From: Puniceicoccaceae bacterium Marseille-Q1082
GTDB taxonomy: Bacteria; Verrucomicrobiota; Verrucomicrobiia; Opitutales; Intestinicryptomonadaceae
Direction: 5' to 3'
Length of the DNA: 64,000 nucleotides
Assembly: GCA_904424815.1 (NCBI GenBank)
Contig: CAJGBI010000001.1
Span: forward strand, 62,001-126,000
The notes under the pieces were generated by a model that searched no databases, was not told where the DNA came from, and worked only from the letters and a program-made list of their open reading frames with translations. Made by a program: the position numbers and the translations under genes. Positions 1 to 64,000 of this stretch are shown here, piece after piece (position 1 is the first letter of the stretch; the number at the start of each line of letters is the position of its first letter).

Positions 1-513
1 GCCTTCACCGGTACCGTCGAAGTCGAGAGCGGCACCCTCATAATCCACAGCACGACGGCACTCGGAAAGCTCACAATGACCGGCGGCGGCTTCGGCGGCA
101 TCGAGGGCGGCGTGACCGTCTCCGGAGCCGAATGGTTTGGCGGGGACATAGTTTTCCACAACACCGAAACTTACTTCGGGGGGCTCGCCGACAAGATTAC
201 CATTGATGGGACTTTCACAAAGTCCGCCGAGGGGAAAATAGGCGTGGACTTTTCGGGGCTCGACGCCTCCGGACTGATAGACGAAGGCAACAACGTGTTC
301 GACCTGATAACCGCTAACGCCCTGGAAGGCTCGTTTTCGTCCGACGCGAACGACGACTTTGAAGCCAAGAACCTGCTGAACGCGATAGCGGACTTCGCGT
401 GGGTCGGCAACACCCTCACCGTCACCTTCTCGCAGGTGCCCGAACCCGCGGCTGTCGCCGCCCTCATCGGAGCGTTCGCCCTCGGCGTTGCCGCGTGGCG
501 CAGGAGGAGATAG
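1..513 (+). CDS. PEP-CTERM anchored autotransporter-repeat protein, 3' end only
   Basis: The frame is open from the first base, so the start lies outside the window and about 170 C-terminal residues are visible. The first residues (TGTVEVESGTLII) resemble the autotransporter-associated beta-strand repeat of large secreted beta-helix proteins. The C-terminus has the three-part PEP-CTERM signal: VPEPAAVAAL, a hydrophobic helix, and a terminal RRRR cluster. Such tails are processed by an exosortase, which is not in this window. The protein is probably exported by Sec and displayed on the surface or in matrix. Its specific function cannot be told from this fragment. Similar tails end the genes at 12113-13059 and 37694-39271. 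Confidence 0.8.
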   Translation, partial: AFTGTVEVESGTLIIHSTTALGKLTMTGGGFGGIEGGVTVSGAEWFGGDIVFHNTETYFGGLADKITIDGTFTKSAEGKIGVDFSGLDASGLIDEGNNVFDLITANALEGSFSSDANDDFEAKNLLNAIADFAWVGNTLTVTFSQVPEPAAVAALIGAFALGVAAWRRRR

Positions 514-581
514 TTATCTTGATATGAGGGGGTCTGTGCGCCCCCCTCATACTCCCCCGCAGGCGCGAGGCGCGCCGGCCA

Positions 582-605
582 TTGAAGGGGCTGACGCCCC
601 TTACG
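582..605. repeat. REP-like palindrome (AAGGGGC-TGAC-GCCCCTT)
   Basis: A short palindrome, TTGAAGGGGCTGACGCCCCT followed by TACG. The same unit occurs on the other strand at 47250-47276 (GTAAGGGGCGCCAGCCCCTT then CAATGG), with a shorter relative at 47210-47232. This looks like a small dispersed palindromic repeat in non-coding DNA. Confidence 0.55.
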
Positions 606-725
606 GCGATTGCCTTGCAATACGCCTATCCCCTTTGTGGTTACGGATAATAGTGGTTAGAAAGAAGTGTATTTAATGGGGGATTGGTTATATGCCAAAG
701 TAAAACTTGAAACCCGAGTTTCATT

Positions 726-799
726 AGCCGTTTATTTGTTTGCGCGCGGCGCAAAGGCAAATAAACGGCTTTTCTCTTCCGCAACGGCTTCGCCGTTGC
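726..799. repeat. two adjacent hairpins
   Basis: Positions 726-770 form a long inverted repeat (AGCCGTTTATTTG paired with CAAATAAACGGCT, plus an inner GCGC stem and a 2-nt bulge). Positions 781-799 form GCAACGGC-TTC-GCCGTTGC. They lie downstream of both the PEP-CTERM gene (plus strand) and gspF (minus strand). The TTTCTCTT after the first hairpin could make it a terminator for the plus-strand gene. Confidence 0.5.
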
Positions 800-856
800 G
801 GCGTTGCTTTAAGTTTGCCGTAATCCGAAATTGGCGGAGTGCGGGTTAAAGCGGCG
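783..856. repeat. 74-bp direct repeat, copy 1
   Basis: This 74-bp segment recurs at 969-1042 with only six mismatches by eye. Each copy contains the AACGGC/GCCGTT mini-hairpin followed by TTGCTTTAAGTTTGCCGTA. It is non-coding and sits between a PEP-CTERM gene and gspF. Confidence 0.65.
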
Positions 857-968
857 TGGAATGGGAATTGTACAATGCGATGTGGATTGGGAATTATGCA
901 ATTTGGCGTGTCTGGTAGCTTTGGAAAAGGGTTTTTATTTTTGCGCAACAGCGGGCTTTCTTTTAGGG

Positions 969-1042
969 AACGGCTCCGCCGTTGCGGCATTGCTTTAAGT
1001 TTGCCGTATTCCGAGATTGGCGGAATGCGGATTAAAGCGGCG
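969..1042. repeat. 74-bp direct repeat, copy 2
   Basis: Second copy of the repeat at 783-856, in the same orientation, 186 bp further on. The mini-hairpin loop changes from TTC to TCC while both arms are kept. Confidence 0.65.
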
Positions 1043-1102
1043 GAAGATGCGGGGGAAAGTTTTCGTCGGGTGCGGTGACGGCGCGTTTTTGCCGGATTGA
1101 AT

Positions 1103-2341
1103 CTATTTTGCCACCAGGCCGTGGCTCAACCCCAGAATGCTGAGCACTATTCCCACCGCGAAAACGAGCACCAGCGCGAATGCGAGCGCGAGCGCGGCTC
1201 CGCCGAGCGCGCCGGTCGAAAATTTTATCCTGCGGTTTAGCGATTCAGTATGCGACTTCCCTATTTCAGCGAAAGCCGACACCAGGCTTCCGGTTCGCTC
1301 TCCAACCGCCACTATGTCTATGTCTTCGCTGTCGATTATGCCGAACTTCTTCAGCGCGGCGGAAATGGGCGCGCCGTCGTTTACCGCTATCCTGAAATTT
1401 TGTATGCGGGAGCGCACGAGGGAGTTTTTCACCGACTTTTCCGCCAGCCTGAAAGTCTCCGTCGTGTTGACGCCCGAGGCGAAGAGCGTGGAGGCGAGCG
1501 TAGAAAACCTGCACAGGTCGGAGTCCGCCGCTATCTTTCCTATGACGGGGATTTTCAACAGGGCGGCGTCGGTTTTCAGGAGGCCTTCGGGCGTCTTTCG
1601 CATAAATTTTATGGCTGCGATCGCCAGAATCGCGGCGGCGGCGGCGACAGGTACGCCCGTAGTCAGAACCGAGCCTATTGTTTTCATCAGCGTTATGGGC
1701 CCGTTTTCGCCCGCGCCGATGTTCGACATCATGGATTCGATTCTCGGCAGCATGAAGAAGAGGAAGAGCAGCACGACGCCGGAGGCCATCACGCACAAAA
1801 ATACGGGATACGCGAGCGCCGAAATTATCGTGCGGCGCAGCTGGCGGCGCGCCTCTATGTACGATATTATGTTTTCAAACACGAACCCGAGGTTTGCGGT
1901 GGACTCGCCCGCCTCCACGAGGTGCGTGATGCACGGGTCGAAGAGGGCGGGGTATCTTTTGAGCGCGTCGGCGAGCGTCCGGCCCTCGCTGAGTTCCTTG
2001 TAGAGCTCGCGGCAGAGCGTTGCGGTGCGCTTGTCGAGCGACCTTTGCGCGAGCGATTTCAGCGCGTCTCCCACCGGCATTCCGCCGCTTCCGCTAAGTT
2101 GCAGGAGCTTTTTGAAAAACGCAAGGGCGGTCTTTTCGCCTCCCAGATTTTCGGAAGCCGCGCGCCCTTCGTCGGGCTTTGCCGGTTCGCGCGCGTCTCC
2201 GCCGTCCGCGCGCTCGGCCGAAATCGGCGACAGCGACGCGGCGCGCAGTTTCCGGCAGGCGTCCTTGTAGTCCGCCGCCTCGATTTCGCCAACGGCGATT
2301 TTCCCGCCGGCGCCCATCGCCCTGTACTTAAACTTTCGCAT
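1103..2341 (-). CDS. gspF: type II secretion / type IV pilus inner-membrane protein, GspF/PilC family
   Basis: A 412-residue platform protein that couples the cytoplasmic ATPase to pseudopilus assembly. The N-terminus (MRKFKYRAMGAGGK) is typical of GspF. Two repeated cytoplasmic T2SF domains each precede a hydrophobic hairpin, the first with VFLCVMASGVVLLFLFFML and the second near the C-terminus (ALALAFALVLVFAVGIVLSI). EAGESTANLG and VGERTGSLVSAF are the two family signature stretches. The ATG overlaps the last 14 nt of gspE, so the two are translationally coupled. It is the last gene of a four-gene minus-strand operon. Length and motifs are normal. Confidence 0.9.
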   Translation of the reverse strand: MRKFKYRAMGAGGKIAVGEIEAADYKDACRKLRAASLSPISAERADGGDAREPAKPDEGRAASENLGGEKTALAFFKKLLQLSGSGGMPVGDALKSLAQRSLDKRTATLCRELYKELSEGRTLADALKRYPALFDPCITHLVEAGESTANLGFVFENIISYIEARRQLRRTIISALAYPVFLCVMASGVVLLFLFFMLPRIESMMSNIGAGENGPITLMKTIGSVLTTGVPVAAAAAILAIAAIKFMRKTPEGLLKTDAALLKIPVIGKIAADSDLCRFSTLASTLFASGVNTTETFRLAEKSVKNSLVRSRIQNFRIAVNDGAPISAALKKFGIIDSEDIDIVAVGERTGSLVSAFAEIGKSHTESLNRRIKFSTGALGGAALALAFALVLVFAVGIVLSILGLSHGLVAK

Positions 2342-4025
2342 GTCCGGCGTTCTCGTCCGTCAGGTTGGCGTAGCACATTATCTCTTCGAGCCCCGTAATC
2401 CCGCGCTTTACGAGCTCCCAACCGCATTCCTGCAAAGTTCTCATTCCGTTTTCGCGCGCGGCTTCGCGTATTTCGCGCGCCGTAGCGCGGGAGACTATCA
2501 GCGAGTGTATTTGCTCTCCCACGAGCAGTATTTCAAAAATCCCGACCCTGCCGTAATAGCCTATCGAGCGGCACTTGTCGCAGCCCTTGGGAGCCTTGGC
2601 GCCGCCGCAGAGGGCTATTTCAGACTGCGGCAGCCCGAGCGTCGCGAGGCTCGACGAGATTTTTTCGCGCGCGTAGTTTGCCGGAACCGCGCATTTGCAA
2701 AGCCGCCTCACGAGCCTTTGGGCGAGTATCATCTCGACGGACGAGGCTATCAAAAACGGCTCTATGCCCATGTCCACAAGGCGCGTGAGGGCGCCGGCGG
2801 AGTCGTTGGTGTGCAGCGTGCTCAGCACGAGGTGGCCGGTGAGGGACGCGCGTATTGCGATGTCGGCGGTCTCCCTGTCGCGTATTTCTCCGACCATTAT
2901 TATGTCGGGGTCCTGGCGCAGCACGGAGCGCAGCACGGACGAGAAGGTCAGCCCGATGTCGGGGTTGACCTGCGTCTGGTTGACGCCTTCGACCTCGTAT
3001 TCAACGGGGTCTTCCACCGTTATTATGCGCACCTCCGGAGAGCGCAGGCGGCGTATGAACGCCGTGAGCGTCGTCGATTTGCCCGAGCCCGTCGGCCCCG
3101 TGACGAGGATTATCCCGTGCGGCAGCGACAGCGGGCGGGCGATTTTCTCCGCGTCGTCGGGCAGAAAGCCGAGGTCTTCTATCGTGACGGGCCGCGACTT
3201 CTGGTTGAGAAGCCTAAGTGAAACGCTCTCGCCGTACAGCGTCGGCAGCGACGACACGCGGATGTCGATTTCCTCGCCGCTTTTCGAGGCGAACGCGATT
3301 CTGCCGTCTTGCGGCCTGCGCTTTTCCGAAATGTTAAGCCGCGCCATTATCTTTATGCGCGAGACCACCGCGTCTTTGAACTTCACGAGGTTTTCGGGCA
3401 CTGACACCGGCGTCATGTCGCCGTCTATTCTGTACCTTATCGCGAGGCTTTCGCGCCGCGGCTCTATGTGTATGTCCGTCGCCCTGTCGGCGAGCGCGCG
3501 GGTTATGATTTCGTTTACGAATTTTATGATGGCGGCGTTTTCGTCCTCCTGGGTCTCGCTCTCGGATATGTCGGAGAAGTCGTCGGCGTCCCTCCCCTCG
3601 AGCGATTCCGCGCCGACCCCGAAGCTTTCGGAAATTTTTCCCTCCACGGCGGAGTAGGGGGCGATTTTTATGGAGGGTATTCTTCCCGACATCGCGCAGA
3701 TCCATTTTTTTGCGTCGGGCGACGGCGGCCACGCGAATGCCGCCGAGCCGTCGGCGAGCGGCACGCAGCGGTATTCGTTTATTATCCTCAGCGGCAGCAG
3801 CGCCTCGGCGTTTTCGGGGACGTCCAGCTCTTCCGCAGTTTCGATTCCCGTCGCCCGAGATAGCGCCCCCGCTATTTCCGATTCTGTGAAGTTTCCGTGT
3901 TCAAGCAGGAAGCGCGGCTTTTTCGGATCGGGGCACGACTCGAACTTTTCGGCGTCCTCCGCGGCGAGGCCCTTCTTGAATTCCTCCTTTGCGGACTCGA
4001 TTTTCTGGGTGTATGAAAGCGGCAT
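2328..4025 (-). CDS. gspE: type II secretion / type IV pilus assembly ATPase, GspE/PilB family
   Basis: A 565-residue hexameric ATPase acting on the cytoplasmic face of the inner membrane. A poorly conserved MshEN-like N-terminal region is followed by the ATPase core. Walker A is GPTGSGKST near residues 310-318. The Walker B region and Asp/His boxes are in DPDIIMVGEIRDRET and LVLSTLHTND. LVRRLCKC and later GCDKCRSIGYYGRVG form a zinc-binding tetracysteine region, as in GspE and PilB. The start is 3 nt after the upstream gene and the end overlaps gspF. The family powers either secretion or pilus extension; neighbours favour a type II-like system. Confidence 0.92.
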   Translation of the reverse strand: MPLSYTQKIESAKEEFKKGLAAEDAEKFESCPDPKKPRFLLEHGNFTESEIAGALSRATGIETAEELDVPENAEALLPLRIINEYRCVPLADGSAAFAWPPSPDAKKWICAMSGRIPSIKIAPYSAVEGKISESFGVGAESLEGRDADDFSDISESETQEDENAAIIKFVNEIITRALADRATDIHIEPRRESLAIRYRIDGDMTPVSVPENLVKFKDAVVSRIKIMARLNISEKRRPQDGRIAFASKSGEEIDIRVSSLPTLYGESVSLRLLNQKSRPVTIEDLGFLPDDAEKIARPLSLPHGIILVTGPTGSGKSTTLTAFIRRLRSPEVRIITVEDPVEYEVEGVNQTQVNPDIGLTFSSVLRSVLRQDPDIIMVGEIRDRETADIAIRASLTGHLVLSTLHTNDSAGALTRLVDMGIEPFLIASSVEMILAQRLVRRLCKCAVPANYAREKISSSLATLGLPQSEIALCGGAKAPKGCDKCRSIGYYGRVGIFEILLVGEQIHSLIVSRATAREIREAARENGMRTLQECGWELVKRGITGLEEIMCYANLTDENAGHAKV

Positions 4026-4028
4026 TTT

Positions 4029-4673
4029 CTATCGCCTGTTTATGCGTTTTGGCGTCGGTATCTCGACCCTCGGCGGGGGGAACCACGGCCTAAAATTGTT
4101 GTAGTTCCGGCGTGAGGCCTGCTGTTGCTGCTGCGCCTTTTTGGCGGCCTGCGGCGCCGCCTGCGCGGCGGGAGCCGCAGCGGGCTCGTCGGGCGTCTTG
4201 AGCGTCAGGACGTATTCCGCCACGGAGTTTGACACGCTTACGCTCATGGTCTCCTCGTCGAAGAAATCCACGCGGTACGGCAGCTCTTCGGTTATTCTGC
4301 CTTTGAGGGGCAGCGCGTAGGAGGCTTTTGAGTCGGCGTCGGTGACTACGAAATTCCATTTGCCGTCTATGCAGCAGATGGATGTGAGCTGGAGGTTTGC
4401 GCCGCTCTTTGCGTCTTTCGCAGATTTTGACGCCGGCGCGTTTCCGAACGGGTTTCTGCCCAGGAGCGCCTCCGCTCCCTCGAGGTTGGGAAGCTCCGCT
4501 TTGGGGGCGCCTGCGGGGTTGGGCGTTTCCGCGCGGAGGGCCGGAGTTGGGCTCCGCGCCGCGCCGGGATTTCTCTCCGGCGGGCCCCTGCGCGCTTCGC
4601 GGACATCCCCTCCGGTCTGGGCGTGGGCCGCCGCCAGGACGCAAATCGACAGTGCCGCAAGCAGGGTTTTCAT
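4029..4673 (-). CDS. GspC/PilP-like periplasmic secretion component (putative)
   Basis: A 214-residue protein starting MKTLLAALSICVLAAAHAQ, a Sec signal peptide. The chosen ATG at 4673 directly follows the gspD stop and has AGGAAG upstream; a longer frame would run back into gspD. A Pro/Arg-rich linker is followed by NPFGNAP and a small beta-rich domain (LQLTSICCIDGKWNFVV, RVDFFDEETMSVSVS), then a Gln/Ala-rich tail. Position between the secretin and the ATPase, with one small beta domain, suits a GspC, PilP or TfpP type component linking the outer-membrane secretin to the inner-membrane platform. The assignment rests on context more than on sequence. Confidence 0.55.
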   Translation of the reverse strand: MKTLLAALSICVLAAAHAQTGGDVREARRGPPERNPGAARSPTPALRAETPNPAGAPKAELPNLEGAEALLGRNPFGNAPASKSAKDAKSGANLQLTSICCIDGKWNFVVTDADSKASYALPLKGRITEELPYRVDFFDEETMSVSVSNSVAEYVLTLKTPDEPAAAPAAQAAPQAAKKAQQQQQASRRNYNNFRPWFPPPRVEIPTPKRINRR

Positions 4674-4674
4674 T

Positions 4675-7086
4675 TCACTTCCTGCCGCCCGGCGCGAGCC
4701 TGCGCGCCTTGGTTTTTTCTTTCTCCCCTCCGCTTTCGCCGCCGGCGGGCGTTTTTTCCTGCCCCGCGCCCTCTTTTTGGCGCGCGTCGGGATTCGCAAA
4801 GGCGTCCTCGTTCTTTTTCTTGGGGAGTATTGTCCGCAGGGCGGAGCTCTTTGCCGATTCTCCCTGCCCGAAGCCCTCCTTTTCGGGGTCGTAGAACCTT
4901 CCTGTTTTGAGGTAGAGGTCGAGCTCTTCCGAGATGGGGGACTTTTCCATTCCGAAATCTTTCATAACGGAGTCTATCGCCGCGCTCTTTATAATCGTCG
5001 GGCGTATGAAAATCACGAGTTCCGTGCGCGAGCGGTTGTCGCTTGTGGGCTTGAAGAGCTCCCCGATCAGCGGAATGTCGGAGAGCAGCCACACCGCCTG
5101 GTCGGTGTCGTTTATCTCCGTCTGCTGGAGTCCGGCGAGAACTATTGTCTCGCCGTCGCGCGCGCTGACGAAGCTTTCGGCCTCGCGCGTGCCCTCTATC
5201 GCCTGCCTCGAGCCGTTCACCTCGGTGTAGTCGAGAACGGAGCTCGCCGTCTGCTTGATTTCAAGCTGCACAACCCCGTTGTTGCCGATTAGGGGGGTGA
5301 CTTCGAGTATTATGCCGATGTCGCGCCATTCGACTGTGTCCTGCGTGGATGGAAAGTTGCCGGTGTTGTAGGTCGTGGTTCCCGTTATGAACGGGTATTT
5401 GCGCGAAACGTTGATGGTGGCCTCCTTGTTGTGCGTCGTGACGATAGACGGCGCGGAGAGGATTTTGACTTTGCTGTTTTCCTCGGCGATGTTGAATACG
5501 GCGGAGAATCCCTGCTCGTTTATAGAGAACGTAAAGGCGTTTTCGCCCGAGTCGTTAAGCGAGCCCACCGCCGTGTTGCCGCGCCAGCCGCTTGGGGTGG
5601 TCGAGCCGCCCGAGGACGTGCTCGATACTGTGGAATAGTCGAGCCCGAAAGTCGAGAGCCCCGACACCTGCTTGTCGGACAGCGTGACCTCGGTTATGAT
5701 TACGTCGATTTTCACCTGCGACAGAACCACGTCTACCTTCTCGATAATGTTCTTTATCTGCATGAGGTCGGTGGACGTCCCGTAGGCGACGATGGAGTTG
5801 CTCCTTTCGTCGGCGACGATTGTCACGTATTCGCTGAATTGCAGGGCGGCGCCCGTCGGGTCCGCGGTGAGATTTGTGGGCTTTGCCGCCGCCCTTCCGG
5901 AATTTATGGCGCCGCGGTTCCGGGCGTTTGACATCATGTTGTTGCGGTTGGTCGCCGCAACCCTCGCGGCTTCGGCCGCGTTGTTGCTCTTGACCGCCGC
6001 CTGCTGCCCCTTGACAATCTGGTTGAGCACCGTAGCAACGTCTTTGGACTCGCCGTGGCGGATGTAGAAGACTTCGCTGCGCGTCAGAGGCTGCGCGTCG
6101 ATGTCGAGGGCGTCCACGATTTTTTTGATGTGTTTGAGGTTGCCCTTAGGGGTGACGACTATGAGCTGGTTGGTGCGGTCGTCGGCCTCTATGCTCGTCT
6201 TGACGAGGTATTTTTTGAGCGAGTCGTTCTGTATGGACGCGAGCCTTCTCTTGGCGTCGTCGGCGCCGACGTTTTTGAGCATGAAAAACCCGATTTCTTC
6301 GCGTATGGAGGGCTCCACGTCTATCTTGTCGAGCAGCATCTCTATGCGCTGGTGGTTGGCGACGGTGTCGGTCAGGAAGAATGCGTTGCTGCGCGGAAAG
6401 AGCGCGAGGGTCGCAACATTGTTGGGGGATACGAACGTCGCGAGGGTCTGGGCGAGCGTGTCGATGTCGACGTACTGGAGCTCGTAGAATTTTGAGGCGA
6501 AAGCGTTGCTCGCCGGAAGATCCGAGGCCTTGCCCGAAATGTACGTCGGCGCCTGCGCGTTGACGCCCTGCGACGGCGATACCTTAAAAAATTTGTCGCC
6601 TAGCGGGACGACCGCCATGCCGTTTGCGCTCAGCAGCGACTTTATCGCAAGAGCCGCCTCGTCGCGCGGGAGCCTTCCCTTCGAGGAAAAGTTTATCTTC
6701 ACGTTGGGCAGCCCCGCCGCGGGAATCGCGACCTGTCCGGTGAGCTCTTCGAGAACCTTTATAACCTGCATCGGGTTTTCGTCCACGAAGTAGAACGGGC
6801 CCTGCAATTCGTTTCCGGTCTTGGGCGACTGTTCGGGCGCGCGGCGGTGGCGGCTGAAATTTTCCCCGAAGGCGGACATTTCTCCCGCGGCGCGCTGTTG
6901 CGGCTGCGCCTGCGCGCCCGCGGGGCGGGCCGCCGCGGCGCCCGTCTTTTGCGCGGCGTTTTGCGCCCGGGGCTGGGCGGCCGGCTGGGTTTGCTGCGCC
7001 GGCAGCGCAGACGCCGCAAACATTGCGGCCGCTATCGCAATCCGGCATTTTAAAAATTTTCCGCCGTCGTGGAATCTGTATTGCAT
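4675..7086 (-). CDS. gspD: type II secretion secretin, GspD family
   Basis: An 803-residue outer-membrane channel. It has an N-terminal signal (IAIAAAMFAASALPAQ) and a Pro/Ala/Gln-rich linker. N0-N3 type domains follow, such as FYFVDENPMQVIKVLEELTG, YELQYVDIDTLAQTLATFV, FFMLKNVGADDAKRRLASI and EVFYIRHGESKDVATVLNQI. An NTR-rich insert separates them from the secretin domain (VKIDVIITEVTL, VKILSAPSIVTTHNKEATI, DIGIILEVTPLIG, VSARDGETIVLAGL, SDIPLIGELFK, TELVIFIRPTI). A Lys/Glu-rich tail follows the barrel. It is first in the operon; a terminator-like hairpin lies in its leader. It would export folded proteins, plausibly the secreted glycan enzymes in this window. Confidence 0.93.
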   Translation of the reverse strand: MQYRFHDGGKFLKCRIAIAAAMFAASALPAQQTQPAAQPRAQNAAQKTGAAAARPAGAQAQPQQRAAGEMSAFGENFSRHRRAPEQSPKTGNELQGPFYFVDENPMQVIKVLEELTGQVAIPAAGLPNVKINFSSKGRLPRDEAALAIKSLLSANGMAVVPLGDKFFKVSPSQGVNAQAPTYISGKASDLPASNAFASKFYELQYVDIDTLAQTLATFVSPNNVATLALFPRSNAFFLTDTVANHQRIEMLLDKIDVEPSIREEIGFFMLKNVGADDAKRRLASIQNDSLKKYLVKTSIEADDRTNQLIVVTPKGNLKHIKKIVDALDIDAQPLTRSEVFYIRHGESKDVATVLNQIVKGQQAAVKSNNAAEAARVAATNRNNMMSNARNRGAINSGRAAAKPTNLTADPTGAALQFSEYVTIVADERSNSIVAYGTSTDLMQIKNIIEKVDVVLSQVKIDVIITEVTLSDKQVSGLSTFGLDYSTVSSTSSGGSTTPSGWRGNTAVGSLNDSGENAFTFSINEQGFSAVFNIAEENSKVKILSAPSIVTTHNKEATINVSRKYPFITGTTTYNTGNFPSTQDTVEWRDIGIILEVTPLIGNNGVVQLEIKQTASSVLDYTEVNGSRQAIEGTREAESFVSARDGETIVLAGLQQTEINDTDQAVWLLSDIPLIGELFKPTSDNRSRTELVIFIRPTIIKSAAIDSVMKDFGMEKSPISEELDLYLKTGRFYDPEKEGFGQGESAKSSALRTILPKKKNEDAFANPDARQKEGAGQEKTPAGGESGGEKEKTKARRLAPGGRK

Positions 7087-7106
7087 GTCGTGTCAGTTTT
7101 GAATTT

Positions 7107-7135
7107 AAAAAAGCCGCGCCCGTCGAGGCGGGCGC
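7107..7135 (-). promoter_or_regulatory. terminator-like hairpin in the gspD leader
   Basis: On the minus strand GCGCCCG-CCTCGA-CGGGCGC is followed by GGCTTTTTT, ending 21 nt before the gspD start. An outer AAAAGCCGCG/CGCGGCTTTTTT pairing extends it to 7151. The next gene upstream (7264-7518) points the other way, so this cannot be an upstream gene's terminator. It may attenuate gspD transcription. No riboswitch aptamer is recognisable. Confidence 0.45.
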
Positions 7136-7263
7136 AACCCCCGCGGCTTTTGCGCGGCTCGCCTGTATGTATAAATGTATATGCGCCCGGAAAGTTTCCC
7201 GCAACGCAAAAAAAATAAAAAAATAGATTGCATTTGCGCGGGCTATCCATAAATTCGGCTTCC

Positions 7264-7518
7264 ATGAAACTTCGTATATTAGCACTCATTTCCATGGTTA
7301 TCGCCGGCGCGGTACTCGGCGGCTGCAATACGGGCAACGACAGAACCGCTCACCAGAAGAGCACGTTCTTCGGTCTCTACACCTATGAGCCCGGATGCTT
7401 CACCCCGACTTCCGACACGTCGATGACCATAAGGACTGAAGAGGCTTGCGGAATGGAACTTCCCTCCGGCGACAGAACCTCCTTTGCGTGGGGCCTTGTC
7501 ACCGTGGAAGACTACTGA
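7264..7518 (+). CDS. small secreted lipoprotein
   Basis: An 84-residue protein with a lipoprotein signal (MKLRILALISMVIAGAVLGG then C21 of the lipobox LGGC). The mature part is about 64 residues, with GLYTYEPGCFTP and TSFAWGLVTVEDY and no recognisable domain. The ATG at 7264 places the lipobox correctly; an in-frame upstream start at 7228 would add 12 residues ahead of the signal. It is divergent from gspD across a roughly 180-bp gap and is followed by a terminator. Function unknown. Confidence 0.65.
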   Translation: MKLRILALISMVIAGAVLGGCNTGNDRTAHQKSTFFGLYTYEPGCFTPTSDTSMTIRTEEACGMELPSGDRTSFAWGLVTVEDY

Positions 7519-7588
7519 TTTCATTCCCCATATCTCCCGCAGTCCGGCAGGGGGCGCGCATAGCTTCCCGAGCCGCAACATAAATTTC

Positions 7589-7628
7589 AAAACCCGACGA
7601 GACGCCTCAGAGCTCTTAGCGGGTTTTT
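7589..7628 (+). terminator. intrinsic terminator between lipoprotein gene and coaX
   Basis: AAAACCCG pairs with CGGGTTTT, followed by TTTTTCTTTT. The coaX start lies only 8 nt beyond the first T-run, leaving almost no room for a promoter or ribosome-binding site between them. Confidence 0.55.
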
Positions 7629-7635
7629 CTTTTAA

Positions 7636-8421
7636 ATGGAAAATTTGCGGAAAATCTATTGCGTGGACATCGGCAACACGCGCACGCATTGCGCGCTCGT
7701 GGCATTCGACGGCTCGGCGTATTCGGTGCTCGAAAGTTCGGATTTCCCGAGCGCGGGTTTCGCGGAAATTTTTGCGGGCCGCCGCCTGTTTGAATCGAGC
7801 GGCGCCGAGGCGCTTTCGTGGTGTTCTGTCGTGCCCGCGAGGTCTGCGGAGTTCGACCGCGCCGCGCGCGCCGGAGGTTGCCGCGCAATGCGCCTCACGC
7901 ACGAAAATTCGCCGATAGAAATCGACATGAAAAACCCCGCGCAGCTCGGGCACGACAGGATAGCGGGCGCGGTGGGGGCGGCGATATTTTTCGAGCCCCC
8001 GTACATATCGGTTGACATGGGAACGGCGGTGACGGTCGACCTGGTTGATTCGCGCGGCAGGTACGCGGGGGGCGCCATAGCCCCGGGAATGCACGCCTTT
8101 GCGAACTATCTTGCGGAGCGCGCGGCGCAGCTGCCGAGCATAAACCCCGCCGAGGCGGACTTCGACCTCGTGGTAGGCCGCGACACGGTGGAGGCCATGT
8201 ACGTGGGCTGCGCCAAGGGTTTCTGCAAGCTCGCCGACGGCATAATATCGGACATAGAGCGCGAATACTTCCCGCGCGGGGATATAGCCTCAAAGACGGT
8301 TTTCACGGGCGGAAGCGTGGATTTGCTTCCCAAAAAATGGCTTGCAGGCAGGAAAATTGAGTCCAATCTATCGGCATTGGGTCTTGCGCGCTCATACATA
8401 TTGAACGAGGAAAAACAATGA
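7636..8421 (+). CDS. coaX: type III pantothenate kinase
   Basis: A 261-residue cytoplasmic enzyme phosphorylating pantothenate, the first step of coenzyme A synthesis. It has the ASKHA-fold signatures of CoaX: CVDIGNTRTH (phosphate 1), GHDRIAGAVGA, and YISVDMGTAVTVDLVD (phosphate 2), then GGAIAPGMHAFANYLAERAA and VFTGGSVDLL. Length is normal for the type III family, which is unrelated to CoaA. The ATG is 8 nt after a terminator T-run with no Shine-Dalgarno, so translation may be leaderless or SD-independent. The stop overlaps the next start by 4 nt (ATGA). Confidence 0.93.
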   Translation: MENLRKIYCVDIGNTRTHCALVAFDGSAYSVLESSDFPSAGFAEIFAGRRLFESSGAEALSWCSVVPARSAEFDRAARAGGCRAMRLTHENSPIEIDMKNPAQLGHDRIAGAVGAAIFFEPPYISVDMGTAVTVDLVDSRGRYAGGAIAPGMHAFANYLAERAAQLPSINPAEADFDLVVGRDTVEAMYVGCAKGFCKLADGIISDIEREYFPRGDIASKTVFTGGSVDLLPKKWLAGRKIESNLSALGLARSYILNEEKQ

Positions 8422-9605
8422 CAGAAAAAATACGCAAAATTTTCGCCGCCGCCGCGTCTCTGGCTTTCGCCGCCTGCGCGTTCGGGCAGGCTCCATCTCC
8501 GGAGCTTTTAAAGGACAAGTCGTCCTTTTCAAAGACGGAGCTGTTTGAATCGCCCGCGGTTTTCTCCGACCGCGAGGCCAACGCCGCGGCGATAAAGAGC
8601 TACGAGGCCGACCCCTCCGCCTACAAGCCCGAAGAACTCATGCCGGTGGCTGTCTGCTATATGGGTTCCGGCGACTTCCCCAAGGCCAAATCCCTGCTCG
8701 AAACTTTTTTGAAGGCGCGCCCGGACAACGTCAGGGCCCTGCGCACGCTCGGCACCATTTCGATGCTTTCGCGGGATTTCAACGCGGCAAAGGGCTATTA
8801 TGAAAAGGCGTACAAGCTCGGCGACGAGCCTTCGGCGGTATACGTCTCGACCGTATGCATAATGGCGCAGAAGCCGGACGAAATGCTCCCGTACCTGCCG
8901 GCGGTCAAAAAGCTCGCCAAGGAAAACCTCGAATCTTTCAACATCGCGATGGTCTACGCGCTGCGCGACCCGAAAAAGCCCGACGAGGCGCTTGTGAAAG
9001 AGCTCGTAGGCGCGGCGGACGCGCGCAAGCTCCTGTCTTCCGCCACTCCCGACGCGCTGTCCACAACCCTGCGCCTCTACTTGGGCTCCCGCAAGCTGTG
9101 GACGCCCTCTGCGAGCGTCGTGCCCGCGCGCGCCGCCGCGCTGATGGAATCCTGGCCGCTCGCGCTCGAAATCTACAACGGCATTTTGAAGGCCGAGCCT
9201 GAAAACGCGCTCGCGCTCAGGGGCAAGGCGCTCGTATCCTACCGCGTCGGAGGGGTTATGGAGGCGGCTAACCTCATCAAGAAGGCCCGTGAGCTCGGCG
9301 AGGAGGCGGCGGTTCTCGACGGCATAGAGCTGTTCGTCCTCTCAAAGAACGAGGACGTTTGGAACATGTTCAAAGACGGCGCGGAAAAGGCGGAGATTCT
9401 CCCGCAGGTCAGGGCGGGGCTAATCCTCTATGCCGTTCGCAACGAAAACCCGGGCATGTTCTACGCGGCGGCTCTCGGGAAAAACTCCGACCTGCTCTAC
9501 AAGGACGCGCAGGTTTTGAAGCTCATAGAGGAGGGCGCAAAAAAGTTTTCCTCCGACGCGCGCGCGAAGCGGGTGCTCGAAAACATAGAGGCGGCGAAAA
9601 AGTAA
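8418..9605 (+). CDS. secreted tetratricopeptide-repeat protein
   Basis: A 395-residue protein with a Sec signal (KIRKIFAAAASLAFAACAFGQ). The body is alpha-helical with TPR-like pairs, for example ELMPVAVCYMGSGDFPKAKS, NVRALRTLGTISMLSRDF and LALEIYNGILKAEPENALAL. It overlaps the coaX stop by 4 nt and the next gene by 1 nt (TAATG), so the three are one transcription unit. It is probably a periplasmic scaffold; no enzymatic motif is visible. Confidence 0.75.
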   Translation: MTEKIRKIFAAAASLAFAACAFGQAPSPELLKDKSSFSKTELFESPAVFSDREANAAAIKSYEADPSAYKPEELMPVAVCYMGSGDFPKAKSLLETFLKARPDNVRALRTLGTISMLSRDFNAAKGYYEKAYKLGDEPSAVYVSTVCIMAQKPDEMLPYLPAVKKLAKENLESFNIAMVYALRDPKKPDEALVKELVGAADARKLLSSATPDALSTTLRLYLGSRKLWTPSASVVPARAAALMESWPLALEIYNGILKAEPENALALRGKALVSYRVGGVMEAANLIKKARELGEEAAVLDGIELFVLSKNEDVWNMFKDGAEKAEILPQVRAGLILYAVRNENPGMFYAAALGKNSDLLYKDAQVLKLIEEGAKKFSSDARAKRVLENIEAAKK

Positions 9606-9850
9606 TGCCGCGCCCGCAGAAAAAGCGCAAGGTCGACTACGCGGCCCTCAAAAGCCCGTTCATGCGGATTCCGCGCATGGACGTCGCGGGAGCGCGCGCG
9701 CTTCTCGACCTCGGGTTCAGGGAGATATACGAGCTGCGCGGGCGGGATCCGGCCTCTCTTGTGGCGGATCTTGCGAAGATAAGAATCGAGGTTCCTCCGG
9801 AGGCCGCCAAATACATGAAGCTCGCGACGGATTTCGCCGAAAGCCGGTAG
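9605..9850 (+). CDS. helix-hairpin-helix (Cdd1-like) small protein
   Basis: An 81-residue basic protein starting [12 protein letters not shown]. The core [20 protein letters not shown] then [15 protein letters not shown] resembles helix-hairpin-helix domains of the Cdd1 (pathogenicity locus) type, which bind DNA non-specifically or act as small adaptors. The ATG shares its A with the stop of the TPR gene. A strong terminator follows. The frame continues upstream within the TPR gene, but that part is antisense-like shadow; the short form is chosen for its coupling and domain boundary. Confidence 0.65.
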
Positions 9851-9870
9851 CGCCGCGGGGCAAAGGGAAT

Positions 9871-9908
9871 GGGCGCGCGGCGGTTTCGCCCGCGCCCGCG
9901 TTTTTTTT
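9871..9908 (+). terminator. terminator immediately before thiG
   Basis: GGGCGCG pairs with CGCGCCC around an inner GGC/GCC stem, followed by eight T. The thiG ATG begins 3 nt after the T-run. It ends the coaX operon; how thiG is initiated so close to it is unclear. Confidence 0.75.
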
Positions 9909-9911
9909 AAT

Positions 9912-10697
9912 ATGGACAATACCGACAAACTTACAATCGGCGGGCGCGAGTTCGCGTCGCGCCTTTTTGTGGGGACGGGGAAATTTTCGTCCCCCGAAAT
10001 TATGGCCGAATCCGTCGAGGCTTCGGGGGCTTCCGTCGCGACCGTCGCCCTCAGGCGCGTGAACCTCTCGGGTTCCGACGAGTACGCGAATCTGGCGGAC
10101 TATCTCGACCCGTCCAAATACCTCGTCCTCCCCAACACGTCGGGGGCGGTCGACGCAGCCGAAGCGGTGAGGATAGCGCGGCTCGGGCGCGCGGCGGGCT
10201 TCGGCGATTTCGTGAAGCTCGAAATACACCCGGACCCCAACTACCTTCTGCCCGACCCCGTGGAAACCCTCAAAGCGGCTGAAATTCTCGCCAAAGAGGG
10301 CTTCAAGGTAATGGCGTACATGAACGCCGACCCCGTTTTGGCGATGCGCCTGCAAGACGCGGGGGCGGCTGCCCTCATGCCGCTCGGGGCTCCCATAGGC
10401 ACAAACAGGGGGCTGGAGACGCGCGCGCAGATAGAGATAATCGTCGAGCAGGCGGATCTGCCCGTGGTGGTGGACGCCGGAATCGGGCTGCCGTCGCACG
10501 CGGCGCAGGCTATGGAAATCGGCGCCGACGCGGTGCTGGTGAACACGGCGATAGCCGCCGCCTCAAACCCCGTTGAAATGGCGCGCGCGTTTTCCCTCGC
10601 TGTGCGCGCGGGCAGGGCCGCGCGCCTTTCCGGAGCCGCGGCGAGGCTCTCCCGCGCGAGCGCGACGAGCCCGCTTACGGGATTTCTCGACGAATAG
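9912..10697 (+). CDS. thiG: thiazole synthase
   Basis: A 261-residue TIM-barrel enzyme that builds the thiazole phosphate of thiamine from deoxyxylulose phosphate, dehydroglycine and ThiS-thiocarboxylate. Signatures: [10 protein letters not shown], the Schiff-base lysine region [31 protein letters not shown] and [20 protein letters not shown]. Length is normal. thiH starts 2 nt after the stop. No ThiS, ThiF or ThiE gene lies nearby, so the rest of the pathway must be elsewhere. No TPP riboswitch consensus is seen in the 60-nt upstream gap, which holds only a terminator. Confidence 0.93.
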
Positions 10698-10699
10698 CC

Positions 10700-11833
10700 A
10701 TGAAAGCGACATTTCTCGAAGAGCTGCGCTCGCGCGATTTGCACTCGCTTGCGGAGTATTCCAGAAACTGCCCCGCCGAAACCGCGCGCGCGGCGGTGGC
10801 GAAGGGCAGGGCGGATTCGCTCGAAGACCTCGCCGCCCTCATATCTCCGGCGGCGGAGGCGGAGTTGGAGGGTATGGCGCGCATTTCGGCGTCGATAACC
10901 TCAAAATATTTCGGGCGCGCCATGCGCCTTTTCGCGCCGCTTTACGTGGGCAACGAGTGCGTGAACAACTGCGTCTATTGCGGGTTTGCGCGCCGCCACG
11001 ACATAGAGCGCCGGACTCTCACGGTGCCGGAGGTAGGCCGCGAGCTCTCTGCCATCCGCGCTCTCGGCTTCCGCAGCGTGCTGCTTGTGGCGGGCGAGAA
11101 CCCGAAGCTCGTATCGTCCGGATATATGGAGGAGATAATACGCCTTGCGCGCTCCATAATGCCGTCGGTTTCCATAGAAATCGCGCCGTCGCGGGTTGCC
11201 GACTACAAAAAATACGTCGGCGCCGGCTGCGAAGGCTTGACAGTGTTTCAGGAGACCTACGACGAAAAGGTCTATCCGACCCTGCACCCGTCGGGTCCGA
11301 AATCCGTGTTCTGGTGGAGGCTCGGAACTCCCGAGCGCGGCGCGGAGGCGGGAATGCGCAAGCTCGGCCTCGGCCCCCTGCTGGGCGTAAACGAATGGCG
11401 CTTTGAAATACTCGCCGTCGCCCTGCACGCAAAATTTCTCTTCAAGCGCGCGTGGCGGAGCCAGATTTCGGTGTCGCTGCCGCGCATGCGGCCGGCGGCG
11501 AGCGGCTACATTCCCGCTCCCGGCAATATCCCCACCGACCGGCAGACCGTCCAGATAATCTGCGCGCTGCGCATGTTCTTGCCGAGGCTCGCGATAGTCG
11601 TATCCACCCGCGAGAGCCGCAAATTCCGCGACGGGGTGATGGGCCTGGGCGTCACGCAGATGAGCGCGTTCAGCAGCACCAAGCCGGGAGGATACGCCGA
11701 CAGGGCGGACAGCGGCGAACAGTTCCACATAGACGACTCCCGCACTCCGGAGGAGTTCGCCGCCGCCCTGCGCGCGCGCGGGCTGGATCCGGTGTGGAAA
11801 GACTACGACGCGTCGTTTGGCCTGGGCGGGTAG
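10700..11833 (+). CDS. thiH: 2-iminoacetate synthase (tyrosine lyase)
   Basis: A 377-residue radical SAM enzyme that cleaves tyrosine to dehydroglycine, the glycine-imine donor for ThiG, and p-cresol. The 4Fe-4S site is CVNNCVYC (CX3CX2C) near residue 90. Other signatures are SVLLVAGENPKLVS, GCEGLTVFQETYDEKVY, HPSGPKSVFWWRLGTPERG and TKPGGYAD. It is coupled to thiG at a 2-nt gap. The use of ThiH rather than ThiO is the usual choice of anaerobic or facultative bacteria, which hints at lifestyle. Confidence 0.93.
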   Translation: MKATFLEELRSRDLHSLAEYSRNCPAETARAAVAKGRADSLEDLAALISPAAEAELEGMARISASITSKYFGRAMRLFAPLYVGNECVNNCVYCGFARRHDIERRTLTVPEVGRELSAIRALGFRSVLLVAGENPKLVSSGYMEEIIRLARSIMPSVSIEIAPSRVADYKKYVGAGCEGLTVFQETYDEKVYPTLHPSGPKSVFWWRLGTPERGAEAGMRKLGLGPLLGVNEWRFEILAVALHAKFLFKRAWRSQISVSLPRMRPAASGYIPAPGNIPTDRQTVQIICALRMFLPRLAIVVSTRESRKFRDGVMGLGVTQMSAFSSTKPGGYADRADSGEQFHIDDSRTPEEFAAALRARGLDPVWKDYDASFGLGG

Positions 11834-12061
11834 GGGCGCATTCGGAGGGCTGCCGAATGCGCGCCTCGCGCCCGCCCGCCGCGCGGGAGCGTTGGAATTT
11901 TCCCGCTCCGCCCGTTTTTTTCGGCGCCGGAGAAAATTTTTTCTTTCGGCGCGGCAAGGTTTTTGCGCCCCGCTTGGCGCATTGCATGCCCTCGGCGCGT
12001 CAGAAGCGCCGTTTTTTATGGAAGCGCCCGCTTTATTGAAAAACTTCCCTTTGCGCGGCGC

Positions 12062-12103
12062 AAAAAAAGGGCGGCCCGATTTGGAAGCCGCCTTTCTTTT
12101 TTT
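12062..12103 (-). terminator. terminator of the PEP-CTERM gene at 12113-13059
   Basis: On the minus strand AAAGGCGGC pairs with GCCGCC and is followed by seven T. On the plus strand T-rich sequence also follows, so it may act in both directions. The remaining sequence 11834-12061 has no recognisable gene. Confidence 0.75.
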
Positions 12104-12112
12104 CTGTTGCGC

Positions 12113-13059
12113 TTAGCGCCTGCGCGCCGCGGCGCAGAATATGGCCAATATTCCGAGGAATGCCGCAAATTCGGCGGGTTCGGGGATTGCCGCGCCGACT
12201 GTAAACTGCCCGTTGTCGAATACGGTAGACCACTCCTGATCGCCGCCGAAAACGGTGAATTGCGCCCCGCTTTCGATTGCGCTCAACACGACGGTCTGGG
12301 TTTCGGCGTCGGCGAGCACGTCCGCGTAGTCTATCGTTTCTCCACCGGAAAATTCCCCTTCGAAGACTATGCTGAACTTTTCAAAGGACGTGCCCTCGGC
12401 GAGCCCGATTTTCGCGCCGCTTTCAACCGAGAGGGTCTCGACGTTGAAGGCGTTGGCGAAGTTCACCTCCGTGTCAGCGTTGGAGACTTCAAGGCTCGCG
12501 AAGCCGTCGTTTATTTTTGCGTTGAAGCCGCCCGTAAACGCTTCTTCCGCGGTTCCGATTTTTATGGACGCCCTTCCGCCGAGAGCGCCGTTGTTTCCCG
12601 ACGCCGACGCCGCCTTTACGTTGCCGTAAAATTCGCCGTTTGTGATGGAAACATTGACGTTTCCGTCTATCGCGGCGGACGACTGCCCGTAGGCGGTGCC
12701 GATTAAGGCCTCCGTTATTGCGGGGGAGGCTGTTTGGTTGTTGAAGCTGCCGTTTGCGACGTTTACGTTTATGTTGCCGTTAATCGCCCCTTCCGAGCCG
12801 ACGCTCGAAAGATAATTCAGCGTGGTTCCGGAATTGTAGTTGATCGTGAGGGCGTCCTGCCCATGTACCCCTATCTGGGCGGACGGGCCCACGGCGACGA
12901 TAGATCCGTTGGTGTCGCCGTCTATGTTTATTTCCAGCGACGAAGTGTTCCCTTCAAAGGGCAGGGTTCCGCCTGAGGGAAGTTTATCACCGTTTCCGCT
13001 CCGAATGCGGCTGATGCCGCGGCGGCGATGAGAGCCGATATGGCGATGCTGTTTTTCAT
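12113..13059 (-). pseudogene. PEP-CTERM surface protein gene with apparent -1 frameshift
   Basis: The minus-strand start at 13059 encodes a clear signal peptide (MKNSIAISALIAAAASAAFG then AETVINF). That frame soon stops at 12928, while the main 260-residue frame continues open from upstream of 12990 down to 12113. It carries GGTLPFEGNTSSLEINIDGD, beta-rich Asn/Gly repeats, and a PEP-CTERM tail (IPEPAEFAAFLGILAIF, terminal RRR). The two parts join if one base is missing somewhere around 12965-12990. This is a disrupted gene or an assembly indel; no slippery heptamer is evident. If intact it would be an exported anchored protein of about 315 residues. A terminator follows. Confidence 0.6.
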
Positions 13060-13434
13060 GGATATGTCAATTTGGCGCACGGAATCCGGCGAGTTGGGAA
13101 ATAGGCCGGAAGCCATGCCGAAAATAAGGTTATTTTTGTCGGTGCGTTTGCGGGCAAATTCCGCCAAACGAAATGCGCGCAATCCCCCGAGAATAAACGC
13201 TTTTTATTTTCGAGGCGACAAAAATGTAGTCAAGTTCAAAAAATCAATGCTTATCCGCCGCTTCCGCCTTATCCCTTATTTCTTCAATGCGTTTCCGGAG
13301 CCATTTCAAAATATTCTATTCTTTCCCGCCGGATTTTCGGCGTTCCCGCCCGCCTTTTTCCTTGTGCCCCGCCTGCGATTTTCTTAATATTCCGGATTTA
13401 TAAGACAGTTTTGTTCCGATTTTAATATATTTTT
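13060..13434. other. divergent intergenic region
   Basis: This 375-bp gap separates the minus-strand PEP-CTERM gene from the plus-strand GH2-like gene and should carry both promoters. It becomes AT-rich toward 13380-13434 (TTTATAAGACAG, TTTTAATATATTTTT before the ATG). No RNA gene or clear operator is seen. Confidence 0.4.
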
Positions 13435-16400
13435 ATGAACAGCCGAATATCCGTTTTCGCCCTCGCAGTTTTGCTCTCGCCGCTCGCATGCGCGGCGTCG
13501 GAGCCGTTGTTTTATATGCCGCTCGACGGTTCCGCCGACGTCGTGGGTTCGGACGGCGGAAACCTCAAAGGCGGCGTGGTGCACGGCAAGTCGGGCTATG
13601 TCGCGGGCGTGTCGGGCAAGGCGTTGGAAGTCAAGCGCCACGCCTACGACCAGGTGACTGCGGTAAATTTCGCGGGACTGCCCGAGGCTGACTGGAACGA
13701 GGGCACGGTGTCGTTTTGGTTCAAGCCGTTTTGGAAGGAGACCGACCCCGAGAGCATTCCGGTGTTTACCGCGAACGGCAAAAACTTCCGTTTCTACTTC
13801 ATTAAGGGCAAGGGAGGGTATATGGAGCTCAGCGTCTGCCCTCCGAGGCAGCTCCAGATTTTGTGCAAAAACGTCCTCAAACAGGGCGAATGGGCGCATG
13901 TTGCGTTTTCGTGGAGCACTAAAACGGGCGAGGCCGCACTGTATATAAACGGCAGGCTGGCGGGAAAGAAGGCCGACCCGTCGCGCGTCGAAAAACTCGA
14001 GAGGCAGTCGCCGTCAATCTGGCTCGGAAACGCGGGGTCGGACCGCTTCAAGGCGAAGGTCGGCAACGGGTTGTACGACGAAATCAGGATATTCGACAGG
14101 GTTCTTCCGGCGGCGGAGATCTTCGCGCTTTCGACTTCGGGTTCCGACTCCGCGATGTCGGCGCTCAACCCTGACATCATTCCGTTTTCCGGCGGCTCCG
14201 CCGAATTTGTGACAAGCGGCAAGACGGCGAAGTACGCCGGCCCGCGCAAGCTGTTGGAGCTCGATTCGGGCTCGTCGAAGCTTTCGCTCGTAGCCATGGG
14301 GGCGTCGGGCAAGGTGTCGTTCGTATACGACGGCGGCGGCAAAAAGGCGGCGGCGGAGTCCGCCTGCGTATTGAATCTCGCGCAGCGGCACAAAATTTCC
14401 GTGAGGCGGAGCGGGGAATCTCTCGAATTTTATATAGACGACTCCTTCCAGGGCTCGATACCAAATGCCGCGTTCGACAAAATTTCGTCGGCGAAAATCG
14501 CTGACGGCTTTTCGGCGTATCCCAATTCCGGCTTCCCGTCGGCGGAAGACGCCGCGAAGCTCGCCGACGCAAAGACGGACGCGCTCGAAGACGGCCTGTG
14601 GTCGCTTGAAGACGCGGCGAGGCGCTCGGACGGCGCGAGGAGCGGCGTGTGCCTCAACGGCTATTGGAGGGTCTGGCTGGCAAACGAATATTCCTATGCT
14701 CCGGAGGGCGCAAGGTGCGGGTACATGCGGGTGCCCGGCAGCTTCAGGTCTCCGCTCTACAACCTGTGGCTTCCGGAGAACGGCAAGCTCGGCAGGCCAT
14801 CGCAGTACTGGAACGGCAAGAGCCTGATAGAAAACCGCGCGGGCTGGTACCAGCGCGTTTTTGAAGTCCCCGACGACTTGAAGGGCGAAAGGGTTTACCT
14901 CAACTTTGAAAATCTGAACGGCGACTACGGCAGGGTGTATTTGAACGGAAAGCTCATAGATTCGTTCAGGCAGGATTTCAAATGCTTTACGGTCGTTCCC
15001 AACGCGCGCAGGATAGACGTCACCGACATTCTCTCTCCGGACGGGAAAAACCTGCTCACGGTTTTCATAGACCGCGCCTACGTCGGCCTTTGGCGCGGGG
15101 TTCCGAGCATAGGCGACCACGCGGAAATCGCAATCGGCGACGTTTGGCTCGAGAAGTCCCCGTCGCGCGTCTTTTTGTCGTCGGCGCTCGCGCTGCCGTC
15201 CTATCGGGAGGGGCGGGTGGCAATGCTCGCGCGGGTTCAAAACCCGTCGGGGCTGAAAGGCGCGGCGAAAGTCGAATTTTCCTTTGAGAGAAAAGACGGC
15301 AAGCCCAAGACTTTTTCCGAAGAGTTCGACCTCACGGGCGCGCGCGAACAGGCCGTGAAGTTCTCGGGGAAGTGGAAAAATCCCGTCCTGTGGGACGTTG
15401 AAAACCCCAATCTTTATGAGATGAAGGTTTCCCTGTATGCGGATTCAAAGCTCGCAGATTCGTATCCAGCAAAGGATTTCGGGTTCCGCGAGGCCTGGGT
15501 TGAGGGTTCCGAATTCCGCATGAACGGCAAAAAGATGCGCATGCGCATGTGGACTTCCCCCGCGCTCGGCAGGCTCCGCCAATACTTCGGGCACCCCAAC
15601 TCCATGGGCCAGTACGTCGCGCACATAAAGGGCATGAACTACGACACCGTGCGCTTCGACCCGTTCGGGAAGACTTCGCAGGTCGCGTGGCCCGAGTACC
15701 TGCGCGAGTGCGACCGAGCGGGGCTCTACAACCTCTTCCAGATGCCCCCGTACGAGGACGAGGAAATGGAGGTGTATTCCAGGGAGGTTGAGAGGTTTTT
15801 GGAGCACTACGGCAACCACCCGTCGATACTCATGTGGTATACGGATTTCAACACGTGCTCCTATCCGTGGAACCAGGATCCCGCGAAGATTACCGACTAC
15901 GACTACGACCCGCCGTCTAAGCGCGAGCCCCGCCGCCGCGCGCAGACCGCCGAAAGGCTTATGCGCTCGCTCGACTGGTCGCGCGAGCTCTTCCAGCACG
16001 CGGGCGGTGCGTCCGGAAAAATTTTCACCTCGATGAACTACCAGTCGTACGGCACGCCGTTGCAGGAGCAGGAGGACTGGCCGCGCCAGTGGTCCGAGAA
16101 GCGCGGCAGGCCGCTTATGGTGGTGGAGTCCGCGTTCCCGTATCCCGCGCAGATAAGGCATTTCGACAATCCGTCCGTCGGCAGCCTCGGCGCGGAGCAC
16201 GCCGCCAGATATTTCGGCGACGGGGTGTTTTCCGCCGAGACGAATCCCGTGCCGCATTCCGACGAGTGGCAGTACTCCCCCTACGCCAATCCGAACGAGA
16301 ACATAAGGAGGCTTTCCGAGATGCTCTACGGGCGCGTCGTCAAGGCTTGGAGGGGCTACGACATGTCGGCTCTCGGAGATTTCCCCGGGGGCCGCGACAT

Positions 16401-18279
16401 GTGCCACACGGCGGTCACCTACGACAACCACAATGTCGTGTTCGACCAAGTCGGCGGCGGAGGAGCAAAATCCCCCGGGCTGCGCCCCGACAATCCGACG
16501 GGCTGGAGCGAGACCCAGCGGCACTTGCTCTCCGACTACACGCTCAGGGCCAATCTTCACGACGCTGTAAGGGACGCTTTCGAGCCGCTGCTGATTTTTA
16601 TAGGCGGCGAGCCCGCAAACTTCACCTCCAAAGACCACGCCTTTTACGCGGGAGAAAAATTCTCCAAGAGCGTCGTTGTGGTAAACGACAGAACCTCGCC
16701 CCAGACGGTGTCGTTCAAATGGGAACTGCGGCTCGACGGCGAGCCGCTCCCCGCGGCGTCCGGAGAATTTGAAAAGACAGTGGAGCCCGGAGGCCTGGAA
16801 AAATTCCCGATTGCGCTTGCCGCCCCAGGCGTCGCCAAGCGCACTGACGCGGTTTTGTCGCTCGAAGCCTTCAAGGACGGAGTATTGATAAAGGAGGATT
16901 CCTTCGCTCTCCAATTCTTCCCGAAGAGGGTTCAGCCCGACTTCCGCGACGCCTCCGTAGCCCTTTACGACCCGAAGGGCAACACCGCCGGACTTCTCGA
17001 AAAGGCGGGAATGCCGTTCAGAAAAATCAAGTCTTTCGGGGAGCTCGCGGATGCGCGGCTTCTGATAGTCGGCCAGAACGCGCTCGGCAAAAAGCCGTCG
17101 GAGCTGCTCGCGAAAGTCGAGGAGGAAAAGCTCATAGACAGGGGGCTGAAAGTTCTCGTGTTCGAGCAGAAGGCGTCCGCGAACGTCGGCAACTTTGTGT
17201 TCGAGTCGCCGAGCTACCGCAACGCCTTCATACGCTCGCCGAAAAGCCCCTATGTGGCGGGCCTCAAAGACGCCGACCTTGCAAATTGGCGCGGCTCCTC
17301 CGACACCGTCGAGGAGTATGTCGTTTCGGACGAAAATTCCCCCCACTACCCGCGCTCCAAGTGGAAGTGCGGCAACGGCGGGATAGTCAGCGGCAACGTA
17401 ATCCGCAAGCCCTCCTACGGCAATTTTACCGCCGTGGTGGATTGCGGGTTCAACCTCATGCACTCGTCGCTTCTCGAAATGCGCCGCGGCCACGGAATCG
17501 TGCTCTTCTGCCAGCTCGACGTCACTTCGCGCTACGGCAAAGACCCCGCGGCAACCCTGCTTGCGGACAACATATTAAAGGAAATGTCAAACCGCTACCT
17601 CCCCGTAGGGCCCCAGCGCGCGGCGTATGCCGGCGGAGATGCGGGCGCGAAAATTCTCGACAGAATGGGAATGGAATACTCGAGGGTCGGCGAGCGCGAC
17701 GCCTGGAATCTGAGCTCGGCGCAGGTCATAGTCCTCGGCGCGGACGCCCCGAAAAAGCTCGCCGACGCGGTTCGTAAAATCGCGTCTTCCCGAAATTCCG
17801 TCGCCGTGGTCGCCCTCCCGGGGGCGGATATCGGCATTCTCGGCTCGGGCGCGAAAATCGGCAAAAAGAATATGTTCCGCGCCTCCGTTCCCAAGAATGA
17901 TCCGCTCTTCGACGGAATCGCCGACGCCGACCTGTATTTCAGAACCGCGCGCGAACTGCCCGTAATCGAAAACGCGCCGGACTGGATGAGGGCGACCTCC
18001 CCCGCGCTCTTCGGCGCCGTGGACAAGACGACGGGCGCCAACATATGCTTTACGGTCGCCCCGTCCGACGTGTCCGGAGTCTGGAACGAAGAGAAGGTCG
18101 CGCGCGTCTGGAACGGCATATTCGACAACATGAACGTCGGCCTCGGCAAAGACCTCAAGCTATTTTCGTCAGAAAAATACAGGCACAACAAGCTCGGTAA
18201 AAAGGGAGCGAAAGACGAATGGTCGCCGTATGTGGACAACCTCGATTTCTATGACGGGGACGCATTCCACAACTGGTAG
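13435..18279 (+). CDS. giant secreted glycoside hydrolase family 2-like protein with LamG domain
   Basis: A 1614-residue exported protein (signal ISVFALAVLLSPLACA). Residues about 20-235 form a LamG/concanavalin-like domain (EPLFYMPLDG, GTVSFWFKPFW, YDEIRIFDRVLPAAEI). Then come a GH2 sugar-binding domain (WYQRVFEVPDDLKGERVYLN, GRVYLNGKLIDS, DILSPDGKNLLTVFI), an Ig-like domain, and a TIM barrel (GMNYDTVRFDPFG). The usual acid/base region NHPSI-LW-GNE reads NHPSILMWYTDFN, so the catalytic Glu appears replaced by Asn. The nucleophile region RGRPLMVVESAFPYP keeps its Glu. A long C-terminal part has Rossmann-like and glutamine-amidotransferase-like stretches. Substrate unknown. A structured repeat begins in its stop codon. 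Confidence 0.75.
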   Translation: MNSRISVFALAVLLSPLACAASEPLFYMPLDGSADVVGSDGGNLKGGVVHGKSGYVAGVSGKALEVKRHAYDQVTAVNFAGLPEADWNEGTVSFWFKPFWKETDPESIPVFTANGKNFRFYFIKGKGGYMELSVCPPRQLQILCKNVLKQGEWAHVAFSWSTKTGEAALYINGRLAGKKADPSRVEKLERQSPSIWLGNAGSDRFKAKVGNGLYDEIRIFDRVLPAAEIFALSTSGSDSAMSALNPDIIPFSGGSAEFVTSGKTAKYAGPRKLLELDSGSSKLSLVAMGASGKVSFVYDGGGKKAAAESACVLNLAQRHKISVRRSGESLEFYIDDSFQGSIPNAAFDKISSAKIADGFSAYPNSGFPSAEDAAKLADAKTDALEDGLWSLEDAARRSDGARSGVCLNGYWRVWLANEYSYAPEGARCGYMRVPGSFRSPLYNLWLPENGKLGRPSQYWNGKSLIENRAGWYQRVFEVPDDLKGERVYLNFENLNGDYGRVYLNGKLIDSFRQDFKCFTVVPNARRIDVTDILSPDGKNLLTVFIDRAYVGLWRGVPSIGDHAEIAIGDVWLEKSPSRVFLSSALALPSYREGRVAMLARVQNPSGLKGAAKVEFSFERKDGKPKTFSEEFDLTGAREQAVKFSGKWKNPVLWDVENPNLYEMKVSLYADSKLADSYPAKDFGFREAWVEGSEFRMNGKKMRMRMWTSPALGRLRQYFGHPNSMGQYVAHIKGMNYDTVRFDPFGKTSQVAWPEYLRECDRAGLYNLFQMPPYEDEEMEVYSREVERFLEHYGNHPSILMWYTDFNTCSYPWNQDPAKITDYDYDPPSKREPRRRAQTAERLMRSLDWSRELFQHAGGASGKIFTSMNYQSYGTPLQEQEDWPRQWSEKRGRPLMVVESAFPYPAQIRHFDNPSVGSLGAEHAARYFGDGVFSAETNPVPHSDEWQYSPYANPNENIRRLSEMLYGRVVKAWRGYDMSALGDFPGGRDMCHTAVTYDNHNVVFDQVGGGGAKSPGLRPDNPTGWSETQRHLLSDYTLRANLHDAVRDAFEPLLIFIGGEPANFTSKDHAFYAGEKFSKSVVVVNDRTSPQTVSFKWELRLDGEPLPAASGEFEKTVEPGGLEKFPIALAAPGVAKRTDAVLSLEAFKDGVLIKEDSFALQFFPKRVQPDFRDASVALYDPKGNTAGLLEKAGMPFRKIKSFGELADARLLIVGQNALGKKPSELLAKVEEEKLIDRGLKVLVFEQKASANVGNFVFESPSYRNAFIRSPKSPYVAGLKDADLANWRGSSDTVEEYVVSDENSPHYPRSKWKCGNGGIVSGNVIRKPSYGNFTAVVDCGFNLMHSSLLEMRRGHGIVLFCQLDVTSRYGKDPAATLLADNILKEMSNRYLPVGPQRAAYAGGDAGAKILDRMGMEYSRVGERDAWNLSSAQVIVLGADAPKKLADAVRKIASSRNSVAVVALPGADIGILGSGAKIGKKNMFRASVPKNDPLFDGIADADLYFRTARELPVIENAPDWMRATSPALFGAVDKTTGANICFTVAPSDVSGVWNEEKVARVWNGIFDNMNVGLGKDLKLFSSEKYRHNKLGKKGAKDEWSPYVDNLDFYDGDAFHNW

Positions 18280-18410
18280 ATTTGGCGAATGCTTTTGGGC
18301 TAAAAACGAGTTGCTGCGCGATAACAAAGACTCTCGCGTATGTCTAATACGCTTCGACCCTTTGTTTCGCTTGCGCCCCGTTTTTAGCTCCAAAAGCATT
18401 GCGCCAAATC
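18279..18410 (+). repeat. long hairpin element, copy A
   Basis: A 132-nt imperfect palindrome. The left arm GATTTGGCGAATGCTTTTGG (18279-18298) pairs with 18390-18410 (CCAAAAGCATTGCGCCAAAT then C), one base bulged. Inside, GCTAAAAACG pairs with CGTTTTTAGC and AACAAAG with CTTTGTT, capped by GCGTAT-GTCTA-ATACGC. The left arm starts on the last base of the GH2-like gene's TAG. Copy B at 46960-47090 has nearly the same arms but a different interior that still pairs. A conserved terminator follows 39 nt later. Confidence 0.85.
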
Positions 18411-18449
18411 GGGAACCCGCGGTTTTTCAGAACAAACTCTGTGTGTTAT

Positions 18450-18479
18450 AACGAACCTCTAATGGGAGGTTCGTTTTTT
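18450..18479 (+). terminator. conserved-type terminator after element A
   Basis: AACGAACCTC-TAATGG-GAGGTTCGTT followed by T6 in total. The same stem and flank occur at 47130-47159 and, on the minus strand, at 50444-50475 after rpmB. Confidence 0.9.
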
Positions 18480-18799
18480 GCCTGTTGCGGAGGTGTTTTA
18501 ATGGCAGACGCAAGGCGCCGATAAAATAAATGCGCGGCTCTATTTCATTGCGGCGCTTTGATTGAAAGAAAAAAGGGCGTTTGGGCGGCGCCCATCCGGC
18601 TCGAGAAAAAGCGGAGAATATTTTCCCGCGCACGGAGGGAAACGGGCGGCAGGCAATCCGCCAAGTTTCCGTCTTACAAATAGAAAAAAGTTTGGGGCGC
18701 GCGCCCGAATCGGATTTTCAGATCGGCGCCGCGCTCTCCGGAAGCGGCAAAAAAATTTGCTTGCGTTCAAAAGCGGGCGGATTTAACTACTCAAGGCAT
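18480..18799. other. intergenic region before the giant pilin-like gene
   Basis: About 320 bp with no gene that can be supported. The frame of the next gene stays open upstream to 18581 but that stretch has no ribosome-binding site or signal peptide and reads as non-coding. An AAGG site 5-8 nt before 18800 marks the real start. Confidence 0.5.
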
Positions 18800-21700
18800 A
18801 TGAACTACCCTTTTACCTCATACAAAAACGCGCATACCCGGCGCCCCCGCGAAAGGAAGGCGTTTGCGCTAGTGCTTTCATTGGCACTGATGGGTTTCAT
18901 GGTTTTGCTCGTGGTCACTTTGGCCACGATGGTTCAGCAGCAATTGAGGCTCAGCAGGCAGTCTTTGTACGACTTTAAGGCCAGGCAGGCGGCAAAGTTC
19001 GCGGCCTATCAGGCGATGTCGCGCGTTCAGGAGACGCTCGGCCCCGACCAGCGCATATCCGCCAACGCGATGATATTTGAAAAGCAACTTGCCGCCGGCA
19101 TCGAACAGCTCGAACAGGACGAGAAGTACGAGTGGTGGAAGAAGCCGATGGAAATAGACCGCGAAGAGGTCGAAAACATATCTTCCGACGACCCCATTTC
19201 CGAAAACAGAAACTGGGTCGGGGTGTGGTACAGCCACATTCGCTTGCAGCCCGACAAAATCGGGCAGGAGGAAAAGCGCGACGACTACATCAGAAGGACG
19301 GTTGACGAGGCCGTCACTTGGCTCGTTTCCGGCAACAAGGTTCGCGACGAAAAAGATACTACGGGTTCTCACTTGCAGTACAAGCCGACGCAAAAGCTCA
19401 ATCCCGGCCAGTACGTGAGGGCGGTTGCGGAGGGGTCCACCGCGTCTTCCGACGACCCGACAAGCAAGAACGGCCATGTTCTCGCGCCCATAGTCACGCT
19501 CAAAAACGACCCCAATCCCATCACCAACGAAGTCAGGGAAGACGGCAAACAGACCCGCATAGCGTGGTGGGTCGCCGACGAGGGCCAGAAGGCTTCCCTC
19601 AATGCTATTGCCCCCAAAAATTACATCACCCTCTTCAAGGAAGTGGATTACAGGATGCAGAGCCTGCCGTTCTATTCCGGCATAAACGGGCTTTCAGTTC
19701 CGGTGTCCGGAGGGGCGGGCATAAAGGCGTTTGAAATCAACACCGACGAGGAGTCTGCCGACCCGAACTCCATCGCCACTTTGCGCAATCTCACCGACGT
19801 AAAGCAGATCGACATACTCAAGTCCGCCAATGTTCCCTCAACGACGCAGCTGGCCAAGCTGTTCTTCCACGGCGTGACTTTCAATACCAAGGGATTGCTC
19901 GTAAACGTGCGCGAGGGCGGTTTCAAGAAAGACCTTTCTCTCGGCCTCACACGCCTTGACTACGGCAACGAGGAGGAAGATCCGGGCGACAAGCTCAACG
20001 AGAACGCGCCCGAGTACTTCCCGCGCCCCTACGGCACGGCGGGTTACGAGTACAAGACTTCCGCCTATCCGCTCCTTTGGGACGATATGATCGGAAAGAA
20101 TATTTCGCAAACCCGCATTCAACCCCAGAGCGAAAAGAGCAGGATAAACAACGGGCTCGGGCACATGTTCCCCCCGCAGATGTTCGTCCACGACGACCTT
20201 TCCGGCGGCGATTACGAGGGCGCGTCCACAATAGGCTCAATGCTCGATGAGCTCTTTTCAGACAAGTTCCTCTTTAAGGATCCGGGCGGTCCGCTGTGGT
20301 CGCAGCTGCGCTCGTATTACAATTTGAGGGCTGAAAACGACCCCGCCGCCGGAAAGCTTAAAGACAGGATTCAGACCGACGACAGGCACGGTTTCAAGCC
20401 CGTAGTAAAGCGTTTCCAGATATTTTACGTGCCTACCTTTGTGCACTACGGCTCGCAGCGGTACGGAGTGAGGCTGCACATCATTCCCATGCTGATACTC
20501 TACAATCCCTATGACACCAAGATTGCGGGCGACAGCTATTACATTTTGCAGGTAAATGCCGCCGAACAGCACCCGATTGGCTCGTTCAGGTTTGCCGTAG
20601 GGTACCGTTCGGGCGAAAACTTCCAGTGCCTGCGCGACTTGAGGACGGAACTCATCCCGTCGCTTGCGACCCAGGTAATCGGCAACGACAACGAAATGCG
20701 CCGCACTTACATAAAGCTTTCGAACCTCGGCATCTGGAATCAGGGCGTGCAGGGCTGGACGGCGCCGGACGACATCACCGCATGGATGTGGGACAGCGGC
20801 AGCGTCAACAACTCTCTCACTTACCGCGCCAACAAGATGGCAAACGACGACATAAATACGCCGTTGCCGTATTTCATGTCCACAAAGACGTTCTTTTACG
20901 ACCAGAGGATACTTCCCCTCGGCTACGGCACTACAAACAACAGGGGCGACGCCTTTACCGTGGCTCCGGGCGAAATCATCGCCCCCAACGCCGTTTCTCA
21001 GCAGACGAGAACCTGGGAAAACGACAACACCAACGTCAGCTACCACTGGAAGGGCATCATAGGAGCGGGCAATATCGTCCCGAGCATAGACCAGACCCTC
21101 ACGACCATGACCACTACCGGAAAGTGGTCGGCGAGAGTCGCGAGGATTCCGCTCTACCTGAACAACCTCTACATGTCCGCCTACCACGGCAGGTTCGTCA
21201 ACCCCAATTCGGGCGGCAATACCGACAGGAACAATTATCTGTTCAGGGCTCAGCGCGGAATCGCCGCGTACAATTCCAACAATGTAAGTACGAATAGCGA
21301 CAGCGGACTCGAGGGCGACCTCAGATTCGTGGCGTACAGCGAGGACGGCATAGAGCCCGGCAAGGCGGTAATATTCGTGATGAAGGAAATTGTCGCTTAC
21401 GTCGGCGACCCCGAAAAAAGCGCCGGCACTTCAAGCCTTGTCAAACAGAATGAAATAGGCCCCAACGGAGTCGTCGAATATCAGGGTAGGGACGATACTC
21501 CCTACGAAGACCGCGCCCTCATGCTCCCCTATGAGGAAGTCGGCACTTTCGGCGGATGCTTCTACATGGACGTTCCGCATCCGGAATCCGAGCACTACCT
21601 CAAATACTCTTCGGGCGCGACTTGGGATTATTCCTCGCTGCGCTATGCGAATGTGCTTTTCGACCTCAACCCGGGCTCGAAGTTCTCGGTTTGCAACCCC

Positions 21701-24589
21701 GCTTATACTGACAGCATGAGGGACGTGAACAACAACACTCCCCCCTCGAGCATATCGCAGTATTATATAGACATGCAGGACGTCACCGGCTGGCACAAAA
21801 GCGGCGCGCGCCCCCTCAACGCCATGCCGAACATGACGCCCATAGGCTACGCCATGTACGCTTATATGCCCAATTACGAGGCGGCGGGCCAGAGGCTTCC
21901 GGAACTTTCCCAAGGGCTCAAGAGGTATTTCTACCGCCAGCCGTCGCCGCGCGAATACCACAAGCAGCTGACGCTCAATGTTTGGCTTTGGAAGCGCGAC
22001 GGTTTCAAGTTTGAGGAAATCCCGACTTCCACAAACAATTCCGGCCACGGCGTGTATACGGACTTCACCCCGATGATGGCGCAGGTATTGGGTTATAGGA
22101 TATTCCTCGGAAACGCCCGCCAGAGCTTCCCCGATCCGACGCTCGTATACAGCTCGACCCAGGGGCAGCGCAGCGCGGATACTTCGCGCATCAACTTCCA
22201 CATGCCCGGACACATCCGCAACAATTCCAGGCTGACTTCGCTGCGCGCGTTCGAAAAGTTCTACGACACCGACGAACCCGGAATAGCGGAACTCAATGAC
22301 ATCACAGCCGAAAAAGACTTCATCACGGCAATCCAGACCAGCGGCGACGATACAAGCTCCGAAGCTTTCCGCGCCCGTTATTACATCAACTGGCTGGCTC
22401 TCAATCCGCGCAGGCACTCCGCCAACTATTGGAGGTGGTACGGGCAGAAGATAAACAACGGCCAGGACTTCCTCGGCGACGCCTCTCCGGAATCCGTAAA
22501 GGGCGATCTCAACGGAAGGGTGGTGGAGTGCACGGATTTTAACTACCACAAGACCCTCCACGACCAGATAACGGCTGGCGGCGACGAGACTACCCTCATT
22601 CCCTACGGCATCATATTCGCCCAGCCGTACGCCGAAAATATGCCCGGTTCGCAGCCCTTCTTCAACAGGAGGCTGTTCGTAAACGGTGACATTCGCGCGA
22701 CGTTCTTCGGGCAGGAGTACTGCGGCCGCGACGTTCCCAACGAGCAGACCGCGACCGCCACGACGGACGGCAAGTTCGTCTACAACACCCTCGGGCGCAT
22801 ATCGAACAACATGCAGGTGACCTCCCAGATATATTCTTCGGACGAGAGCGTCGGGGACGGCATGAGCAATGTCGGATACAGCATCAATATGCCCACCAAG
22901 GGATACGCCTACGTCGGCATGAGGGATTCCATCGGCGCCGAAACCGCGCCCATACACCACATTCTCAGGCGCACGGAGGTGGTCTCCAATCCCGCAAATC
23001 TCGCGAGCGCGAATTTGTCGTTCGGCGTCGGCTGGTACAAAGCGACCGACTGGAACCAGCAGGACAATACCAGCACCAACAACTGGTACAATTCCTACCA
23101 TATCGGATATCCGGATTCGCTGATGGCGCCCTTTGCCATAGGCAATTCGCTCTGCCCGAGCAGAATTCTTCCGGATCGCTCCTATCACGTCGCCTGGCTC
23201 GACGGATCCAATCCCCGCGAAGACGACGGCCTCCAAAACTGGACGCAGAGCAGGTACTGGAACGGCAAGCGCGAAAGCGACTTTGAAGAGGATCGCCACG
23301 CCATCTACGACATGTCCTGGCACCTCAACAACGTGCTGTGGGACGAGTACTTCTTCTCGACCCTCCCGTACCGCATAGACGACAGGCAGGACGCCTCGCG
23401 CCTCGACCCGGGCAACGCCTATCCCCTCAATCCGAGGTTGCAGTATGTCTCTTCAAATGAGGACGACTACATCAAGCTAAGCGACCTCGACTCCATCGAA
23501 ACCGAGGACCAGTTTGACGAAAACGCCTCGAAGCTGTGGATCAACGGGCCCTTCAACGTCAATTCCACGAATATCGACGCGTGGAAGGCAATACTCTCCA
23601 TCCATTACGGCGAAGAGGTTCAGGGGTACAGCGGCAGCCCGAATTCCGAGCCCGACAGGGTTCCGTTCCTGCGCTGGGAAGCCCCGTTTGTGGCGGAGGC
23701 ATTCCAGACCGGCGACCAGATCGACTCCCCGACCGTCATGCAAGGCTACCGTTCGCTCTCCGAGGACGAAATTGAAGAGCTCGCCTGCGCGATAGTCGAG
23801 CACATCAAGGACAGAGGGCCTTTCTACTCGATGTCCCACTTCGTCAACCGCGTCGTTTCCAATATCGCCGCCGAACAGAGGTATACCGACTCCCTCGGCG
23901 GGCAGAGCACTACGGCGGATCCCCTGCCGATGCCCGAAGAGGAAGCCGACAGGAACAACCTCGAAAAGGAATACGACGACAGGGGCGGCACCCATAAGGT
24001 CACACACATGCAGAAGGGCGTTCTCCAGGCCGCCATCGACAGCACGAATATCAACTCATCGTTCCACGACGAGCTCTGCATATCCATCGACGACGACAAC
24101 AATATGACTGAAGCCATCAAGAAGTCCGAAGGCTACAGCGCGTTCGCCAACCCCAAAGACGTATGGGAAAACTGGCGCGGCGCTATCGGCCCGCAGGCTA
24201 CCGGCGCGCCCGCGTATCTCATGCAGCAGGACATTCTCTCGAAAATCGGCTCTTTCCTCACCGTCCGTTCAGACACTTTCAAGATCAGGGCGTACGGCGA
24301 GATCAAGAACTCGATTACGGGCAGTGTCGAAAGCAAGGCTTGGTGCGAGATGGTCATTCAGAGAATGCCGGAATACATCGACGTGGATACCCTCGTGTCG
24401 AACGAGGGGCAGAAGGATACGGACACGACCGGCAGGGAGCTTGAAATGGGCCATCAGGAGGAAAAGACCATCACCTCCAAGAGGGATTACCTAAACGAGA
24501 TGACAAACGAACTCAGCGAGCTCAACAAGGCTCTCGGCAGAAGGTTCAAAGTCGTTTCGTTCAGGTGGCTCAACGACAGCGAAATATAA
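18800..24589 (+). CDS. giant PilX-type/pseudopilin-like protein, Verru_Chthon cassette protein A type
   Basis: A 1929-residue protein starting MNYPFTSYKNAHT, with AAGG upstream of the ATG. Residues about 22-48 form one hydrophobic helix (AFALVLSLALMGFMVLLVVT) after a basic stretch, like a type IV pilin or PilX N-terminus. QQQLRLSRQSLYDFKARQAA and AMSRVQETLGPDQRISA follow, a pattern typical of the Verru_Chthon cassette A family. The rest is Asp/Asn/Tyr-rich, beta-type and without recognised catalytic motifs. Near the C-terminus a GspK-like pattern may be present (SEDEIEELACAIVEHIKDRG, FYSMSHFVNRV). The usual partners B, C and D are not next to it. It is probably a very large minor pseudopilin or surface fibre exported with the Gsp system at 1.1-7.1 kb. 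Confidence 0.65.
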   Translation: MNYPFTSYKNAHTRRPRERKAFALVLSLALMGFMVLLVVTLATMVQQQLRLSRQSLYDFKARQAAKFAAYQAMSRVQETLGPDQRISANAMIFEKQLAAGIEQLEQDEKYEWWKKPMEIDREEVENISSDDPISENRNWVGVWYSHIRLQPDKIGQEEKRDDYIRRTVDEAVTWLVSGNKVRDEKDTTGSHLQYKPTQKLNPGQYVRAVAEGSTASSDDPTSKNGHVLAPIVTLKNDPNPITNEVREDGKQTRIAWWVADEGQKASLNAIAPKNYITLFKEVDYRMQSLPFYSGINGLSVPVSGGAGIKAFEINTDEESADPNSIATLRNLTDVKQIDILKSANVPSTTQLAKLFFHGVTFNTKGLLVNVREGGFKKDLSLGLTRLDYGNEEEDPGDKLNENAPEYFPRPYGTAGYEYKTSAYPLLWDDMIGKNISQTRIQPQSEKSRINNGLGHMFPPQMFVHDDLSGGDYEGASTIGSMLDELFSDKFLFKDPGGPLWSQLRSYYNLRAENDPAAGKLKDRIQTDDRHGFKPVVKRFQIFYVPTFVHYGSQRYGVRLHIIPMLILYNPYDTKIAGDSYYILQVNAAEQHPIGSFRFAVGYRSGENFQCLRDLRTELIPSLATQVIGNDNEMRRTYIKLSNLGIWNQGVQGWTAPDDITAWMWDSGSVNNSLTYRANKMANDDINTPLPYFMSTKTFFYDQRILPLGYGTTNNRGDAFTVAPGEIIAPNAVSQQTRTWENDNTNVSYHWKGIIGAGNIVPSIDQTLTTMTTTGKWSARVARIPLYLNNLYMSAYHGRFVNPNSGGNTDRNNYLFRAQRGIAAYNSNNVSTNSDSGLEGDLRFVAYSEDGIEPGKAVIFVMKEIVAYVGDPEKSAGTSSLVKQNEIGPNGVVEYQGRDDTPYEDRALMLPYEEVGTFGGCFYMDVPHPESEHYLKYSSGATWDYSSLRYANVLFDLNPGSKFSVCNPAYTDSMRDVNNNTPPSSISQYYIDMQDVTGWHKSGARPLNAMPNMTPIGYAMYAYMPNYEAAGQRLPELSQGLKRYFYRQPSPREYHKQLTLNVWLWKRDGFKFEEIPTSTNNSGHGVYTDFTPMMAQVLGYRIFLGNARQSFPDPTLVYSSTQGQRSADTSRINFHMPGHIRNNSRLTSLRAFEKFYDTDEPGIAELNDITAEKDFITAIQTSGDDTSSEAFRARYYINWLALNPRRHSANYWRWYGQKINNGQDFLGDASPESVKGDLNGRVVECTDFNYHKTLHDQITAGGDETTLIPYGIIFAQPYAENMPGSQPFFNRRLFVNGDIRATFFGQEYCGRDVPNEQTATATTDGKFVYNTLGRISNNMQVTSQIYSSDESVGDGMSNVGYSINMPTKGYAYVGMRDSIGAETAPIHHILRRTEVVSNPANLASANLSFGVGWYKATDWNQQDNTSTNNWYNSYHIGYPDSLMAPFAIGNSLCPSRILPDRSYHVAWLDGSNPREDDGLQNWTQSRYWNGKRESDFEEDRHAIYDMSWHLNNVLWDEYFFSTLPYRIDDRQDASRLDPGNAYPLNPRLQYVSSNEDDYIKLSDLDSIETEDQFDENASKLWINGPFNVNSTNIDAWKAILSIHYGEEVQGYSGSPNSEPDRVPFLRWEAPFVAEAFQTGDQIDSPTVMQGYRSLSEDEIEELACAIVEHIKDRGPFYSMSHFVNRVVSNIAAEQRYTDSLGGQSTTADPLPMPEEEADRNNLEKEYDDRGGTHKVTHMQKGVLQAAIDSTNINSSFHDELCISIDDDNNMTEAIKKSEGYSAFANPKDVWENWRGAIGPQATGAPAYLMQQDILSKIGSFLTVRSDTFKIRAYGEIKNSITGSVESKAWCEMVIQRMPEYIDVDTLVSNEGQKDTDTTGRELEMGHQEEKTITSKRDYLNEMTNELSELNKALGRRFKVVSFRWLNDSEI

Positions 24590-24598
24590 TCTGATCTT

Positions 24599-24641
24599 CC
24601 GCGCTTTCCCCTGCGTTTCGGGGGGAAAGCGCGGTTTTTTT
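24599..24641 (+). terminator. strong intrinsic terminator
   Basis: CCGCGCTTTCCCC pairs with GGGGAAAGCGCGG, followed by seven T. It ends the giant pilin-like gene. Confidence 0.92.
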
Positions 24642-24670
24642 ACCCCTTTTTCACGATAAAATTTTTGTAC

Positions 24671-25534
24671 ATGACAGTAAAATCCACACTCCGAGTAATG
24701 GCGGTTATACTGCTGCCTGTTTTTGCGAATGCCCAGACCCCGCCTGCGCCCCAGCCTGCCGCTTCGGCGCCCCAGCCCGCAGCCTCCGGCGCTCCGGCGC
24801 AAGGCGCGGCGGCCGCGGCCAACCAGAATAAAAAAGAGGATGAGGAAAAGCCTTCGGGCGAAGAACACGTGAGCGTGACTCTCAAAATTTACAGATGGAG
24901 TTTTGCAAATTCCATCTCAATGCCCGACTTCGGCACGGGCATAATATCCTCGCGCAGAACTGCCGCCGACGATACCAACCTTTGGTACAAGTCCGACGGC
25001 AAATGGCGCGAACTCAATATCGCCCCCCGCCAGATGAAGACCATAAAATACGAGGGGCCAAAAAATATGAGGTTTGCCAAGCGCAAGGAGAATCCGCCAA
25101 ACCCCGACAAGCCGGAAGCTGACGAAAACTTTTCTTCCGCGGGGCTTCTCAATATACCGATAAGCTCCGGTGACTTGTTCGCGCTCATGCTCAAAACGGG
25201 TTCCAACGCGCGTTTCTATCCCATGAATATTTCTCCCCAACAGCTGCCCAGAAACAAGTTCGCCGTTATGAACATGACGCGCCAGTCCGTGGCGTTCAAC
25301 ATCAACGGACAGACGAGCATAATCGGCCCCGGCAAATCTTTCATATTTTCTCCAAAGAAAAAGGACGGAGAGGGCATTACTTGCCAAATCGCCAAGCGGA
25401 TAAAAGGCAAATGGGTGGCGTGCTATAAAAATATAATATCGTTGCCCGACGATTCCAGAACTATGCTTCTGGTATACGATCCGGCAAACAAATCTTCGCC
25501 CAGATACAACGTCCAGGTTCTCAATCTACGTTAA
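24671..25534 (+). CDS. secreted protein of unknown function with Pro/Ala-rich linker
   Basis: A 287-residue protein. The ATG at 24671 gives the signal STLRVMAVILLPVFANAQ; a TTG two codons earlier is less likely. Residues about 20-55 are a Pro/Ala-rich linker, then a Lys/Glu patch (KKEDEEKPSGEE), then a beta-rich domain with ISSGDLFALMLKTGSNARFY, FNINGQTSIIGPGKSFIFSP and DDSRTMLLVYDPANK. I do not recognise the family. It follows the giant pilin-like gene behind its own terminator, so it has a separate promoter in an AT-rich stretch of about 30 nt; it may still act with that protein at the cell surface. Confidence 0.6.
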   Translation: MTVKSTLRVMAVILLPVFANAQTPPAPQPAASAPQPAASGAPAQGAAAAANQNKKEDEEKPSGEEHVSVTLKIYRWSFANSISMPDFGTGIISSRRTAADDTNLWYKSDGKWRELNIAPRQMKTIKYEGPKNMRFAKRKENPPNPDKPEADENFSSAGLLNIPISSGDLFALMLKTGSNARFYPMNISPQQLPRNKFAVMNMTRQSVAFNINGQTSIIGPGKSFIFSPKKKDGEGITCQIAKRIKGKWVACYKNIISLPDDSRTMLLVYDPANKSSPRYNVQVLNLR

Positions 25535-25560
25535 AAAACGGGCATTTTCCCGTGTTGCGG

Positions 25561-25602
25561 CCGCCGAGCGCGCAGTGCGCCATCGGCGGTTGCCGTTTTT
25601 TA
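25561..25602 (+). terminator. intrinsic terminator
   Basis: CCGCCGA pairs with TCGGCGG around an inner GCGC/GCGC stem, followed by TTGCCGTTTTTT. It ends the gene at 24671-25534. Confidence 0.75.
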
Positions 25603-25741
25603 TTCATGGCGACCGCGCAAAGGCGGATTTCCGAATATATGGCGGCGGATATTTTTTCTTTTTTCTGCTTTTTGTTTTTTGCGCGCGGGAGCGGGGCATA
25701 GGGCATTGCGCGTTTCAGATGCCGTTTTTCGGATTTTTTGC

Positions 25742-26460
25742 GAGTCAATTCAAGCGGAGCGCGAATGAGGTGCGAGCGGAGTGAGCAGACCCCGAAGGGG
25801 CGAGACGGGGCGGAGCCCGCGAGTCAATTCAAGCGGAGCGCGAATGAGGTGCGAGCGGAGTGAGCAGACCCCGAAGGGGCGAGACGGGGCGGAGCCCGCG
25901 AGTCAATTCAAGCGGAGCGCGAATGAGGTGCGAGCGGAGCGAGCAGACCCCGAAGGGGCGAGACGGGGCGGAGCCCGCGAGTCAATTCAAGCGGAGCGCG
26001 AATGAGATGCGAGCGGAGTGAGCAGACCCCGAAGGGGCGAGACGGGGCGGAGCCCGCGAGTCAATTCAAGCGGAGCGCGAATGAGATGCGAGCGGAGTGA
26101 GCAGACCCCGAAGGGGCGAGACGGGGCGGAGCCCGCGAGTCAATTCAAGCGGAGCGCGAATGAGATGCGAGCGGAGTGAGCAGACCCCGAAGGGGCGAGA
26201 CGGGGCGGAGCCCGCGAGTCAATTCAAGCGGAGCGCGAATGAGGTGCGAGCGGAGTGAGCAGACCCCGAAGGGGCGAGACGGGGCGGAGCCCGCGAGTCA
26301 ATTCAAGCGGAGCGCGAATGAGATGCGAGCGGAGTGAGCAGACCCCGAAGGGGCGAGACGGGGCGGAGCCCGCGAGTCAATTCAAGCGGAGCGCGAATGA
26401 GATGCGAGCGGAGTGAGCAGACCCCGAAGGGGCGAGACGGGGCGGAGCCCGCGAGTCAAC
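25742..26460. repeat. tandem array of nine 79-bp repeats
   Basis: Unit starts fall at 25742, 25821, 25900, 25979, 26058, 26137, 26216, 26295 and 26374, with an 8-nt partial tenth at 26453. Each begins GAGTCAATTCAAGCGGAGCG and contains ACCCCGAAGGGG, a short palindrome. Copies are nearly identical: the main variants are GAGGTG or GAGATG in the first half and one AGCGAG for AGTGAG in copy 3. Since 79 is not a multiple of 3, any translation through it cycles frames, so it is not a protein repeat. It lies between a plus-strand gene and convergent holA. Confidence 0.97.
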
Positions 26461-27003
26461 TTAACATCTCCGATCGGCGGGCTGGAGATTTTTGGGGGCG
26501 GACGCGCCGTTTGCGTTGCCCGATTTTCCCTGCCGTTTCCGAAAAATTCTAACGGGGCGGAGGGCGTTTTTTCTCCGCAAACCTTCGGCGGCCCTTTTGA
26601 GGATAATTCCTGTATTTTGCCGGCGCGGCGGCGAAAGCGGTTCTTGCCTTCATTGCCTTGCAGTCTTAACCGCCCGCTTCTGAAATTCCGCCTTGCGCGG
26701 GAAAACGTAATCGAAACGCTTGATAAATGGCGCGGAAATTGCAAATTCGCGCCGTATTTTATATGGGGCGCGCGAATTAAAACGCCGCGGAAGAAGCGGA
26801 TAAATTTTTGCTCTGCCGCGCCGGCGCGGCGGCTGGATTGCTTTGCGGAAGAATGCGGTTTAGTTTGCCGCCTCTTCCTCCAATATTGCGCGGGGCGATT
26901 CCGGAATTCTGTGGCGCGGCAGTTTATACGGGTGTTGCGATTTTTTTGCGCGATAAGGAGCGCTTTAAAAACGCCGCGGGCTGGATTCCGGTTTGGGGAG
27001 GGG
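26461..27003. other. intergenic region without recognisable gene
   Basis: About 540 bp between the tandem array and the end of holA. Open frames run through from the array but show no start signal, domain or codon pattern like the neighbours. Nothing further can be supported. Confidence 0.5.
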
Positions 27004-28104
27004 TCAGGCCATGGCGCGGACGAAGAAGTCGCGCATTACCGTTTCGTCGGTCGCGTCGGGCGACAGGAGTTCCTCAAAGGCCCTCGCGATTTGCATCTGG
27101 CAATCCATCAGCTTTTTCAGGGTAGTTCCTGCCGCTATCGGGGCGAGTTTTGCGCCCGCGTACCACGCATTTTGCGAGAACACGTTGTAGGGCGTCTTTT
27201 CTTCGCAATTCTTGAAAATTTCAGCGTATTTTGCGCCCGCCGCCTCTATCGCGCCCCTCGGCTGCTGGCCTTGCAATTTCGGAATTTCTCCGGAATCCAT
27301 CAGCGCCCTGAGCTGTATGAGTATTGAATTCTGCTTTTGTATTGCCGATATTATCGGGCGCGCCGACGCCTTTTTATTCGCGAAAAAATATCTTTTCAAA
27401 ACCGCGAGCGCCGCGTCGAGGTCTCCGGAATAGAAAGCGTTGGTTATGTCGAAAAAGTCGCTTTCCCCGAAAATCGGAACCATGTCGGCGACGTCGCGCT
27501 GCGAGATAGTTCCGCTGAAATTCGCGTAGGTCGCGAGTTTTTTTGCCTCCTGGGCGCACATTCTCGGATTGCCCGCCACTATGGAGGCGAGCGTTTCGGC
27601 GGCGCCTGGTTCAAAGCGAACCCCGAGGTTTCGGGCTTCGGCCTCTATGACGTCAACGCACGCCGATACCGGATCTTTTGACTGGTAGTCTTCGGCGCCG
27701 CCAAGAGCCGCAAATTCCTTGAAAATTTTGGAGCGCCTGTCGACGGGCGAGGCGCTTATGACGACCGCCGCGGAGCCGGCGGGGAGCGTTTTCAGGTATT
27801 CGGCAAGCTTGCCGAGGGCTGAGGCGACCCCACCGTTTTTGAGGATTTTGGAGTCTCCGAAAAAGTTTGCGTTGCGCAGCCAGACGAATTTTCTGCCCCC
27901 GAAGAGCGGCGGGGTGGCCGCAGCCTGGAGCGTTTGCAAAACGGCTTCCTCGGCGTCTTCTGCCTTTTGCGAGGCGCCGTCTATAACCTCTTTGGACATT
28001 TCGTCGAGCGCGTCTTTCGACAGTTCCTCGAAGATTTCGCGCGCGCGGTTGGCGGCGATGAAGTCGTCGTCGGAGGTTATGAAATATGCCGCTTTGGATT
28101 CCAT
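27004..28104 (-). CDS. holA: DNA polymerase III, delta subunit
   Basis: A 366-residue clamp-loader subunit that opens the beta clamp. ESKAAYFITSDDDFIAANRA matches the N-terminal pattern of HolA (normally VYLI-GED-YL). PLFGGRKFVWLRNANFF and AAVVISASPVDRRSKIFKEF are typical of the second region, and GNPRMCAQEAKKLATY of the third. The start at 28104 puts this motif at the N-terminus and has GGAAAG upstream; an alternative ATG at 28143 would add 13 residues. Divergent from the GH78-like gene. Confidence 0.85.
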   Translation of the reverse strand: MESKAAYFITSDDDFIAANRAREIFEELSKDALDEMSKEVIDGASQKAEDAEEAVLQTLQAAATPPLFGGRKFVWLRNANFFGDSKILKNGGVASALGKLAEYLKTLPAGSAAVVISASPVDRRSKIFKEFAALGGAEDYQSKDPVSACVDVIEAEARNLGVRFEPGAAETLASIVAGNPRMCAQEAKKLATYANFSGTISQRDVADMVPIFGESDFFDITNAFYSGDLDAALAVLKRYFFANKKASARPIISAIQKQNSILIQLRALMDSGEIPKLQGQQPRGAIEAAGAKYAEIFKNCEEKTPYNVFSQNAWYAGAKLAPIAAGTTLKKLMDCQMQIARAFEELLSPDATDETVMRDFFVRAMA

Positions 28105-28230
28105 CGTTTTCAAGTTCTTTCCGGAGGCGGGTTTTGTCAACATTAACTTTGGTGTTGAAATTTTTTAAAAGCGCCCCTAAAACAAATATTTTACAACAAA
28201 TTCCAATTTCAGCCAAAGAGGGGAGCAAGT

Positions 28231-30666
28231 ATGAAAAGTTTTTTTGCAATTGCCGCGGCTTTCGGGGCGTGTTCGGCTGCGTTTGCCGGCGGTTCCGGCG
28301 CGTCGCCTTCCGCCGTCGCGGACAACGCCTATGACGTCCGCATTTGGGATTCCTATCCGATAAGGGAAACTCCCGAGATCTGGAAGAATATCCCGCCGAT
28401 TCTAAAAGAGGCGAGCTGGATTTGGCCGTTTCCGTCCAACTATGTCGACGTGACCAATTCCTACGCGCTCTTTCGCGAGACTTTCGAGTTATCGGAGGTT
28501 CCGCAGCGGGCTGTTATGTACATTACCGCCGACCAGAATTACCGCCTGTACGTCAACGGAAAATACGTCTGCAAGGGGCCGGCGCGCGGCTTCCAGAAGT
28601 CGTGGCCGTACGACGAAGTCGACATAGCCCCCTTCCTTAAAAAAGGCAAAAACGCGGTGGCCGTGCGCGCATACAACGCCGGCAGGAACACTTTCAGCTA
28701 TCTCAGCGCCGGTTTCGCGGGCGTGCTTTACGGCGTGGATTTGGGCGGCGGCAAAAAGATAGTTTCGCGCAAGGCTACCAAGTGCCTGCGCCAGAATTCC
28801 TGCGACAGGGACACCGCGCCGTACTCGATGCAGCTGAACAACCAGGAGCACATAGACATGCGCGCCGACCCCGACGGCTGGGAGCTTCCGGATTTCGACG
28901 ATTCCGCTTGGGTCAACACAGAGAGCGCGCGCCGCTGGAACCAGATGCCTTTTTACGCCTATGAGCCGCGCTTTACCCCTCTCGGGGAGTCGCGCATGGT
29001 TCCCGTCAAGCTGATAGGCGAGGGTTCCGGAAAGTCCGCGTCCGATGCCGAGCGCTATCGCAACATAAGCGAGCTCGTCGCGCGCGAGGACACTTCGCAC
29101 CGCGCGGCGTCGGCGGATTCGGAAATCCTGAAGGTTCCGCCGTCGCCCAAGGGCGGATTCCGCAGCTACCTTTTCGATTTCGGAAAGGTCGTGGTAGGCG
29201 TGCCGATTCTCGAAGTGCGCGGCGCAAAGGGCGGGGAGATAATCGACATGTGCCTTGTCGAGCGCGTTTCGGACAAGCTCGAGCCCGTCAACGCCTATCT
29301 GACCCATTCGGCGCCCGCGATGTCCAACCGCATGATAGCCCGCGCGGGCGACAACCGCCACGAGTTTTACCACGCGCTGGGCGCGCGCTACATGATGCTG
29401 CGCGTGCGCGCCAACCCCGATTCGGAGCTTGAAATAAGGCCTTCGTTCCGCTGGGAGGCGTATCCGCTCGGGCATGACGGCGCGTTCGAGACCTCCAATC
29501 CGCTCGCGAACAAAATCTGGAAGGCGTGCGAGCAGACCCAGCGCGTATGCTCGCTCGACGCCTATGTCGACACTCCGCACCGCGAGCAGGCGCAGTGGTG
29601 GGGCGACGCGCGCGTTCAGGCGTGGAACACCTTTATGCTCTGCGACGACCCGCGGCTCTTGTGGCGCGGCATACGGCAGATAGCCATGCAGACCGCTCCC
29701 AACGGCCTGACGTACGGGCACGCCCCGACGATGGCGCACCACTGCATACTGCCGGACTATTCCATTATATGGATATTGACGCTCTACGACTACTATTGGC
29801 AGACGGGCGACGACTCGATTTTCGACAAGTACGAAAAGACCATAGACGGGATACTCTCGTATTTCGACGGCGCGACGAACCCCGCCACAGGCCTCGTCTC
29901 CTACGACCCGCGCTTTTGGCTGTTCCTCGACTGGACCAATATCCAGCGGGAGGGCGATCCCGCCGTGCTCAACCTTTGGCTGCTGTACGCGCTCGACACC
30001 GTATCCCGCGCGTGCGCCGAAACCGGCCGCGCGGAGATGGCTGCTAAGTATTCCGCGCGCGCCGCAAAGCTCAGGGCGGCTATAGAAAAGAATCTCGTCG
30101 ATTCCGACGGGCTCGTGCGCGACGGCATTCTTCCGGACGGCAAGCCCAACCCCTTGAAGGGCGTCCAGTCGCAGGTTCTCGGGCGCATGGCAAACCTGAA
30201 AGGCTTCGATTTTGAAAAGGCGAAGTCGAAAATTCTCCTGCCGTTTTTGCGCGGCGAGCTCAAGACGCACGCCGACCCGTCGAGCTATTGGCACGTGTAC
30301 CTGTACGACCTTATGGCGGACGAAGGGCACGGCGCGGAGGTCTATGCCGACATTCTCAAAAAATGGCGCGAAATGGCGGATTACGGCACGGCTTTTGAAA
30401 ATTTCGGATTGAGCCACTCCGGAATATCGTCGTCGCACGCGTGGAGCGCGCACCCGCTCTTTCTGATGCCGCGCATACTCGGCGGAATCAGGCAGACGGC
30501 GCCCGCGTGGAGTAAAGTTTCATTCAACCCGCTCTTCATAGAGGACAGCGGCAGCATCGTATGGCCGACGCCGCGGGGGAAAATCAGGCTCGAATGGAAG
30601 AAACTCCCCGACGGCTCGTTCGAGAAAAAGCTCGACCTCCCCGAGGGAATTGAGCTTTCCGAGTAG
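28231..30666 (+). CDS. secreted alpha-L-rhamnosidase-like protein (GH78 type)
   Basis: An 811-residue protein with a signal peptide (FFAIAAAFGACSAAFAG) and a good ribosome-binding site (GAGGGGAG). An N-terminal carbohydrate-binding region (YRLYVNGKYVCKGPARGFQ, FLKKGKNAVAVRAYNAG) and a beta domain precede an (alpha/alpha)6 barrel. The catalytic-region signature is YVDTPHREQAQWWGDARVQ, comparable to the DER-GW-GDAQ box of GH78 with acidic residues kept. GISSSHAWSAHPLF and the C-terminal domain (GKIRLEWKKLPDGSFE) also fit. It should release terminal rhamnose from pectin-like or bacterial glycans in the periplasm or outside, although the motif variant leaves activity unproven. Confidence 0.82.
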   Translation: MKSFFAIAAAFGACSAAFAGGSGASPSAVADNAYDVRIWDSYPIRETPEIWKNIPPILKEASWIWPFPSNYVDVTNSYALFRETFELSEVPQRAVMYITADQNYRLYVNGKYVCKGPARGFQKSWPYDEVDIAPFLKKGKNAVAVRAYNAGRNTFSYLSAGFAGVLYGVDLGGGKKIVSRKATKCLRQNSCDRDTAPYSMQLNNQEHIDMRADPDGWELPDFDDSAWVNTESARRWNQMPFYAYEPRFTPLGESRMVPVKLIGEGSGKSASDAERYRNISELVAREDTSHRAASADSEILKVPPSPKGGFRSYLFDFGKVVVGVPILEVRGAKGGEIIDMCLVERVSDKLEPVNAYLTHSAPAMSNRMIARAGDNRHEFYHALGARYMMLRVRANPDSELEIRPSFRWEAYPLGHDGAFETSNPLANKIWKACEQTQRVCSLDAYVDTPHREQAQWWGDARVQAWNTFMLCDDPRLLWRGIRQIAMQTAPNGLTYGHAPTMAHHCILPDYSIIWILTLYDYYWQTGDDSIFDKYEKTIDGILSYFDGATNPATGLVSYDPRFWLFLDWTNIQREGDPAVLNLWLLYALDTVSRACAETGRAEMAAKYSARAAKLRAAIEKNLVDSDGLVRDGILPDGKPNPLKGVQSQVLGRMANLKGFDFEKAKSKILLPFLRGELKTHADPSSYWHVYLYDLMADEGHGAEVYADILKKWREMADYGTAFENFGLSHSGISSSHAWSAHPLFLMPRILGGIRQTAPAWSKVSFNPLFIEDSGSIVWPTPRGKIRLEWKKLPDGSFEKKLDLPEGIELSE

Positions 30667-30684
30667 TCCGTAAAAATTTTTCTG

Positions 30685-30718
30685 CGCGGTTCGGCATTGC
30701 CCGTTCCGCGTTTTTTTT
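30685..30718 (+). terminator. intrinsic terminator after the GH78-like gene
   Basis: CGCGG pairs with CCGCG around an inner GGC/GCC, followed by eight T. Confidence 0.6.
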
Positions 30719-30846
30719 GCAGTTTTCGGGAACAAAACGCCGCCGGTTTGTTCGATTTTAATTGATATTTTCCCGCGCGCAGTTAAATTCGATTTCAGCG
30801 GGGCGGATAATGCTCTCCGCAAACAAAATTAAAACAAGGATCGAAA

Positions 30847-31611
30847 ATGAAACAGTACCTATACCTATCCCTTGTGCCCGAGGCCCTCATCGCCTCGAAT
30901 CTCCCACCCGAAGAGTTCGGCAACTACTACGCGACCGGCGCGTTCCGCCGCAACTGCGATCCCGCGATTTTCTTCGAGCTCGACCCGAATTTTGAATCCG
31001 ACTATCTGCCAATGGACAAATTTGCCGAACTTTGCTCGCCCCATGCAGACGGCAGCGCGCACAAGTCGGTGAATCTGTCCGTTTACCGCGTGTTGGAACA
31101 CGTCCCGATGGCGGCGTTCAAAAATCTTTACCTCGTCACGAGCGACGGCAAGGCGCTCGAACTTTCCCAGCGGCCTTTCGAGCCCGACCCGTCGCGCAAG
31201 ATATACCTCTACCAGGATTTGGCTCCGTGCCGCCCGCGGGTGGCGAGCATACTCAACCCCGCCGAATACGCCAGGCGCCTTACATCTTCCGAGCGGCTTG
31301 TTCATTTTGAAAAAATCGCGTTTTTCGACATGAAGCTCGGCGATCTCGAGCGCGACCCCGTAAACGGCGACCTCGGCGACCTCCCGTACACCAACCGCCA
31401 CCACTTGCGCGACTGTCTTGACGCCGTGCGGACAAAGGGCGGCAAAAACAATAAAATTGTGGCGCGCTCAATGGGCGAAATTCTCTACCGCACAGTCGGC
31501 AGCGGCTTTTACGTCGGCGCGGGCGGCGAACTTCTCTTCTACCCGATGCCGTCGAAAGACGAGCTCGAAACCGATCATTTTCAGTGGTTCAAATCTGCCC
31601 AGTTTACCTAA
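30847..31611 (+). CDS. conserved-looking protein of unknown function (254 residues)
   Basis: A cytoplasmic-looking protein starting MKQYLYLSLVPEALIASNLP, with AAGGA 6-10 nt before the ATG. It has no signal peptide or membrane segment. It contains AIFFELDPNFESDYLPMDKF, FDMKLGDLERDPVNGDLGDL and PYTNRHHLRDCLDAVRTKGG. I do not recognise the family. Aromatic and acidic residues spread evenly along its length suggest a folded soluble protein. It stands alone between a terminator and a cluster of structured repeats that begins 9 nt after its stop. Confidence 0.6.
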   Translation: MKQYLYLSLVPEALIASNLPPEEFGNYYATGAFRRNCDPAIFFELDPNFESDYLPMDKFAELCSPHADGSAHKSVNLSVYRVLEHVPMAAFKNLYLVTSDGKALELSQRPFEPDPSRKIYLYQDLAPCRPRVASILNPAEYARRLTSSERLVHFEKIAFFDMKLGDLERDPVNGDLGDLPYTNRHHLRDCLDAVRTKGGKNNKIVARSMGEILYRTVGSGFYVGAGGELLFYPMPSKDELETDHFQWFKSAQFT

Positions 31612-31620
31612 TCGGCTTGG

Positions 31621-31731
31621 GCGCGTGAAACTGCCGCTGGCGCCCCGTTTTGAATGGGTGCGCCATTGGTCGCGTATTCCAAGTATGCTTCCACAGGCGC
31701 AAACGCCCGCCTGAACGGCAGTTTGACGCGC
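31621..31731 (+). repeat. long hairpin element, copy C
   Basis: The arms GCGCGTGAAACTGCCG (31621-31636) and CGGCAGTTTGACGCGC (31716-31731) pair with one mismatch. The inner region has partly paired GGGTGCGCC/GGCGC and an apical TGGTCGCGTATTCCAAGTAT then GCTTCCA. This apex closely matches copy B (TGGTCACGTACTAATTGTAC then GCTCCCA), although the stems differ. It begins 9 nt after the stop of the 254-residue gene. Confidence 0.75.
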
Positions 31732-31759
31732 ATTATGATTATTTGGAGAATAACTGCAT

Positions 31760-31822
31760 TAGGAAATCCGCCAATGCCGTTCGCGTATGTCGAATACGCC
31801 GCGCGCCCTTGGCGGATTCCTA
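31760..31822 (+). repeat. hairpin element, copy D
   Basis: TAGGAAATCCGCCAA pairs with TTGGCGGATTCCTA, one A bulged. The apex is GCGTAT-GTCGA-ATACGC, nearly identical to copy A. Outer CTGCATT/AATGTAG pairing ties it to the conserved 124-nt body that follows at 31827. Confidence 0.75.
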
Positions 31823-31826
31823 TATT

Positions 31827-31950
31827 CGCCTGAATGTAGCCTAACCCCGAAAGCAGGTGGCAATTGGGAGGGGATTGGCTATTTCAGCCTGCGGAAATGA
31901 AAAAACGATATTGCCGGCAAGGCGGGATAGGCGCATTGGCTTTGCCGATC
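31827..31950 (+). repeat. 124-nt dispersed repeat, copy E1
   Basis: Begins CGCCTGAATGTAGCCTAACC and includes GGGAGGGGATTGGCTATTTC and ATTGCCGGCAAGGCGGGATA. It aligns without gaps to 63450-63573, most strongly from the GGGAGGGG stretch onward. Both copies follow a variable hairpin and lie upstream of a plus-strand gene. It could be a structured RNA or a mobile non-coding element. Confidence 0.75.
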
Positions 31951-32055
31951 TCCGCGGGGCGGGGCGCTTGATGAATGCGCGTTCCGCATAGGCCGCGGCG
32001 CCGCCCGCCGGCCTTTTTTGTTTGCAAATTTTTTTGCGCTTCGGAGAATTGGGGC

Positions 32056-32733
32056 ATGAAAACGTTTATAGCAGCCTTAGTTTCCGCCTCGGCTTTCGCT
32101 CTCGGCGGATGTTCTTCCGCAGTATCCGACAGCGGCGGGTTTACCGACCTCTTCAAGCCCGACCTCTCCGACGCCGTGTATGAAAAGGGCGTCTGGAGTT
32201 TTGACAAGAACGGAGTTTTGAAGTCCAACAAAGACCAGATAATTTTTACGAAGGGCGATTACGAAAATTTCGAAATAGAGCTCGAATACAAGCTCGAGAA
32301 GGGCTCCAACAGCGGTATAGTGGTATATTGCACTGACGCGAAGGACTGGATTCCCAACTCCATGGAAATACAGATAGCAGACAACACCGACCCGCGCTAT
32401 GCCAACAGGCCCATAACCCACAACGGCGCGATTTTCGGGCACGTCTTTCCCGAATACGACACCACCGTTCCGCTCGGCGTTTGGAGCAAGATGAGGGTCG
32501 TATGCAAGGGCAAGAACATCGACGTATGGATCGACGGGAAGCACGCCTCAAAAATCGACCTCTCCCAGTGGACGGACAACAAAAAGGGCCCCAACGGCGT
32601 CGATATTCCGGCGTGGCTTACCAAGCACAAGAAGTCCGAAATTCCGACCAAGGGCAAAATCGGCCTGCAAGGTTTGCACGGAACGGCTTCCACCGAGTTT
32701 AGAAACATAAAAATCCGCCCGCTTTCAAAGTAG
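32056..32733 (+). CDS. DUF1080 (3-keto-disaccharide hydrolase domain) lipoprotein
   Basis: A 225-residue lipoprotein. The start at 32056 gives KTFIAALVSASAFALGG followed by the lipobox cysteine. The rest is a single concanavalin-like jelly-roll: GVWSFDKNGVLKSNKDQIIF, FEIELEYKLEKGSNSGIVVY, NSMEIQIADN, VWSKMRVVCKGKNIDVWIDG and KGKIGLQGLHG. This pattern is DUF1080, named for 3-keto-glycoside hydrolases and common in planctomycetes and verrucomicrobia. It probably acts on sugars in the periplasm or on the surface. Stand-alone transcription unit ending at a strong terminator. Confidence 0.85.
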   Translation: MKTFIAALVSASAFALGGCSSAVSDSGGFTDLFKPDLSDAVYEKGVWSFDKNGVLKSNKDQIIFTKGDYENFEIELEYKLEKGSNSGIVVYCTDAKDWIPNSMEIQIADNTDPRYANRPITHNGAIFGHVFPEYDTTVPLGVWSKMRVVCKGKNIDVWIDGKHASKIDLSQWTDNKKGPNGVDIPAWLTKHKKSEIPTKGKIGLQGLHGTASTEFRNIKIRPLSK

Positions 32734-32774
32734 CGCTTTTGGGGCGGCGCGGGCGGAAAAGTTTTTCCACCCGT

Positions 32775-32814
32775 AAAAAAGGCGGCAAACTCCGAGGGGT
32801 TGCCGCCTTTTTTT
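32775..32814 (+). terminator. strong intrinsic terminator
   Basis: AAAAAAGGCGGCAA pairs with TTGCCGCCTTTTTTT; symmetrical, so it may also serve the minus-strand remnant at 32840-32969. Confidence 0.92.
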
Positions 32815-32839
32815 ATTGTTTTGAAACGGCCCGTTCAGT

Positions 32840-32969
32840 TTATCTTCTCCTGCGGAGAGCTGCAAACGCGAGGGCAGCCGCGCCGAGGACGGCGGCAAAT
32901 CGCAATAAGTTATTGCAATTTAATATATAACGGAGGAGGGGTGAACAATTTCATAATCATCGGTTTCAT
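32840..32969 (-). pseudogene. gutted PEP-CTERM gene: start region fused to tail
   Basis: On the minus strand a good ribosome-binding site (TGGGGAA) precedes ATG at 32969 (MKPMIMKLFTPPPLYIKLQ, then stop). In another frame the segment ends with RFAAVLGAAALAFAALRRRR, the helix and Arg cluster of a PEP-CTERM tail, with stop at 32840-32842. The Pro-Glu-Pro itself and the whole body are missing. It looks like a PEP-CTERM gene with its interior deleted. A palindrome shared with the intact PEP-CTERM gene at 37694-39271 lies upstream at 33029-33043. Confidence 0.6.
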
Positions 32970-33028
32970 AACGTTCCCCATATATAAAAATTTCGCGCCT
33001 TTGCGAAAGATAAAAAGCGAAATTTTTT

Positions 33029-33043
33029 AGTTTACTGTAAACT
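33029..33043. promoter_or_regulatory. palindromic operator-like site AGTTTAC-T-GTAAACT
   Basis: A perfect 15-bp palindrome 60-75 bp upstream of the PEP-CTERM remnant. On the plus strand it is preceded by TTTTTT and followed by GACG, matching the context of the second site at 39330-39344. Likely bound by a dimeric regulator. Confidence 0.5.
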
Positions 33044-33239
33044 GACGCGGCGCGTTTGCCGCCGCCCGAGCATTCTCTTAAACTACGCGCTCCGCCGCGC
33101 CTTTTTGCGGAAATCTTTTCTCTTAGGGTTCGCCGGCTTCCGCGAAGCCGCGCGTTCCGGCGAATGCGCTTCCGCGGTAAGAATCAAAAGTATCAAAAGT
33201 ATTTTTGCGTTTTGGCGGCGTTCGGATAGAATCGGGGAT

Positions 33240-33647
33240 ATGGAAATTGAAAACGCCGGATTTATAGGCACGGGGTTGGTGGTTTTGACTTCGCTGCTGG
33301 GCGCGTACTACCTCGTTTTGAGGATACGCGAATTTCACGCGGAAAAGCCCGACCCGAAACTTACCTACGTCACGTATTCGCACATGGAGAAAGTGCGCGC
33401 GGAAATGATGCGCTGCGTCTCGGACGCCGTGCAGGACCTGAGGAGCCTGCGCGCTGAAATCCGCGAGGAAACGCGTTCCATGCACAAGTGCTATTCGCGG
33501 GGGCTCGACGAGGCGCGCGAGCTTATAAGCCGCAACGCGCAGAACATCAGCTCGCTCGTGGCGCAGGCGCAGATTGCCAACCAGCGCATAGCGGAGCTCA
33601 GCGTTAAAACCGACAGGCTTTTCATGAAGTCTAAGGAGGCCGAATGA
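33240..33647 (+). CDS. small membrane-anchored coiled-coil protein, Mu gp25/DUF2730-like
   Basis: A 135-residue protein. The start at 33240 has GGGGAT just upstream and puts a single membrane helix near the N-terminus (FIGTGLVVLTSLLGAYYLVL). A long amphipathic, Glu/Arg-rich helix follows (AEIREETRSMHKCYSRGLDE, AQIANQRIAELSVKTDRL). One N-terminal membrane helix plus coiled coil, located immediately before gp26-, gp27- and gp28-like genes, is the layout of DUF2730 proteins in Mu-like phages. The family call relies on position. The stop overlaps the next start by 4 nt. Confidence 0.55.
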   Translation: MEIENAGFIGTGLVVLTSLLGAYYLVLRIREFHAEKPDPKLTYVTYSHMEKVRAEMMRCVSDAVQDLRSLRAEIREETRSMHKCYSRGLDEARELISRNAQNISSLVAQAQIANQRIAELSVKTDRLFMKSKEAE

Positions 33648-33913
33648 GCGGCGGGGAGGATCGCCTGATGCTGCGCCGCGCGGCGCTCTTGCAGCTCGAA
33701 GCCGCGTTTCCGGCGGGGCTTTCGCCGAGCGTGGTGCTGGAAGGGTTGAGGTTTTCGGGGTTCGAGTGCGATTTGCGCGAGCTCGGCAGGGAGCTCGAAT
33801 ACCTGCGGCAAAAGGGGCTCGTGGAGTTGCGGCCCTCGCGCATAAGCCCGTCGAGCGTCCGCGCGAGCCTTACGTGCGAGGGCGCCGACTACCTCGAATC
33901 GGGGGAATTTTAG
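33644..33913 (+). CDS. small winged-helix-like protein, Mu gp26-like position
   Basis: An 89-residue protein starting MSGGEDRLMLRRAALLQLEA. The predicted fold is a winged helix: GLSPSVVLEGLRFSGFECDL then RELGRELEYLRQKGLVELRP and VRASLTCEGADYLESGEF. Such small ArsR-like proteins occupy this slot in Mu-like prophages. The ATG overlaps the previous stop, with AAGGAGG upstream, the best Shine-Dalgarno in the region. The next gene starts directly after its stop. Function unknown. Confidence 0.6.
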   Translation: MSGGEDRLMLRRAALLQLEAAFPAGLSPSVVLEGLRFSGFECDLRELGRELEYLRQKGLVELRPSRISPSSVRASLTCEGADYLESGEF

Positions 33914-34327
33914 ATGGCCGCGCGAAGGAAAGTTTCCCCAAAGCCTCCCGCTTCTCCGGAGGGCGCGGAGCGCGCCTCCCGCCAGCCAGCTGACGTATGC
34001 GCTCCTTCTACGGGAATAGCGCCGGCGTTCGGGGCGCATCTCGAGAGAATCCGCGCCGCAAAGGAGCGCGCCGACGCCCTCGTCGATTCCGAAATCTCCC
34101 TCGAAGCTCCCGAGGCGTCTCTCGCGCTCCTGTGGGAGATAGTTTTCGACCGCCTGTGCGCGGCGGGGGACGCCGACGTTTCGGAGGTCGGGACGCTCGC
34201 GGGGATAGTCCAGAAGCTGTTTTCGGCGGATTCCAGGCGTCCGGCGGGAAAGCCTTGCAGGGCGGAGGGCGCGGGGATTTCGGCGCGGACGCTCCGCAAA
34301 ATAGAGGAAAAGCTGAAGCTGCTTTGA
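33914..34327 (+). CDS. putative terminase small subunit, DUF3486/Mu gp27-like
   Basis: A 137-residue basic protein (MAARRKVSPKPPASPEGAER). Helical body includes FGAHLERIRAAKERADALVD and LLWEIVFDRLCAAG, and the end GISARTLRKIEEKLKLL resembles the C-terminal helix of DUF3486 proteins. It lies 1 nt before the large terminase gene, the standard place for a small subunit. In phage, this protein recognises packaging DNA. The N-terminal DNA-binding motif is not obvious, so the call is partly from context. Confidence 0.5.
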   Translation: MAARRKVSPKPPASPEGAERASRQPADVCAPSTGIAPAFGAHLERIRAAKERADALVDSEISLEAPEASLALLWEIVFDRLCAAGDADVSEVGTLAGIVQKLFSADSRRPAGKPCRAEGAGISARTLRKIEEKLKLL

Positions 34328-34328
34328 C

Positions 34329-35687
34329 ATGGGTTCGGACTCGTTTTTTCTGCCGTACCAGCGCGCGTGGATAGAGGACAAATCGCGCATAAAAATCATG
34401 GAGAAGTCGAGGCAGATCGGCATGAGCTGGACCGCGGCGTATTCGCTCGTGCGTGAGCACTCGCTCTCGGGCGGAAGGCTCGACTCGTGGGTGGCGTCGC
34501 GCGACGAGACGCAGGCGCGCCTGTTTCTCGCCGACTGCGCAAAATTCGCCGACATACTCGGAACCGCCGTGCGCGATTTCGGGTTTTCCGGCGTCGCCCG
34601 CGACTCCTCCGCGAATTCGATAGGGTTCGCCAACGGCACGCGGATATGGTCGCTGTCGTCAAACGCCGACGCCCAGGCGGGGAAGCGCGGCACCCGCGTT
34701 CTCGACGAATTCGCCCTCCATCCGGAGCCGGAGCGGCTCTACGCCATAGCGTACCCGGGCATCACGTGGGGCGGGCGGATGGAGATAATCTCGACGCACA
34801 GGGGCTCGGGAAATTTTTTCAAGAGGCTCGTTGACGAGGCTCGGCACGGCGGCAACCCGAAGAAGGTGTCGCTGCACCGCGTGACTTTGCAGGACGCGCT
34901 CGAACAGGGGTTTCTCGGCAAGCTCAAAGCGGCGTTGCCCGAGGGGCACGAGGTTCTCGGAATGGACGAGGGCGAGTATTTCGACTACGTTAAAAACTCC
35001 TGCGCGGACGAGGAGAGCTTTTTGCAGGAGTATATGTGCTCTCCCGCCGACGACTCCGCGGGCTTCGTCGGGTGCGACTGCATATCGCGGTGTCTGTACA
35101 GGCCGGAGGACGGAAATTGGCGCGCTGCGGAGGGCGGGGCAAACCCGCTGTTTTTGGGCGTCGACGTGGGGCGGAGCAGGGACTTGTCGGTGTTCTGGCT
35201 GCTCGAGCGCGTCGGCGACACTCTGTATACGCGCGAAATCTCCGCGCTCGAAAACGTCCCGTTCTCCCATCAGGAGGCGGAGCTTCACAGGTTTTTGCGC
35301 CTTCCCAATCTCAGGCGCGCGCTCATCGACCAGAGCGGCCTGGGCAGGCAGTTCGCCGAGAGGGCGGCGGAGCGGTACGGCGGCGCGCGCGTGGGAGGAG
35401 TGACGTTTACGGCGGGGGTGAAAGAGGCGCTCGCGTACCCGCTGAAAGCGCGCTTCGAGGACGCAAAAATAAGGATTCCCGACGACATCGAAGTCATCGC
35501 CGACATAAGGAGCGTGCGCAAGGAAGTCGGCGCGGGCGGAACTCTGCGGTTTTGCGCGGAGCGCACTTCCGACGGGCACGCCGACAGGTTCTGGGCGCTC
35601 GCGCTCGCGGTTTCGGCGGCGGACGGGGCGAACTCGAACGCGGGAATGGAGCTGCTTGAAAAGGAGGCTCCGAGGCTTGTATGGTGA
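34329..35687 (+). CDS. phage terminase large subunit, Mu gp28-like
   Basis: A 452-residue ATPase-nuclease that pumps DNA into phage heads. FFLPYQRAWIEDKSRIKIME then KSRQIGMSW holds the degenerate Walker A of the Mu gp28 group. TRVLDEFALHPE is Walker B. The RNase H-like nuclease domain keeps its acidic residues: FLGVDVGRSRDLSVFW, RRALIDQSGLGRQFAE and SDGHADRFWALALA. The length is somewhat short but the main motifs are intact, so it may be functional. No portal, protease, capsid or tail genes follow; the next gene is HU. It is either a relic or a retained packaging module. Confidence 0.85.
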   Translation: MGSDSFFLPYQRAWIEDKSRIKIMEKSRQIGMSWTAAYSLVREHSLSGGRLDSWVASRDETQARLFLADCAKFADILGTAVRDFGFSGVARDSSANSIGFANGTRIWSLSSNADAQAGKRGTRVLDEFALHPEPERLYAIAYPGITWGGRMEIISTHRGSGNFFKRLVDEARHGGNPKKVSLHRVTLQDALEQGFLGKLKAALPEGHEVLGMDEGEYFDYVKNSCADEESFLQEYMCSPADDSAGFVGCDCISRCLYRPEDGNWRAAEGGANPLFLGVDVGRSRDLSVFWLLERVGDTLYTREISALENVPFSHQEAELHRFLRLPNLRRALIDQSGLGRQFAERAAERYGGARVGGVTFTAGVKEALAYPLKARFEDAKIRIPDDIEVIADIRSVRKEVGAGGTLRFCAERTSDGHADRFWALALAVSAADGANSNAGMELLEKEAPRLVW

Positions 35688-35695
35688 ACCCGCGT

Positions 35696-35729
35696 CTCCG
35701 CGCGCAAATTTCGTAAGTTGCGCGCGGAG
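35696..35729 (+). terminator. strong hairpin after the terminase gene
   Basis: CTCCGCGCGCAA pairs perfectly with TTGCGCGCGGAG, with an outer CCCGC/GCGGG. There is only a weak T-run (TTTGCGGG), so it may act as an mRNA 3' stabiliser or a poor terminator. Confidence 0.5.
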
Positions 35730-35787
35730 TTTGCGGGCGAATGGCAATCCGTCCCTTTCGGGGAAAGCTTTTGCGCGCCGCGGGGCG

Positions 35788-35809
35788 CAAAAATATTTCG
35801 ATATTTTTG
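35788..35809. promoter_or_regulatory. inverted repeat abutting the HU promoter
   Basis: CAAAAATAT-TTCG-ATATTTTTG, a perfect 9-bp inverted repeat directly before the TTGACT element at 35810. It could be an operator or an upstream AT-rich element. Confidence 0.4.
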
Positions 35810-35837
35810 TTGACTGTCCCCCGAAAAAATCTAACTT
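35810..35837 (+). promoter_or_regulatory. predicted promoter for the HU gene
   Basis: TTGACT, 16 bp, TAACTT; about 148 nt before the HU start, giving a long untranslated leader. This is a pattern match only. Confidence 0.4.
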
Positions 35838-35984
35838 GTGCGTTAAAAAGGAGAGCAAAACATCGGTTCGGCCGAATTGGGGGCACACCTTTGATAAAGC
35901 GGAATCGGGCGTCTTGCTTCTCGATTTTCTACTACCAGAATATATCCGGCGTAGATTTCCTCTAACAACCAATAAAAAACAAAT

Positions 35985-36260
35985 ATGAATAAAGCAGAAC
36001 TCATTCTTGAAATCCAGAAACTCCTCGGCAAGGACGCAACGAAAGCCTGCGCCGAAACGGCTCTCAATGTTGTTCTCGCGGCGATCAAGGCTGGCGTTAA
36101 GAAGAACAAGAAGCTTCAGCTTATCGGCTTCGGCACTTTCTCGGTCGCCGAACGCAAGGCTCGCATGGGCATCAATCCCCAGACGAAGGAAAAAATCAAG
36201 ATCAAGGCTTCGAAGGTTGTTAAGTTCAAGCCCGGCGCTGACTTCAAAGTCGGCAAGTAA
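35985..36260 (+). CDS. HU/IHF-family DNA-binding protein
   Basis: A 91-residue histone-like protein. The family signature is complete: MNKAELILEIQKLL, a helical dimerisation region, LQLIGFGTFSVAERKARMGI and the arm region INPQTKEKIKIKASKVVKFK, ending PGADFKVGK. It bends and compacts DNA as a dimer. It has its own promoter and strong terminator. Lys codons and a low rare-codon load look like a highly expressed gene. HU versus IHF cannot be separated from sequence alone, but the arm INPQTK favours HU. Confidence 0.93.
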   Translation: MNKAELILEIQKLLGKDATKACAETALNVVLAAIKAGVKKNKKLQLIGFGTFSVAERKARMGINPQTKEKIKIKASKVVKFKPGADFKVGK

Positions 36261-36284
36261 GCTTGGCAGGCCGGATGGGCCTTT

Positions 36285-36317
36285 AAAAAACGGCGGCTTT
36301 GCGGCCGCCGTTTTTTT
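36285..36317 (+). terminator. strong intrinsic terminator after HU
   Basis: AAAAAACGGCGGC-TTTGCG-GCCGCCGTTTTTTT. Confidence 0.93.
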
Positions 36318-36461
36318 GCGCGCATTGCGGAGGTTGCGCCCGCTTTGCGCCGTTCGTTGAGAATTTTTTACAGGCGGTTTCTGCGCCGCGGGGTTTTGCG
36401 GCGCGCCGCAAAACCCGCGCTTCGGCCTCCCTTTGGGGATTCTCCCCACCGCGGGAGGAAA

Positions 36462-37415
36462 TTATTTTTCCCTCACCACGCGGAATCCGACGTTTCCGTA
36501 TCCCTTTGCGGGATTTCGCATTTCTCCCCTGCGCTCGGTGCGGCACTCCGTTCTGGCGGAGTCGAACGCGCCTCCCTTGACTTCCGCGAACTTCTCTCCG
36601 CCCGGGCCAGCGGCGTCCGTAGAAGTCCACTCCCAGCAGTTTCCCCACATGTCTATCGCCCCGCACGCGGACAGGGTTTTGGCATAGGCGTCGACGGGCG
36701 AAGTTTTGTCGCCGATTCCGCAGTTGAAATCCGCGTCCTTCGGCATATGGCCCGCGGCGAGCTCCCATTCCGCGGCGGTCGGCAGGCGGTAGGCCGCCCC
36801 GCCGTCCTTTTGCGAAAGCCATTTGCAGTAGGCTTCGGCGTCCTCGCGCGAGACGTTTACCGCGGGATACCTTGCGTCTGAGGCGTCTTCGGGGACGCTT
36901 TTGCCGGCGGATTTCAAAAACGCGCGGTATTCGGCGTTCGTGACGGGCGCGTAGGATATGCAGACGTTTTGCGCGGCGCCGAGCACCGGAAGATAGCCGT
37001 CTTTCGGCGTTCGGGCGCCCGGGCGGAGGCGCGGGTCGGAGAAGCGGCTCATCGTCCGCTCGACGCTGAGGTTTCTGTTCGCCGTCATCTCGTCGACGAT
37101 CTCTTGCATTTCGCGCACTTTGGAAGCCTCTTTTGCTGTTTTTTTCAGGTCTTCAAGTTTTGCCTTCTTGCGCGCGAGCACTTTGTCGTAATTCGCCTCG
37201 ACCCGCTTTTTTAGCGCCGCCCTGTTTCCCTCCGACGGGTTTTTGCGGTAGGCGGCGACAAGCCGCATCGTTTCGCTGTCGAGCTTCGGGCGCTCTTTTT
37301 CTATCGTTGCGGAGAGCCTGTGCATTTTCGCCTCCGGATTCGGCGCGGCAAAGGCCGCGAAAGCGGATGCGGCTATCGCCACGGTTGCCAGAATTTTCAT
37401 TATTTGCGCGTTCAT
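36462..37415 (-). CDS. secreted FGE-sulfatase (SUMF1) domain protein
   Basis: About 317 residues with a signal peptide (IMKILATVAIAASAFAAFA). The start at 37415 is about 11 nt from AAAGGGAA; an ATG at 37424 would be too close to that site. Residues about 30-120 are a Lys/Glu-rich helical region. The rest is an FGE-sulfatase domain: VCISYAPVTNAEYRAFLKSA, YPAVNVSREDAEAYCKWLSQ, YRLPTAAEWELAAG, AIDMWGNCWEWTST and GNVGFRVVRE. The two catalytic cysteines of true formylglycine-generating enzymes are not evident, and no sulfatase gene is nearby, so a structural or binding role is as likely as sulfatase activation. Confidence 0.82.
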   Translation of the reverse strand: MNAQIMKILATVAIAASAFAAFAAPNPEAKMHRLSATIEKERPKLDSETMRLVAAYRKNPSEGNRAALKKRVEANYDKVLARKKAKLEDLKKTAKEASKVREMQEIVDEMTANRNLSVERTMSRFSDPRLRPGARTPKDGYLPVLGAAQNVCISYAPVTNAEYRAFLKSAGKSVPEDASDARYPAVNVSREDAEAYCKWLSQKDGGAAYRLPTAAEWELAAGHMPKDADFNCGIGDKTSPVDAYAKTLSACGAIDMWGNCWEWTSTDAAGPGGEKFAEVKGGAFDSARTECRTERRGEMRNPAKGYGNVGFRVVREK

Positions 37416-37633
37416 ATTTTCCATTTCCCTTTGATAGTTGGCGGCGGGCGTCAGTACGCGCCCGTTTTTATCCGTTTAAACGAGCCGCCGCGCAAAAGGT
37501 TTCACTTCGCGTTTTTTCCGGCGCGCCGGACTTTTTTGCGTCGGCTGTGGAATGGAGGGCGCGGTTTTGCGCGCGGCGCGCGGGCGGATTTTTGGAACCG
37601 CTCGGGCGGGGGATTGCGGTGTGACGACAAATT

Positions 37634-37669
37634 AAAGCGCGCGGAGCCGAAGCCCCGCGCGCCCTTTTT
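37634..37669 (-). terminator. terminator of the PEP-CTERM gene
   Basis: On the minus strand GCGCGCGGGGCTTCGGCTCC then GCGCGC folds into a GC-rich hairpin followed by TTTAATTT. A five-T run on the plus side makes it possibly bidirectional. Confidence 0.6.
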
Positions 37670-37693
37670 CTTTTGCGCTTAAAAATTGCCGCT

Positions 37694-39271
37694 TTATTTT
37701 CTCCTGCGGTGTGCGGCGATGGAAAGCGCGAGCGCGCCGAGGATTGCCGCCGCCGCCGCGGGCTCGGGAACTACGCCGAGGGAGAGCTGCACCGTCGTGA
37801 GCCCCGTTTCGCCGTCTGCGAGGAAGGTCAATTCTCCGTCTATTCCCGCCTGCGTTTTGAGGATTATGTCAGCGAGGTCGAAATCGGAGTCGTCGGTTTT
37901 GAAGCTCATCAAGTCCCACTCAATAGTCTCCGCGCGGAGGGTTTCGAGATAAATTTGAAGGTTGTCCTTTGATATGTTTATGTCGAACACTATTTGCGAA
38001 TCGGGGGCGTCTTTTGTCACTCCGCCGTTAATTTGAATGAAGTCGCAGTCGGTTTCGCCGAGGTCGAAAACTATCGTGCCTTCGTAGAAGGTCATTGAGT
38101 CGAACTGGACTCTTCCGATGTCCATTCCGTAGACCGTTCCCGCCGCGCTGAACACGGCGTCGGCGGCGTTGCCGCTGTACCCGTAGAGGCTGAGGTTGGC
38201 GCCTTTCATTCCGTCGTGCATTCCGATGTCGAGCCTGCCGCTGCTGATTTCCACATTGTTTATGTTGGCGTCCGCAAGCTGCATTCCGTTGCACCAGTAG
38301 GGGTCGCCTATGGAGCCGAAGCGCAGAGCCTGCCTGCCGTTTCTGGCGTCGGCGGCGGACATTGTGATGTTCAGTTTGTCCTGGCTGTTTTCGTACATGG
38401 CGAAAGACCCGGAGACCTCGTAGGACGACGAGTTGGTCAATACGAGGTTTACGGTTCTGGCGGATGCGGAAACCCAATTTTCTTTTGCGATGTTGAACCT
38501 GACGCTCGCGCCTTCCCCGCTGCCGTCGGCGTCTCCGATTCCGCCCACCGTACGGGTGAAGACTTCCGACTGCTTGTTGTTTGCAAGCATATTCCACTGC
38601 CCCCCGCTTATGTCCACAGCTCCTTTTACTGTGAAATTTACGTTGTCCGTCGAGAATATGAGAGTTCCCCGCGATATTACGTTGCCGTCGATTTGTATGC
38701 TTGCCCTGCCGGGGGATCCCACGCCGTCGGTGATCCGCAGAGAGAGGTAGTCGGGGGAGCCGTTTCTGTCGACGTTGATGAGCCAATCCCCTCCGACGCG
38801 CATTTGGGCGTTGCTCCACATCGTAATTTTTTGCGTCAGTTGCTGCCCGTAGGATGCTGTGGATTCCTTAGACAGAGTAAAGTTAGTGACCAGGTTTCCG
38901 GAGGTTTGCAGAAAGGTGTCGTTCCCGAATGTTATGAAATCACCGCCGGCGTTGAATTCCGTGAGCGAATAGTTCAGGTTCCCGAAAATAGGGGTGGAAT
39001 TGGCCGCTATTTTTGTGGTGAGCGTTCCGGACGCCGAAATGTAGGCTTCTTGCGAGCCGTCGAGGGAGCCTTCAAAAGGGTCGGTTTTTTCGGGGTTCGC
39101 AAACCAGTTTGCGGGATTGTTTATGTACGTTGAATCGTTGTCGGAGATATCGTTGAAATAGATATCTTGCGATTGCGCTCCGGCTTGCGGCGCGATGGCG
39201 GCGGCCGCGGCAAACGCGATAACTGACAGTATGCCAGAAGTATGGGGGGTATGTGTAGTATTGATTTCCAT
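37694..39271 (-). CDS. PEP-CTERM anchored beta-rich surface protein
   Basis: A 525-residue exported protein. The signal region is GILSVIAFAAAAAIAPQAGA. The body is Asn/Ser/Thr/Gly-rich with alternating hydrophobics typical of right-handed beta-helix or autotransporter-like passengers (NVNFTVKGAVDISGGQWNML, ADANINNVEISSGRLDIG). The end VVPEPAAAAAILGALALSIA then AHRRRK is a complete PEP-CTERM sorting signal. An operator-like palindrome sits 60-75 bp upstream at 39330-39344. Exosortase would process it; the ligand or role is unknown. The terminator follows 25 nt after the stop. Confidence 0.85.
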   Translation of the reverse strand: MEINTTHTPHTSGILSVIAFAAAAAIAPQAGAQSQDIYFNDISDNDSTYINNPANWFANPEKTDPFEGSLDGSQEAYISASGTLTTKIAANSTPIFGNLNYSLTEFNAGGDFITFGNDTFLQTSGNLVTNFTLSKESTASYGQQLTQKITMWSNAQMRVGGDWLINVDRNGSPDYLSLRITDGVGSPGRASIQIDGNVISRGTLIFSTDNVNFTVKGAVDISGGQWNMLANNKQSEVFTRTVGGIGDADGSGEGASVRFNIAKENWVSASARTVNLVLTNSSSYEVSGSFAMYENSQDKLNITMSAADARNGRQALRFGSIGDPYWCNGMQLADANINNVEISSGRLDIGMHDGMKGANLSLYGYSGNAADAVFSAAGTVYGMDIGRVQFDSMTFYEGTIVFDLGETDCDFIQINGGVTKDAPDSQIVFDINISKDNLQIYLETLRAETIEWDLMSFKTDDSDFDLADIILKTQAGIDGELTFLADGETGLTTVQLSLGVVPEPAAAAAILGALALSIAAHRRRK

Positions 39272-39329
39272 AATAATTCCTATATACGAAAAGCCGCATT
39301 TTTGGAAAAGAAGAAATTCCTTCTTTTTT

Positions 39330-39344
39330 AGTTAACAGTAAACC
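39330..39344. promoter_or_regulatory. operator-like site AGTTAAC-A-GTAAACC
   Basis: A close copy of the palindrome at 33029-33043, in the same TTTTTT-AGTT...GACG context and at the same distance upstream of a PEP-CTERM gene. GTTAAC/GTAAAC differ from a perfect palindrome at one position. Confidence 0.5.
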
Positions 39345-39382
39345 GACGGCGGAGGCGCCCGCTTATAAGCGTCCGATTCGCG

Positions 39383-39952
39383 CTATTTGCGCCTTATCAG
39401 GCGGTAGAACTGGCCGATGTCCTCGAGGATTCTCTTGCAGACGTATGAGTTTGAGGGCGTCTGGGTGATGTAGCTCGTGCGCCCGAATATGGCGAGAATC
39501 GTCGCCCCTATGAAATTTTCCGGAAGCTTTTTTATTTCGCCCCTTTTTATAGCGTTGCGGATCACCTTGCGCGCCTTGTCGAATTCCGCCTGCGCCTCGC
39601 GCTTGAATTTGGGCTCGCACTGGATCATCGCCGAATAAAGGGTATTGTATTTCAGGATGTCGACCTCTTCGCCGTCGATGTTCGTCATGGAGCCGACCGC
39701 CTTTTCGGCGTTGCGGAAAAATTCGGCGAGCGTTATCTTGTCGTAGTCGAGCTCCGGAAAAAATTTGTCGTAAAAATATTTCCGGCACGCCTCAAAAAAG
39801 AGCTCCGACTTGCTCTTGAAATACCTGTACATCAGCCCGCGCGAAATTCCGAGCCTGTCCTGAATGTCGCTCACGAGAACCCTGTCGTACCCTTTTTCGA
39901 GGAGCAGCAGGAAAGTCGTCTTCAAAATTTTGTCGCGCGTGGTCTGGGACAT
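39383..39952 (-). CDS. TetR/AcrR-family transcriptional regulator
   Basis: A 189-residue repressor. The N-terminal helix-turn-helix is complete: TRDKILKTTFLLLLEKGYDR then VSDIQDRLGISRGLMYRYFK and SKSELFFEACRKYF. The C-terminal ligand domain is divergent (AVGSMTNIDGEEVDILKYNT). It lies divergent from the FadL-type porin gene with two perfect ATGAACG...CGTTCAT palindromes between them, so it very probably represses that gene and perhaps itself. By analogy with FadR-type TetR proteins its inducer may be an acyl-CoA or other hydrophobic compound; this is inference. Confidence 0.9.
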   Translation of the reverse strand: MSQTTRDKILKTTFLLLLEKGYDRVLVSDIQDRLGISRGLMYRYFKSKSELFFEACRKYFYDKFFPELDYDKITLAEFFRNAEKAVGSMTNIDGEEVDILKYNTLYSAMIQCEPKFKREAQAEFDKARKVIRNAIKRGEIKKLPENFIGATILAIFGRTSYITQTPSNSYVCKRILEDIGQFYRLIRRK

Positions 39953-40315
39953 GCCGGTTTTTTAAAGGAATAATCCCCAAAAGGCCGGCGCAAGGCAAGG
40001 CGAATTTTATTTTTCGGCGCGTCTGCGGGTTGGAAACGGGCGCGGGGAAAGCGGTATGTGAGAAAAAAATGCGCACGGAAGCCGGAATGTCATGGGCGTG
40101 GAACGCCGCCCCGTCCTTTTGTTTTTTGATTCGGGGCGTGCGCGGGAGCTTTTCGCGAAAATTTGCGTTAAGCCGCCTTGCCCCGTTAACGCCCTGCGCA
40201 AGTCCGGAAAGTTGGAGGCATGCGTCCGCCGTCCGGCGGATTGAAGGCGGTTGTCCGTTAAAAATACAAGAATTTTAGCGGGTTGGCAAACGGCGGGGGC
40301 GGGAATGCGGCTCGG
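39953..40315. other. intergenic region between tetR and fadL-like gene
   Basis: About 360 bp lie between the TetR start and the first operator. No gene, RNA or further operator is recognisable. Short frames here are in the wrong composition and lack start signals. Confidence 0.45.
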
Positions 40316-40333
40316 TGAATGAACGTTCATTCA
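40316..40333. promoter_or_regulatory. TetR operator 1, TGAATGAACGTTCATTCA
   Basis: A perfect 18-bp palindrome, typical of TetR/AcrR sites (ATGAACGTTCAT core), just upstream of the -35 element of the FadL-like gene. Confidence 0.85.
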
Positions 40334-40342
40334 TTTTTTTAT

Positions 40343-40371
40343 TTGACAATGAACGCGCGTTCATTTTGCAT
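40343..40371 (+). promoter_or_regulatory. predicted promoter of the FadL-like gene
   Basis: TTGACA at 40343-40348, 17-bp spacer, TTGCAT at 40366-40371. The spacer is filled by operator 2, so binding there would block RNA polymerase. The start codon follows 20 nt later without a clear ribosome-binding site. Confidence 0.6.
40349..40364. promoter_or_regulatory. TetR operator 2, ATGAACGCGCGTTCAT
   Basis: A perfect 16-bp palindrome between -35 and -10. It shares the ATGAACG half-site with operator 1 but with 4 extra central bases. Confidence 0.8.
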
Positions 40372-40390
40372 CGCTTCTTTCCCGTAAATT

Positions 40391-41632
40391 ATGAAAAACT
40401 TAACGACACTTTTCGCCGCGTCATCGGTTTTCGCGGCAGCTTCGGCGTTCGGCGCCGGCTACCAGATAGTAGAGCAGGGCGCCGCCAACATGGGCAACGC
40501 CATGGCGGGGGCCACCGTCAACGCCAACAACGACGCCTCCGCCGCGTTCTGGAATCCGTCGGCGGCGTGCTTTATGCCGCTCGAAGTCGGCATGACGCGC
40601 ACGGACTCAGTCGTCTCCCTCGTCCTGCCGACGCTCTGCGTCAACGACAGGGGCTCGACTCCGCCGGCCCTCATGGGGCCTAACAGCGAGGGCACTTGCG
40701 GGACGAACGAGGTTGTCCCGAATTTCTACGTCGTCCACAGGTTTACGGAGGACCTTTACGGAACCCTCTCGGTGACCGCCCCATACGGCCTTGAATCCAA
40801 ATATAACGGGGACTGGTTCGGCAGAATGCAGGGCACGCGCAGCTACCTTTACACGACCGACATCAACCCGGGGTTCGCCTACAAGGTTAACGACTGGTTT
40901 TCCGTCGGCGGCGGAGTGAGCGCGCAGTTTGCCTATTGCACGCTCGCAAGCTACATCCCCGGCATGGGAACGCTCGACTACACCGGCCAGAGCTGGAGCG
41001 TCGGCGGCAATTTGGGCTTTACGATACAGTACGCCGAGGACGGCCGCTTCGGGTTTGCGTGGCGAAGCCAGGTTTCGCACACCCTCACGGGCGGAGAGCA
41101 CCTCAACGACGTTCTGCGCGCCGACATCTCCGCGGACATGTACATGCCCGACACTTTCACAGTCGGCATATACCAGCGTCTGCGCGGCGCTTTCCGCGAG
41201 TTCGCGGTTATGGCGGAATACGCCTACACCCGCTGGTCGGCGTTCGAGAATGTGACGATAGAGGGCAGCACCGCGGGCACCATCAGCATTCCCGAAAACT
41301 GGGAGGACTCCTCCCGAGTGGCTCTCGGTTTCCACTACTACCCCGAGGAAATCGAAAACCTCACCATCCGCATAGGCGCGGCCTACGACGAAAGCCCCGT
41401 CAACGGCGCAAAAAACCGCACTTCGCGCATTCCGTGCTCCGACAGAATCTGGGCAAGCTGCGGCATAGGCTATAAAATAGGCAACGTGTCTTTCGATTTG
41501 GCGTACTCTTATATATTTGTCCTGGACAGCTCGATGGACAGAACCGAATCGCTTCCCTTGCCCACGACGCTCAAGGGCGACTACTACGCCCACATACACG
41601 TGATTTCGGCGCAAATAGGCTTTGAATTTTAA
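40391..41632 (+). CDS. FadL/OmpP1/TodX-family outer-membrane transporter
   Basis: A 413-residue beta-barrel with a signal peptide (LTTLFAASSVFAAASAFG). The N-terminal hatch motif GYQIVEQGAANMGNAMAGAT then NNDASAAFWNPSA is the FadL hallmark. The rest alternates as a barrel and ends ISAQIGFEF with a terminal aromatic. Members import long-chain fatty acids or other hydrophobic compounds through a lateral gate. Under control of the divergent TetR repressor through two operators. Substrate not predictable from sequence. Confidence 0.88.
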   Translation: MKNLTTLFAASSVFAAASAFGAGYQIVEQGAANMGNAMAGATVNANNDASAAFWNPSAACFMPLEVGMTRTDSVVSLVLPTLCVNDRGSTPPALMGPNSEGTCGTNEVVPNFYVVHRFTEDLYGTLSVTAPYGLESKYNGDWFGRMQGTRSYLYTTDINPGFAYKVNDWFSVGGGVSAQFAYCTLASYIPGMGTLDYTGQSWSVGGNLGFTIQYAEDGRFGFAWRSQVSHTLTGGEHLNDVLRADISADMYMPDTFTVGIYQRLRGAFREFAVMAEYAYTRWSAFENVTIEGSTAGTISIPENWEDSSRVALGFHYYPEEIENLTIRIGAAYDESPVNGAKNRTSRIPCSDRIWASCGIGYKIGNVSFDLAYSYIFVLDSSMDRTESLPLPTTLKGDYYAHIHVISAQIGFEF

Positions 41633-41854
41633 CGGCGCGCGCATTGCCGCGCGCTGCGGCGCTGCGCCTTTGCCTTTTTCGCCCCGCGCAAATGCTCGGG
41701 GCTTTTTTGCGCGCGGTGGGCGGCGGGCAATCCGCGTTTTCGGAGGGCGGGGCGGAGATATAGGGTTTTCCTTTGCTTGCGCCGCCGCGCCCCGTTCATA
41801 CCCGCAGCAGGGCGCGGATTGTTCAATTTTTCCGCAGCCTCCTCCGGCATAGGC

Positions 41855-41882
41855 AAAAGCCCGCGCAAACGCGCGGGCTTTT
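41855..41882. terminator. bidirectional terminator
   Basis: AAAAGCCCGCGC-AAAC-GCGCGGGCTTTT between the convergent FadL-like gene and the agarase-like gene. Confidence 0.88.
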
Positions 41883-41913
41883 CGGAGGATTCAAATTCCG
41901 CGGCGAATCCGCC

Positions 41914-43980
41914 CTATTCGGCTTTCGCCTTGTTTCTCACGTCGTACATCTTATAGCCGATTTCCCTGACTTTCGATATGGTCTCGGGGTAGGGGTTGTC
42001 GCACACGTCGGTGAGTCCGACCTGGAAGTTCTCGCCGTCGAATCTGCCCGTCACCGCCTGGTCGGAGAACTGGTGCCAGTGTATTCCGACTATCGCGGGG
42101 TTTTCGAGGGCGGATTTGGCGTAGTCGTAATACGCTTGCGCGCGCGCGTTCTGGTCGGCCTTCATTATGAGCGACGGGTGGAAGGGGCCGCGGTCGGTGG
42201 AGCCGAAGTGCCATTCCCCGACCATCACGGGCTTGTCTATTCCCTTGGGGAGTTTGAAGCCTTTCAAATGGTCGCGGTACAGGTTGTAGCTTATGACGTC
42301 GCAATATTTCGCGGCGGCGTTGATCGCCAGCTCGTTGGAGCCGCCCGCAAAGCGGCAGCCCATGTACAGCTTGTTAGGGGCGAGCGCCTTGAGCTCGTCG
42401 CGGATCGCCTTGAAATATTCCTCGGCCATTTTTGCTGTGAAATTTTTCAGGTCGCCGGAATCCGCGCCTTTGGGGACTTCGGTCTTCGAGAGGAAGTCGT
42501 TCCAGTCGGAGTACGACGTTTTCCACGCCTCGTTGAGCTTTTTTATGTCGCCGGAATACTTTTTCTTCAAATCTTCCGCGAACGCCCTTTTTGCCGGCAT
42601 GTCGGCGGGCGAGGCGAGCGCGCATTTTGCCAAATCCTCCGGTCCGCCCCAATGGAGCTCATTGTCCACGAAAAACCCTATGCACCACGGGTCGTTGAGC
42701 TGCTCCTTGCGCTCTTTGAGATTTCTCTTCACGTCTTCGCGGAATTCCTTGGCGAACGGGTCGCGGAACGGCCACCACCAGCCGTCGGAGTTTGCGAGGG
42801 CGGGGCCCTTCACCTCGAACCTTTCGATGTAGGGCGTCTTGCGCTGCAAGAAAATCGAGCTGTCCGAGCTGTTGGCTATGGTGTTGAGCCCCCAGCTGCG
42901 CAGGCGTTTGTGGGCGATTTCGGCGTATTTGTCGCGCCAGTTGTCGCCGTATTTCCTGAAAATGTTCGCGGCGGAGAAGTCGTAGGTCTCCTTGATTCCC
43001 CGCTTTTGGTAGTGGGGGACGAGAAGTTCGTCTTTCGTGGTATAGAAGAGGGCGAACGGGTCGTCCTTTTGGGGGAGGTTTTCAAAGTAGAATTTTCTGC
43101 CGTCGAGCGGCGTTATGGCGGACGAGGGCGTCACCCTCACCACGCCGTGCGACCAGAACAGGTTTCCGTCGGGATCCACGAGCCACCATTTGCCGCCGAT
43201 TTTTTCGGTTCTGAAATGCCCCGTGGCCTCGCGCTTTCCGCCCGCCGTCCAGCCCCCGAACCTGTCGCGGTTGACGGGGCCGGGGTTTCCCGCAAGCTCC
43301 TTCCGCTCCTTTTCGGCGGCTGCTTTGAGGTCGCCGTCAAAGCGCGCCTTGCCCGGCCATTCCCTGAATTTGAACTGCCCGTATTTGTCCACAAACGGGA
43401 AAAATTCCTTTTCGGACATGTTGAACCATGCCGGAACGTCGGCGGGGTCGTGCTCGGCGGCGGTCAGCGAATAGAGTTTCATGGGCACTCGATGCCTGTT
43501 GACGAGCTTTATTTTTTCGATTTTCGAATAGTCCGACGGCAGGCTCGACCTGTCGCCTCCCCCGAAAGGGCTTGCGCGCATTCCCTTGATTTTTGCCGCC
43601 ACCTCCGGATGTTTCGGCGGGCGCGGGTGCTTGTATACGAAAGTCCTCCTCTCTCTCGGGGCGAGCTCCACCGTGCCCGTTTGCAGGAAGTCGGTGGTCT
43701 TTGCCTTGCTGTCGCAAATTTGAAGTTTCAGTTTCAGGGTATGCGTGTTGGACGCGTTTTCGACGTCGAATTTGAAGTCGAGATTTTTTGACAAGTCCCA
43801 GTTTCCCTCAAATTCGGCGTCGCGCGCAGTCAGGAGCGCCCCGTCTTTTATTTCGCATTTTTTTGCGGGAAAGCCGATATTTTTTGCGCCGTCGAAAATG
43901 GTTATGTCGGCGGCGGAGAGCGCCGCGGCGAAGGCAATCGACACGGCGGCTGCGGAAAGGAGGCGGGTATTTGTCGTCAT
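41914..43980 (-). CDS. secreted beta-agarase-like glycoside hydrolase (GH50-like)
   Basis: A 688-residue exported enzyme; the start at 43980 gives the signal NTRLLSAAAVSIAFAAALSA. A CBM-like beta domain (residues about 25-160) precedes a TIM barrel. The segment KIGGKWWLVDPDGNLFWSHG and EFREDVKRNLKERKEQLNDP then WCIGFFVDNELHWG resemble GH50-type and related agarases, with NE as likely acid/base. PVMVGEWHFGSTDRG holds a candidate nucleophile Glu. It would cleave beta-linked galactan-like chains outside the cell; substrate is an inference. Its own transcription unit ends at the shared terminator. Confidence 0.75.
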   Translation of the reverse strand: MTTNTRLLSAAAVSIAFAAALSAADITIFDGAKNIGFPAKKCEIKDGALLTARDAEFEGNWDLSKNLDFKFDVENASNTHTLKLKLQICDSKAKTTDFLQTGTVELAPRERRTFVYKHPRPPKHPEVAAKIKGMRASPFGGGDRSSLPSDYSKIEKIKLVNRHRVPMKLYSLTAAEHDPADVPAWFNMSEKEFFPFVDKYGQFKFREWPGKARFDGDLKAAAEKERKELAGNPGPVNRDRFGGWTAGGKREATGHFRTEKIGGKWWLVDPDGNLFWSHGVVRVTPSSAITPLDGRKFYFENLPQKDDPFALFYTTKDELLVPHYQKRGIKETYDFSAANIFRKYGDNWRDKYAEIAHKRLRSWGLNTIANSSDSSIFLQRKTPYIERFEVKGPALANSDGWWWPFRDPFAKEFREDVKRNLKERKEQLNDPWCIGFFVDNELHWGGPEDLAKCALASPADMPAKRAFAEDLKKKYSGDIKKLNEAWKTSYSDWNDFLSKTEVPKGADSGDLKNFTAKMAEEYFKAIRDELKALAPNKLYMGCRFAGGSNELAINAAAKYCDVISYNLYRDHLKGFKLPKGIDKPVMVGEWHFGSTDRGPFHPSLIMKADQNARAQAYYDYAKSALENPAIVGIHWHQFSDQAVTGRFDGENFQVGLTDVCDNPYPETISKVREIGYKMYDVRNKAKAE

Positions 43981-44123
43981 GGCAAAAATTAGGTTTTGGC
44001 GCAAAGCGCGCATACGCGGCGCTTTTCGGGAAAAATTAATTTTGCCTGCGCGCGTTTTCAAGAGAAAAACGCGCGGCGAGGGCGCGGTCTCCGCCGCCGC
44101 TCCCTGAGCGGGCTATGCGCGGC

Positions 44124-44510
44124 CTATTTGCGGCTTTCGGAGAGGATTTCAATCCAGTAGCCGTCTGGGTCTTCTATGAAATACAAATCCATGTCGAAGT
44201 TTTCAAAGCACACGCAGCCCATTTTTTTGTGGAATTCCCGCCATTTGCCGTAGTCTCCGCGGACGGTCATGCACAGGTGGCTCTCGTTGTCGCCGAGGTC
44301 GTATTTGCCTTTCTTGTCCCTCAGCCATGTGAGTTCGAGCCTGAATGGCGTCTCGCCGTCACCGAGGTACGCTATTTTAAACGACCCGTCGGGAGAGTCT
44401 ATCCCGCCGACTTTTTTGAGCCCGAGCGCGCGCCCGTAGAAGCCGGCGCTCTTTTCGATGTCGGATACGTTGATGTTGAAGTGGTTGAAAAAGGCCTTTT
44501 TGTTCTCCAT
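44124..44510 (-). CDS. glyoxalase I-like (VOC family) lactoylglutathione lyase
   Basis: A 128-residue metal-dependent VOC protein. The start at 44510 has GGGAG 4 nt upstream. FNHFNINVSDIEKSAGFYGR then ALGLKK is the first beta-alpha-beta unit; FRLELTWLRDKKGKYDLGDN, SHLCMTV and YFIEDPDGYWIEIL give the His-Glu-His-Glu metal ligands of GloA. It converts the hemithioacetal of methylglyoxal and a thiol to the lactoyl thioester. Length and motifs fit GloA, although VOC relatives with other substrates cannot be excluded. Confidence 0.85.
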   Translation of the reverse strand: MENKKAFFNHFNINVSDIEKSAGFYGRALGLKKVGGIDSPDGSFKIAYLGDGETPFRLELTWLRDKKGKYDLGDNESHLCMTVRGDYGKWREFHKKMGCVCFENFDMDLYFIEDPDGYWIEILSESRK

Positions 44511-44843
44511 TGCGCTCCCGTTAAATTGCGCGGCCGGGCGCGTTGCAACAAAAAAAGGGAGCCGCCGGCGCAAAACGCCCCGCGCTTCCCTCCGCCGCGG
44601 CCTTGTTCGGCAGCTCGACGCTTTTTTTGTCCATGATGTTTGCAGTGCCGTTTCGGCGGCTGATTCCGCCATATAATAACGATACCCCGCTCATGGAATG
44701 GCTTCCGGGAAAAGCCGGCGGGCGCGGAAAATTTTCGAGAGGAAATCCGCGCGTCTGCGGCGGCGCGACGGGGATCCGCCGGTTGGCGGAAGCGAAAAAC
44801 CGGCTTTACAGCGCTCTTGTGCGGCTATATTGTGTGTCTCATT
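44511..44843. other. intergenic region
   Basis: 333 bp between the divergent glyoxalase and DUF6259 genes. Open frames on both strands have no start signals or domains. Nothing else is recognised. Confidence 0.45.
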
Positions 44844-46961
44844 ATGCATAGATACGCGACATACGCAATTCTGGCTCTCGCGCTTTCGGCGTTCGGGCAG
44901 GCTTGGGGAGGGGAAAAATACGCCCTCGAAAACAGTTCGGTAAAATTCGAGCTCGACGAAAACGGGAGGCTTTCCTCGCTGAAAAACAAAGTTTCCGGCG
45001 CGGAATACGCCGGCGGCGGAGATCTTTGGCGCGCCATATATTCGCGCGGAGATTCGCTCGAAAACGAGTGGCTGCCATCCGACGCCCCGCTCAAAATATC
45101 GAAACCTTCCCCCGATAAAATCCTGCTCGAATACGGCGGGCAATTCCCCGTCAAAATCGAATGTTCCCTCGACGGCGGGCAGGTTTTGCTGAAACCGGAG
45201 GTAAAAAACGCCTCAAAAGACCTCGTTTTGCGCGAGTTCCAGTTCCCGTTGGTAAAAAATATTCCCGATTCCGAAAAATCCAGAGTCATTTGGTCGCGGT
45301 CGGGCGGAGCCTACGCCGCGCGCGGAGGGCAGAGCCTGCGCAAGTGGGTTGAGGGCGCCAGAACCGGCTATATGGCGGAAGACTACAACGCCGTCGAGCG
45401 CTCGGAGGTCTACCCGGGGGTGCTTGCGCTCAACTGCTTCTTCATCGAGCGCCCGAAGGGGAAGGGCGCGCTCTATATGGCAAGCTATGACGATTCCTTC
45501 CAAAAGACCCTTCACTTGTTCCGCGGAAGGGCGGTGGACGGCAAAAAGGAGCGCGCAATCGACGCGGGATTTGTGAAATATCCGTTTCTCAAACCCGGGG
45601 AGTCCGAGAAATATCCCGCCTATGCGCTCGCGCCCGTGGGCAGGTGGGAGGACGGCGCAAAATTTTACGCAAAATGGGCGGACGCATGGCGCAAGCCGTT
45701 CAAACCCGCAGATTCGCTCTCGTCGTCCAACGGCTGGCAGAGGCTCATTGCGCGCCACCAGTACGGAAAGCAGTTTTTCAAATATTCCGACTTCCCGAAG
45801 ATTCTCAAAGACGGGCTTGCGGCGGATATCGACACCCTCTTTTTGTTCGGCTGGTTCAAGGAGGGGCACGACGCGGGATATCCGCACTACTCTCCCGAAG
45901 CGGAGCAGGGCGGCGACGAGGCTCTCAAAAAGGCGATCGCCGAATTTAAAAAAGGCGGCGGGAAAGTGATAATATATTACAACGGCCAGCTCATAGACGC
46001 CGCCACGGATTTTTACAAGAAGCTCGGGCGCAGGATAAGCGTCAAGGTCCCGGGCGGGAGCGAACACATAGAGCGCTACAAGTTCGGCGGGGCGGGCACA
46101 GCGCTGCGGACTTTCGGCAACAAGACTTTCGTCACAGCCTGCCCGTCGTCCGCCGAGTGGCTCGAAGTCCTCAAAAACCTCGCCGACCGCGCGCTCGGAA
46201 TGGGCGCCGACGGCGTGTTCTTCGACCAGCTCGGTTTTATGAGCCAGGTCTGCTGGGACGAGTCGCACGGGCACGAAGTTCCTTTCATGGAGGTGATGGG
46301 CGCCAAGCGCAAAATGCTCGAAAAGCTCCGCGAACACATAAAGGCCAAAAACCCCGACGCTACTTTCGGAATAGAATGGCTGACGGACTGCACGTCCGAC
46401 TATGCGGATTACGTGCACAATGTCGGCGTCTACACTGGGCTTTCGTTCAAGGACGATTGCGGCGTGCCGCGCACGGATTTTGTCCCGCTCTTCCAGTACA
46501 TATTCCCCGAAACCCGCACGACCGACAGGGACATCCGCGACGACACCGACGTCAAGCGCAGGGTGAACCTCGCCGTCCTCCGCGGTTGGCGGACGGACGC
46601 CGAAATATACCGCTGCCGCGCCACCCTCGCCGAGGCGCCGAACTACCAGGCGTATTTAAAGGAGGTCGGCGCCTTGCGCGACAAATACCGCGGGCTTATT
46701 CTCAACGGCTCTTTCCGCGGAACCGATTTTGCCGAGTGCTCGAATCCCCGCGTGGACTATTCCGTGTTTACGGCGGGCGACAAGCTCGCGGTGGCGGTCT
46801 CGCAGTCGTCGGCGGACTCTATGAAAACGGGATTCAGAGTCCCCGGATTCAAATTCGCCGAGAGCGGGGAAGTTGGCGGCTGCAAAGTCTCGGGCGGCGG
46901 AGACTCGGCCGAGGTAATCTTGCAAAAAGACGCAATAGCCGTGTTGATATTCCAAAAATGA
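44844..46961 (+). CDS. secreted DUF6259 glycosidase-like protein
   Basis: A 705-residue exported protein (RYATYAILALALSAFGQA). An N-terminal beta-sandwich (YALENSSVKFELDENGRLSS then LKNK) is followed by a TIM barrel: GLAADIDTLFLFGWFKEGHD, GGKVIIYYNGQLID, and GMGADGVFFDQLG with a candidate catalytic Asp. FGIEWLTDCTSDYADYVHN and a C-terminal beta domain follow. This organisation fits DUF6259, related to the clan of alpha-galactosidase-like hydrolases. Activity is not established. No ribosome-binding site is visible before the ATG. A structured repeat (copy B) begins within its TGA. Confidence 0.75.
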   Translation: MHRYATYAILALALSAFGQAWGGEKYALENSSVKFELDENGRLSSLKNKVSGAEYAGGGDLWRAIYSRGDSLENEWLPSDAPLKISKPSPDKILLEYGGQFPVKIECSLDGGQVLLKPEVKNASKDLVLREFQFPLVKNIPDSEKSRVIWSRSGGAYAARGGQSLRKWVEGARTGYMAEDYNAVERSEVYPGVLALNCFFIERPKGKGALYMASYDDSFQKTLHLFRGRAVDGKKERAIDAGFVKYPFLKPGESEKYPAYALAPVGRWEDGAKFYAKWADAWRKPFKPADSLSSSNGWQRLIARHQYGKQFFKYSDFPKILKDGLAADIDTLFLFGWFKEGHDAGYPHYSPEAEQGGDEALKKAIAEFKKGGGKVIIYYNGQLIDAATDFYKKLGRRISVKVPGGSEHIERYKFGGAGTALRTFGNKTFVTACPSSAEWLEVLKNLADRALGMGADGVFFDQLGFMSQVCWDESHGHEVPFMEVMGAKRKMLEKLREHIKAKNPDATFGIEWLTDCTSDYADYVHNVGVYTGLSFKDDCGVPRTDFVPLFQYIFPETRTTDRDIRDDTDVKRRVNLAVLRGWRTDAEIYRCRATLAEAPNYQAYLKEVGALRDKYRGLILNGSFRGTDFAECSNPRVDYSVFTAGDKLAVAVSQSSADSMKTGFRVPGFKFAESGEVGGCKVSGGGDSAEVILQKDAIAVLIFQK

Positions 46962-47090
46962 TTTGGCGAATGCTTTTGGCGAATAGCTCCGTTTCGGGGA
47001 AAGCCGCCACTGGTCACGTACTAATTGTACGCTCCCACCGGCGGCTTTCCCCGAATACTCGCTCTTCATCCAAAAGCATTGCGCCAAATC
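46960..47090 (+). repeat. long hairpin element, copy B
   Basis: The left arm GATTTGGCGAATGCTTTTGG (46960-46979) is identical to copy A, and the right arm 47070-47090 is identical too. The interior is different: GGGGAAAGCCGCC pairs with GGCGGCTTTCCCC, capped by CACGTAC-TAATT-GTACGC. The arm begins on the GA of the DUF6259 stop codon TGA. A conserved terminator follows 39 nt after the right arm. Confidence 0.85.
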
Positions 47091-47129
47091 GGGGAACTGG
47101 GGTTTAGGGGAACGAACTCCGGAAGTATT

Positions 47130-47159
47130 AACGAACCTCTCATGGGAGGTTCGTTTTTT
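47130..47159 (+). terminator. conserved-type terminator after element B
   Basis: AACGAACCTC-TCATGG-GAGGTTCGTT then T-run, identical in stem to 18450-18479 and preceded by GAACTCCGGAAGTATT, shared with the rpmB terminator region. Confidence 0.92.
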
Positions 47160-47209
47160 GTTTGGGGGATTGAGGGAAGGGGATAGAAGTATTGGCGGAG
47201 CCAATCTTC

Positions 47210-47312
47210 GTAAGGGCGCAGCCCTTCAATGGCTGGCGCACCTTGCGCCCGTAAGGGGCGCCAGCCCCTTCAATGGAAGCGGCACTGCCGCCCCCTTCAA
47301 TGGAAGCGACCC
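47210..47312. repeat. cluster of CCCTTCAATGG palindromic repeats
   Basis: The units at 47210-47232 and 47250-47276 each form CGTAAGGG(G)CG...AGCCCCTTCAATGG palindromes. A further partial unit (CCCCCTTCAATGGAAGCG) follows near 47291-47308. The full unit matches 582-605 on the opposite strand. Confidence 0.6.
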
Positions 47313-47354
47313 TGCCGCCCGCCCCCGCCTGGTTGCGCCGGAGCGCGCCAATGC

Positions 47355-47798
47355 CTAATCCATGCCGAGGAAGACGAATTGTTTGTTGAATTTTAGTTCC
47401 TGCTTTGAAGCGAGTTCTAATTTGTATCCGTAGCGTTTTCTTTCGATTTGCACTACGGGGGAGGAATTGAAGTTGTCCCTTATGTAGCCGAGAATCTGCT
47501 CGGGAATTATGGCGTTGGGCACGGACGACGTTTTCGCCGACACCTCCTTCCACGTTCCGTCGGAGGAGAAGTCTATTTCGGTTCCGTCGGCGAACACTAT
47601 GTCGTAGCCTTCGGTGACTGCGCCAAAGAAGTTCGTGTCCTCTTTGACCACCGCCACTTTCTTGTCTTTGAAATTCGCCTTGGCGAACTGTTGGATGGGC
47701 TGCGGAAGGGCGGAGAAATCTATGATTCTGTCTGAAGCCGAAGCCGTGGATGCCGAAAGGGCTAAAATCGCCGAGAGCGTTGCCAATAATTTTTTCAT
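47355..47798 (-). CDS. secreted PepSY-like protein
   Basis: A 147-residue protein with the signal MKKLLATLSAILALSASTAS. Two PepSY-like units follow: ALPQPIQQFAKANFKDKKVA then YDIVFADGTEIDFSSDGTWK, and IIPEQILGYIRDNFNSSPVV then YGYKLELASKQELKFNKQF. This is the periplasmic PepSY-like family common in Bacteroidota and Verrucomicrobiota, thought to be small inhibitory or binding modules. The longer open frame upstream of 47798 is not supported by a start signal. Stand-alone gene. Confidence 0.8.
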   Translation of the reverse strand: MKKLLATLSAILALSASTASASDRIIDFSALPQPIQQFAKANFKDKKVAVVKEDTNFFGAVTEGYDIVFADGTEIDFSSDGTWKEVSAKTSSVPNAIIPEQILGYIRDNFNSSPVVQIERKRYGYKLELASKQELKFNKQFVFLGMD

Positions 47799-47860
47799 AA
47801 CTTTGCGGATTAAATTCCGGTCCGGCGCCGCGCCGGATTTTTCTTTTAATTTTGACAAGA

Positions 47861-47896
47861 AAAAACCCCGTTTGTTCATTAAAAGAAAAAACGGGG
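47861..47896 (-). terminator. terminator of ilvN
   Basis: On the minus strand CCCCGTTT pairs with AAACGGGG across a 15-nt AT-rich loop, followed by five T. Confidence 0.65.
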
Positions 47897-47965
47897 GGAG
47901 AGGGAAGCGGAAGCTAGGGCGGCTGAAGTTTGCGCCCGAAAGAATGGGCGCCCGCCTTCGGCTGC

Positions 47966-48448
47966 CTATTCGCCGAAGCGAGATAGGGCGAGGTTGCCGG
48001 TTCTCGCCATGTCGACTATCCCGAACGGCTCTATCATGTTCATGAAAGCCGCCATTTTGTTGGGATTGCCGGTGCACTGTATGATTAGGGAATTTTTGTC
48101 GACGTGCACGACGCGCGCGTGGAAGAGGTCGGCCGTCTGGACGATTTCCGCGCGGTTTTTCCCGTTGGCCTTGACTTTTACAAGGACGAGCTCCCTCTCG
48201 ACGAACGAGCCCGGCACGGAGTATTCTTCGACCTCTATGACGTTGACGAGCTTTTTGAGCTGCTTTACGCATTGTTCGACGCTGTTGCGGTCGTCGTTGA
48301 CCGTGGCGGTAATGCGCGAATACTTGCCGCCGCATACGGGCCCGACATTGAGGGTTTCTATGTTGAAGCCCCTGCCGCTGAACATTCCGGCGACCCTTGC
48401 GAGGACGCCGAACTTATTTTCCACGAGTGCCGATATGGTGTGTTTCAT
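47966..48448 (-). CDS. ilvN: acetolactate synthase small (regulatory) subunit
   Basis: A 160-residue regulatory subunit for branched-chain amino acid synthesis. The ACT domain opens with MKHTISALVENKFGVLARVA then GMFSGRGFNIETLNVG, the valine-binding pattern; ERELVLVKVKANGKNRAEI and HARVVHVDKNSLIIQCTGNP match the second domain. The start at 48448 is conserved for the family; the frame upstream is non-coding. The catalytic subunit ilvB and ilvC are not adjacent, which is unusual. Confidence 0.92.
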   Translation of the reverse strand: MKHTISALVENKFGVLARVAGMFSGRGFNIETLNVGPVCGGKYSRITATVNDDRNSVEQCVKQLKKLVNVIEVEEYSVPGSFVERELVLVKVKANGKNRAEIVQTADLFHARVVHVDKNSLIIQCTGNPNKMAAFMNMIEPFGIVDMARTGNLALSRFGE

Positions 48449-48572
48449 ATGATTGCGAAAGCCGGATTTCCGCGACCGGCGCGGGTTCGTAAAAATTATT
48501 GCCGGAATTTTATGCCACCCGCAACGGGCGTTTTCAAGAAAAAACGTTGACACTTCCGGAATTCGAAAAAAA

Positions 48573-49751
48573 ATGGACTTTATGAAAGAATGCGATTTTC
48601 AAAAGAGAAGGTTTTTAAAGACGGCGGCCGCGGCGGGTTTTGTAGGCGGAATGGCCGCCGTAGCCCCCGCGGCGTTTGCGGACGGAGAAAGGGCTCCCAC
48701 GGTGCGCCGCACGAGCGTCTTCAATGTCCGCAACTACGGCGCCAAGGGCGACGGCGAGACTTCGGACACAGCCGCCATACAGAAGGCTCTCGACGCGGCG
48801 GGAAAGATCCACGGCGCGGTCTATTTCCCCGCGGGAGAGTACGTCTGCTCCAAGCTCAGGCTGCCACGGAATACAATGATGTTCGCCGAGCCGCAGTGGG
48901 GATACCGCGGCGCGGCGGGCGCCGTGCTGAAACTCGAATCGCCCGACGCCGACTGCGTAATAGACATCACGGGGGCATTCGGGGGGCGGGTTTGCGGGCT
49001 CTTTTTAAAAGGGCTCGGGAGAAACAACGAAAAAAAATCCCACGGAATCTACCTGAACAACGCAAACGGATACAGCAAACAGGAGGATTCCTGCGTTATA
49101 GAAGATTGCCACATCACCGGATTTTCGGGCGACGCCGTATACCTCAAAAGGGTTTGGCTGTTCATAGTGCGGCGCAATATTTTCATAGGCAACGGAGGGG
49201 CGGGAATCCGCGTGCAGGGTTGGGACGGCTTTGTGAGCGACAACCAGCTTTCCGCCAACGGGCAGGGGGGATTTGTCGGCGACAGCGTCACCTCGACCGT
49301 CATGTTTACCGCAAACCGCGTTGAGTGGAACGGCGCGCACGGGCTCGACCTGCCGGCGGGCGACGCGTGGAACATCACGGGGAACTCATTCGACAGAAAC
49401 TGGGGCGCTGCGGTAAAGCTGCGCAATATTTCCGACTCCACTGTGACCGGCAACGTTTTCAGAAGAAACGGCAAGGACGCCTCCAAGCTCGGCGACGAAT
49501 ACTCGTGCCAGGCGTACCTCGAAAACTGCTTGGGAATAACTGTCAGCGCAAATTCCGCCGCGACAGGCATAGACGACCGCGGCAAGGGCGAGAGAACGCC
49601 CAAATACGGATTCGTCACAAAAAACCTCCGGTACTGCGCGATAACTTCAAACGCGATGTTCAAGGGGTTTACAGAAAAATTTTTCAACGAACTCGCCCCC
49701 AATACGGAATGCGCCATAAGGGACAACGTGGGGACGGTTGCCGGCAAATAA
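48573..49751 (+). CDS. Tat-exported right-handed beta-helix protein (pectate lyase superfamily)
   Basis: A 392-residue protein. The N-terminus KRRFLKTAAAAGFVGGMAAV is a twin-arginine signal. The mature start VFNVRNYGAKGDGETSDTAA then IQKALDAAG is the Pectate_lyase_3 signature. Repeated coils such as IEDCHITGFSGDAVYLKRVW, FIVRRNIFIGNGGAGIRVQG and NITGNSFDRNWGAAVKL follow. It could cleave or bind acidic polysaccharide; catalytic residues cannot be assigned. An alternative ATG at 48582 has a closer GGA site. Followed at 13 nt by a lipoprotein gene. Confidence 0.82.
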   Translation: MDFMKECDFQKRRFLKTAAAAGFVGGMAAVAPAAFADGERAPTVRRTSVFNVRNYGAKGDGETSDTAAIQKALDAAGKIHGAVYFPAGEYVCSKLRLPRNTMMFAEPQWGYRGAAGAVLKLESPDADCVIDITGAFGGRVCGLFLKGLGRNNEKKSHGIYLNNANGYSKQEDSCVIEDCHITGFSGDAVYLKRVWLFIVRRNIFIGNGGAGIRVQGWDGFVSDNQLSANGQGGFVGDSVTSTVMFTANRVEWNGAHGLDLPAGDAWNITGNSFDRNWGAAVKLRNISDSTVTGNVFRRNGKDASKLGDEYSCQAYLENCLGITVSANSAATGIDDRGKGERTPKYGFVTKNLRYCAITSNAMFKGFTEKFFNELAPNTECAIRDNVGTVAGK

Positions 49752-49764
49752 AGAAAGCAAAAGC

Positions 49765-50151
49765 ATGAAAAAAATTACTGCGATAACGGCAGCTGCTCTC
49801 TGTTTTCTCGCGGCGGCGTGCAATACGGGCACCACTGAAATAGGGTACGAAAGCGCAAAAGATGGCAACTATGTGGTTTCCTACGCATATTCCGCAGACA
49901 AGCCGACTCTGACGAAGGCGGTTGCCGCCGCGCTTTCGCAGCGCGGGTGGAACGCCAGATCGACGCCCGACGGCGGTTTTGACGCCAGCATTTCAAGGGG
50001 AGGCGTTTCGGCGAAGGCGAAGATTTCCATCTCCGACAACAGCGTCTCGTTCGATTCGCGCGGCTCTACTGCGGCGGGAAAACCAATAGTGCCGTACCGC
50101 TATCTGGACTATCTCAACAAGTCGATAATCCAATATCTGAAGGTTCGGTAG
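49765..50151 (+). CDS. secreted lipoprotein of unknown function
   Basis: A 128-residue lipoprotein; MKKITAITAAALCFLAAAC gives the signal and lipobox (LAAAC). The mature protein has YVVSYAYSADKPTLTKAVAA then ALSQRGWNARS and SISRGGVSAKAKISISDNSV, an alpha/beta fold with a terminal helix (YRYLDYLNKSIIQYLKVR). The family is not recognised. Only 13 nt from the beta-helix gene, so probably co-transcribed. Confidence 0.65.
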   Translation: MKKITAITAAALCFLAAACNTGTTEIGYESAKDGNYVVSYAYSADKPTLTKAVAAALSQRGWNARSTPDGGFDASISRGGVSAKAKISISDNSVSFDSRGSTAAGKPIVPYRYLDYLNKSIIQYLKVR

Positions 50152-50443
50152 AATTAAAATAATATTTACCGAAAAAACGCCCAGGCGGGCGCAAAACGCG
50201 CCCGCTATTGAAAATGGCGGCAGCATAAAGCGGCAAATTCCTTGCGGGCGTTGGGCGCGCCGACCATGGAATGGCGGGTTCTTTGCGGCGGTTGTTGCGC
50301 AATGCGTCTGTTTTTCCCGTCCTCAATCCCGCCAAAACGAATCTCCGTAAAATATTTTGTCGGCGCCGGGCGCTCCGGACAATGAAAGGGCAACGCCCAT
50401 TGCGGCGGTTGGCTCGGCCGGCGCCTATTTCTACAATCCCGAC
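50152..50443. repeat. non-coding region with inverted repeats downstream of rpmB
   Basis: Between two convergent genes. On the minus strand GGCGCCGG (near 50413-50422) can pair with CCGGCGCC (near 50362-50370), enclosing a smaller CAACCGCC/GGGCGTTG stem. This resembles the long-hairpin family in shape, but arms and apex are not shared. Confidence 0.35.
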
Positions 50444-50475
50444 AAAAAACGAACCTCTCTTGCAAGAGGTTCGTT
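50444..50475 (-). terminator. conserved-type terminator of rpmB
   Basis: On the minus strand AACGAACCTCT-TGCAAG-AGAGGTTCGTT then T-run; upstream it shares GAACTCCGAAAGCGTTAACG with the copies at 18450 and 47130. Confidence 0.9.
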
Positions 50476-50518
50476 AACGCTTTCGGAGTTCGCCCTGGAA
50501 TATTAAGCGCCCTGCCGG

Positions 50519-50752
50519 TTAGGACGCCTTTTCGACGAGGCCGGCTTTGATTGCCTTGGCGCATACCCAGAGGCGCTTTACGGCTCCGCTGGCGGTGCGC
50601 ACGCGGACTCTCTGGACATTCGGCTTGAAGGTGCGCTTGTTCTGCTTGACGAGCTGCAAGCCTATGCCGCCGCTTTTTTTGCTCTGGCCCTTGTGGATGA
50701 TCTTGCGCCCTTTAACGGGGCGCTTTCCTGTTATTGCGCATACTCTTGACAT
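50519..50752 (-). CDS. rpmB: ribosomal protein bL28
   Basis: A 77-residue large-subunit protein. SRVCAITGKRPVKGRKIIHK, GIGLQLVKQNKRTFKPNVQR and VRTASGAVKRLWVCAKAIKA are diagnostic. It has single cysteines rather than the paired CxxC knuckles, so it is the zinc-free form. The start at 50752 is the conserved family start. rpmG is not adjacent. Monocistronic with its own terminator. Confidence 0.95.
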   Translation of the reverse strand: MSRVCAITGKRPVKGRKIIHKGQSKKSGGIGLQLVKQNKRTFKPNVQRVRVRTASGAVKRLWVCAKAIKAGLVEKAS

Positions 50753-51001
50753 GGTTGTTTCCCTTGTATGGTGAATTGTTTGTTTTAAATGTTCCGCCAG
50801 GCGCCGCATCGGCGCCCGCCGCCCGCGCCTGCGGCGCCGAAAAATTTTCCGCAGCGCGGGCCGTTTTATGGTTTAAGCCGTAAAGACAACTCCATTTTTA
50901 TTTGAAACGCAAACAAAAATTTAGCTGCTGCGGATTTTTTTGCGCGCTTTCGGCGGGCATTTGGATTGACTGCAAGAAGGCGGCGCGTATTTTCCTGCGC
51001 T

Positions 51002-53164
51002 ATGAGAATGGTTTTGGCTTTTCTTGCGGCGCTTTTTGCAGGCGCCGCATTCGCGGCGGGGTCCGCCAAAATAAAAAACTTCCATGCGGATCCGAAGTAC
51101 GGAAAGCCGGTAGAATTTTCGAAAGTCGCCGGAACAAAGGGAACCATGGCGCTCGAAATTTCCGGCGGAAAGCTTTACGCGCTCGAAAACAAGGGTCTTT
51201 CGGTATACGACATATCCGATCCGAAATCTCCGAGGCTTTTGGGCTCCGTAGGCGGCATGGGCAATGTCCGCCAGCTTAAAGTCTCGGGGAATACGGCGTT
51301 CGTGACCTCGCGCCAGTGCGGGCTCTGGTCGGTGGACGTCTCCGACCCGTCGTCGCCGAAAATCCTGTCGCACTTCGACACCGCGGAGATGGCTACCGGC
51401 CTCGACGTCGCGGACGGCCTCGCGTTTGTCGGCAACCGCGTGTTCGGGGTCCAGTGCGTTGACGTGTCGGATCCGTCGAAGATGCGGCATGTTTCGTCGG
51501 TCGTCACGCAGGAGTCGCAGTCGGTATATTATAAGGACGGCATAGTGTACAGCGGCGACTGGGGCGCGGGGGAGATAACGGCGATAGATTTTTCCGATCC
51601 CGTCAACCCCAAGATCATTTCAAAGACCCGCCTCGACGGCTACGGCGACGGGGTGGAAGTTGACGGAAACTTTTTGTACGCCTCCACGGGGCAGCACAGG
51701 AAGAGCGGACCGCCAGAATTGAGGCGCGGGGCGGGGCACGGGCTCGAGATTTTCGACATCTCGGACGGCAGGAATCCCAAAAGAATTTCCCGCGCGGAGT
51801 TCCCGAACATATATTTTGGCCCGTGCGATTTCTGGACGCCGCGCGTTTCGGGCGATTACTGTTTCGCCTCGGACACCGTAAACGGCGTGTTTGTGCTCGA
51901 CATTTCCGACAAGTCCGCCCCGAAAATCGTGGGCAATTTCATTCTTCCGAAAGTCGCGCCCGACAACCCGTCTCTGAAAATTCCCTATAAGCAGATACTC
52001 GACCCTGGCATTCCCCAGGGCGACGCCGTGGCGTCCATCGCGGTCGGCGACGGGGTGCTGTACGCGGCGGGCAACTTTACGGGCATATATGTGGCGGAGT
52101 TCCCGGGAATCGCGAAGATTCGTGAGAGGCGTCCGGCGAAGGCCGCGGCGCGCCCGGGCGCGTATTCGCCCAAAATTCCGAAGGGGTTCGACTCTGCCGG
52201 CGCGGATCCCTCCAATCCCGTGCGCGCGGTCGCCGTAAACGGAGACTTCGCGTACGCCGCGGCGTCGCACAGGGGGGTTGAAATTTACGATCTTTCCGGC
52301 GGGAAAATCGCGCCTGCCGGCGGGATAAACTGCCGGTACGCCTCCGACGTGAAGGTCTCCGACGGCAGGCTCGCGGTCGCTCTCGGCTTTGGCGGCGTCG
52401 GCATTTACGACATCTCCGGAAAGTTTGCGGCAAATCCCAAGGAGATCGGGCGCATACCCGCAAACAGGGCGGGCGCGCCCTTCGTCCAAAACGTCTGGGC
52501 GTTCGACGGCTGCAAATTTATCGGAGTTTCGGGCGCGGGGATTTCCGTGGCGTTTTTCGACATATCGAATCCCGCCTCGCCGAAGAGGGTTTTTTCGCAG
52601 GCGGGCTCCCAGCTACTCTACAACGACTACGGTTCCCGAAAGCTCGCGGCGGGCAGATATTTCGCCCTCAACAGGCACTGCGGCGGGCGCATGATTTTCG
52701 ACATGTCGGGCGCCAAGCCCAAAACCGTCTTTTACGACAACCGCCCGCTGTGCTCGCAGACGGGCTCGGCGGCGGCGTTCGGCGGAAAAATTCTCACCAT
52801 GTTCCGAGGGGGGTATGCGGTGGACGATCCTGCCGCCCCCGTGGAAAACGGAAAATTAAAGCGCGAAAAATTCCCGGGCGGCGGAGCCCTGCCGGCAGTT
52901 TCGGGCGGGGCGTCGGAGATAGAGCGCGCGGAGTTTCCGCAGGGTTCCGACGAGGGGCTCGCGATGTTCGACGAAAACTCCAGAAGGCTTGCGGTTGCAA
53001 ACAGGATAACCGGAAAGACGAGCCTCTACGATTTTTCCGACGCCAAAGCTCCCAAACTTATAGGCCGGTGGGCGCTGCCTTCAAACCCGGGTGTTCCGGA
53101 TTTTTACAAGGGCAGGCTCGTCATTGCGTGCGGGTACGCGGGATTGCTCATTGAGCGCAGGTAG
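51002..53164 (+). CDS. secreted LVIVD-repeat beta-propeller protein
   Basis: A 720-residue exported protein (MVLAFLAALFAGAAFAA). Repeats of about 40-45 residues share the pattern in LEISGGKLYALENKGLSVYD then ISDPKSPRLLGS, LWSVDVSDPSSPKILSHF, CVDVSDPSKMRHVSSV and VFVLDISDKSAPKIVGNF, which are LVIVD motifs. At least ten units are visible, enough for one or two propellers. Such proteins occur on the surface of marine and gut bacteria and are thought to bind ligands; no catalytic residues are visible. An alternative ATG lies two codons downstream. Confidence 0.82.
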   Translation: MRMVLAFLAALFAGAAFAAGSAKIKNFHADPKYGKPVEFSKVAGTKGTMALEISGGKLYALENKGLSVYDISDPKSPRLLGSVGGMGNVRQLKVSGNTAFVTSRQCGLWSVDVSDPSSPKILSHFDTAEMATGLDVADGLAFVGNRVFGVQCVDVSDPSKMRHVSSVVTQESQSVYYKDGIVYSGDWGAGEITAIDFSDPVNPKIISKTRLDGYGDGVEVDGNFLYASTGQHRKSGPPELRRGAGHGLEIFDISDGRNPKRISRAEFPNIYFGPCDFWTPRVSGDYCFASDTVNGVFVLDISDKSAPKIVGNFILPKVAPDNPSLKIPYKQILDPGIPQGDAVASIAVGDGVLYAAGNFTGIYVAEFPGIAKIRERRPAKAAARPGAYSPKIPKGFDSAGADPSNPVRAVAVNGDFAYAAASHRGVEIYDLSGGKIAPAGGINCRYASDVKVSDGRLAVALGFGGVGIYDISGKFAANPKEIGRIPANRAGAPFVQNVWAFDGCKFIGVSGAGISVAFFDISNPASPKRVFSQAGSQLLYNDYGSRKLAAGRYFALNRHCGGRMIFDMSGAKPKTVFYDNRPLCSQTGSAAAFGGKILTMFRGGYAVDDPAAPVENGKLKREKFPGGGALPAVSGGASEIERAEFPQGSDEGLAMFDENSRRLAVANRITGKTSLYDFSDAKAPKLIGRWALPSNPGVPDFYKGRLVIACGYAGLLIERR

Positions 53165-53222
53165 CGGGGAAATCGGCGCGCCCGAGCGCGCCGCGCGCTC
53201 CGCGGAAAATTTTGCGCCGCCT

Positions 53223-54128
53223 CTAAAAGGAGAATCCCGCGTGCACGGAAAAGAACGGCGCGGCGTCGACTTCGTACTCTTCCGCCGAGCGCGAACTGCG
53301 GCGCATGTCTAGCTCTCGGTCGAAATTGCCGCCGACCGCAGCCGAGATGTATGCGCGCTCGGAAATATTGCAGGTCGCCCCCACTGAAAACTGGTAAAAC
53401 GAGTCCGAAACACTCCGGCGGGCCCCTTCGCGCTCTTCGAGCCTGTAATACGAATTCCTGTATTCGAAAACCGCGTTCAGGACGAGCGAGTTGTCGCCGA
53501 ATACGTCGTAGAGCAGTGCCGCCCCCGAGAATGTGCGCAGTTTGAGCCTGTCGGATATGTTCCAGTCTATGAAGGCGACCGGCAGCCCTATCCAGGTATT
53601 GTCCACCCTCGAATAGGCTATCGCGCCGATGCCCGCCGTAAGGCTTTCGCAAAACGAATACGACGCCCCCGCGCCCGCGAACATCGAGCGCCCGCTCCAG
53701 AGCGATTCTCCCGCCTGCGCGCCGAAAGAGGCGCTCGCGATTCCGAACACCCCCCAGCGCTCGTCGATTCTCGATGTGTAAAACGCGAGGGCGGAGGTTT
53801 TGTTCATTGAGGAAAACGGCGCGGCGTCTGAACTGAAGTCGTACTGGCTGTATGTGTAGTTGAGCGATACCGTCAGAAAGTGCCTGTCGGAATACGCCCC
53901 CTGAAATTTGACGTTGGCTGACGCCGAGTAGACCCCGAGGTCCCCGCCGAGGCCGTCCGACATGTCCGCCGGCAGCGAGAATTCCCCCGATGCGTCGGCG
54001 CTCACGCCCATTTTCCATTGGGGGGCGAGTATGTTTATCGGCGTCGGCCCGGAAGTGAGCATCTGCGCGCCCGATTGGCACGCGGCGGCGAGCGCCGCGG
54101 CGCAGAGGAAAATCTTCAAATTTTTCAT
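53223..54128 (-). CDS. outer-membrane beta-barrel protein, DUF6268-like
   Basis: A 301-residue protein with a signal (LKIFLCAAALAAACQSGAQ). Alternating residues predict a transmembrane barrel: HFLTVSLNYTYSQYDFSSDA, WGVFGIASASFGAQAGES, FAGAGASYSFCESLTAGIGA then IAY, and a C-terminal strand ending HAGFSF. The pattern fits DUF6268. It is convergent with the LVIVD gene and divergent from pgi. Role unknown, possibly a porin or structural barrel. Confidence 0.72.
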   Translation of the reverse strand: MKNLKIFLCAAALAAACQSGAQMLTSGPTPINILAPQWKMGVSADASGEFSLPADMSDGLGGDLGVYSASANVKFQGAYSDRHFLTVSLNYTYSQYDFSSDAAPFSSMNKTSALAFYTSRIDERWGVFGIASASFGAQAGESLWSGRSMFAGAGASYSFCESLTAGIGAIAYSRVDNTWIGLPVAFIDWNISDRLKLRTFSGAALLYDVFGDNSLVLNAVFEYRNSYYRLEEREGARRSVSDSFYQFSVGATCNISERAYISAAVGGNFDRELDMRRSSRSAEEYEVDAAPFFSVHAGFSF

Positions 54129-54250
54129 TGAGGGCTTTATAGCGCGCTTTGGCGGCGGAAATCAACCGAAATCGCGGCCGCCGGCGGTTTCGAGTCGCCA
54201 CAAAACGTTTGACAAGCCCGCGCGCGCGGCTAATTTTCGCCTCTAATATT

Positions 54251-55816
54251 ATGTCTTGGGAACGCTATAAGAAATACTACCTCGGGCTTGAAAATCTGGG
54301 GTTCGGTTTGGACGTCAGCAGAGTCGGTTTCGACGACGCTTTTTTGGCATCTATGCAGGAGCCCGCGAAGGAGGCGTTCGCCTCTATGGTCGCGCTCGAG
54401 GCCGGCGCCATCGCCAATCCCGACGAGAACAGAATGGTCGGCCACTATTGGCTCCGCGCGCCGGAGCTCGCACCAACCCCCGAAATCAGGGCGGAGATTG
54501 AAGGCAACATCTCCAAGATAGAGAGCTTTGCCAAAAAGGTCCACAGCGGCGAAATCGCGGGCGCGGACGGAAAATTTGAAAATATCCTCTGCATAGGCAT
54601 AGGCGGCTCCGCGCTCGGGCCCGAGTTCGTCTCGGAGGCTTTGGGCTCTCCGAAGACGGACAAGATGAAAGTGTTCTTCCTCGACAACACCGACCCCGAC
54701 GGATACGACCTCGTATTCGACAAGCTCGACGGAAAGCTTGGCAGGACGCTCGCGATAGTCACCTCCAAGTCTGGCGGAACCCCCGAGCCGCGCAACGCGA
54801 TGATAGAGGCGCAGGCGCGCTGGGAAAGCGCGGGGCTCGATTTCGCCCGCCACGCGGTAGTCACCACGGGGACGGGAAGCAAGCTTTACAACTACGCCAA
54901 GGAAAGGGGATTCGTCGAATTTTTCCCGATGTGGGACTGGGTGGGGGGCCGCACGAGCGAATTTGCGGCTGTCGGCCTTCTGCCTGCCGCCCTCCAGGGC
55001 ATAGACATACGCGCCATGCTAAACGGCGCCGCCGGAATGGACGCAGCGACGAGGGTCGCCGACATGCTCAAAAACCCCTCGATGCTGCTTGCGCTCATGT
55101 GGTATAAATGCACTTCGGGCAAGGGGCTGAAAGACATGGTAATCCTTCCGTACAAGGACAGGCTGCTGCTCTTTTCGCGCTACCTCCAGCAGCTGATAAT
55201 GGAGTCGCTGGGCAAGGAGCTCGACCTCTCGGGCAAAAAGGTAGAGCAGGGCATTTCCGTCTACGGCAACAAGGGCTCCACCGACCAGCACGCCTATGTG
55301 CAGCAGCTGCGCGACGGCATAGACAACTTCTTCATCACTTTTATAGAGGTGCTCAAAGACAGGCGCGGCGACAGCCCCGAAGTCGCCTCCGGCGAGACCA
55401 GCGGCGACTACTTGCAGGCGTTTTTGCTCGGCACGCGCGAGGCGATCTCCGCCAAGGGCAGGGACTGCATCACCGTCACGGTTGACGACGTGACGCCGTT
55501 TTCCGTCGGCGCGCTCATTGCGCTCTACGACCGCGCTGTTGGTTTTTACGCCAGCCTCGTCGGCATAAACGCCTACCACCAGCCCGGCGTCGAGGCGGGC
55601 AAGAAGGCCGCGAGCTCCATATTGGCGGTTAAGGCGAAAATCGTCGCCGCCCTTGCCGACAGGGAAGTTTCGGTCGATGAAATTGCCCGCGAAATAAATC
55701 TTGAAAACGAAAAAGAAATAGTATTTAAACTACTAATACATCTTGCTTCGAATCCGTCGACGGGCGTCGCCTCTTCCGGCGTCGGCTTCGATAAGAAATT
55801 TAGAAAAACCAAATAA
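54251..55816 (+). CDS. pgi: glucose-6-phosphate isomerase
   Basis: A 521-residue glycolytic enzyme interconverting glucose-6- and fructose-6-phosphate. Signatures: [75 protein letters not shown] with the catalytic Glu, and [20 protein letters not shown]. The start at 54251 is directly before [10 protein letters not shown]; the upstream frame is non-coding. The C-terminal part is an alpha-helical extension found in the longer bacterial forms. The next gene is 21 nt away. Confidence 0.95.
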
Positions 55817-55837
55817 CGATTATTCTCTACTCCAAAT

Positions 55838-56797
55838 ATGAAAGCAGCATCCATCTCCCTCAAAATTTTGGCGATTCTCGCGGCGTGCTTTTGCGTCTAC
55901 GCGTGGGTTGACACGCGCGGCAAAATAAGCGGCGCCGAAGAGCTCATGAAGGACGTGCCGGGCGCGACCCTTCAGGAGAAGTCCTCCAATATTCCGGGCA
56001 TACTCTCCGAAAAGGCCAAGACCGAGAGCAGCAACAAGGCGTTCCGCGCCAGCGTGAGCTCGCTCGAAGCAAAGCTCAAGAGCGCTAATTCCGAACTCGA
56101 AAGCGAGCGCGTCAAGAACGTCAAGGTAAACTCCGAGCTCACGAGCGCAAAGGCGCAGATCGCGACGCTCACTTCCGACGTCTCGAAGCTTAACGGGCAG
56201 GTCACGCAGAAGAATTCCCTGATAAAGCAGTACACCAAGGAGCTCGCCGAAAAGAACGCGATGCTCGCCAACAACAACGAGACCGACGCCCTCAAAGAAA
56301 AGGTCGCCACCCTCGAAGCCCAGCTGAAGTCCAAGACAGACGAGCTCGCCGAAGCAAACAAGAAGGCAAAGCTCATGGAGATGGCGGAAGTCGTAGAAGT
56401 CATCGAAACCGACGCGAGCGGCAAAAAGGTAAAGAGGAAGGTCGTCAAGACTCCCTATATCCCGACCGGAGATGTCGCTACCGTCGTCGCCGTCGATACG
56501 GTCAACGGCATGGTCAGCATCAACCGCGGTTCCAAGGCGGGCGTCAAGGAGTCCCAGAAAATCCTCCTCAAGCGCGAAGGCAAGCTCGTCTCTGAAATTC
56601 TCATCGCCGAAGCGGGCGACGATTTTTCCGTGGGCCTCATAAACCGCAACGTGGCGATTCCCGAAACCATTGAAGTCGGAGACCTCCTCGAGCTCGCGGC
56701 TCCCCAGCAGGCGGCCGACAAGCCCGTTCCCGCCGCTGTCCCCGCGCAACCCGCTCCGGCGGCCGACGCGGCGGCCGAGACCCCCGCCGAAGCGTAG
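55838..56797 (+). CDS. membrane-anchored coiled-coil protein
   Basis: A 319-residue protein. One N-terminal membrane segment (ISLKILAILAACFCVYAWV) precedes about 150 residues of coiled coil (SSLEAKLKSANSELESERVK, ELTSAKAQIATLTSDVSKL, LKEKVATLEAQLKSKTDELA). A compact beta domain follows (TPYIPTGDVATVVAVDTVNG then MVSINRGSKAGVK and GKLVSEILIAEAGDDFSVGL), then a Pro/Ala tail. It is probably periplasmic with the coil spanning to the wall. It is co-directional with pgi and the next lipoprotein; the three may be one unit. Function unknown. Confidence 0.7.
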   Translation: MKAASISLKILAILAACFCVYAWVDTRGKISGAEELMKDVPGATLQEKSSNIPGILSEKAKTESSNKAFRASVSSLEAKLKSANSELESERVKNVKVNSELTSAKAQIATLTSDVSKLNGQVTQKNSLIKQYTKELAEKNAMLANNNETDALKEKVATLEAQLKSKTDELAEANKKAKLMEMAEVVEVIETDASGKKVKRKVVKTPYIPTGDVATVVAVDTVNGMVSINRGSKAGVKESQKILLKREGKLVSEILIAEAGDDFSVGLINRNVAIPETIEVGDLLELAAPQQAADKPVPAAVPAQPAPAADAAAETPAEA

Positions 56798-56812
56798 GCG
56801 TTTTCAAGAGTT

Positions 56813-56998
56813 ATGAAGCTTTTTGCGGCAGTCATCTTTTCGCTCGCGGCCATGATGCTTTCGGGCTGCGAGACGACGGATTCGAAAGAGCTTCCGTCGC
56901 GCCATACGGACGACAGCGACCTCCCTTGGGGGCGTCCGGCTTCGTGGGAGGGAGGCCTTCCCGGCATGGGCGGCATAGGAACTCCCACGCGGTATTGA
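56813..56998 (+). CDS. very small lipoprotein
   Basis: A 61-residue protein: KLFAAVIFSLAAMMLSGC is a lipoprotein signal with lipobox LSGC. The mature 42 residues are Pro/Gly/Trp-rich (DSDLPWGRPASWEGGLPGMG) and end in TRY. It follows the coiled-coil gene by 15 nt and is closed by a strong terminator. Short WGRPxxWEGGxPG lipoproteins of this kind are seen in verrucomicrobia; the role is unknown. Confidence 0.7.
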   Translation: MKLFAAVIFSLAAMMLSGCETTDSKELPSRHTDDSDLPWGRPASWEGGLPGMGGIGTPTRY

Positions 56999-57012
56999 GG
57001 AGAAAAAACTTT

Positions 57013-57041
57013 AAAGGCGCGCATATTGGCGCGCCTTTTTT
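57013..57041 (+). terminator. strong intrinsic terminator
   Basis: GGCGCGC-ATATTG-GCGCGCC then T6. It ends the pgi/coiled-coil/lipoprotein unit. Confidence 0.9.
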
Positions 57042-57043
57042 GC

Positions 57044-57719
57044 GCCCGTTTTGCATTGTGTTTTCCCCGATTTTTGCGCTCAGGCGATTCAAGGCGCGCG
57101 GGCGGAAAACAATTGCGTTTATCCGATGGCAAAATGGAGAAGGGCGGAGCGCGCGGCGGAGGATTATTTGCGGGTTGAAGTTTGTTTTCCGGAGGCGGTT
57201 GTTTTGCGGAAGTTTTTGCGGGGGGATTCGTTTACCGCGCGCAGGAAAGGCAGGCGGGTTAAGCGGGACGCGCGGAGTCCCGCAATTTCGGCGGGGCGGC
57301 GGAAAAGCGCAGTTGCCGCTGGGCCAATCGCGGAGCGCTGTCAGATATTTTCTTTTCTTTTTGCCCGCCGGCCCTTAAAATCCGCGCGCCTTGTGCGCGT
57401 TTTTTTTGTCGCCGTACGGGTTGAAATCGCGCGCGAATTTCAAACTCCGCACAGCTTTCGGCAGGCGCCGAGCGGATTGCCCCGCGGGTGAAAAACTTTC
57501 AATATGCCGGTTTAGATTCCCGTGCCCGCCAGGTTTATTCCGGTTTTGCGATCCGGATTGCCCGTCTGCCGATGTGTTTCCCCTTATTCGCAAGGTTTCA
57601 CTTTGGCGCTTGCGTCAAGTTAAGGCGCGTTTCGCCGTCCGGCGGCGCCGGACGGGCGGCGCGCTCTTTGCGTCGTTTCCGACTATCGCGCGCTTTCGCG
57701 GTTGAAGCCGGAGCCGGCT
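57044..57719. other. long intergenic region without supported gene
   Basis: About 675 bp. Several overlapping frames are open (longest 57051-57491, plus strand) but they are Arg/Ala-rich with no recognisable fold, signal or start site, and codon use unlike neighbours. No RNA or repeat was recognised. Confidence 0.5.
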
Positions 57720-58253
57720 TTACAGAGCGGTTCCCCTTTTCGGGATAAAGAGCCGCTTCGGGTCGGCGCCTTCGAGCAGAAGCAATTTTAATTTCTTTTC
57801 TATTCCGCCCGCATATCCCGTCAGGCTGCCGTTTGTTCCGACGACGCGGTGGCACGGCACTATAATTGAAATCTCATTGCGCCCCACCGCGCCGCCTGCG
57901 GCTTGGGCCGACATGCGCGCAAGGCCCTTTCGCGCTGCGATTCTCCGCGCGATTTCTCCGTAAGTCATGGTTTTGCCGTACGGAATGGACAGCAGAATTT
58001 TCCAGACCTCGTTTTGAAAGGGCGTGCCCGCAAAGCGCAACGGCACGGCAAATTCCGGCTCTTTCCCTAAGAAGTAGATGTCGAGCCATTTTTTCGCTTT
58101 CGCCAATATGGGGGTTTCCCTTTCCTCATGCTCGGCGTCGAGGCGGAGGGCGAAGTATTTCTGCCCCTCGAACCACAGGCCGGTCAATCCGGCGTCTTCC
58201 GCCGCCAGAAGAATTTTGCCTATGGGGGATTGATAACCGCTTGTGAATTGCAT
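57720..58253 (-). CDS. ogt: methylated-DNA--protein-cysteine methyltransferase
   Basis: A 177-residue DNA repair protein that removes alkyl groups from O6-methylguanine onto its own cysteine. The active site is IIVPCHRVVG; the DNA-binding wing is FQNEVWKILLSIPYGKTMTY then GEIA, and SLTGYAGGIEKKLKLLLLEG completes the C-terminal domain. An N-terminal RNase H-like domain is present, as in Ogt. Length is normal. Stand-alone gene. Confidence 0.94.
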   Translation of the reverse strand: MQFTSGYQSPIGKILLAAEDAGLTGLWFEGQKYFALRLDAEHEERETPILAKAKKWLDIYFLGKEPEFAVPLRFAGTPFQNEVWKILLSIPYGKTMTYGEIARRIAARKGLARMSAQAAGGAVGRNEISIIVPCHRVVGTNGSLTGYAGGIEKKLKLLLLEGADPKRLFIPKRGTAL

Positions 58254-58516
58254 ATTAAATTTTCTCGGGCGGGAGCGCCGTTTCCCATGCGCTTGCGGCG
58301 CGGCCGCGCGCGGCGTTTCCGCAACGGCTTTCCGCGTTACCTCCTTTGGCTGGCGGATTGGGGGCGTCCGGCATTTTTCTTAAATTTTATGGGGCGGGGC
58401 GACGTTTTTGCCAGGCGCGCAAAATAAAGGTTTTGAATTTCTCCCGACCGTTCGCCGCGCGCTTCAGCCGCCGGATTTTTCCTGTTCCGCGGCCGCGGAG
58501 CCGCGCATGAACCCCG

Positions 58517-59494
58517 TTATTTCAGGTGCCGCCGCAGAGTTTTGTGGTACTGGTAGACCGCCGAGGCGACGGCTTCCGCGATTTTCTGCCTGTATGCCGC
58601 CGAACCCAGCGAGCGCGCCTCGGAAGGATTGGTTATGAAGCCGCATTCAATAAGCGCGCCCGGCATTTTCAAGTCGCGCAGAACCGCAAAGCGCGCGCGC
58701 TTTACGCCGCGGTCGGGCCTCTTCGTCGCCGCGGCGAGCGACCTTTGTATGTAGTAGGCAAGCAGCTGGTTCCACCCGTCGTTGGCGTTGCCTGGGTGGG
58801 CTGTCCCGTCGGAGCGCGAGAGCTTTTTCCCCGAGGTCGACGGCGCCCAGCGCGGGGTCATCGCAAAAGTTTCCACGCCCGAAACCGACGAGTTTGCCGC
58901 CGCGTTGCAGTGTATGCTCAAAAACATGTTCGCCCGCGCGCCGTTCGCCATTTTCGGCCTGTCGGCGAGCTCCTCGAAGACGTCTTTCGTCCGCGTGAAC
59001 GAGACGTCGTAGCCGTTCTTTTTGAGTTCGCGCCCAAGGCGCGTCGCGATGTCGAGGGCGACAGCCTTTTCCTTGAGCCTGTATTTGGCGTTCATCGCGC
59101 CGTTGTCTTTGCCGCCGTGGCCGGCGTCGATTACTATGCGGAAGAGATTCGACGGCTTTTCGTTCTTTTGGGGGAATACTATGGGAATTATGCTCTTTAC
59201 ATAGTCGCGCTTGGCTATGAAGAGGTTCGCGCCTTTGCCGACTATCGGGAAGCACAGCCAGACCGTAGTGCCGTTGAGCGTCATGGCGCGGCTGTGGAGC
59301 TCGAAGTCGAAGCGCGAATACTTGCTGTAAACGCTCTGCTTTTTGCCGGACAGCCGCGTGTACCTCATTCCGCAAAGCGCCGCAAGCTGCGGCATCGAAA
59401 TGTAGTCCACTCCGTTGAATTTTGCGGCTTTCGCGTTTGCGGCGGCTGCGACTGCCAAAAGACCGGACAAAAACTCGCGGCGCGATAGGAGCAT
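58517..59494 (-). CDS. N-acetylmuramoyl-L-alanine amidase (Amidase_3), Tat-exported
   Basis: A 325-residue zinc amidase that cuts the peptide from peptidoglycan glycan, usually for daughter-cell separation. The signal LLSRREFLSGLLAVAAAANA is of Tat type, as in AmiA and AmiC. Catalytic domain from about residue 118: FRIVIDAGHGGKDNGA (Zn His), EKAVALDIATRLG (Zn Glu), MFLSIHCNAAANSSVSGVET (Zn His) and GALIECGFITNPSEA (catalytic Glu). The N-terminal part (VDYISMPQLAALCGMRYTRL) looks like a copper-amine-oxidase-N or AMIN-like domain. It starts 11 nt after infC. Confidence 0.92.
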   Translation of the reverse strand: MLLSRREFLSGLLAVAAAANAKAAKFNGVDYISMPQLAALCGMRYTRLSGKKQSVYSKYSRFDFELHSRAMTLNGTTVWLCFPIVGKGANLFIAKRDYVKSIIPIVFPQKNEKPSNLFRIVIDAGHGGKDNGAMNAKYRLKEKAVALDIATRLGRELKKNGYDVSFTRTKDVFEELADRPKMANGARANMFLSIHCNAAANSSVSGVETFAMTPRWAPSTSGKKLSRSDGTAHPGNANDGWNQLLAYYIQRSLAAATKRPDRGVKRARFAVLRDLKMPGALIECGFITNPSEARSLGSAAYRQKIAEAVASAVYQYHKTLRRHLK

Positions 59495-59505
59495 TTCGGC
59501 CTGTC

Positions 59506-60135
59506 CTAATCTTCGTCCGAAGAGTCGTCTTCGGGCACGGCGTCGTTTTCAGCCGAGTACTTAAGTTTGCGCTGGTTGGCGGGCAGCGGGGACATAGAAA
59601 GGCTTATGTTTCTGCCGGCGAGCTTTGGCTCGAAGTCCGCCGTTCCGACGTGCGAAAGCTCTGCTACGGCGCGCTTGACCGCCTCGAAGCCCTTGTCCTT
59701 GTACTCCATTTCTCGGCCGCGCATCATCAGCGTTATTTTGAGCTTGTTGCCCGCGAACAAAAATTTTTCCGCGGCTCTTATCTTCGTCAAGAAGTCGTTC
59801 TGCTCGATCATCGGGCGGAGTTTTATCTCCTTTACTTTAACCGTCGCCGATTTGTGCGATTTCTGCTTTTTCGACTCCTCGTACATGTACTTGCCGTAGT
59901 CGAGGATTCTGCACACCGGCGGCTCTGCGGTGGGGGAGACTTCGAGGAGGTCGAGCCCGCTGCGGCGCGCTATTGAGAGCGCCTCGTGGGGCGACATTAT
60001 CCCGAGCTGCTTGCCGTCGGGGCCTATGACCCTGATTTTAGGCGCCCTTATCCTTTCGTTTTTCCTCGGGCCGAAATTTCTTCCTCTGTTGTATGGCGGC
60101 CTTCCGCCTCCGCTGTAGGGTCTGTTTGGTGTCAT
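59506..60135 (-). CDS. infC: translation initiation factor IF-3
   Basis: A 209-residue factor that binds the 30S subunit and checks start codons. The family core begins NERIRAPKIRVIGPDGKQLG and continues with EALSIARRSGLDLLEVSPTA then EPPVCRILDYGKYMYE and KEIKLRPMIEQNDFLTKI; the C-domain has GNKLKITLMMRGREMEYKDK. A Gly/Arg/Pro-rich N-terminal extension and an acidic tail (DAVPEDDSSDED) are extra. The ATG at 60135 has no clear Shine-Dalgarno; an in-frame TTG at 60174 is possible, which matters because infC often uses rare starts. rpmI and rplT, its usual partners, are absent here. Confidence 0.92.
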   Translation of the reverse strand: MTPNRPYSGGGRPPYNRGRNFGPRKNERIRAPKIRVIGPDGKQLGIMSPHEALSIARRSGLDLLEVSPTAEPPVCRILDYGKYMYEESKKQKSHKSATVKVKEIKLRPMIEQNDFLTKIRAAEKFLFAGNKLKITLMMRGREMEYKDKGFEAVKRAVAELSHVGTADFEPKLAGRNISLSMSPLPANQRKLKYSAENDAVPEDDSSDED

Positions 60136-60219
60136 TAATTTTTTTGTAGTTCTATTGCCTCTTCTTGGCGTCAATAAAAGGCGGTATTAAAAAAACTTCA
60201 ACAATTTTTTAACGCCGCG

Positions 60220-61500
60220 CTATTCCGCGTCGGCGATTCTTTCGACTTTCGCGCCCAAAGAGGCGAGCTTTGCGTCGATTTTCTCGTAGCCCCTGTCTAT
60301 GTGGTACACGCGGTGTATGAGCGTTTCTCCCGACGCGGCGAGGGCGGCTATCACGAGGGCCGCCGACGCGCGCAGGTCGGACGCCATCACGGGCGCGCCC
60401 GAGAGCTTGCCCCCGCCGCTTATTATGGCGCTCGGGCCCTCCCGCGCGATGTTCGCGCCCATTCGCGCCAGTTCGGGCACATGCATAAACCTTTCGGGAT
60501 ATATGCGCTCGGTGATTATCGAAATTCCGTCCGCCTGCGTCATAAGCGCGCACAGCTGCGCCTGCAAGTCGGTCGGCAGGCCCGGATAGGGGAGGGTGAT
60601 CGCCTCTATCGGGCGGAGCTTGAAGTCGGAGGCGTCGACGTAAATCGAAGAAGGGCTCTTTATTTGAACGGGGCATTCGGCGCGTTCGAGGGCGTCGAGG
60701 AACGACCCGAGGTGCTTTTTATGCGCGTCCCTTACGAGGACTTTCCCGCGCGAGGCGAGGGCGGCGGCTATCCACGTGCCCGCCTCGATTCTGTCCGGCA
60801 TCACCGAGTGCGTCGCCCCTCCCAATCTCGGGACGCCGGTTATAGTAAGCGTAGGGCTGCCCGCGCCGTCGATGACCGCCCCCATCTTGGAGAGCATGGC
60901 GCACAGGTCGGCGATTTCAGGCTCGCACGCGGCGTTTTCTATCACCGTCGTCCCGGGAATCGAAACCGCCGCCATCAGCACGTTTGCGGTTCCCGTGACG
61001 GTGCTGCCGAACCTCCCGCCGAGGTACACTTGCGCTCCCCTCATCTTGCGGGCGTCCACGCAGATGTAGCCCCTTTTTATTTCGACTTTCGCGCCGAGCG
61101 CGCGCATTCCTTTTATGTGCAAATCCACGGGGCGCGCCCCTATGACGCAGCCTCCGGGCAGCGAGACTTCCGCCTTTTTCATGCGCGCCGAAAGCGGGCC
61201 GAGCAGGCAGATGCTCGCGCGCATTTTCCGCACGAGTTCGTAGGGGGCGACGTGCGACAGGTTTTTGGCGCATATCTCCCACACGCCCTCCGACGGGTTG
61301 GACACCTCCGCGCCTACCGACCTTATGATGTCGGCCATAAAGCGCACGTCGCTCAGGTTGGGCACGTTTTTGAGGACGCATTTTTCGTCTGTAAGCAGCG
61401 CCGCCGCGAACATCGGCAGGCACGCATTTTTCGCGCCCGAAACCCTGACTTCGCCCGACAGCGCCGAGCCCCCCCTTATCAAAAGCGAATCCATGTCCAA
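60220..61500 (-). CDS. murA: UDP-N-acetylglucosamine 1-carboxyvinyltransferase
   Basis: A 426-residue cytoplasmic enzyme of the first committed peptidoglycan step; target of fosfomycin. DSLLIRGGSALSGEVRVSGA then KNACLPMFAAALL opens the first domain. The reactive Cys is kept in VSLPGGCVIGARPVDLHIKG, so the fosfomycin-sensitive form is predicted. YICVDARKMRGAQVYL, DRIEAGTWIAAALAS and LPYPGLPTDLQAQLCALMTQ follow. Length is normal. Co-directional with infC and amiC, giving a small cell-wall and translation cluster. Confidence 0.94.
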   Translation of the reverse strand: MDMDSLLIRGGSALSGEVRVSGAKNACLPMFAAALLTDEKCVLKNVPNLSDVRFMADIIRSVGAEVSNPSEGVWEICAKNLSHVAPYELVRKMRASICLLGPLSARMKKAEVSLPGGCVIGARPVDLHIKGMRALGAKVEIKRGYICVDARKMRGAQVYLGGRFGSTVTGTANVLMAAVSIPGTTVIENAACEPEIADLCAMLSKMGAVIDGAGSPTLTITGVPRLGGATHSVMPDRIEAGTWIAAALASRGKVLVRDAHKKHLGSFLDALERAECPVQIKSPSSIYVDASDFKLRPIEAITLPYPGLPTDLQAQLCALMTQADGISIITERIYPERFMHVPELARMGANIAREGPSAIISGGGKLSGAPVMASDLRASAALVIAALAASGETLIHRVYHIDRGYEKIDAKLASLGAKVERIADAE

Positions 61501-61615
61501 AACAAAAATTTTCCGCGCGCAATCCGCGGCGCGGATTTCCCACTATGCGAAAAAACTTAGCTTTTCCCCTCCGCGTTTGCAAGGATTAAGGCGCGCCGCA
61601 CCGCCGAAAACGCTC

Positions 61616-61650
61616 AAAAAAACGCGCGGAGGGAAAAACTCCGCGCGGTT
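61616..61650 (-). terminator. strong terminator of the low-complexity gene
   Basis: On the minus strand CGCGCGGAG-TTTTTCC-CTCCGCGCG then seven T. Confidence 0.92.
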
Positions 61651-61663
61651 CATAAAATCCGGA

Positions 61664-62476
61664 TTAGGCCTCGCGGCCGCGGCTCTCGCCGTCCCTGCGG
61701 CGCCTGCCGCCCTGCCGCCTGTCGGAGTCGTGCCTGCGCTTGAAATCCCCGCCGCCCCTGCGCTCCTTGTTGTATGGCTTTCTGTCTCCGCCGTGCCTGC
61801 GGCCTCCCTTGAAGTCTCCGCTCCTGCGCTCCTTGCGGAACTTCTTTTTGCCGGAGTCGGGCTTCTTGCCGAATATTGAGGCTATCGCGTTTTTGATGCG
61901 CGCAAATAGCGACGGCGGCGGGCAGTCGAGCTTTGCGGAATACGACACTACCCCGTCGTCGCGCGCGGGCTTGTCGTTGGAAAATTTCGGGCGCCTGTCG
62001 GTGAGCGGAACTTCCACCGCGCGGGGGGTGAACTTCTTTGATTCAAAGAAAGGCCCTTCCGGCGCGGATTCTTTTGAAGCTTCCGGCTCTCCGGATGCGG
62101 CGTCGGTTTCGGCGGCGTCGGACGGGGCGGCGTCAGCCTCCGCGTTTTCTGCCGCGCGCTCCCTACGGCGTACGCCCCTTTCAAAGCGGCGTCCGCCGCC
62201 TCTCTCGCCGTCGCCGTATCCGGAGACGTTGGAGCCGCTGAGCTTTTCCTTGAAGCTGGAGAGGTCTTCGACCTCGCCGCACGATTCCTTTTCGGATGCG
62301 GAATCCCGGACCGCCGGACGGCTTCCGGTCTTGTTTCTGCCGTTCTTGCGGACGCGGCGTTCGGGTTTCTTTTGTTCGGGGGTTTCCTGCGCCCGTTCTT
62401 CGCGTTCCTGGGGCGTTGCGGTCGTTTCTTCTGCGGGGGCGGGGTTGGGTTCGCCCTGGTTGTTTTCTTCTTCCAT
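61664..62476 (-). CDS. low-complexity Arg/Lys/Glu-rich protein
   Basis: A 270-residue cytoplasmic protein of very biased composition. The N-terminal 40 residues are Glu/Pro/Gln-rich (EEENNQGEPNPAPAEETTAT). A middle basic part contains RVRKNGRNKTGSRPAVRD. Near residue 200 a short hydrophobic helix (LFARIKNAIASIFGKKP) stands out, and the last 50 residues are an RGG-like Arg/Gly/Asp tail (FKGGRRHGGDRKPYNKE). Such tails bind RNA in other proteins, for example DEAD-box helicase C-termini; here no enzyme domain is attached. Start supported by length of clean frame only. Own terminator. Confidence 0.6.
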   Translation of the reverse strand: MEEENNQGEPNPAPAEETTATPQEREERAQETPEQKKPERRVRKNGRNKTGSRPAVRDSASEKESCGEVEDLSSFKEKLSGSNVSGYGDGERGGGRRFERGVRRRERAAENAEADAAPSDAAETDAASGEPEASKESAPEGPFFESKKFTPRAVEVPLTDRRPKFSNDKPARDDGVVSYSAKLDCPPPSLFARIKNAIASIFGKKPDSGKKKFRKERRSGDFKGGRRHGGDRKPYNKERRGGGDFKRRHDSDRRQGGRRRRDGESRGREA

Positions 62477-62776
62477 GGTATTTTTTGTTGGATTCTTTTG
62501 TATTTTTGCGGGGGCGGTTTTTGCGGGATTCGCTTAGCGCGTTCGGGCCGGATTTCAAAATAGCCGCAAAAGCGCCCTTTCATGTGCCATTCAGATTCGG
62601 AGGCGGATATTTTGAATATAAAAAACCTCGCGCAAAAAGCCTATTGCGCGGAACCGAAATAGAATGTCGGGCAAAATATAGAACAGAAACGCGGTTTTCT
62701 TGCAACAGTTTTTTGCGCCGCCGCGCGGCGCGCGAAAAGTCTGGACGCCGGCGGCGGGTTTTGCGACAATGCCCGC
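62477..62776. other. divergent intergenic region
   Basis: 300 bp between the low-complexity gene and the LUD gene. It is partly AT-rich (around 62605-62700) and must hold both promoters, but no consensus pair or palindrome stands out. Confidence 0.4.
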
Positions 62777-63382
62777 ATGCAAATGGAACAGGTTTTGAAA
62801 AATTTCCGCTCCAGAGGCTTCAAGGCGTTTTATTTCAAAGACGCGGAAGCCGCTAAACGCTTTGTCGCCGAAACCGTAGGCTCGGGAGCCACAGTCGGGA
62901 TTGGCGGTTCCGCCACCGTCGCGGAGCTCGGGCTTTACGAACTCCTCTCAAAGGGCAACAAAGTATATTGGCACGGCGCGCCCGACCGCGACGAAAACAC
63001 CATGCGCAACGCCGCCGGCGCCGAGTACTACGTTTCGAGCGCGAACGCCCTGGGCGCGGGCGGCGAAATAGTAAACATCGACGGGCGCGGCAACCGCGTC
63101 GCCTCAACTTTTTACGGCCCCGACCGCAAGGCGGTGTTTATTGTCTGCGGCGAAAACAAGCTCGAAGACAATCTCGAAAAGGCGGTATGGCGCGCCAAGA
63201 ACATCGCCGCCCCGCTGAACGCCAAAAGGCTCGGGCGCAAGACACCGTGCGCCGCCAGGGGCGACAAATGCTACAATTGCTCCAGCCCCGAAAGAATATG
63301 CTGCGCCACGACGATTATGACAAACCCCACTTTCTGCTCGCCGTGTTATGTAATAATAATATCGGGGTCCTACGGATTCTGA
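62777..63382 (+). CDS. LUD-domain (LutC/YkgG-like) protein with cysteine cluster
   Basis: A 201-residue protein. The LUD core is FKAFYFKDAEAAKRFVAETV, GATVGIGGSATVAELGLYEL and GGEIVNIDGRGNRVASTFYG. The C-terminal part adds TPCAARGDKCYNCSSPERIC then C, a four-to-five cysteine cluster that could hold an Fe-S centre or zinc. LUD proteins take part in lactate oxidation as LutC, but the Cys-rich short form stands alone in many anaerobes with unknown function. The variable hairpin and E2 repeat follow 20 nt after the stop. Confidence 0.8.
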   Translation: MQMEQVLKNFRSRGFKAFYFKDAEAAKRFVAETVGSGATVGIGGSATVAELGLYELLSKGNKVYWHGAPDRDENTMRNAAGAEYYVSSANALGAGGEIVNIDGRGNRVASTFYGPDRKAVFIVCGENKLEDNLEKAVWRAKNIAAPLNAKRLGRKTPCAARGDKCYNCSSPERICCATTIMTNPTFCSPCYVIIISGSYGF

Positions 63383-63403
63383 TTTTGCAACAGTTCCGCC
63401 GGA

Positions 63404-63437
63404 AGCCGCCAGAGGGTGCAGCGCTCCAATGGCGGCT
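63404..63437 (+). repeat. variable hairpin preceding repeat E2
   Basis: AGCCGCCA (63404-63411) pairs with TGGCGGCT (63430-63437). Occupies the same place relative to E2 that hairpin D has relative to E1, with a different sequence. Confidence 0.55.
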
Positions 63438-63449
63438 GTCCCCTATGCC

Positions 63450-63573
63450 CGCCTGAATTTTGCATAAGCCCGAAAGCGACGGGGCGTTCGGGAGGGGACT
63501 GGCTATTTTAGCCTGGAAAAATGAAAAACAATATCGCCGGCAAAACTGGATAGGCTCATTGGCTATGCCGACC
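63450..63573 (+). repeat. 124-nt dispersed repeat, copy E2
   Basis: Begins CGCCTGAATTTTGCATAAGC and contains GGGAGGGGACTGGCTATTTT and ATCGCCGGCAAAACTGGATA. Aligns with E1 (31827-31950) over the same 124 nt. It lies 60 bp before the promoter of rpmJ. Confidence 0.75.
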
Positions 63574-63632
63574 GCCATAGGGGCGGTTGGAGCTCGTATG
63601 GAAACGGTGCCGCCGCCTTTTTCATAAAAATG

Positions 63633-63661
63633 TTGACAAAGTTTGGGGAGGCGTATTTCTT
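63633..63661 (+). promoter_or_regulatory. predicted promoter for rpmJ-rpmE
   Basis: TTGACA, 17 bp, TTTCTT; a good -35 and a poor -10. The leader before rpmJ is about 40 nt and contains GAAGAGAG as ribosome-binding site. No obvious Zur palindrome is seen. Confidence 0.4.
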
Positions 63662-63705
63662 AAACGTCTTTTAAATAAATCAAGCAACGAGAAGAGAGTG
63701 TTGAC

Positions 63706-63831
63706 ATGAAAGTCGTATCATCCATCAAGTCTTTGAAAACGCGCCATCCCGACTGCAAGGTCGTGCGCAGGAAGGGCCGCGTTTACATCATCAACAAAAC
63801 CAATCCCCGCTTCAAGGCGAAGCAGGGCTAA
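63706..63831 (+). CDS. rpmJ: ribosomal protein bL36, zinc-free (YkgO-like) type
   Basis: A 41-residue protein too short for routine gene calls. [20 protein letters not shown] then [20 protein letters not shown] and a final G match the YkgO-type bL36 (MKV-SL---K-RHPDC--V-RKGR-YVI-K-NPRFKA-QG). The zinc-binding CxxC...CxxxxH set of classical bL36 is missing. It precedes rpmE by 24 nt in the arrangement of the E. coli ykgO/ykgM stress pair, although in reverse order. It may be the only copy in this organism. Confidence 0.92.
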
Positions 63832-63855
63832 TCAGCTTTCGGAGTTCACAGCAGA

Positions 63856-64000
63856 ATGAAAGACAAAATTCATCCCGACTTCCATCCCGTCTGCTTTGTA
63901 GACGTATCCAGCGGCGCGCGCTTCGTCACCCGCTCCACGATGAAGAGCAAGCAGGTCGAAAAAATCGACGGCGTGGACTGCTATATGGTCACCCGCGACG
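63856..64000 (+). CDS. rpmE: ribosomal protein bL31 type B, 5' part
   Basis: The first 48 codons are in the window; the gene runs off the end. MKDKIHPDFHPVCFVDVSSG then ARFVTRSTMKSKQ matches the type B (YkgM-like) bL31, which lacks the CxxC zinc knuckle. Type B is generally made when zinc is short, or is the only form in many lineages. It follows rpmJ in the same operon. Confidence 0.88.
   Translation, partial: MKDKIHPDFHPVCFVDVSSGARFVTRSTMKSKQVEKIDGVDCYMVTRD

Follow-up and report, generated by a model that had tools for sequence, protein, structure and literature searches.

Palindromic hairpins at gene ends in a Verrucomicrobiota genome, possible copies of a mobile repeat family

Results

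Three hairpin elements in one 64-kb window

The window, the whole 64-kb stretch of DNA analyzed here, belongs to a home genome (G000) of 2,696,975 bases in 3 contigs. It carries two long hairpins at gene ends, elements A and B, and a further member, element C, which was absent from an earlier sequence-only reading (Table 1). The host gene of element A encodes 1614 amino acids with GH2 and Laminin_G_3 domains, and that of element B encodes 714 amino acids with DUF6259. Direct reading of the sequence confirmed the earlier description of one module at two loci, with identical left arms of 20 nt that start inside the stop codon, right arms of 21 nt that also match exactly, and terminators 171 nt (A) and 170 nt (B) from the left end. 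The terminators are nearly identical. By eye we distinguished at least five interior families in the home genome; A and B represent two of these, and each still folds into one long hairpin, as had been claimed: -68.5 kcal/mol (z -9.6) for A and -79.7 kcal/mol (z -12.6) for B, with 0 of 200 shuffles as good in either case.

Similarity of element A to other copies stops at about its terminator. Behind element B, the modules of the tail recur by eye in the tails of other copies, and the right limit of this tail is approximate. A terminator scan returned one site per region, not above shuffles (means 1.1 for A and 0.6 for B), and we regard both terminators as credible because they recur among copies rather than by the scan number. 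That site, the sole terminator found in 18250-18700 and in 46930-47360, is on the sense strand, and no sigma-70-like promoter was found on either strand of these regions. Element C, as modelled, starts 5 nt past the stop codon TAA (31609-31611) of an ORF at 30847-31611. The second hairpin behind it corresponds to model positions 28-102, and the same arrangement occurs behind other copies.

No Rfam family matched the window over its gathering score. With E up to 1, MIR1858 alone came up in six loci, matching each strand of a single hairpin (E 0.047 and 0.3; both far under its gathering score), and seven further loci gave only a tRNA. Element A had no match in plasmid records, element B had none in phage records, and viral contigs contained no exact left arm.

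Table 1 Features of elements A, B and C in the 64-kb window.
Feature	Position	Strand	Details
Stop codon TAG of the GH2-type gene 13435-18279	18277..18279	+	its G is base 1 of the left arm
Element A long hairpin, interior family 1	18279..18410	+	direct reading, fold
Element A left arm GATTTGGCGAATGCTTTTGG	18279-18298	+	
Element A right arm CCAAAAGCATTGCGCCAAATC	18390-18410	+	
Element A apex CGCGTATGTCTAATACGC	within 18279..18410	+	
Element A intrinsic terminator	18450..18479	+	stem 18450-18475, T run after
Element C, second arm family (GGCGCGTGAAA...TTTGACGCGC)	31617..31735	+	20.6 bits, E 0.0044
Inner-only second hairpin behind element C	31754..31828	+	35.6 bits, E 9e-7
Stop codon TGA of the DUF6259 gene 44817-46961	46959..46961	+	spans the left-arm boundary
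Element B long hairpin, interior family 2	46960..47090	+	direct reading, fold
Element B arms	left 46960-46979, right 47070-47090	+	
Element B apex CACGTACTAATTGTACGC	within 46960..47090	+	
Element B intrinsic terminator	47130..47159	+	stem 47130-47155, T run after
Tail of small hairpin modules (ATTGGCGGAGCCAAT, others) behind element B	47180..47310	+	by eye

Copies in the home genome and in other genera

A pattern scan of the home genome found the left arm 31 times exactly and 46 times at up to 3 mismatches (L072 and L080, from other genomes, were removed before this count), and the reversed pattern, used as a control, gave 0 matches. BLAST with element A as query returned 85 matches, reverse strand included. 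Many of these are tandem partial units of about 170 nt, comprising the right hairpin half and the terminator, behind a full copy. A terminator-like site lies within 110 nt behind 22 of the 35 home-genome copies that have a right arm. The exact left arm also occurs in one contig of the public genome collection, from an uncultured Verrucomicrobiota bacterium.

Model R1 matched at least 5 of 14 genus genomes, G000 among them. It located the second arm family, GGCGCGTGAAA...TTTGACGCGCC, in G000 and G012, an arm family GGCTTGTGAAA...TTTGACAAGCC in G012, and copies in G004, G001 and a stray contig of G009. Model R2 matched at least 16 of 273 genomes, from at least 7 of the 88 genera of the order. 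Outside the family it scored weakly, with E from 2e-9 to 9e-4, and certain matches there, for example in G018, may be other hairpins.

The elements supply stop codons at gene ends

An ORF of at least 100 codons ends at -11 to +24 of the arm in 41 of the 46 home-genome copies, compared with 7.7% of random window positions. For ORFs of at least 250 codons, the figures are 37 of 46 against 2.1% expected from random window positions. The copies share one orientation to the host gene. Among the 42 copies with an ORF of at least 100 codons, the stop lies at -1 (as TGA) in 22, at +24 in 8, at -3 in 5 and at +4 in 3, with one each at -2, -4, +22 and -17; the tail leading to the +24 stops is mostly DLANAFGE. 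The copy at +22 (L012) was entered by its longest ORF, and we take its true frame to be that of FabF, with TGA at -1. Five copies have no ORF end at -11 to +24 (L023, L032 at -17, L050, L071 and L078) and count against the reading that we favor; orientation in L023, L032 and L050 was judged from the arm alone. The second arm family does start a few bases off the gene end.

The element gives a stop in whichever frame the host gene enters. In frame 1, the next stop is 106-361 nt off in the commonest interior families and 22 or 43 nt off in two others. The stop lies at +4 in L020, L076 and L087, and all three carry GATTTGACG, which makes that TGA and is found in 0 of 43 other arms (chance 1 in 15,180 if unrelated). 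The +4 frame is confirmed by orthologues for L087 (FabG) and supported by the open frame alone for L020 and L076.

We picked 20 loci among the R2 matches in other genera, and 11 have their left foot at the end of an ORF (at least 150 codons, -11 to +24): 6 of 7 in G025, 4 of 6 in G208, 1 of 1 in G203 and 0 of 2 in G176. The remaining genomes, G028 (0 of 3) and G044 (0 of 1), count against the favored reading. Both feet were checked at 14 further loci, of which six are at an ORF end (L218, L220, L222, L223, L229 and L233). Four copies are adjacent to tRNA genes. Three lie no more than 2 nt from the 3' end of a tRNA for Met (L238), Val (L221) or Ser (L124), and the fourth is about 30 nt from an Arg tRNA (L159).

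Whole host genes and element-free orthologues in congeners

Ten host proteins, queried as C-terminal pieces of 260 residues, stop no more than 4 positions short of the end of an NCBIfam profile, and thus these genes are whole. They are glutamate dehydrogenase (gdh), HisG, aspartate-semialdehyde dehydrogenase (asd), CoaD, transhydrogenase beta (pntB), porphobilinogen synthase (hemB), HisF, O-acetylhomoserine sulfhydrylase (metZ-like), FabG and class II aldolase; six pass the curated cut-off and four do not. The host genes are ordinary core genes, presumably including nifJ, gspF and fabF.

We compared filled and empty orthologous sites between species, a check that the sequence-only reading had proposed, and found element-free orthologues in congeners: 11 for asd, 10 for hisF, 12 for nifJ, 5 for gdh, 6 for hisG, 6 for pntB, 5 for hemB, 6 for coaD, 5 for fabG and 2 for the metZ-like gene. 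Judged by these, the element in G000 took the place of the stop and sometimes of the last codons too. The 11 congener copies of asd end in VQIAELL or longer (VQIAELI..., VQIAELLAS...), and the G000 protein reads VQIAE then DLANDFGE. Of ten congener copies of HisF, four end in PARL and six run longer, and two of the ten have PTR in place of PAR; the G000 protein continues from PAR into DLANAFGE. Among the 12 element-free NifJ copies, 11 end in KYKYLAERK or a near variant (LANR, LADRK, LASRA, LAERA) and L177 has a longer tail, while G000 and contig G009:C157 read LAER then HLTNKAGE. This contig shares 84% DNA identity with G000 over 562 bases and probably comes from a mis-binned close relative.

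Element-bearing Gdh, HisG and PntB keep their native C-terminal residue as the last one. Insertion cost fabG about two codons and coaD about 4-8. The hemB ends vary within the genus, and the metZ-like comparison involves two homologues only, at 67-68% identity. At gspF, a hairpin occupies the same stop in G000 and G012 and the sequences have diverged; some sites are therefore old or were filled twice. Two of the marks of a mobile palindromic repeat, dispersed near-identical copies and orthologous sites both filled and empty, were found. The earlier suggestion of a mobile palindrome that carries its own terminator is supported by 46 dispersed copies, element-free congener orthologues and a terminator-like site behind 22 of 35. 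We rejected stop recoding (UGA plus hairpin, SECIS-like), as a stop falls in all three element frames and the proteins end like their orthologues.

The shape is retained while the sequence is swapped

In an alignment of 32 hairpins (without copies lacking the right arm, 3-mismatch copies and L021), 21 of 45 consensus pairs changed on both sides. A mixed set of 21 sequences showed compensatory change in 40 of 45 pairs, and 90.9% of its cells pair, against 60.2% when shuffled and at most 49.0% when slid, a figure that the model-fitted alignment flatters. The shape is retained while the sequence is swapped. Turnover affects the arms and stem middles. Of 65 hairpins, 49 carry an exact copy of the apex CGTAY...RTACG. 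By eye, an internal loop GCTCCGTT/ATACTCGC is seen repeatedly, as is a one-base bulge in arms of the GATTTGG type. G-U pairs are scarce (30 of 730 paired cells).

The opposite strand folds better

Of 65 distinct hairpins, 61 are more stable on the strand antisense to the host gene when RNA parameters are used, and 62 when DNA parameters are used. All 29 hairpins of the GATTTGG set fold better on that strand, gaining 11.1 kcal/mol on average, and so do 19 of 23 representatives below 80% identity. The exceptions with RNA parameters are the gspF copy and element C, which are reversed, and L118 and one GGCGCG copy, which are slightly so. The set of 65 was drawn up without L155, two hairpins of L156, L159, L223, L233, L236, L241 and L249-L253, and without weak matches having no host gene; the host-oriented L159, L223, L233 and L236, scored afterwards, also fold better on the antisense strand (4 of 4).

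Sense-strand mismatches in the 23 representatives comprise 60 A.C, 74 C.T and 29 C.C, compared with 34 G.T, 9 A.G and 13 G.G. Within consensus-paired columns, A.C and G.T cells number 35 versus 30 (alignment A3) and 17 versus 16 (A1). Counted as distinct stem events, G.T and A.C number 22 and 16 in A3 and 4 and 8 in A1, in sum 26 versus 24. Stem turnover thus prefers neither strand, and the excess of A.C-type mismatches sits outside these columns, at fixed unpaired places found family-wide. The family as a whole has inherited these mismatches, so the polarity counts as a single conserved feature and not as many independent events. We also gathered terminators behind the 35 home-genome copies with a substitution-tolerant pattern. 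The 20 distinct ones favor the sense strand, with 12 G.T and 2 A.C in pairs 1-10 and 11 G.T and 2 A.C at the loop-closing pair. GC skew at sampled home-genome loci, used for replication direction, gave no clear pattern.

Searches for a mobilizing enzyme

The Y1 transposase profile Y1_Tnp (PF01797) matched in 0 of 14 genus genomes (G003 yielded no candidates whatever) and in 5 of 14 control genomes, and we rejected a REP/RAYT or IS200 system on that search. A retroelement was likewise rejected, as the home genome, the one genome searched, has no RVT_1 reverse transcriptase. IntI (TIGR02249) was over its cut-off in 0 of 14 genus genomes and also in 0 of 14 control genomes; other tyrosine recombinases scored below it. 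The terminal boxes of attC sites, R'' (RYYYAAC) and R' (GTTRRRY), were present within 16 nt of the ends of 0 of 65 hairpins on either strand. An attC identity defined by boxes plus IntI was rejected on these two results, although a cluster that lacks IntI would escape the second of them.

Discussion

We tentatively interpret elements A and B as copies of an old and still spreading family of mobile palindromic repeats in Verrucomicrobiota that would act as bottom-strand DNA with attC-like polarity, and we rate this somewhat short of probable. The bottom strand would be exposed as single-stranded DNA and then fold. A putative recombinase or transposase could recognize the folded strand through its apex, internal loop and bulges, and copy the element to new gene ends. 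Copies would persist as the host gene comes to need the stop of the element, plus the terminator where one is present, and effects on the transcript would be secondary. The placement at gene ends is observed; its proposed causes are targeting, or the survival of copies that turned indispensable.

The last of these causes can be taken further. If insertion were random, copies inside genes would be lost, those supplying a stop would be kept and other intergenic ones would decay. Genes do use the stop of the element, the hosts are core genes and some insertions cost codons, all consistent with such survivorship. It also predicts copies tens of bases past stops, whereas only L032 of 42 starts more than one base after, and we find it doubtful as the full account. 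We are just as hesitant about a purely mechanical origin, in which template switching within the palindrome rewrites one arm from the other without selection for function. The parity of A.C and G.T in the stems and the few G-U pairs agree with this, as does L246 (G025), where the final 12 bases of the host gene are repeated inverted on the far side. The conserved apex, the internal loop, the fixed mismatches and the gene-end placement would be left unexplained.

The sequence-only reading had also offered a structured 3'-UTR RNA, and this interpretation was supported in part. In such an RNA, the hairpin of the sense transcript would abut the last codon and block 3' exonucleases or stall terminating ribosomes. 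The shape held by compensatory change, the single orientation, the stop within or beside the left arm and the terminator directly behind 22 of 35 copies would suit it, and REPs near Escherichia coli stop codons provide a reported precedent (PMC12306157). The part that failed concerns the strand. The fixed mismatches favor the opposite strand in 61 of 65 hairpins, and the stems lack the G.T excess expected under selection on a sense RNA, an excess that the terminators behind the copies do show. A fold of the opposite strand together with unbiased stem turnover makes a sense 3'-UTR RNA poorly fitting, and the same placement at tRNA ends also argues against it; we consider it unlikely. Selection against stable transcript hairpins would give the same polarity and may be its cause. 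An antisense RNA under selection would account for the polarity of the fold and is nevertheless very improbable, given that the regions of A and B hold no sigma-70-like promoter and only a sense-strand terminator and that the stems have no G.T bias for either strand. Finally, the near identity of the two terminators could suggest a simple duplication of a terminator region, the outcome that the earlier reading had tied to finding no further copies and no compensatory changes. Both were found; 46 copies refute the duplication, and matches in other genera and the compensatory changes also speak against it.

The mobile-repeat reading has a stronger form that we regard as rather unlikely, namely that genes are tagged at their ends on folded bottom-strand DNA by a process analogous to attC recombination yet unrelated to it, with a putative recombinase placing the hairpin behind mRNA and tRNA genes. 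If true, this would be a living example of a recombination hairpin joining a gene, the first step towards a mobile gene cassette. The family itself is a natural experiment on what marks a gene end in DNA and on how recombination hairpins come to stand behind genes.

Comparison with known systems

We found no description of this family in the open-licence literature, outside which subscription papers mostly lie. YPAL/RU-2 and ERIC/RU-1 of enterobacteria are likewise mobile palindromes, 127-168 bp long (PMC2759123, PMC2229807). One ERIC copy is fused to the 3' end of a gene whose normal stop is lost (PMC2759123), and YPAL targets span or adjoin dyad symmetry (PMC2229807). YPAL and ERIC are described as mainly intergenic, whereas 41 of the 46 copies here are at a gene end and in one orientation. 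REP/BIME sequences resemble the present elements as palindromes near stop codons that form tandem mosaics (PMC3733652, PMC12306157), and REPs no more than 15 nt from E. coli stop codons can stall ribosomes (PMC12306157, citing Liang 2015). REPs are described as 20-40 bp long and tagged GTAG or CGTC, unlike the elements here, which are about 130 nt long and have no Y1 transposase in the 14 genus genomes. In 6 of 65 hairpins the outermost 8 nt at either end include such a tag or its complement, and among 46 GATTTGG copies, 2 have one close to the left arm. The palindromic repeats of Rickettsia (RPE) insert inside genes, in contrast to the elements here, which are placed at gene ends and supply the stop codon. 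RPE measure 105-146 bp and carry an open frame (PMC2229807).

Mobile palindromes as such are common, but none of the described kinds that we found combines near-base precision at gene ends, a stop codon for the host and a fixed strand polarity. The integron attC site of the VCR type is an imperfect palindrome directly behind a stop codon. Recombination of attC proceeds via its bottom strand, and the site has extrahelical bases (PMC2727003). The elements here are like attC in being imperfect palindromes behind a stop, with a variable interior, fixed unpaired bases and a preferred bottom strand, and their better folding on the bottom strand arises through shared fixed mismatches, not stem positions. 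They differ from attC in being dispersed behind core genes, in their conserved apex and in carrying their own terminator in part of the copies.

Repeats within and behind the hairpin copies

In the home genome, a 140-nt insert (CCAAAA TGGATTCGC...CGTTTT CATTGCGCC) splits the right arm of the hairpin in each of the copies L047, L058 and L086. Where the right arm is copied again downstream, for example in L017, the insert is also present in longer variants. This insert is a second repeat, nested within the first.

The right half of the hairpin and the terminator are repeated in tandem two to four additional times 3' of some home-genome copies. Each of these partial units starts near the hairpin apex, and by eye GATAAC is common to the junction. 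The tails of many home-genome copies, including element B, also carry a mosaic of short palindromes (ATTGGCGAAGCCAAT, AAGGGGCGCCAGCCCCTT and GCGGCACTGCCGC); element A has no such tail.

Coordinates of repeat structures and of palindromes that reach into genes
Feature	Genome	Position	Locus
Tandem partial units	G000 (home)	C2:71586-72298, C2:61311-62189, C1:1666018-1666852 and others	L010, L013, L014
Short-palindrome mosaic	G000 (home)	window 47180-47310
Palindrome extended into host gene	G025	C25:7337-7465	L246
Left arm at the end of an apparent coding sequence	G004	C3:108187-108313	L120

Genome and contig assignment

The NifJ end encoded on contig C157 of genome G009 (L118 and L165) is 98% identical to that of the home genome, and G009 has another nifJ on C85. 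C157 is probably a mis-binned contig from a close relative of the home genome. Every genus search naming G003 (genus g1) returned zero matches to it, mostly with no candidate at all; this genome is listed as 95% complete. The G003 sequence may be misassigned, or may have been withheld.

Palindromes reaching into genes

At L246, the palindrome does not stop at its usual foot but runs on into the host gene, and the final 12 bases of that gene, including the stop codon (TTGACGCGATAA), are found again, inverted, at the far side. The inverted gene end looks as if it had been copied through template switching, in which one palindrome arm is rewritten from the other. At L120, the left arm falls exactly on the end of an apparent coding sequence, which we take from its motif to be PEP-CTERM, so that the hairpin foot is protein-coding.
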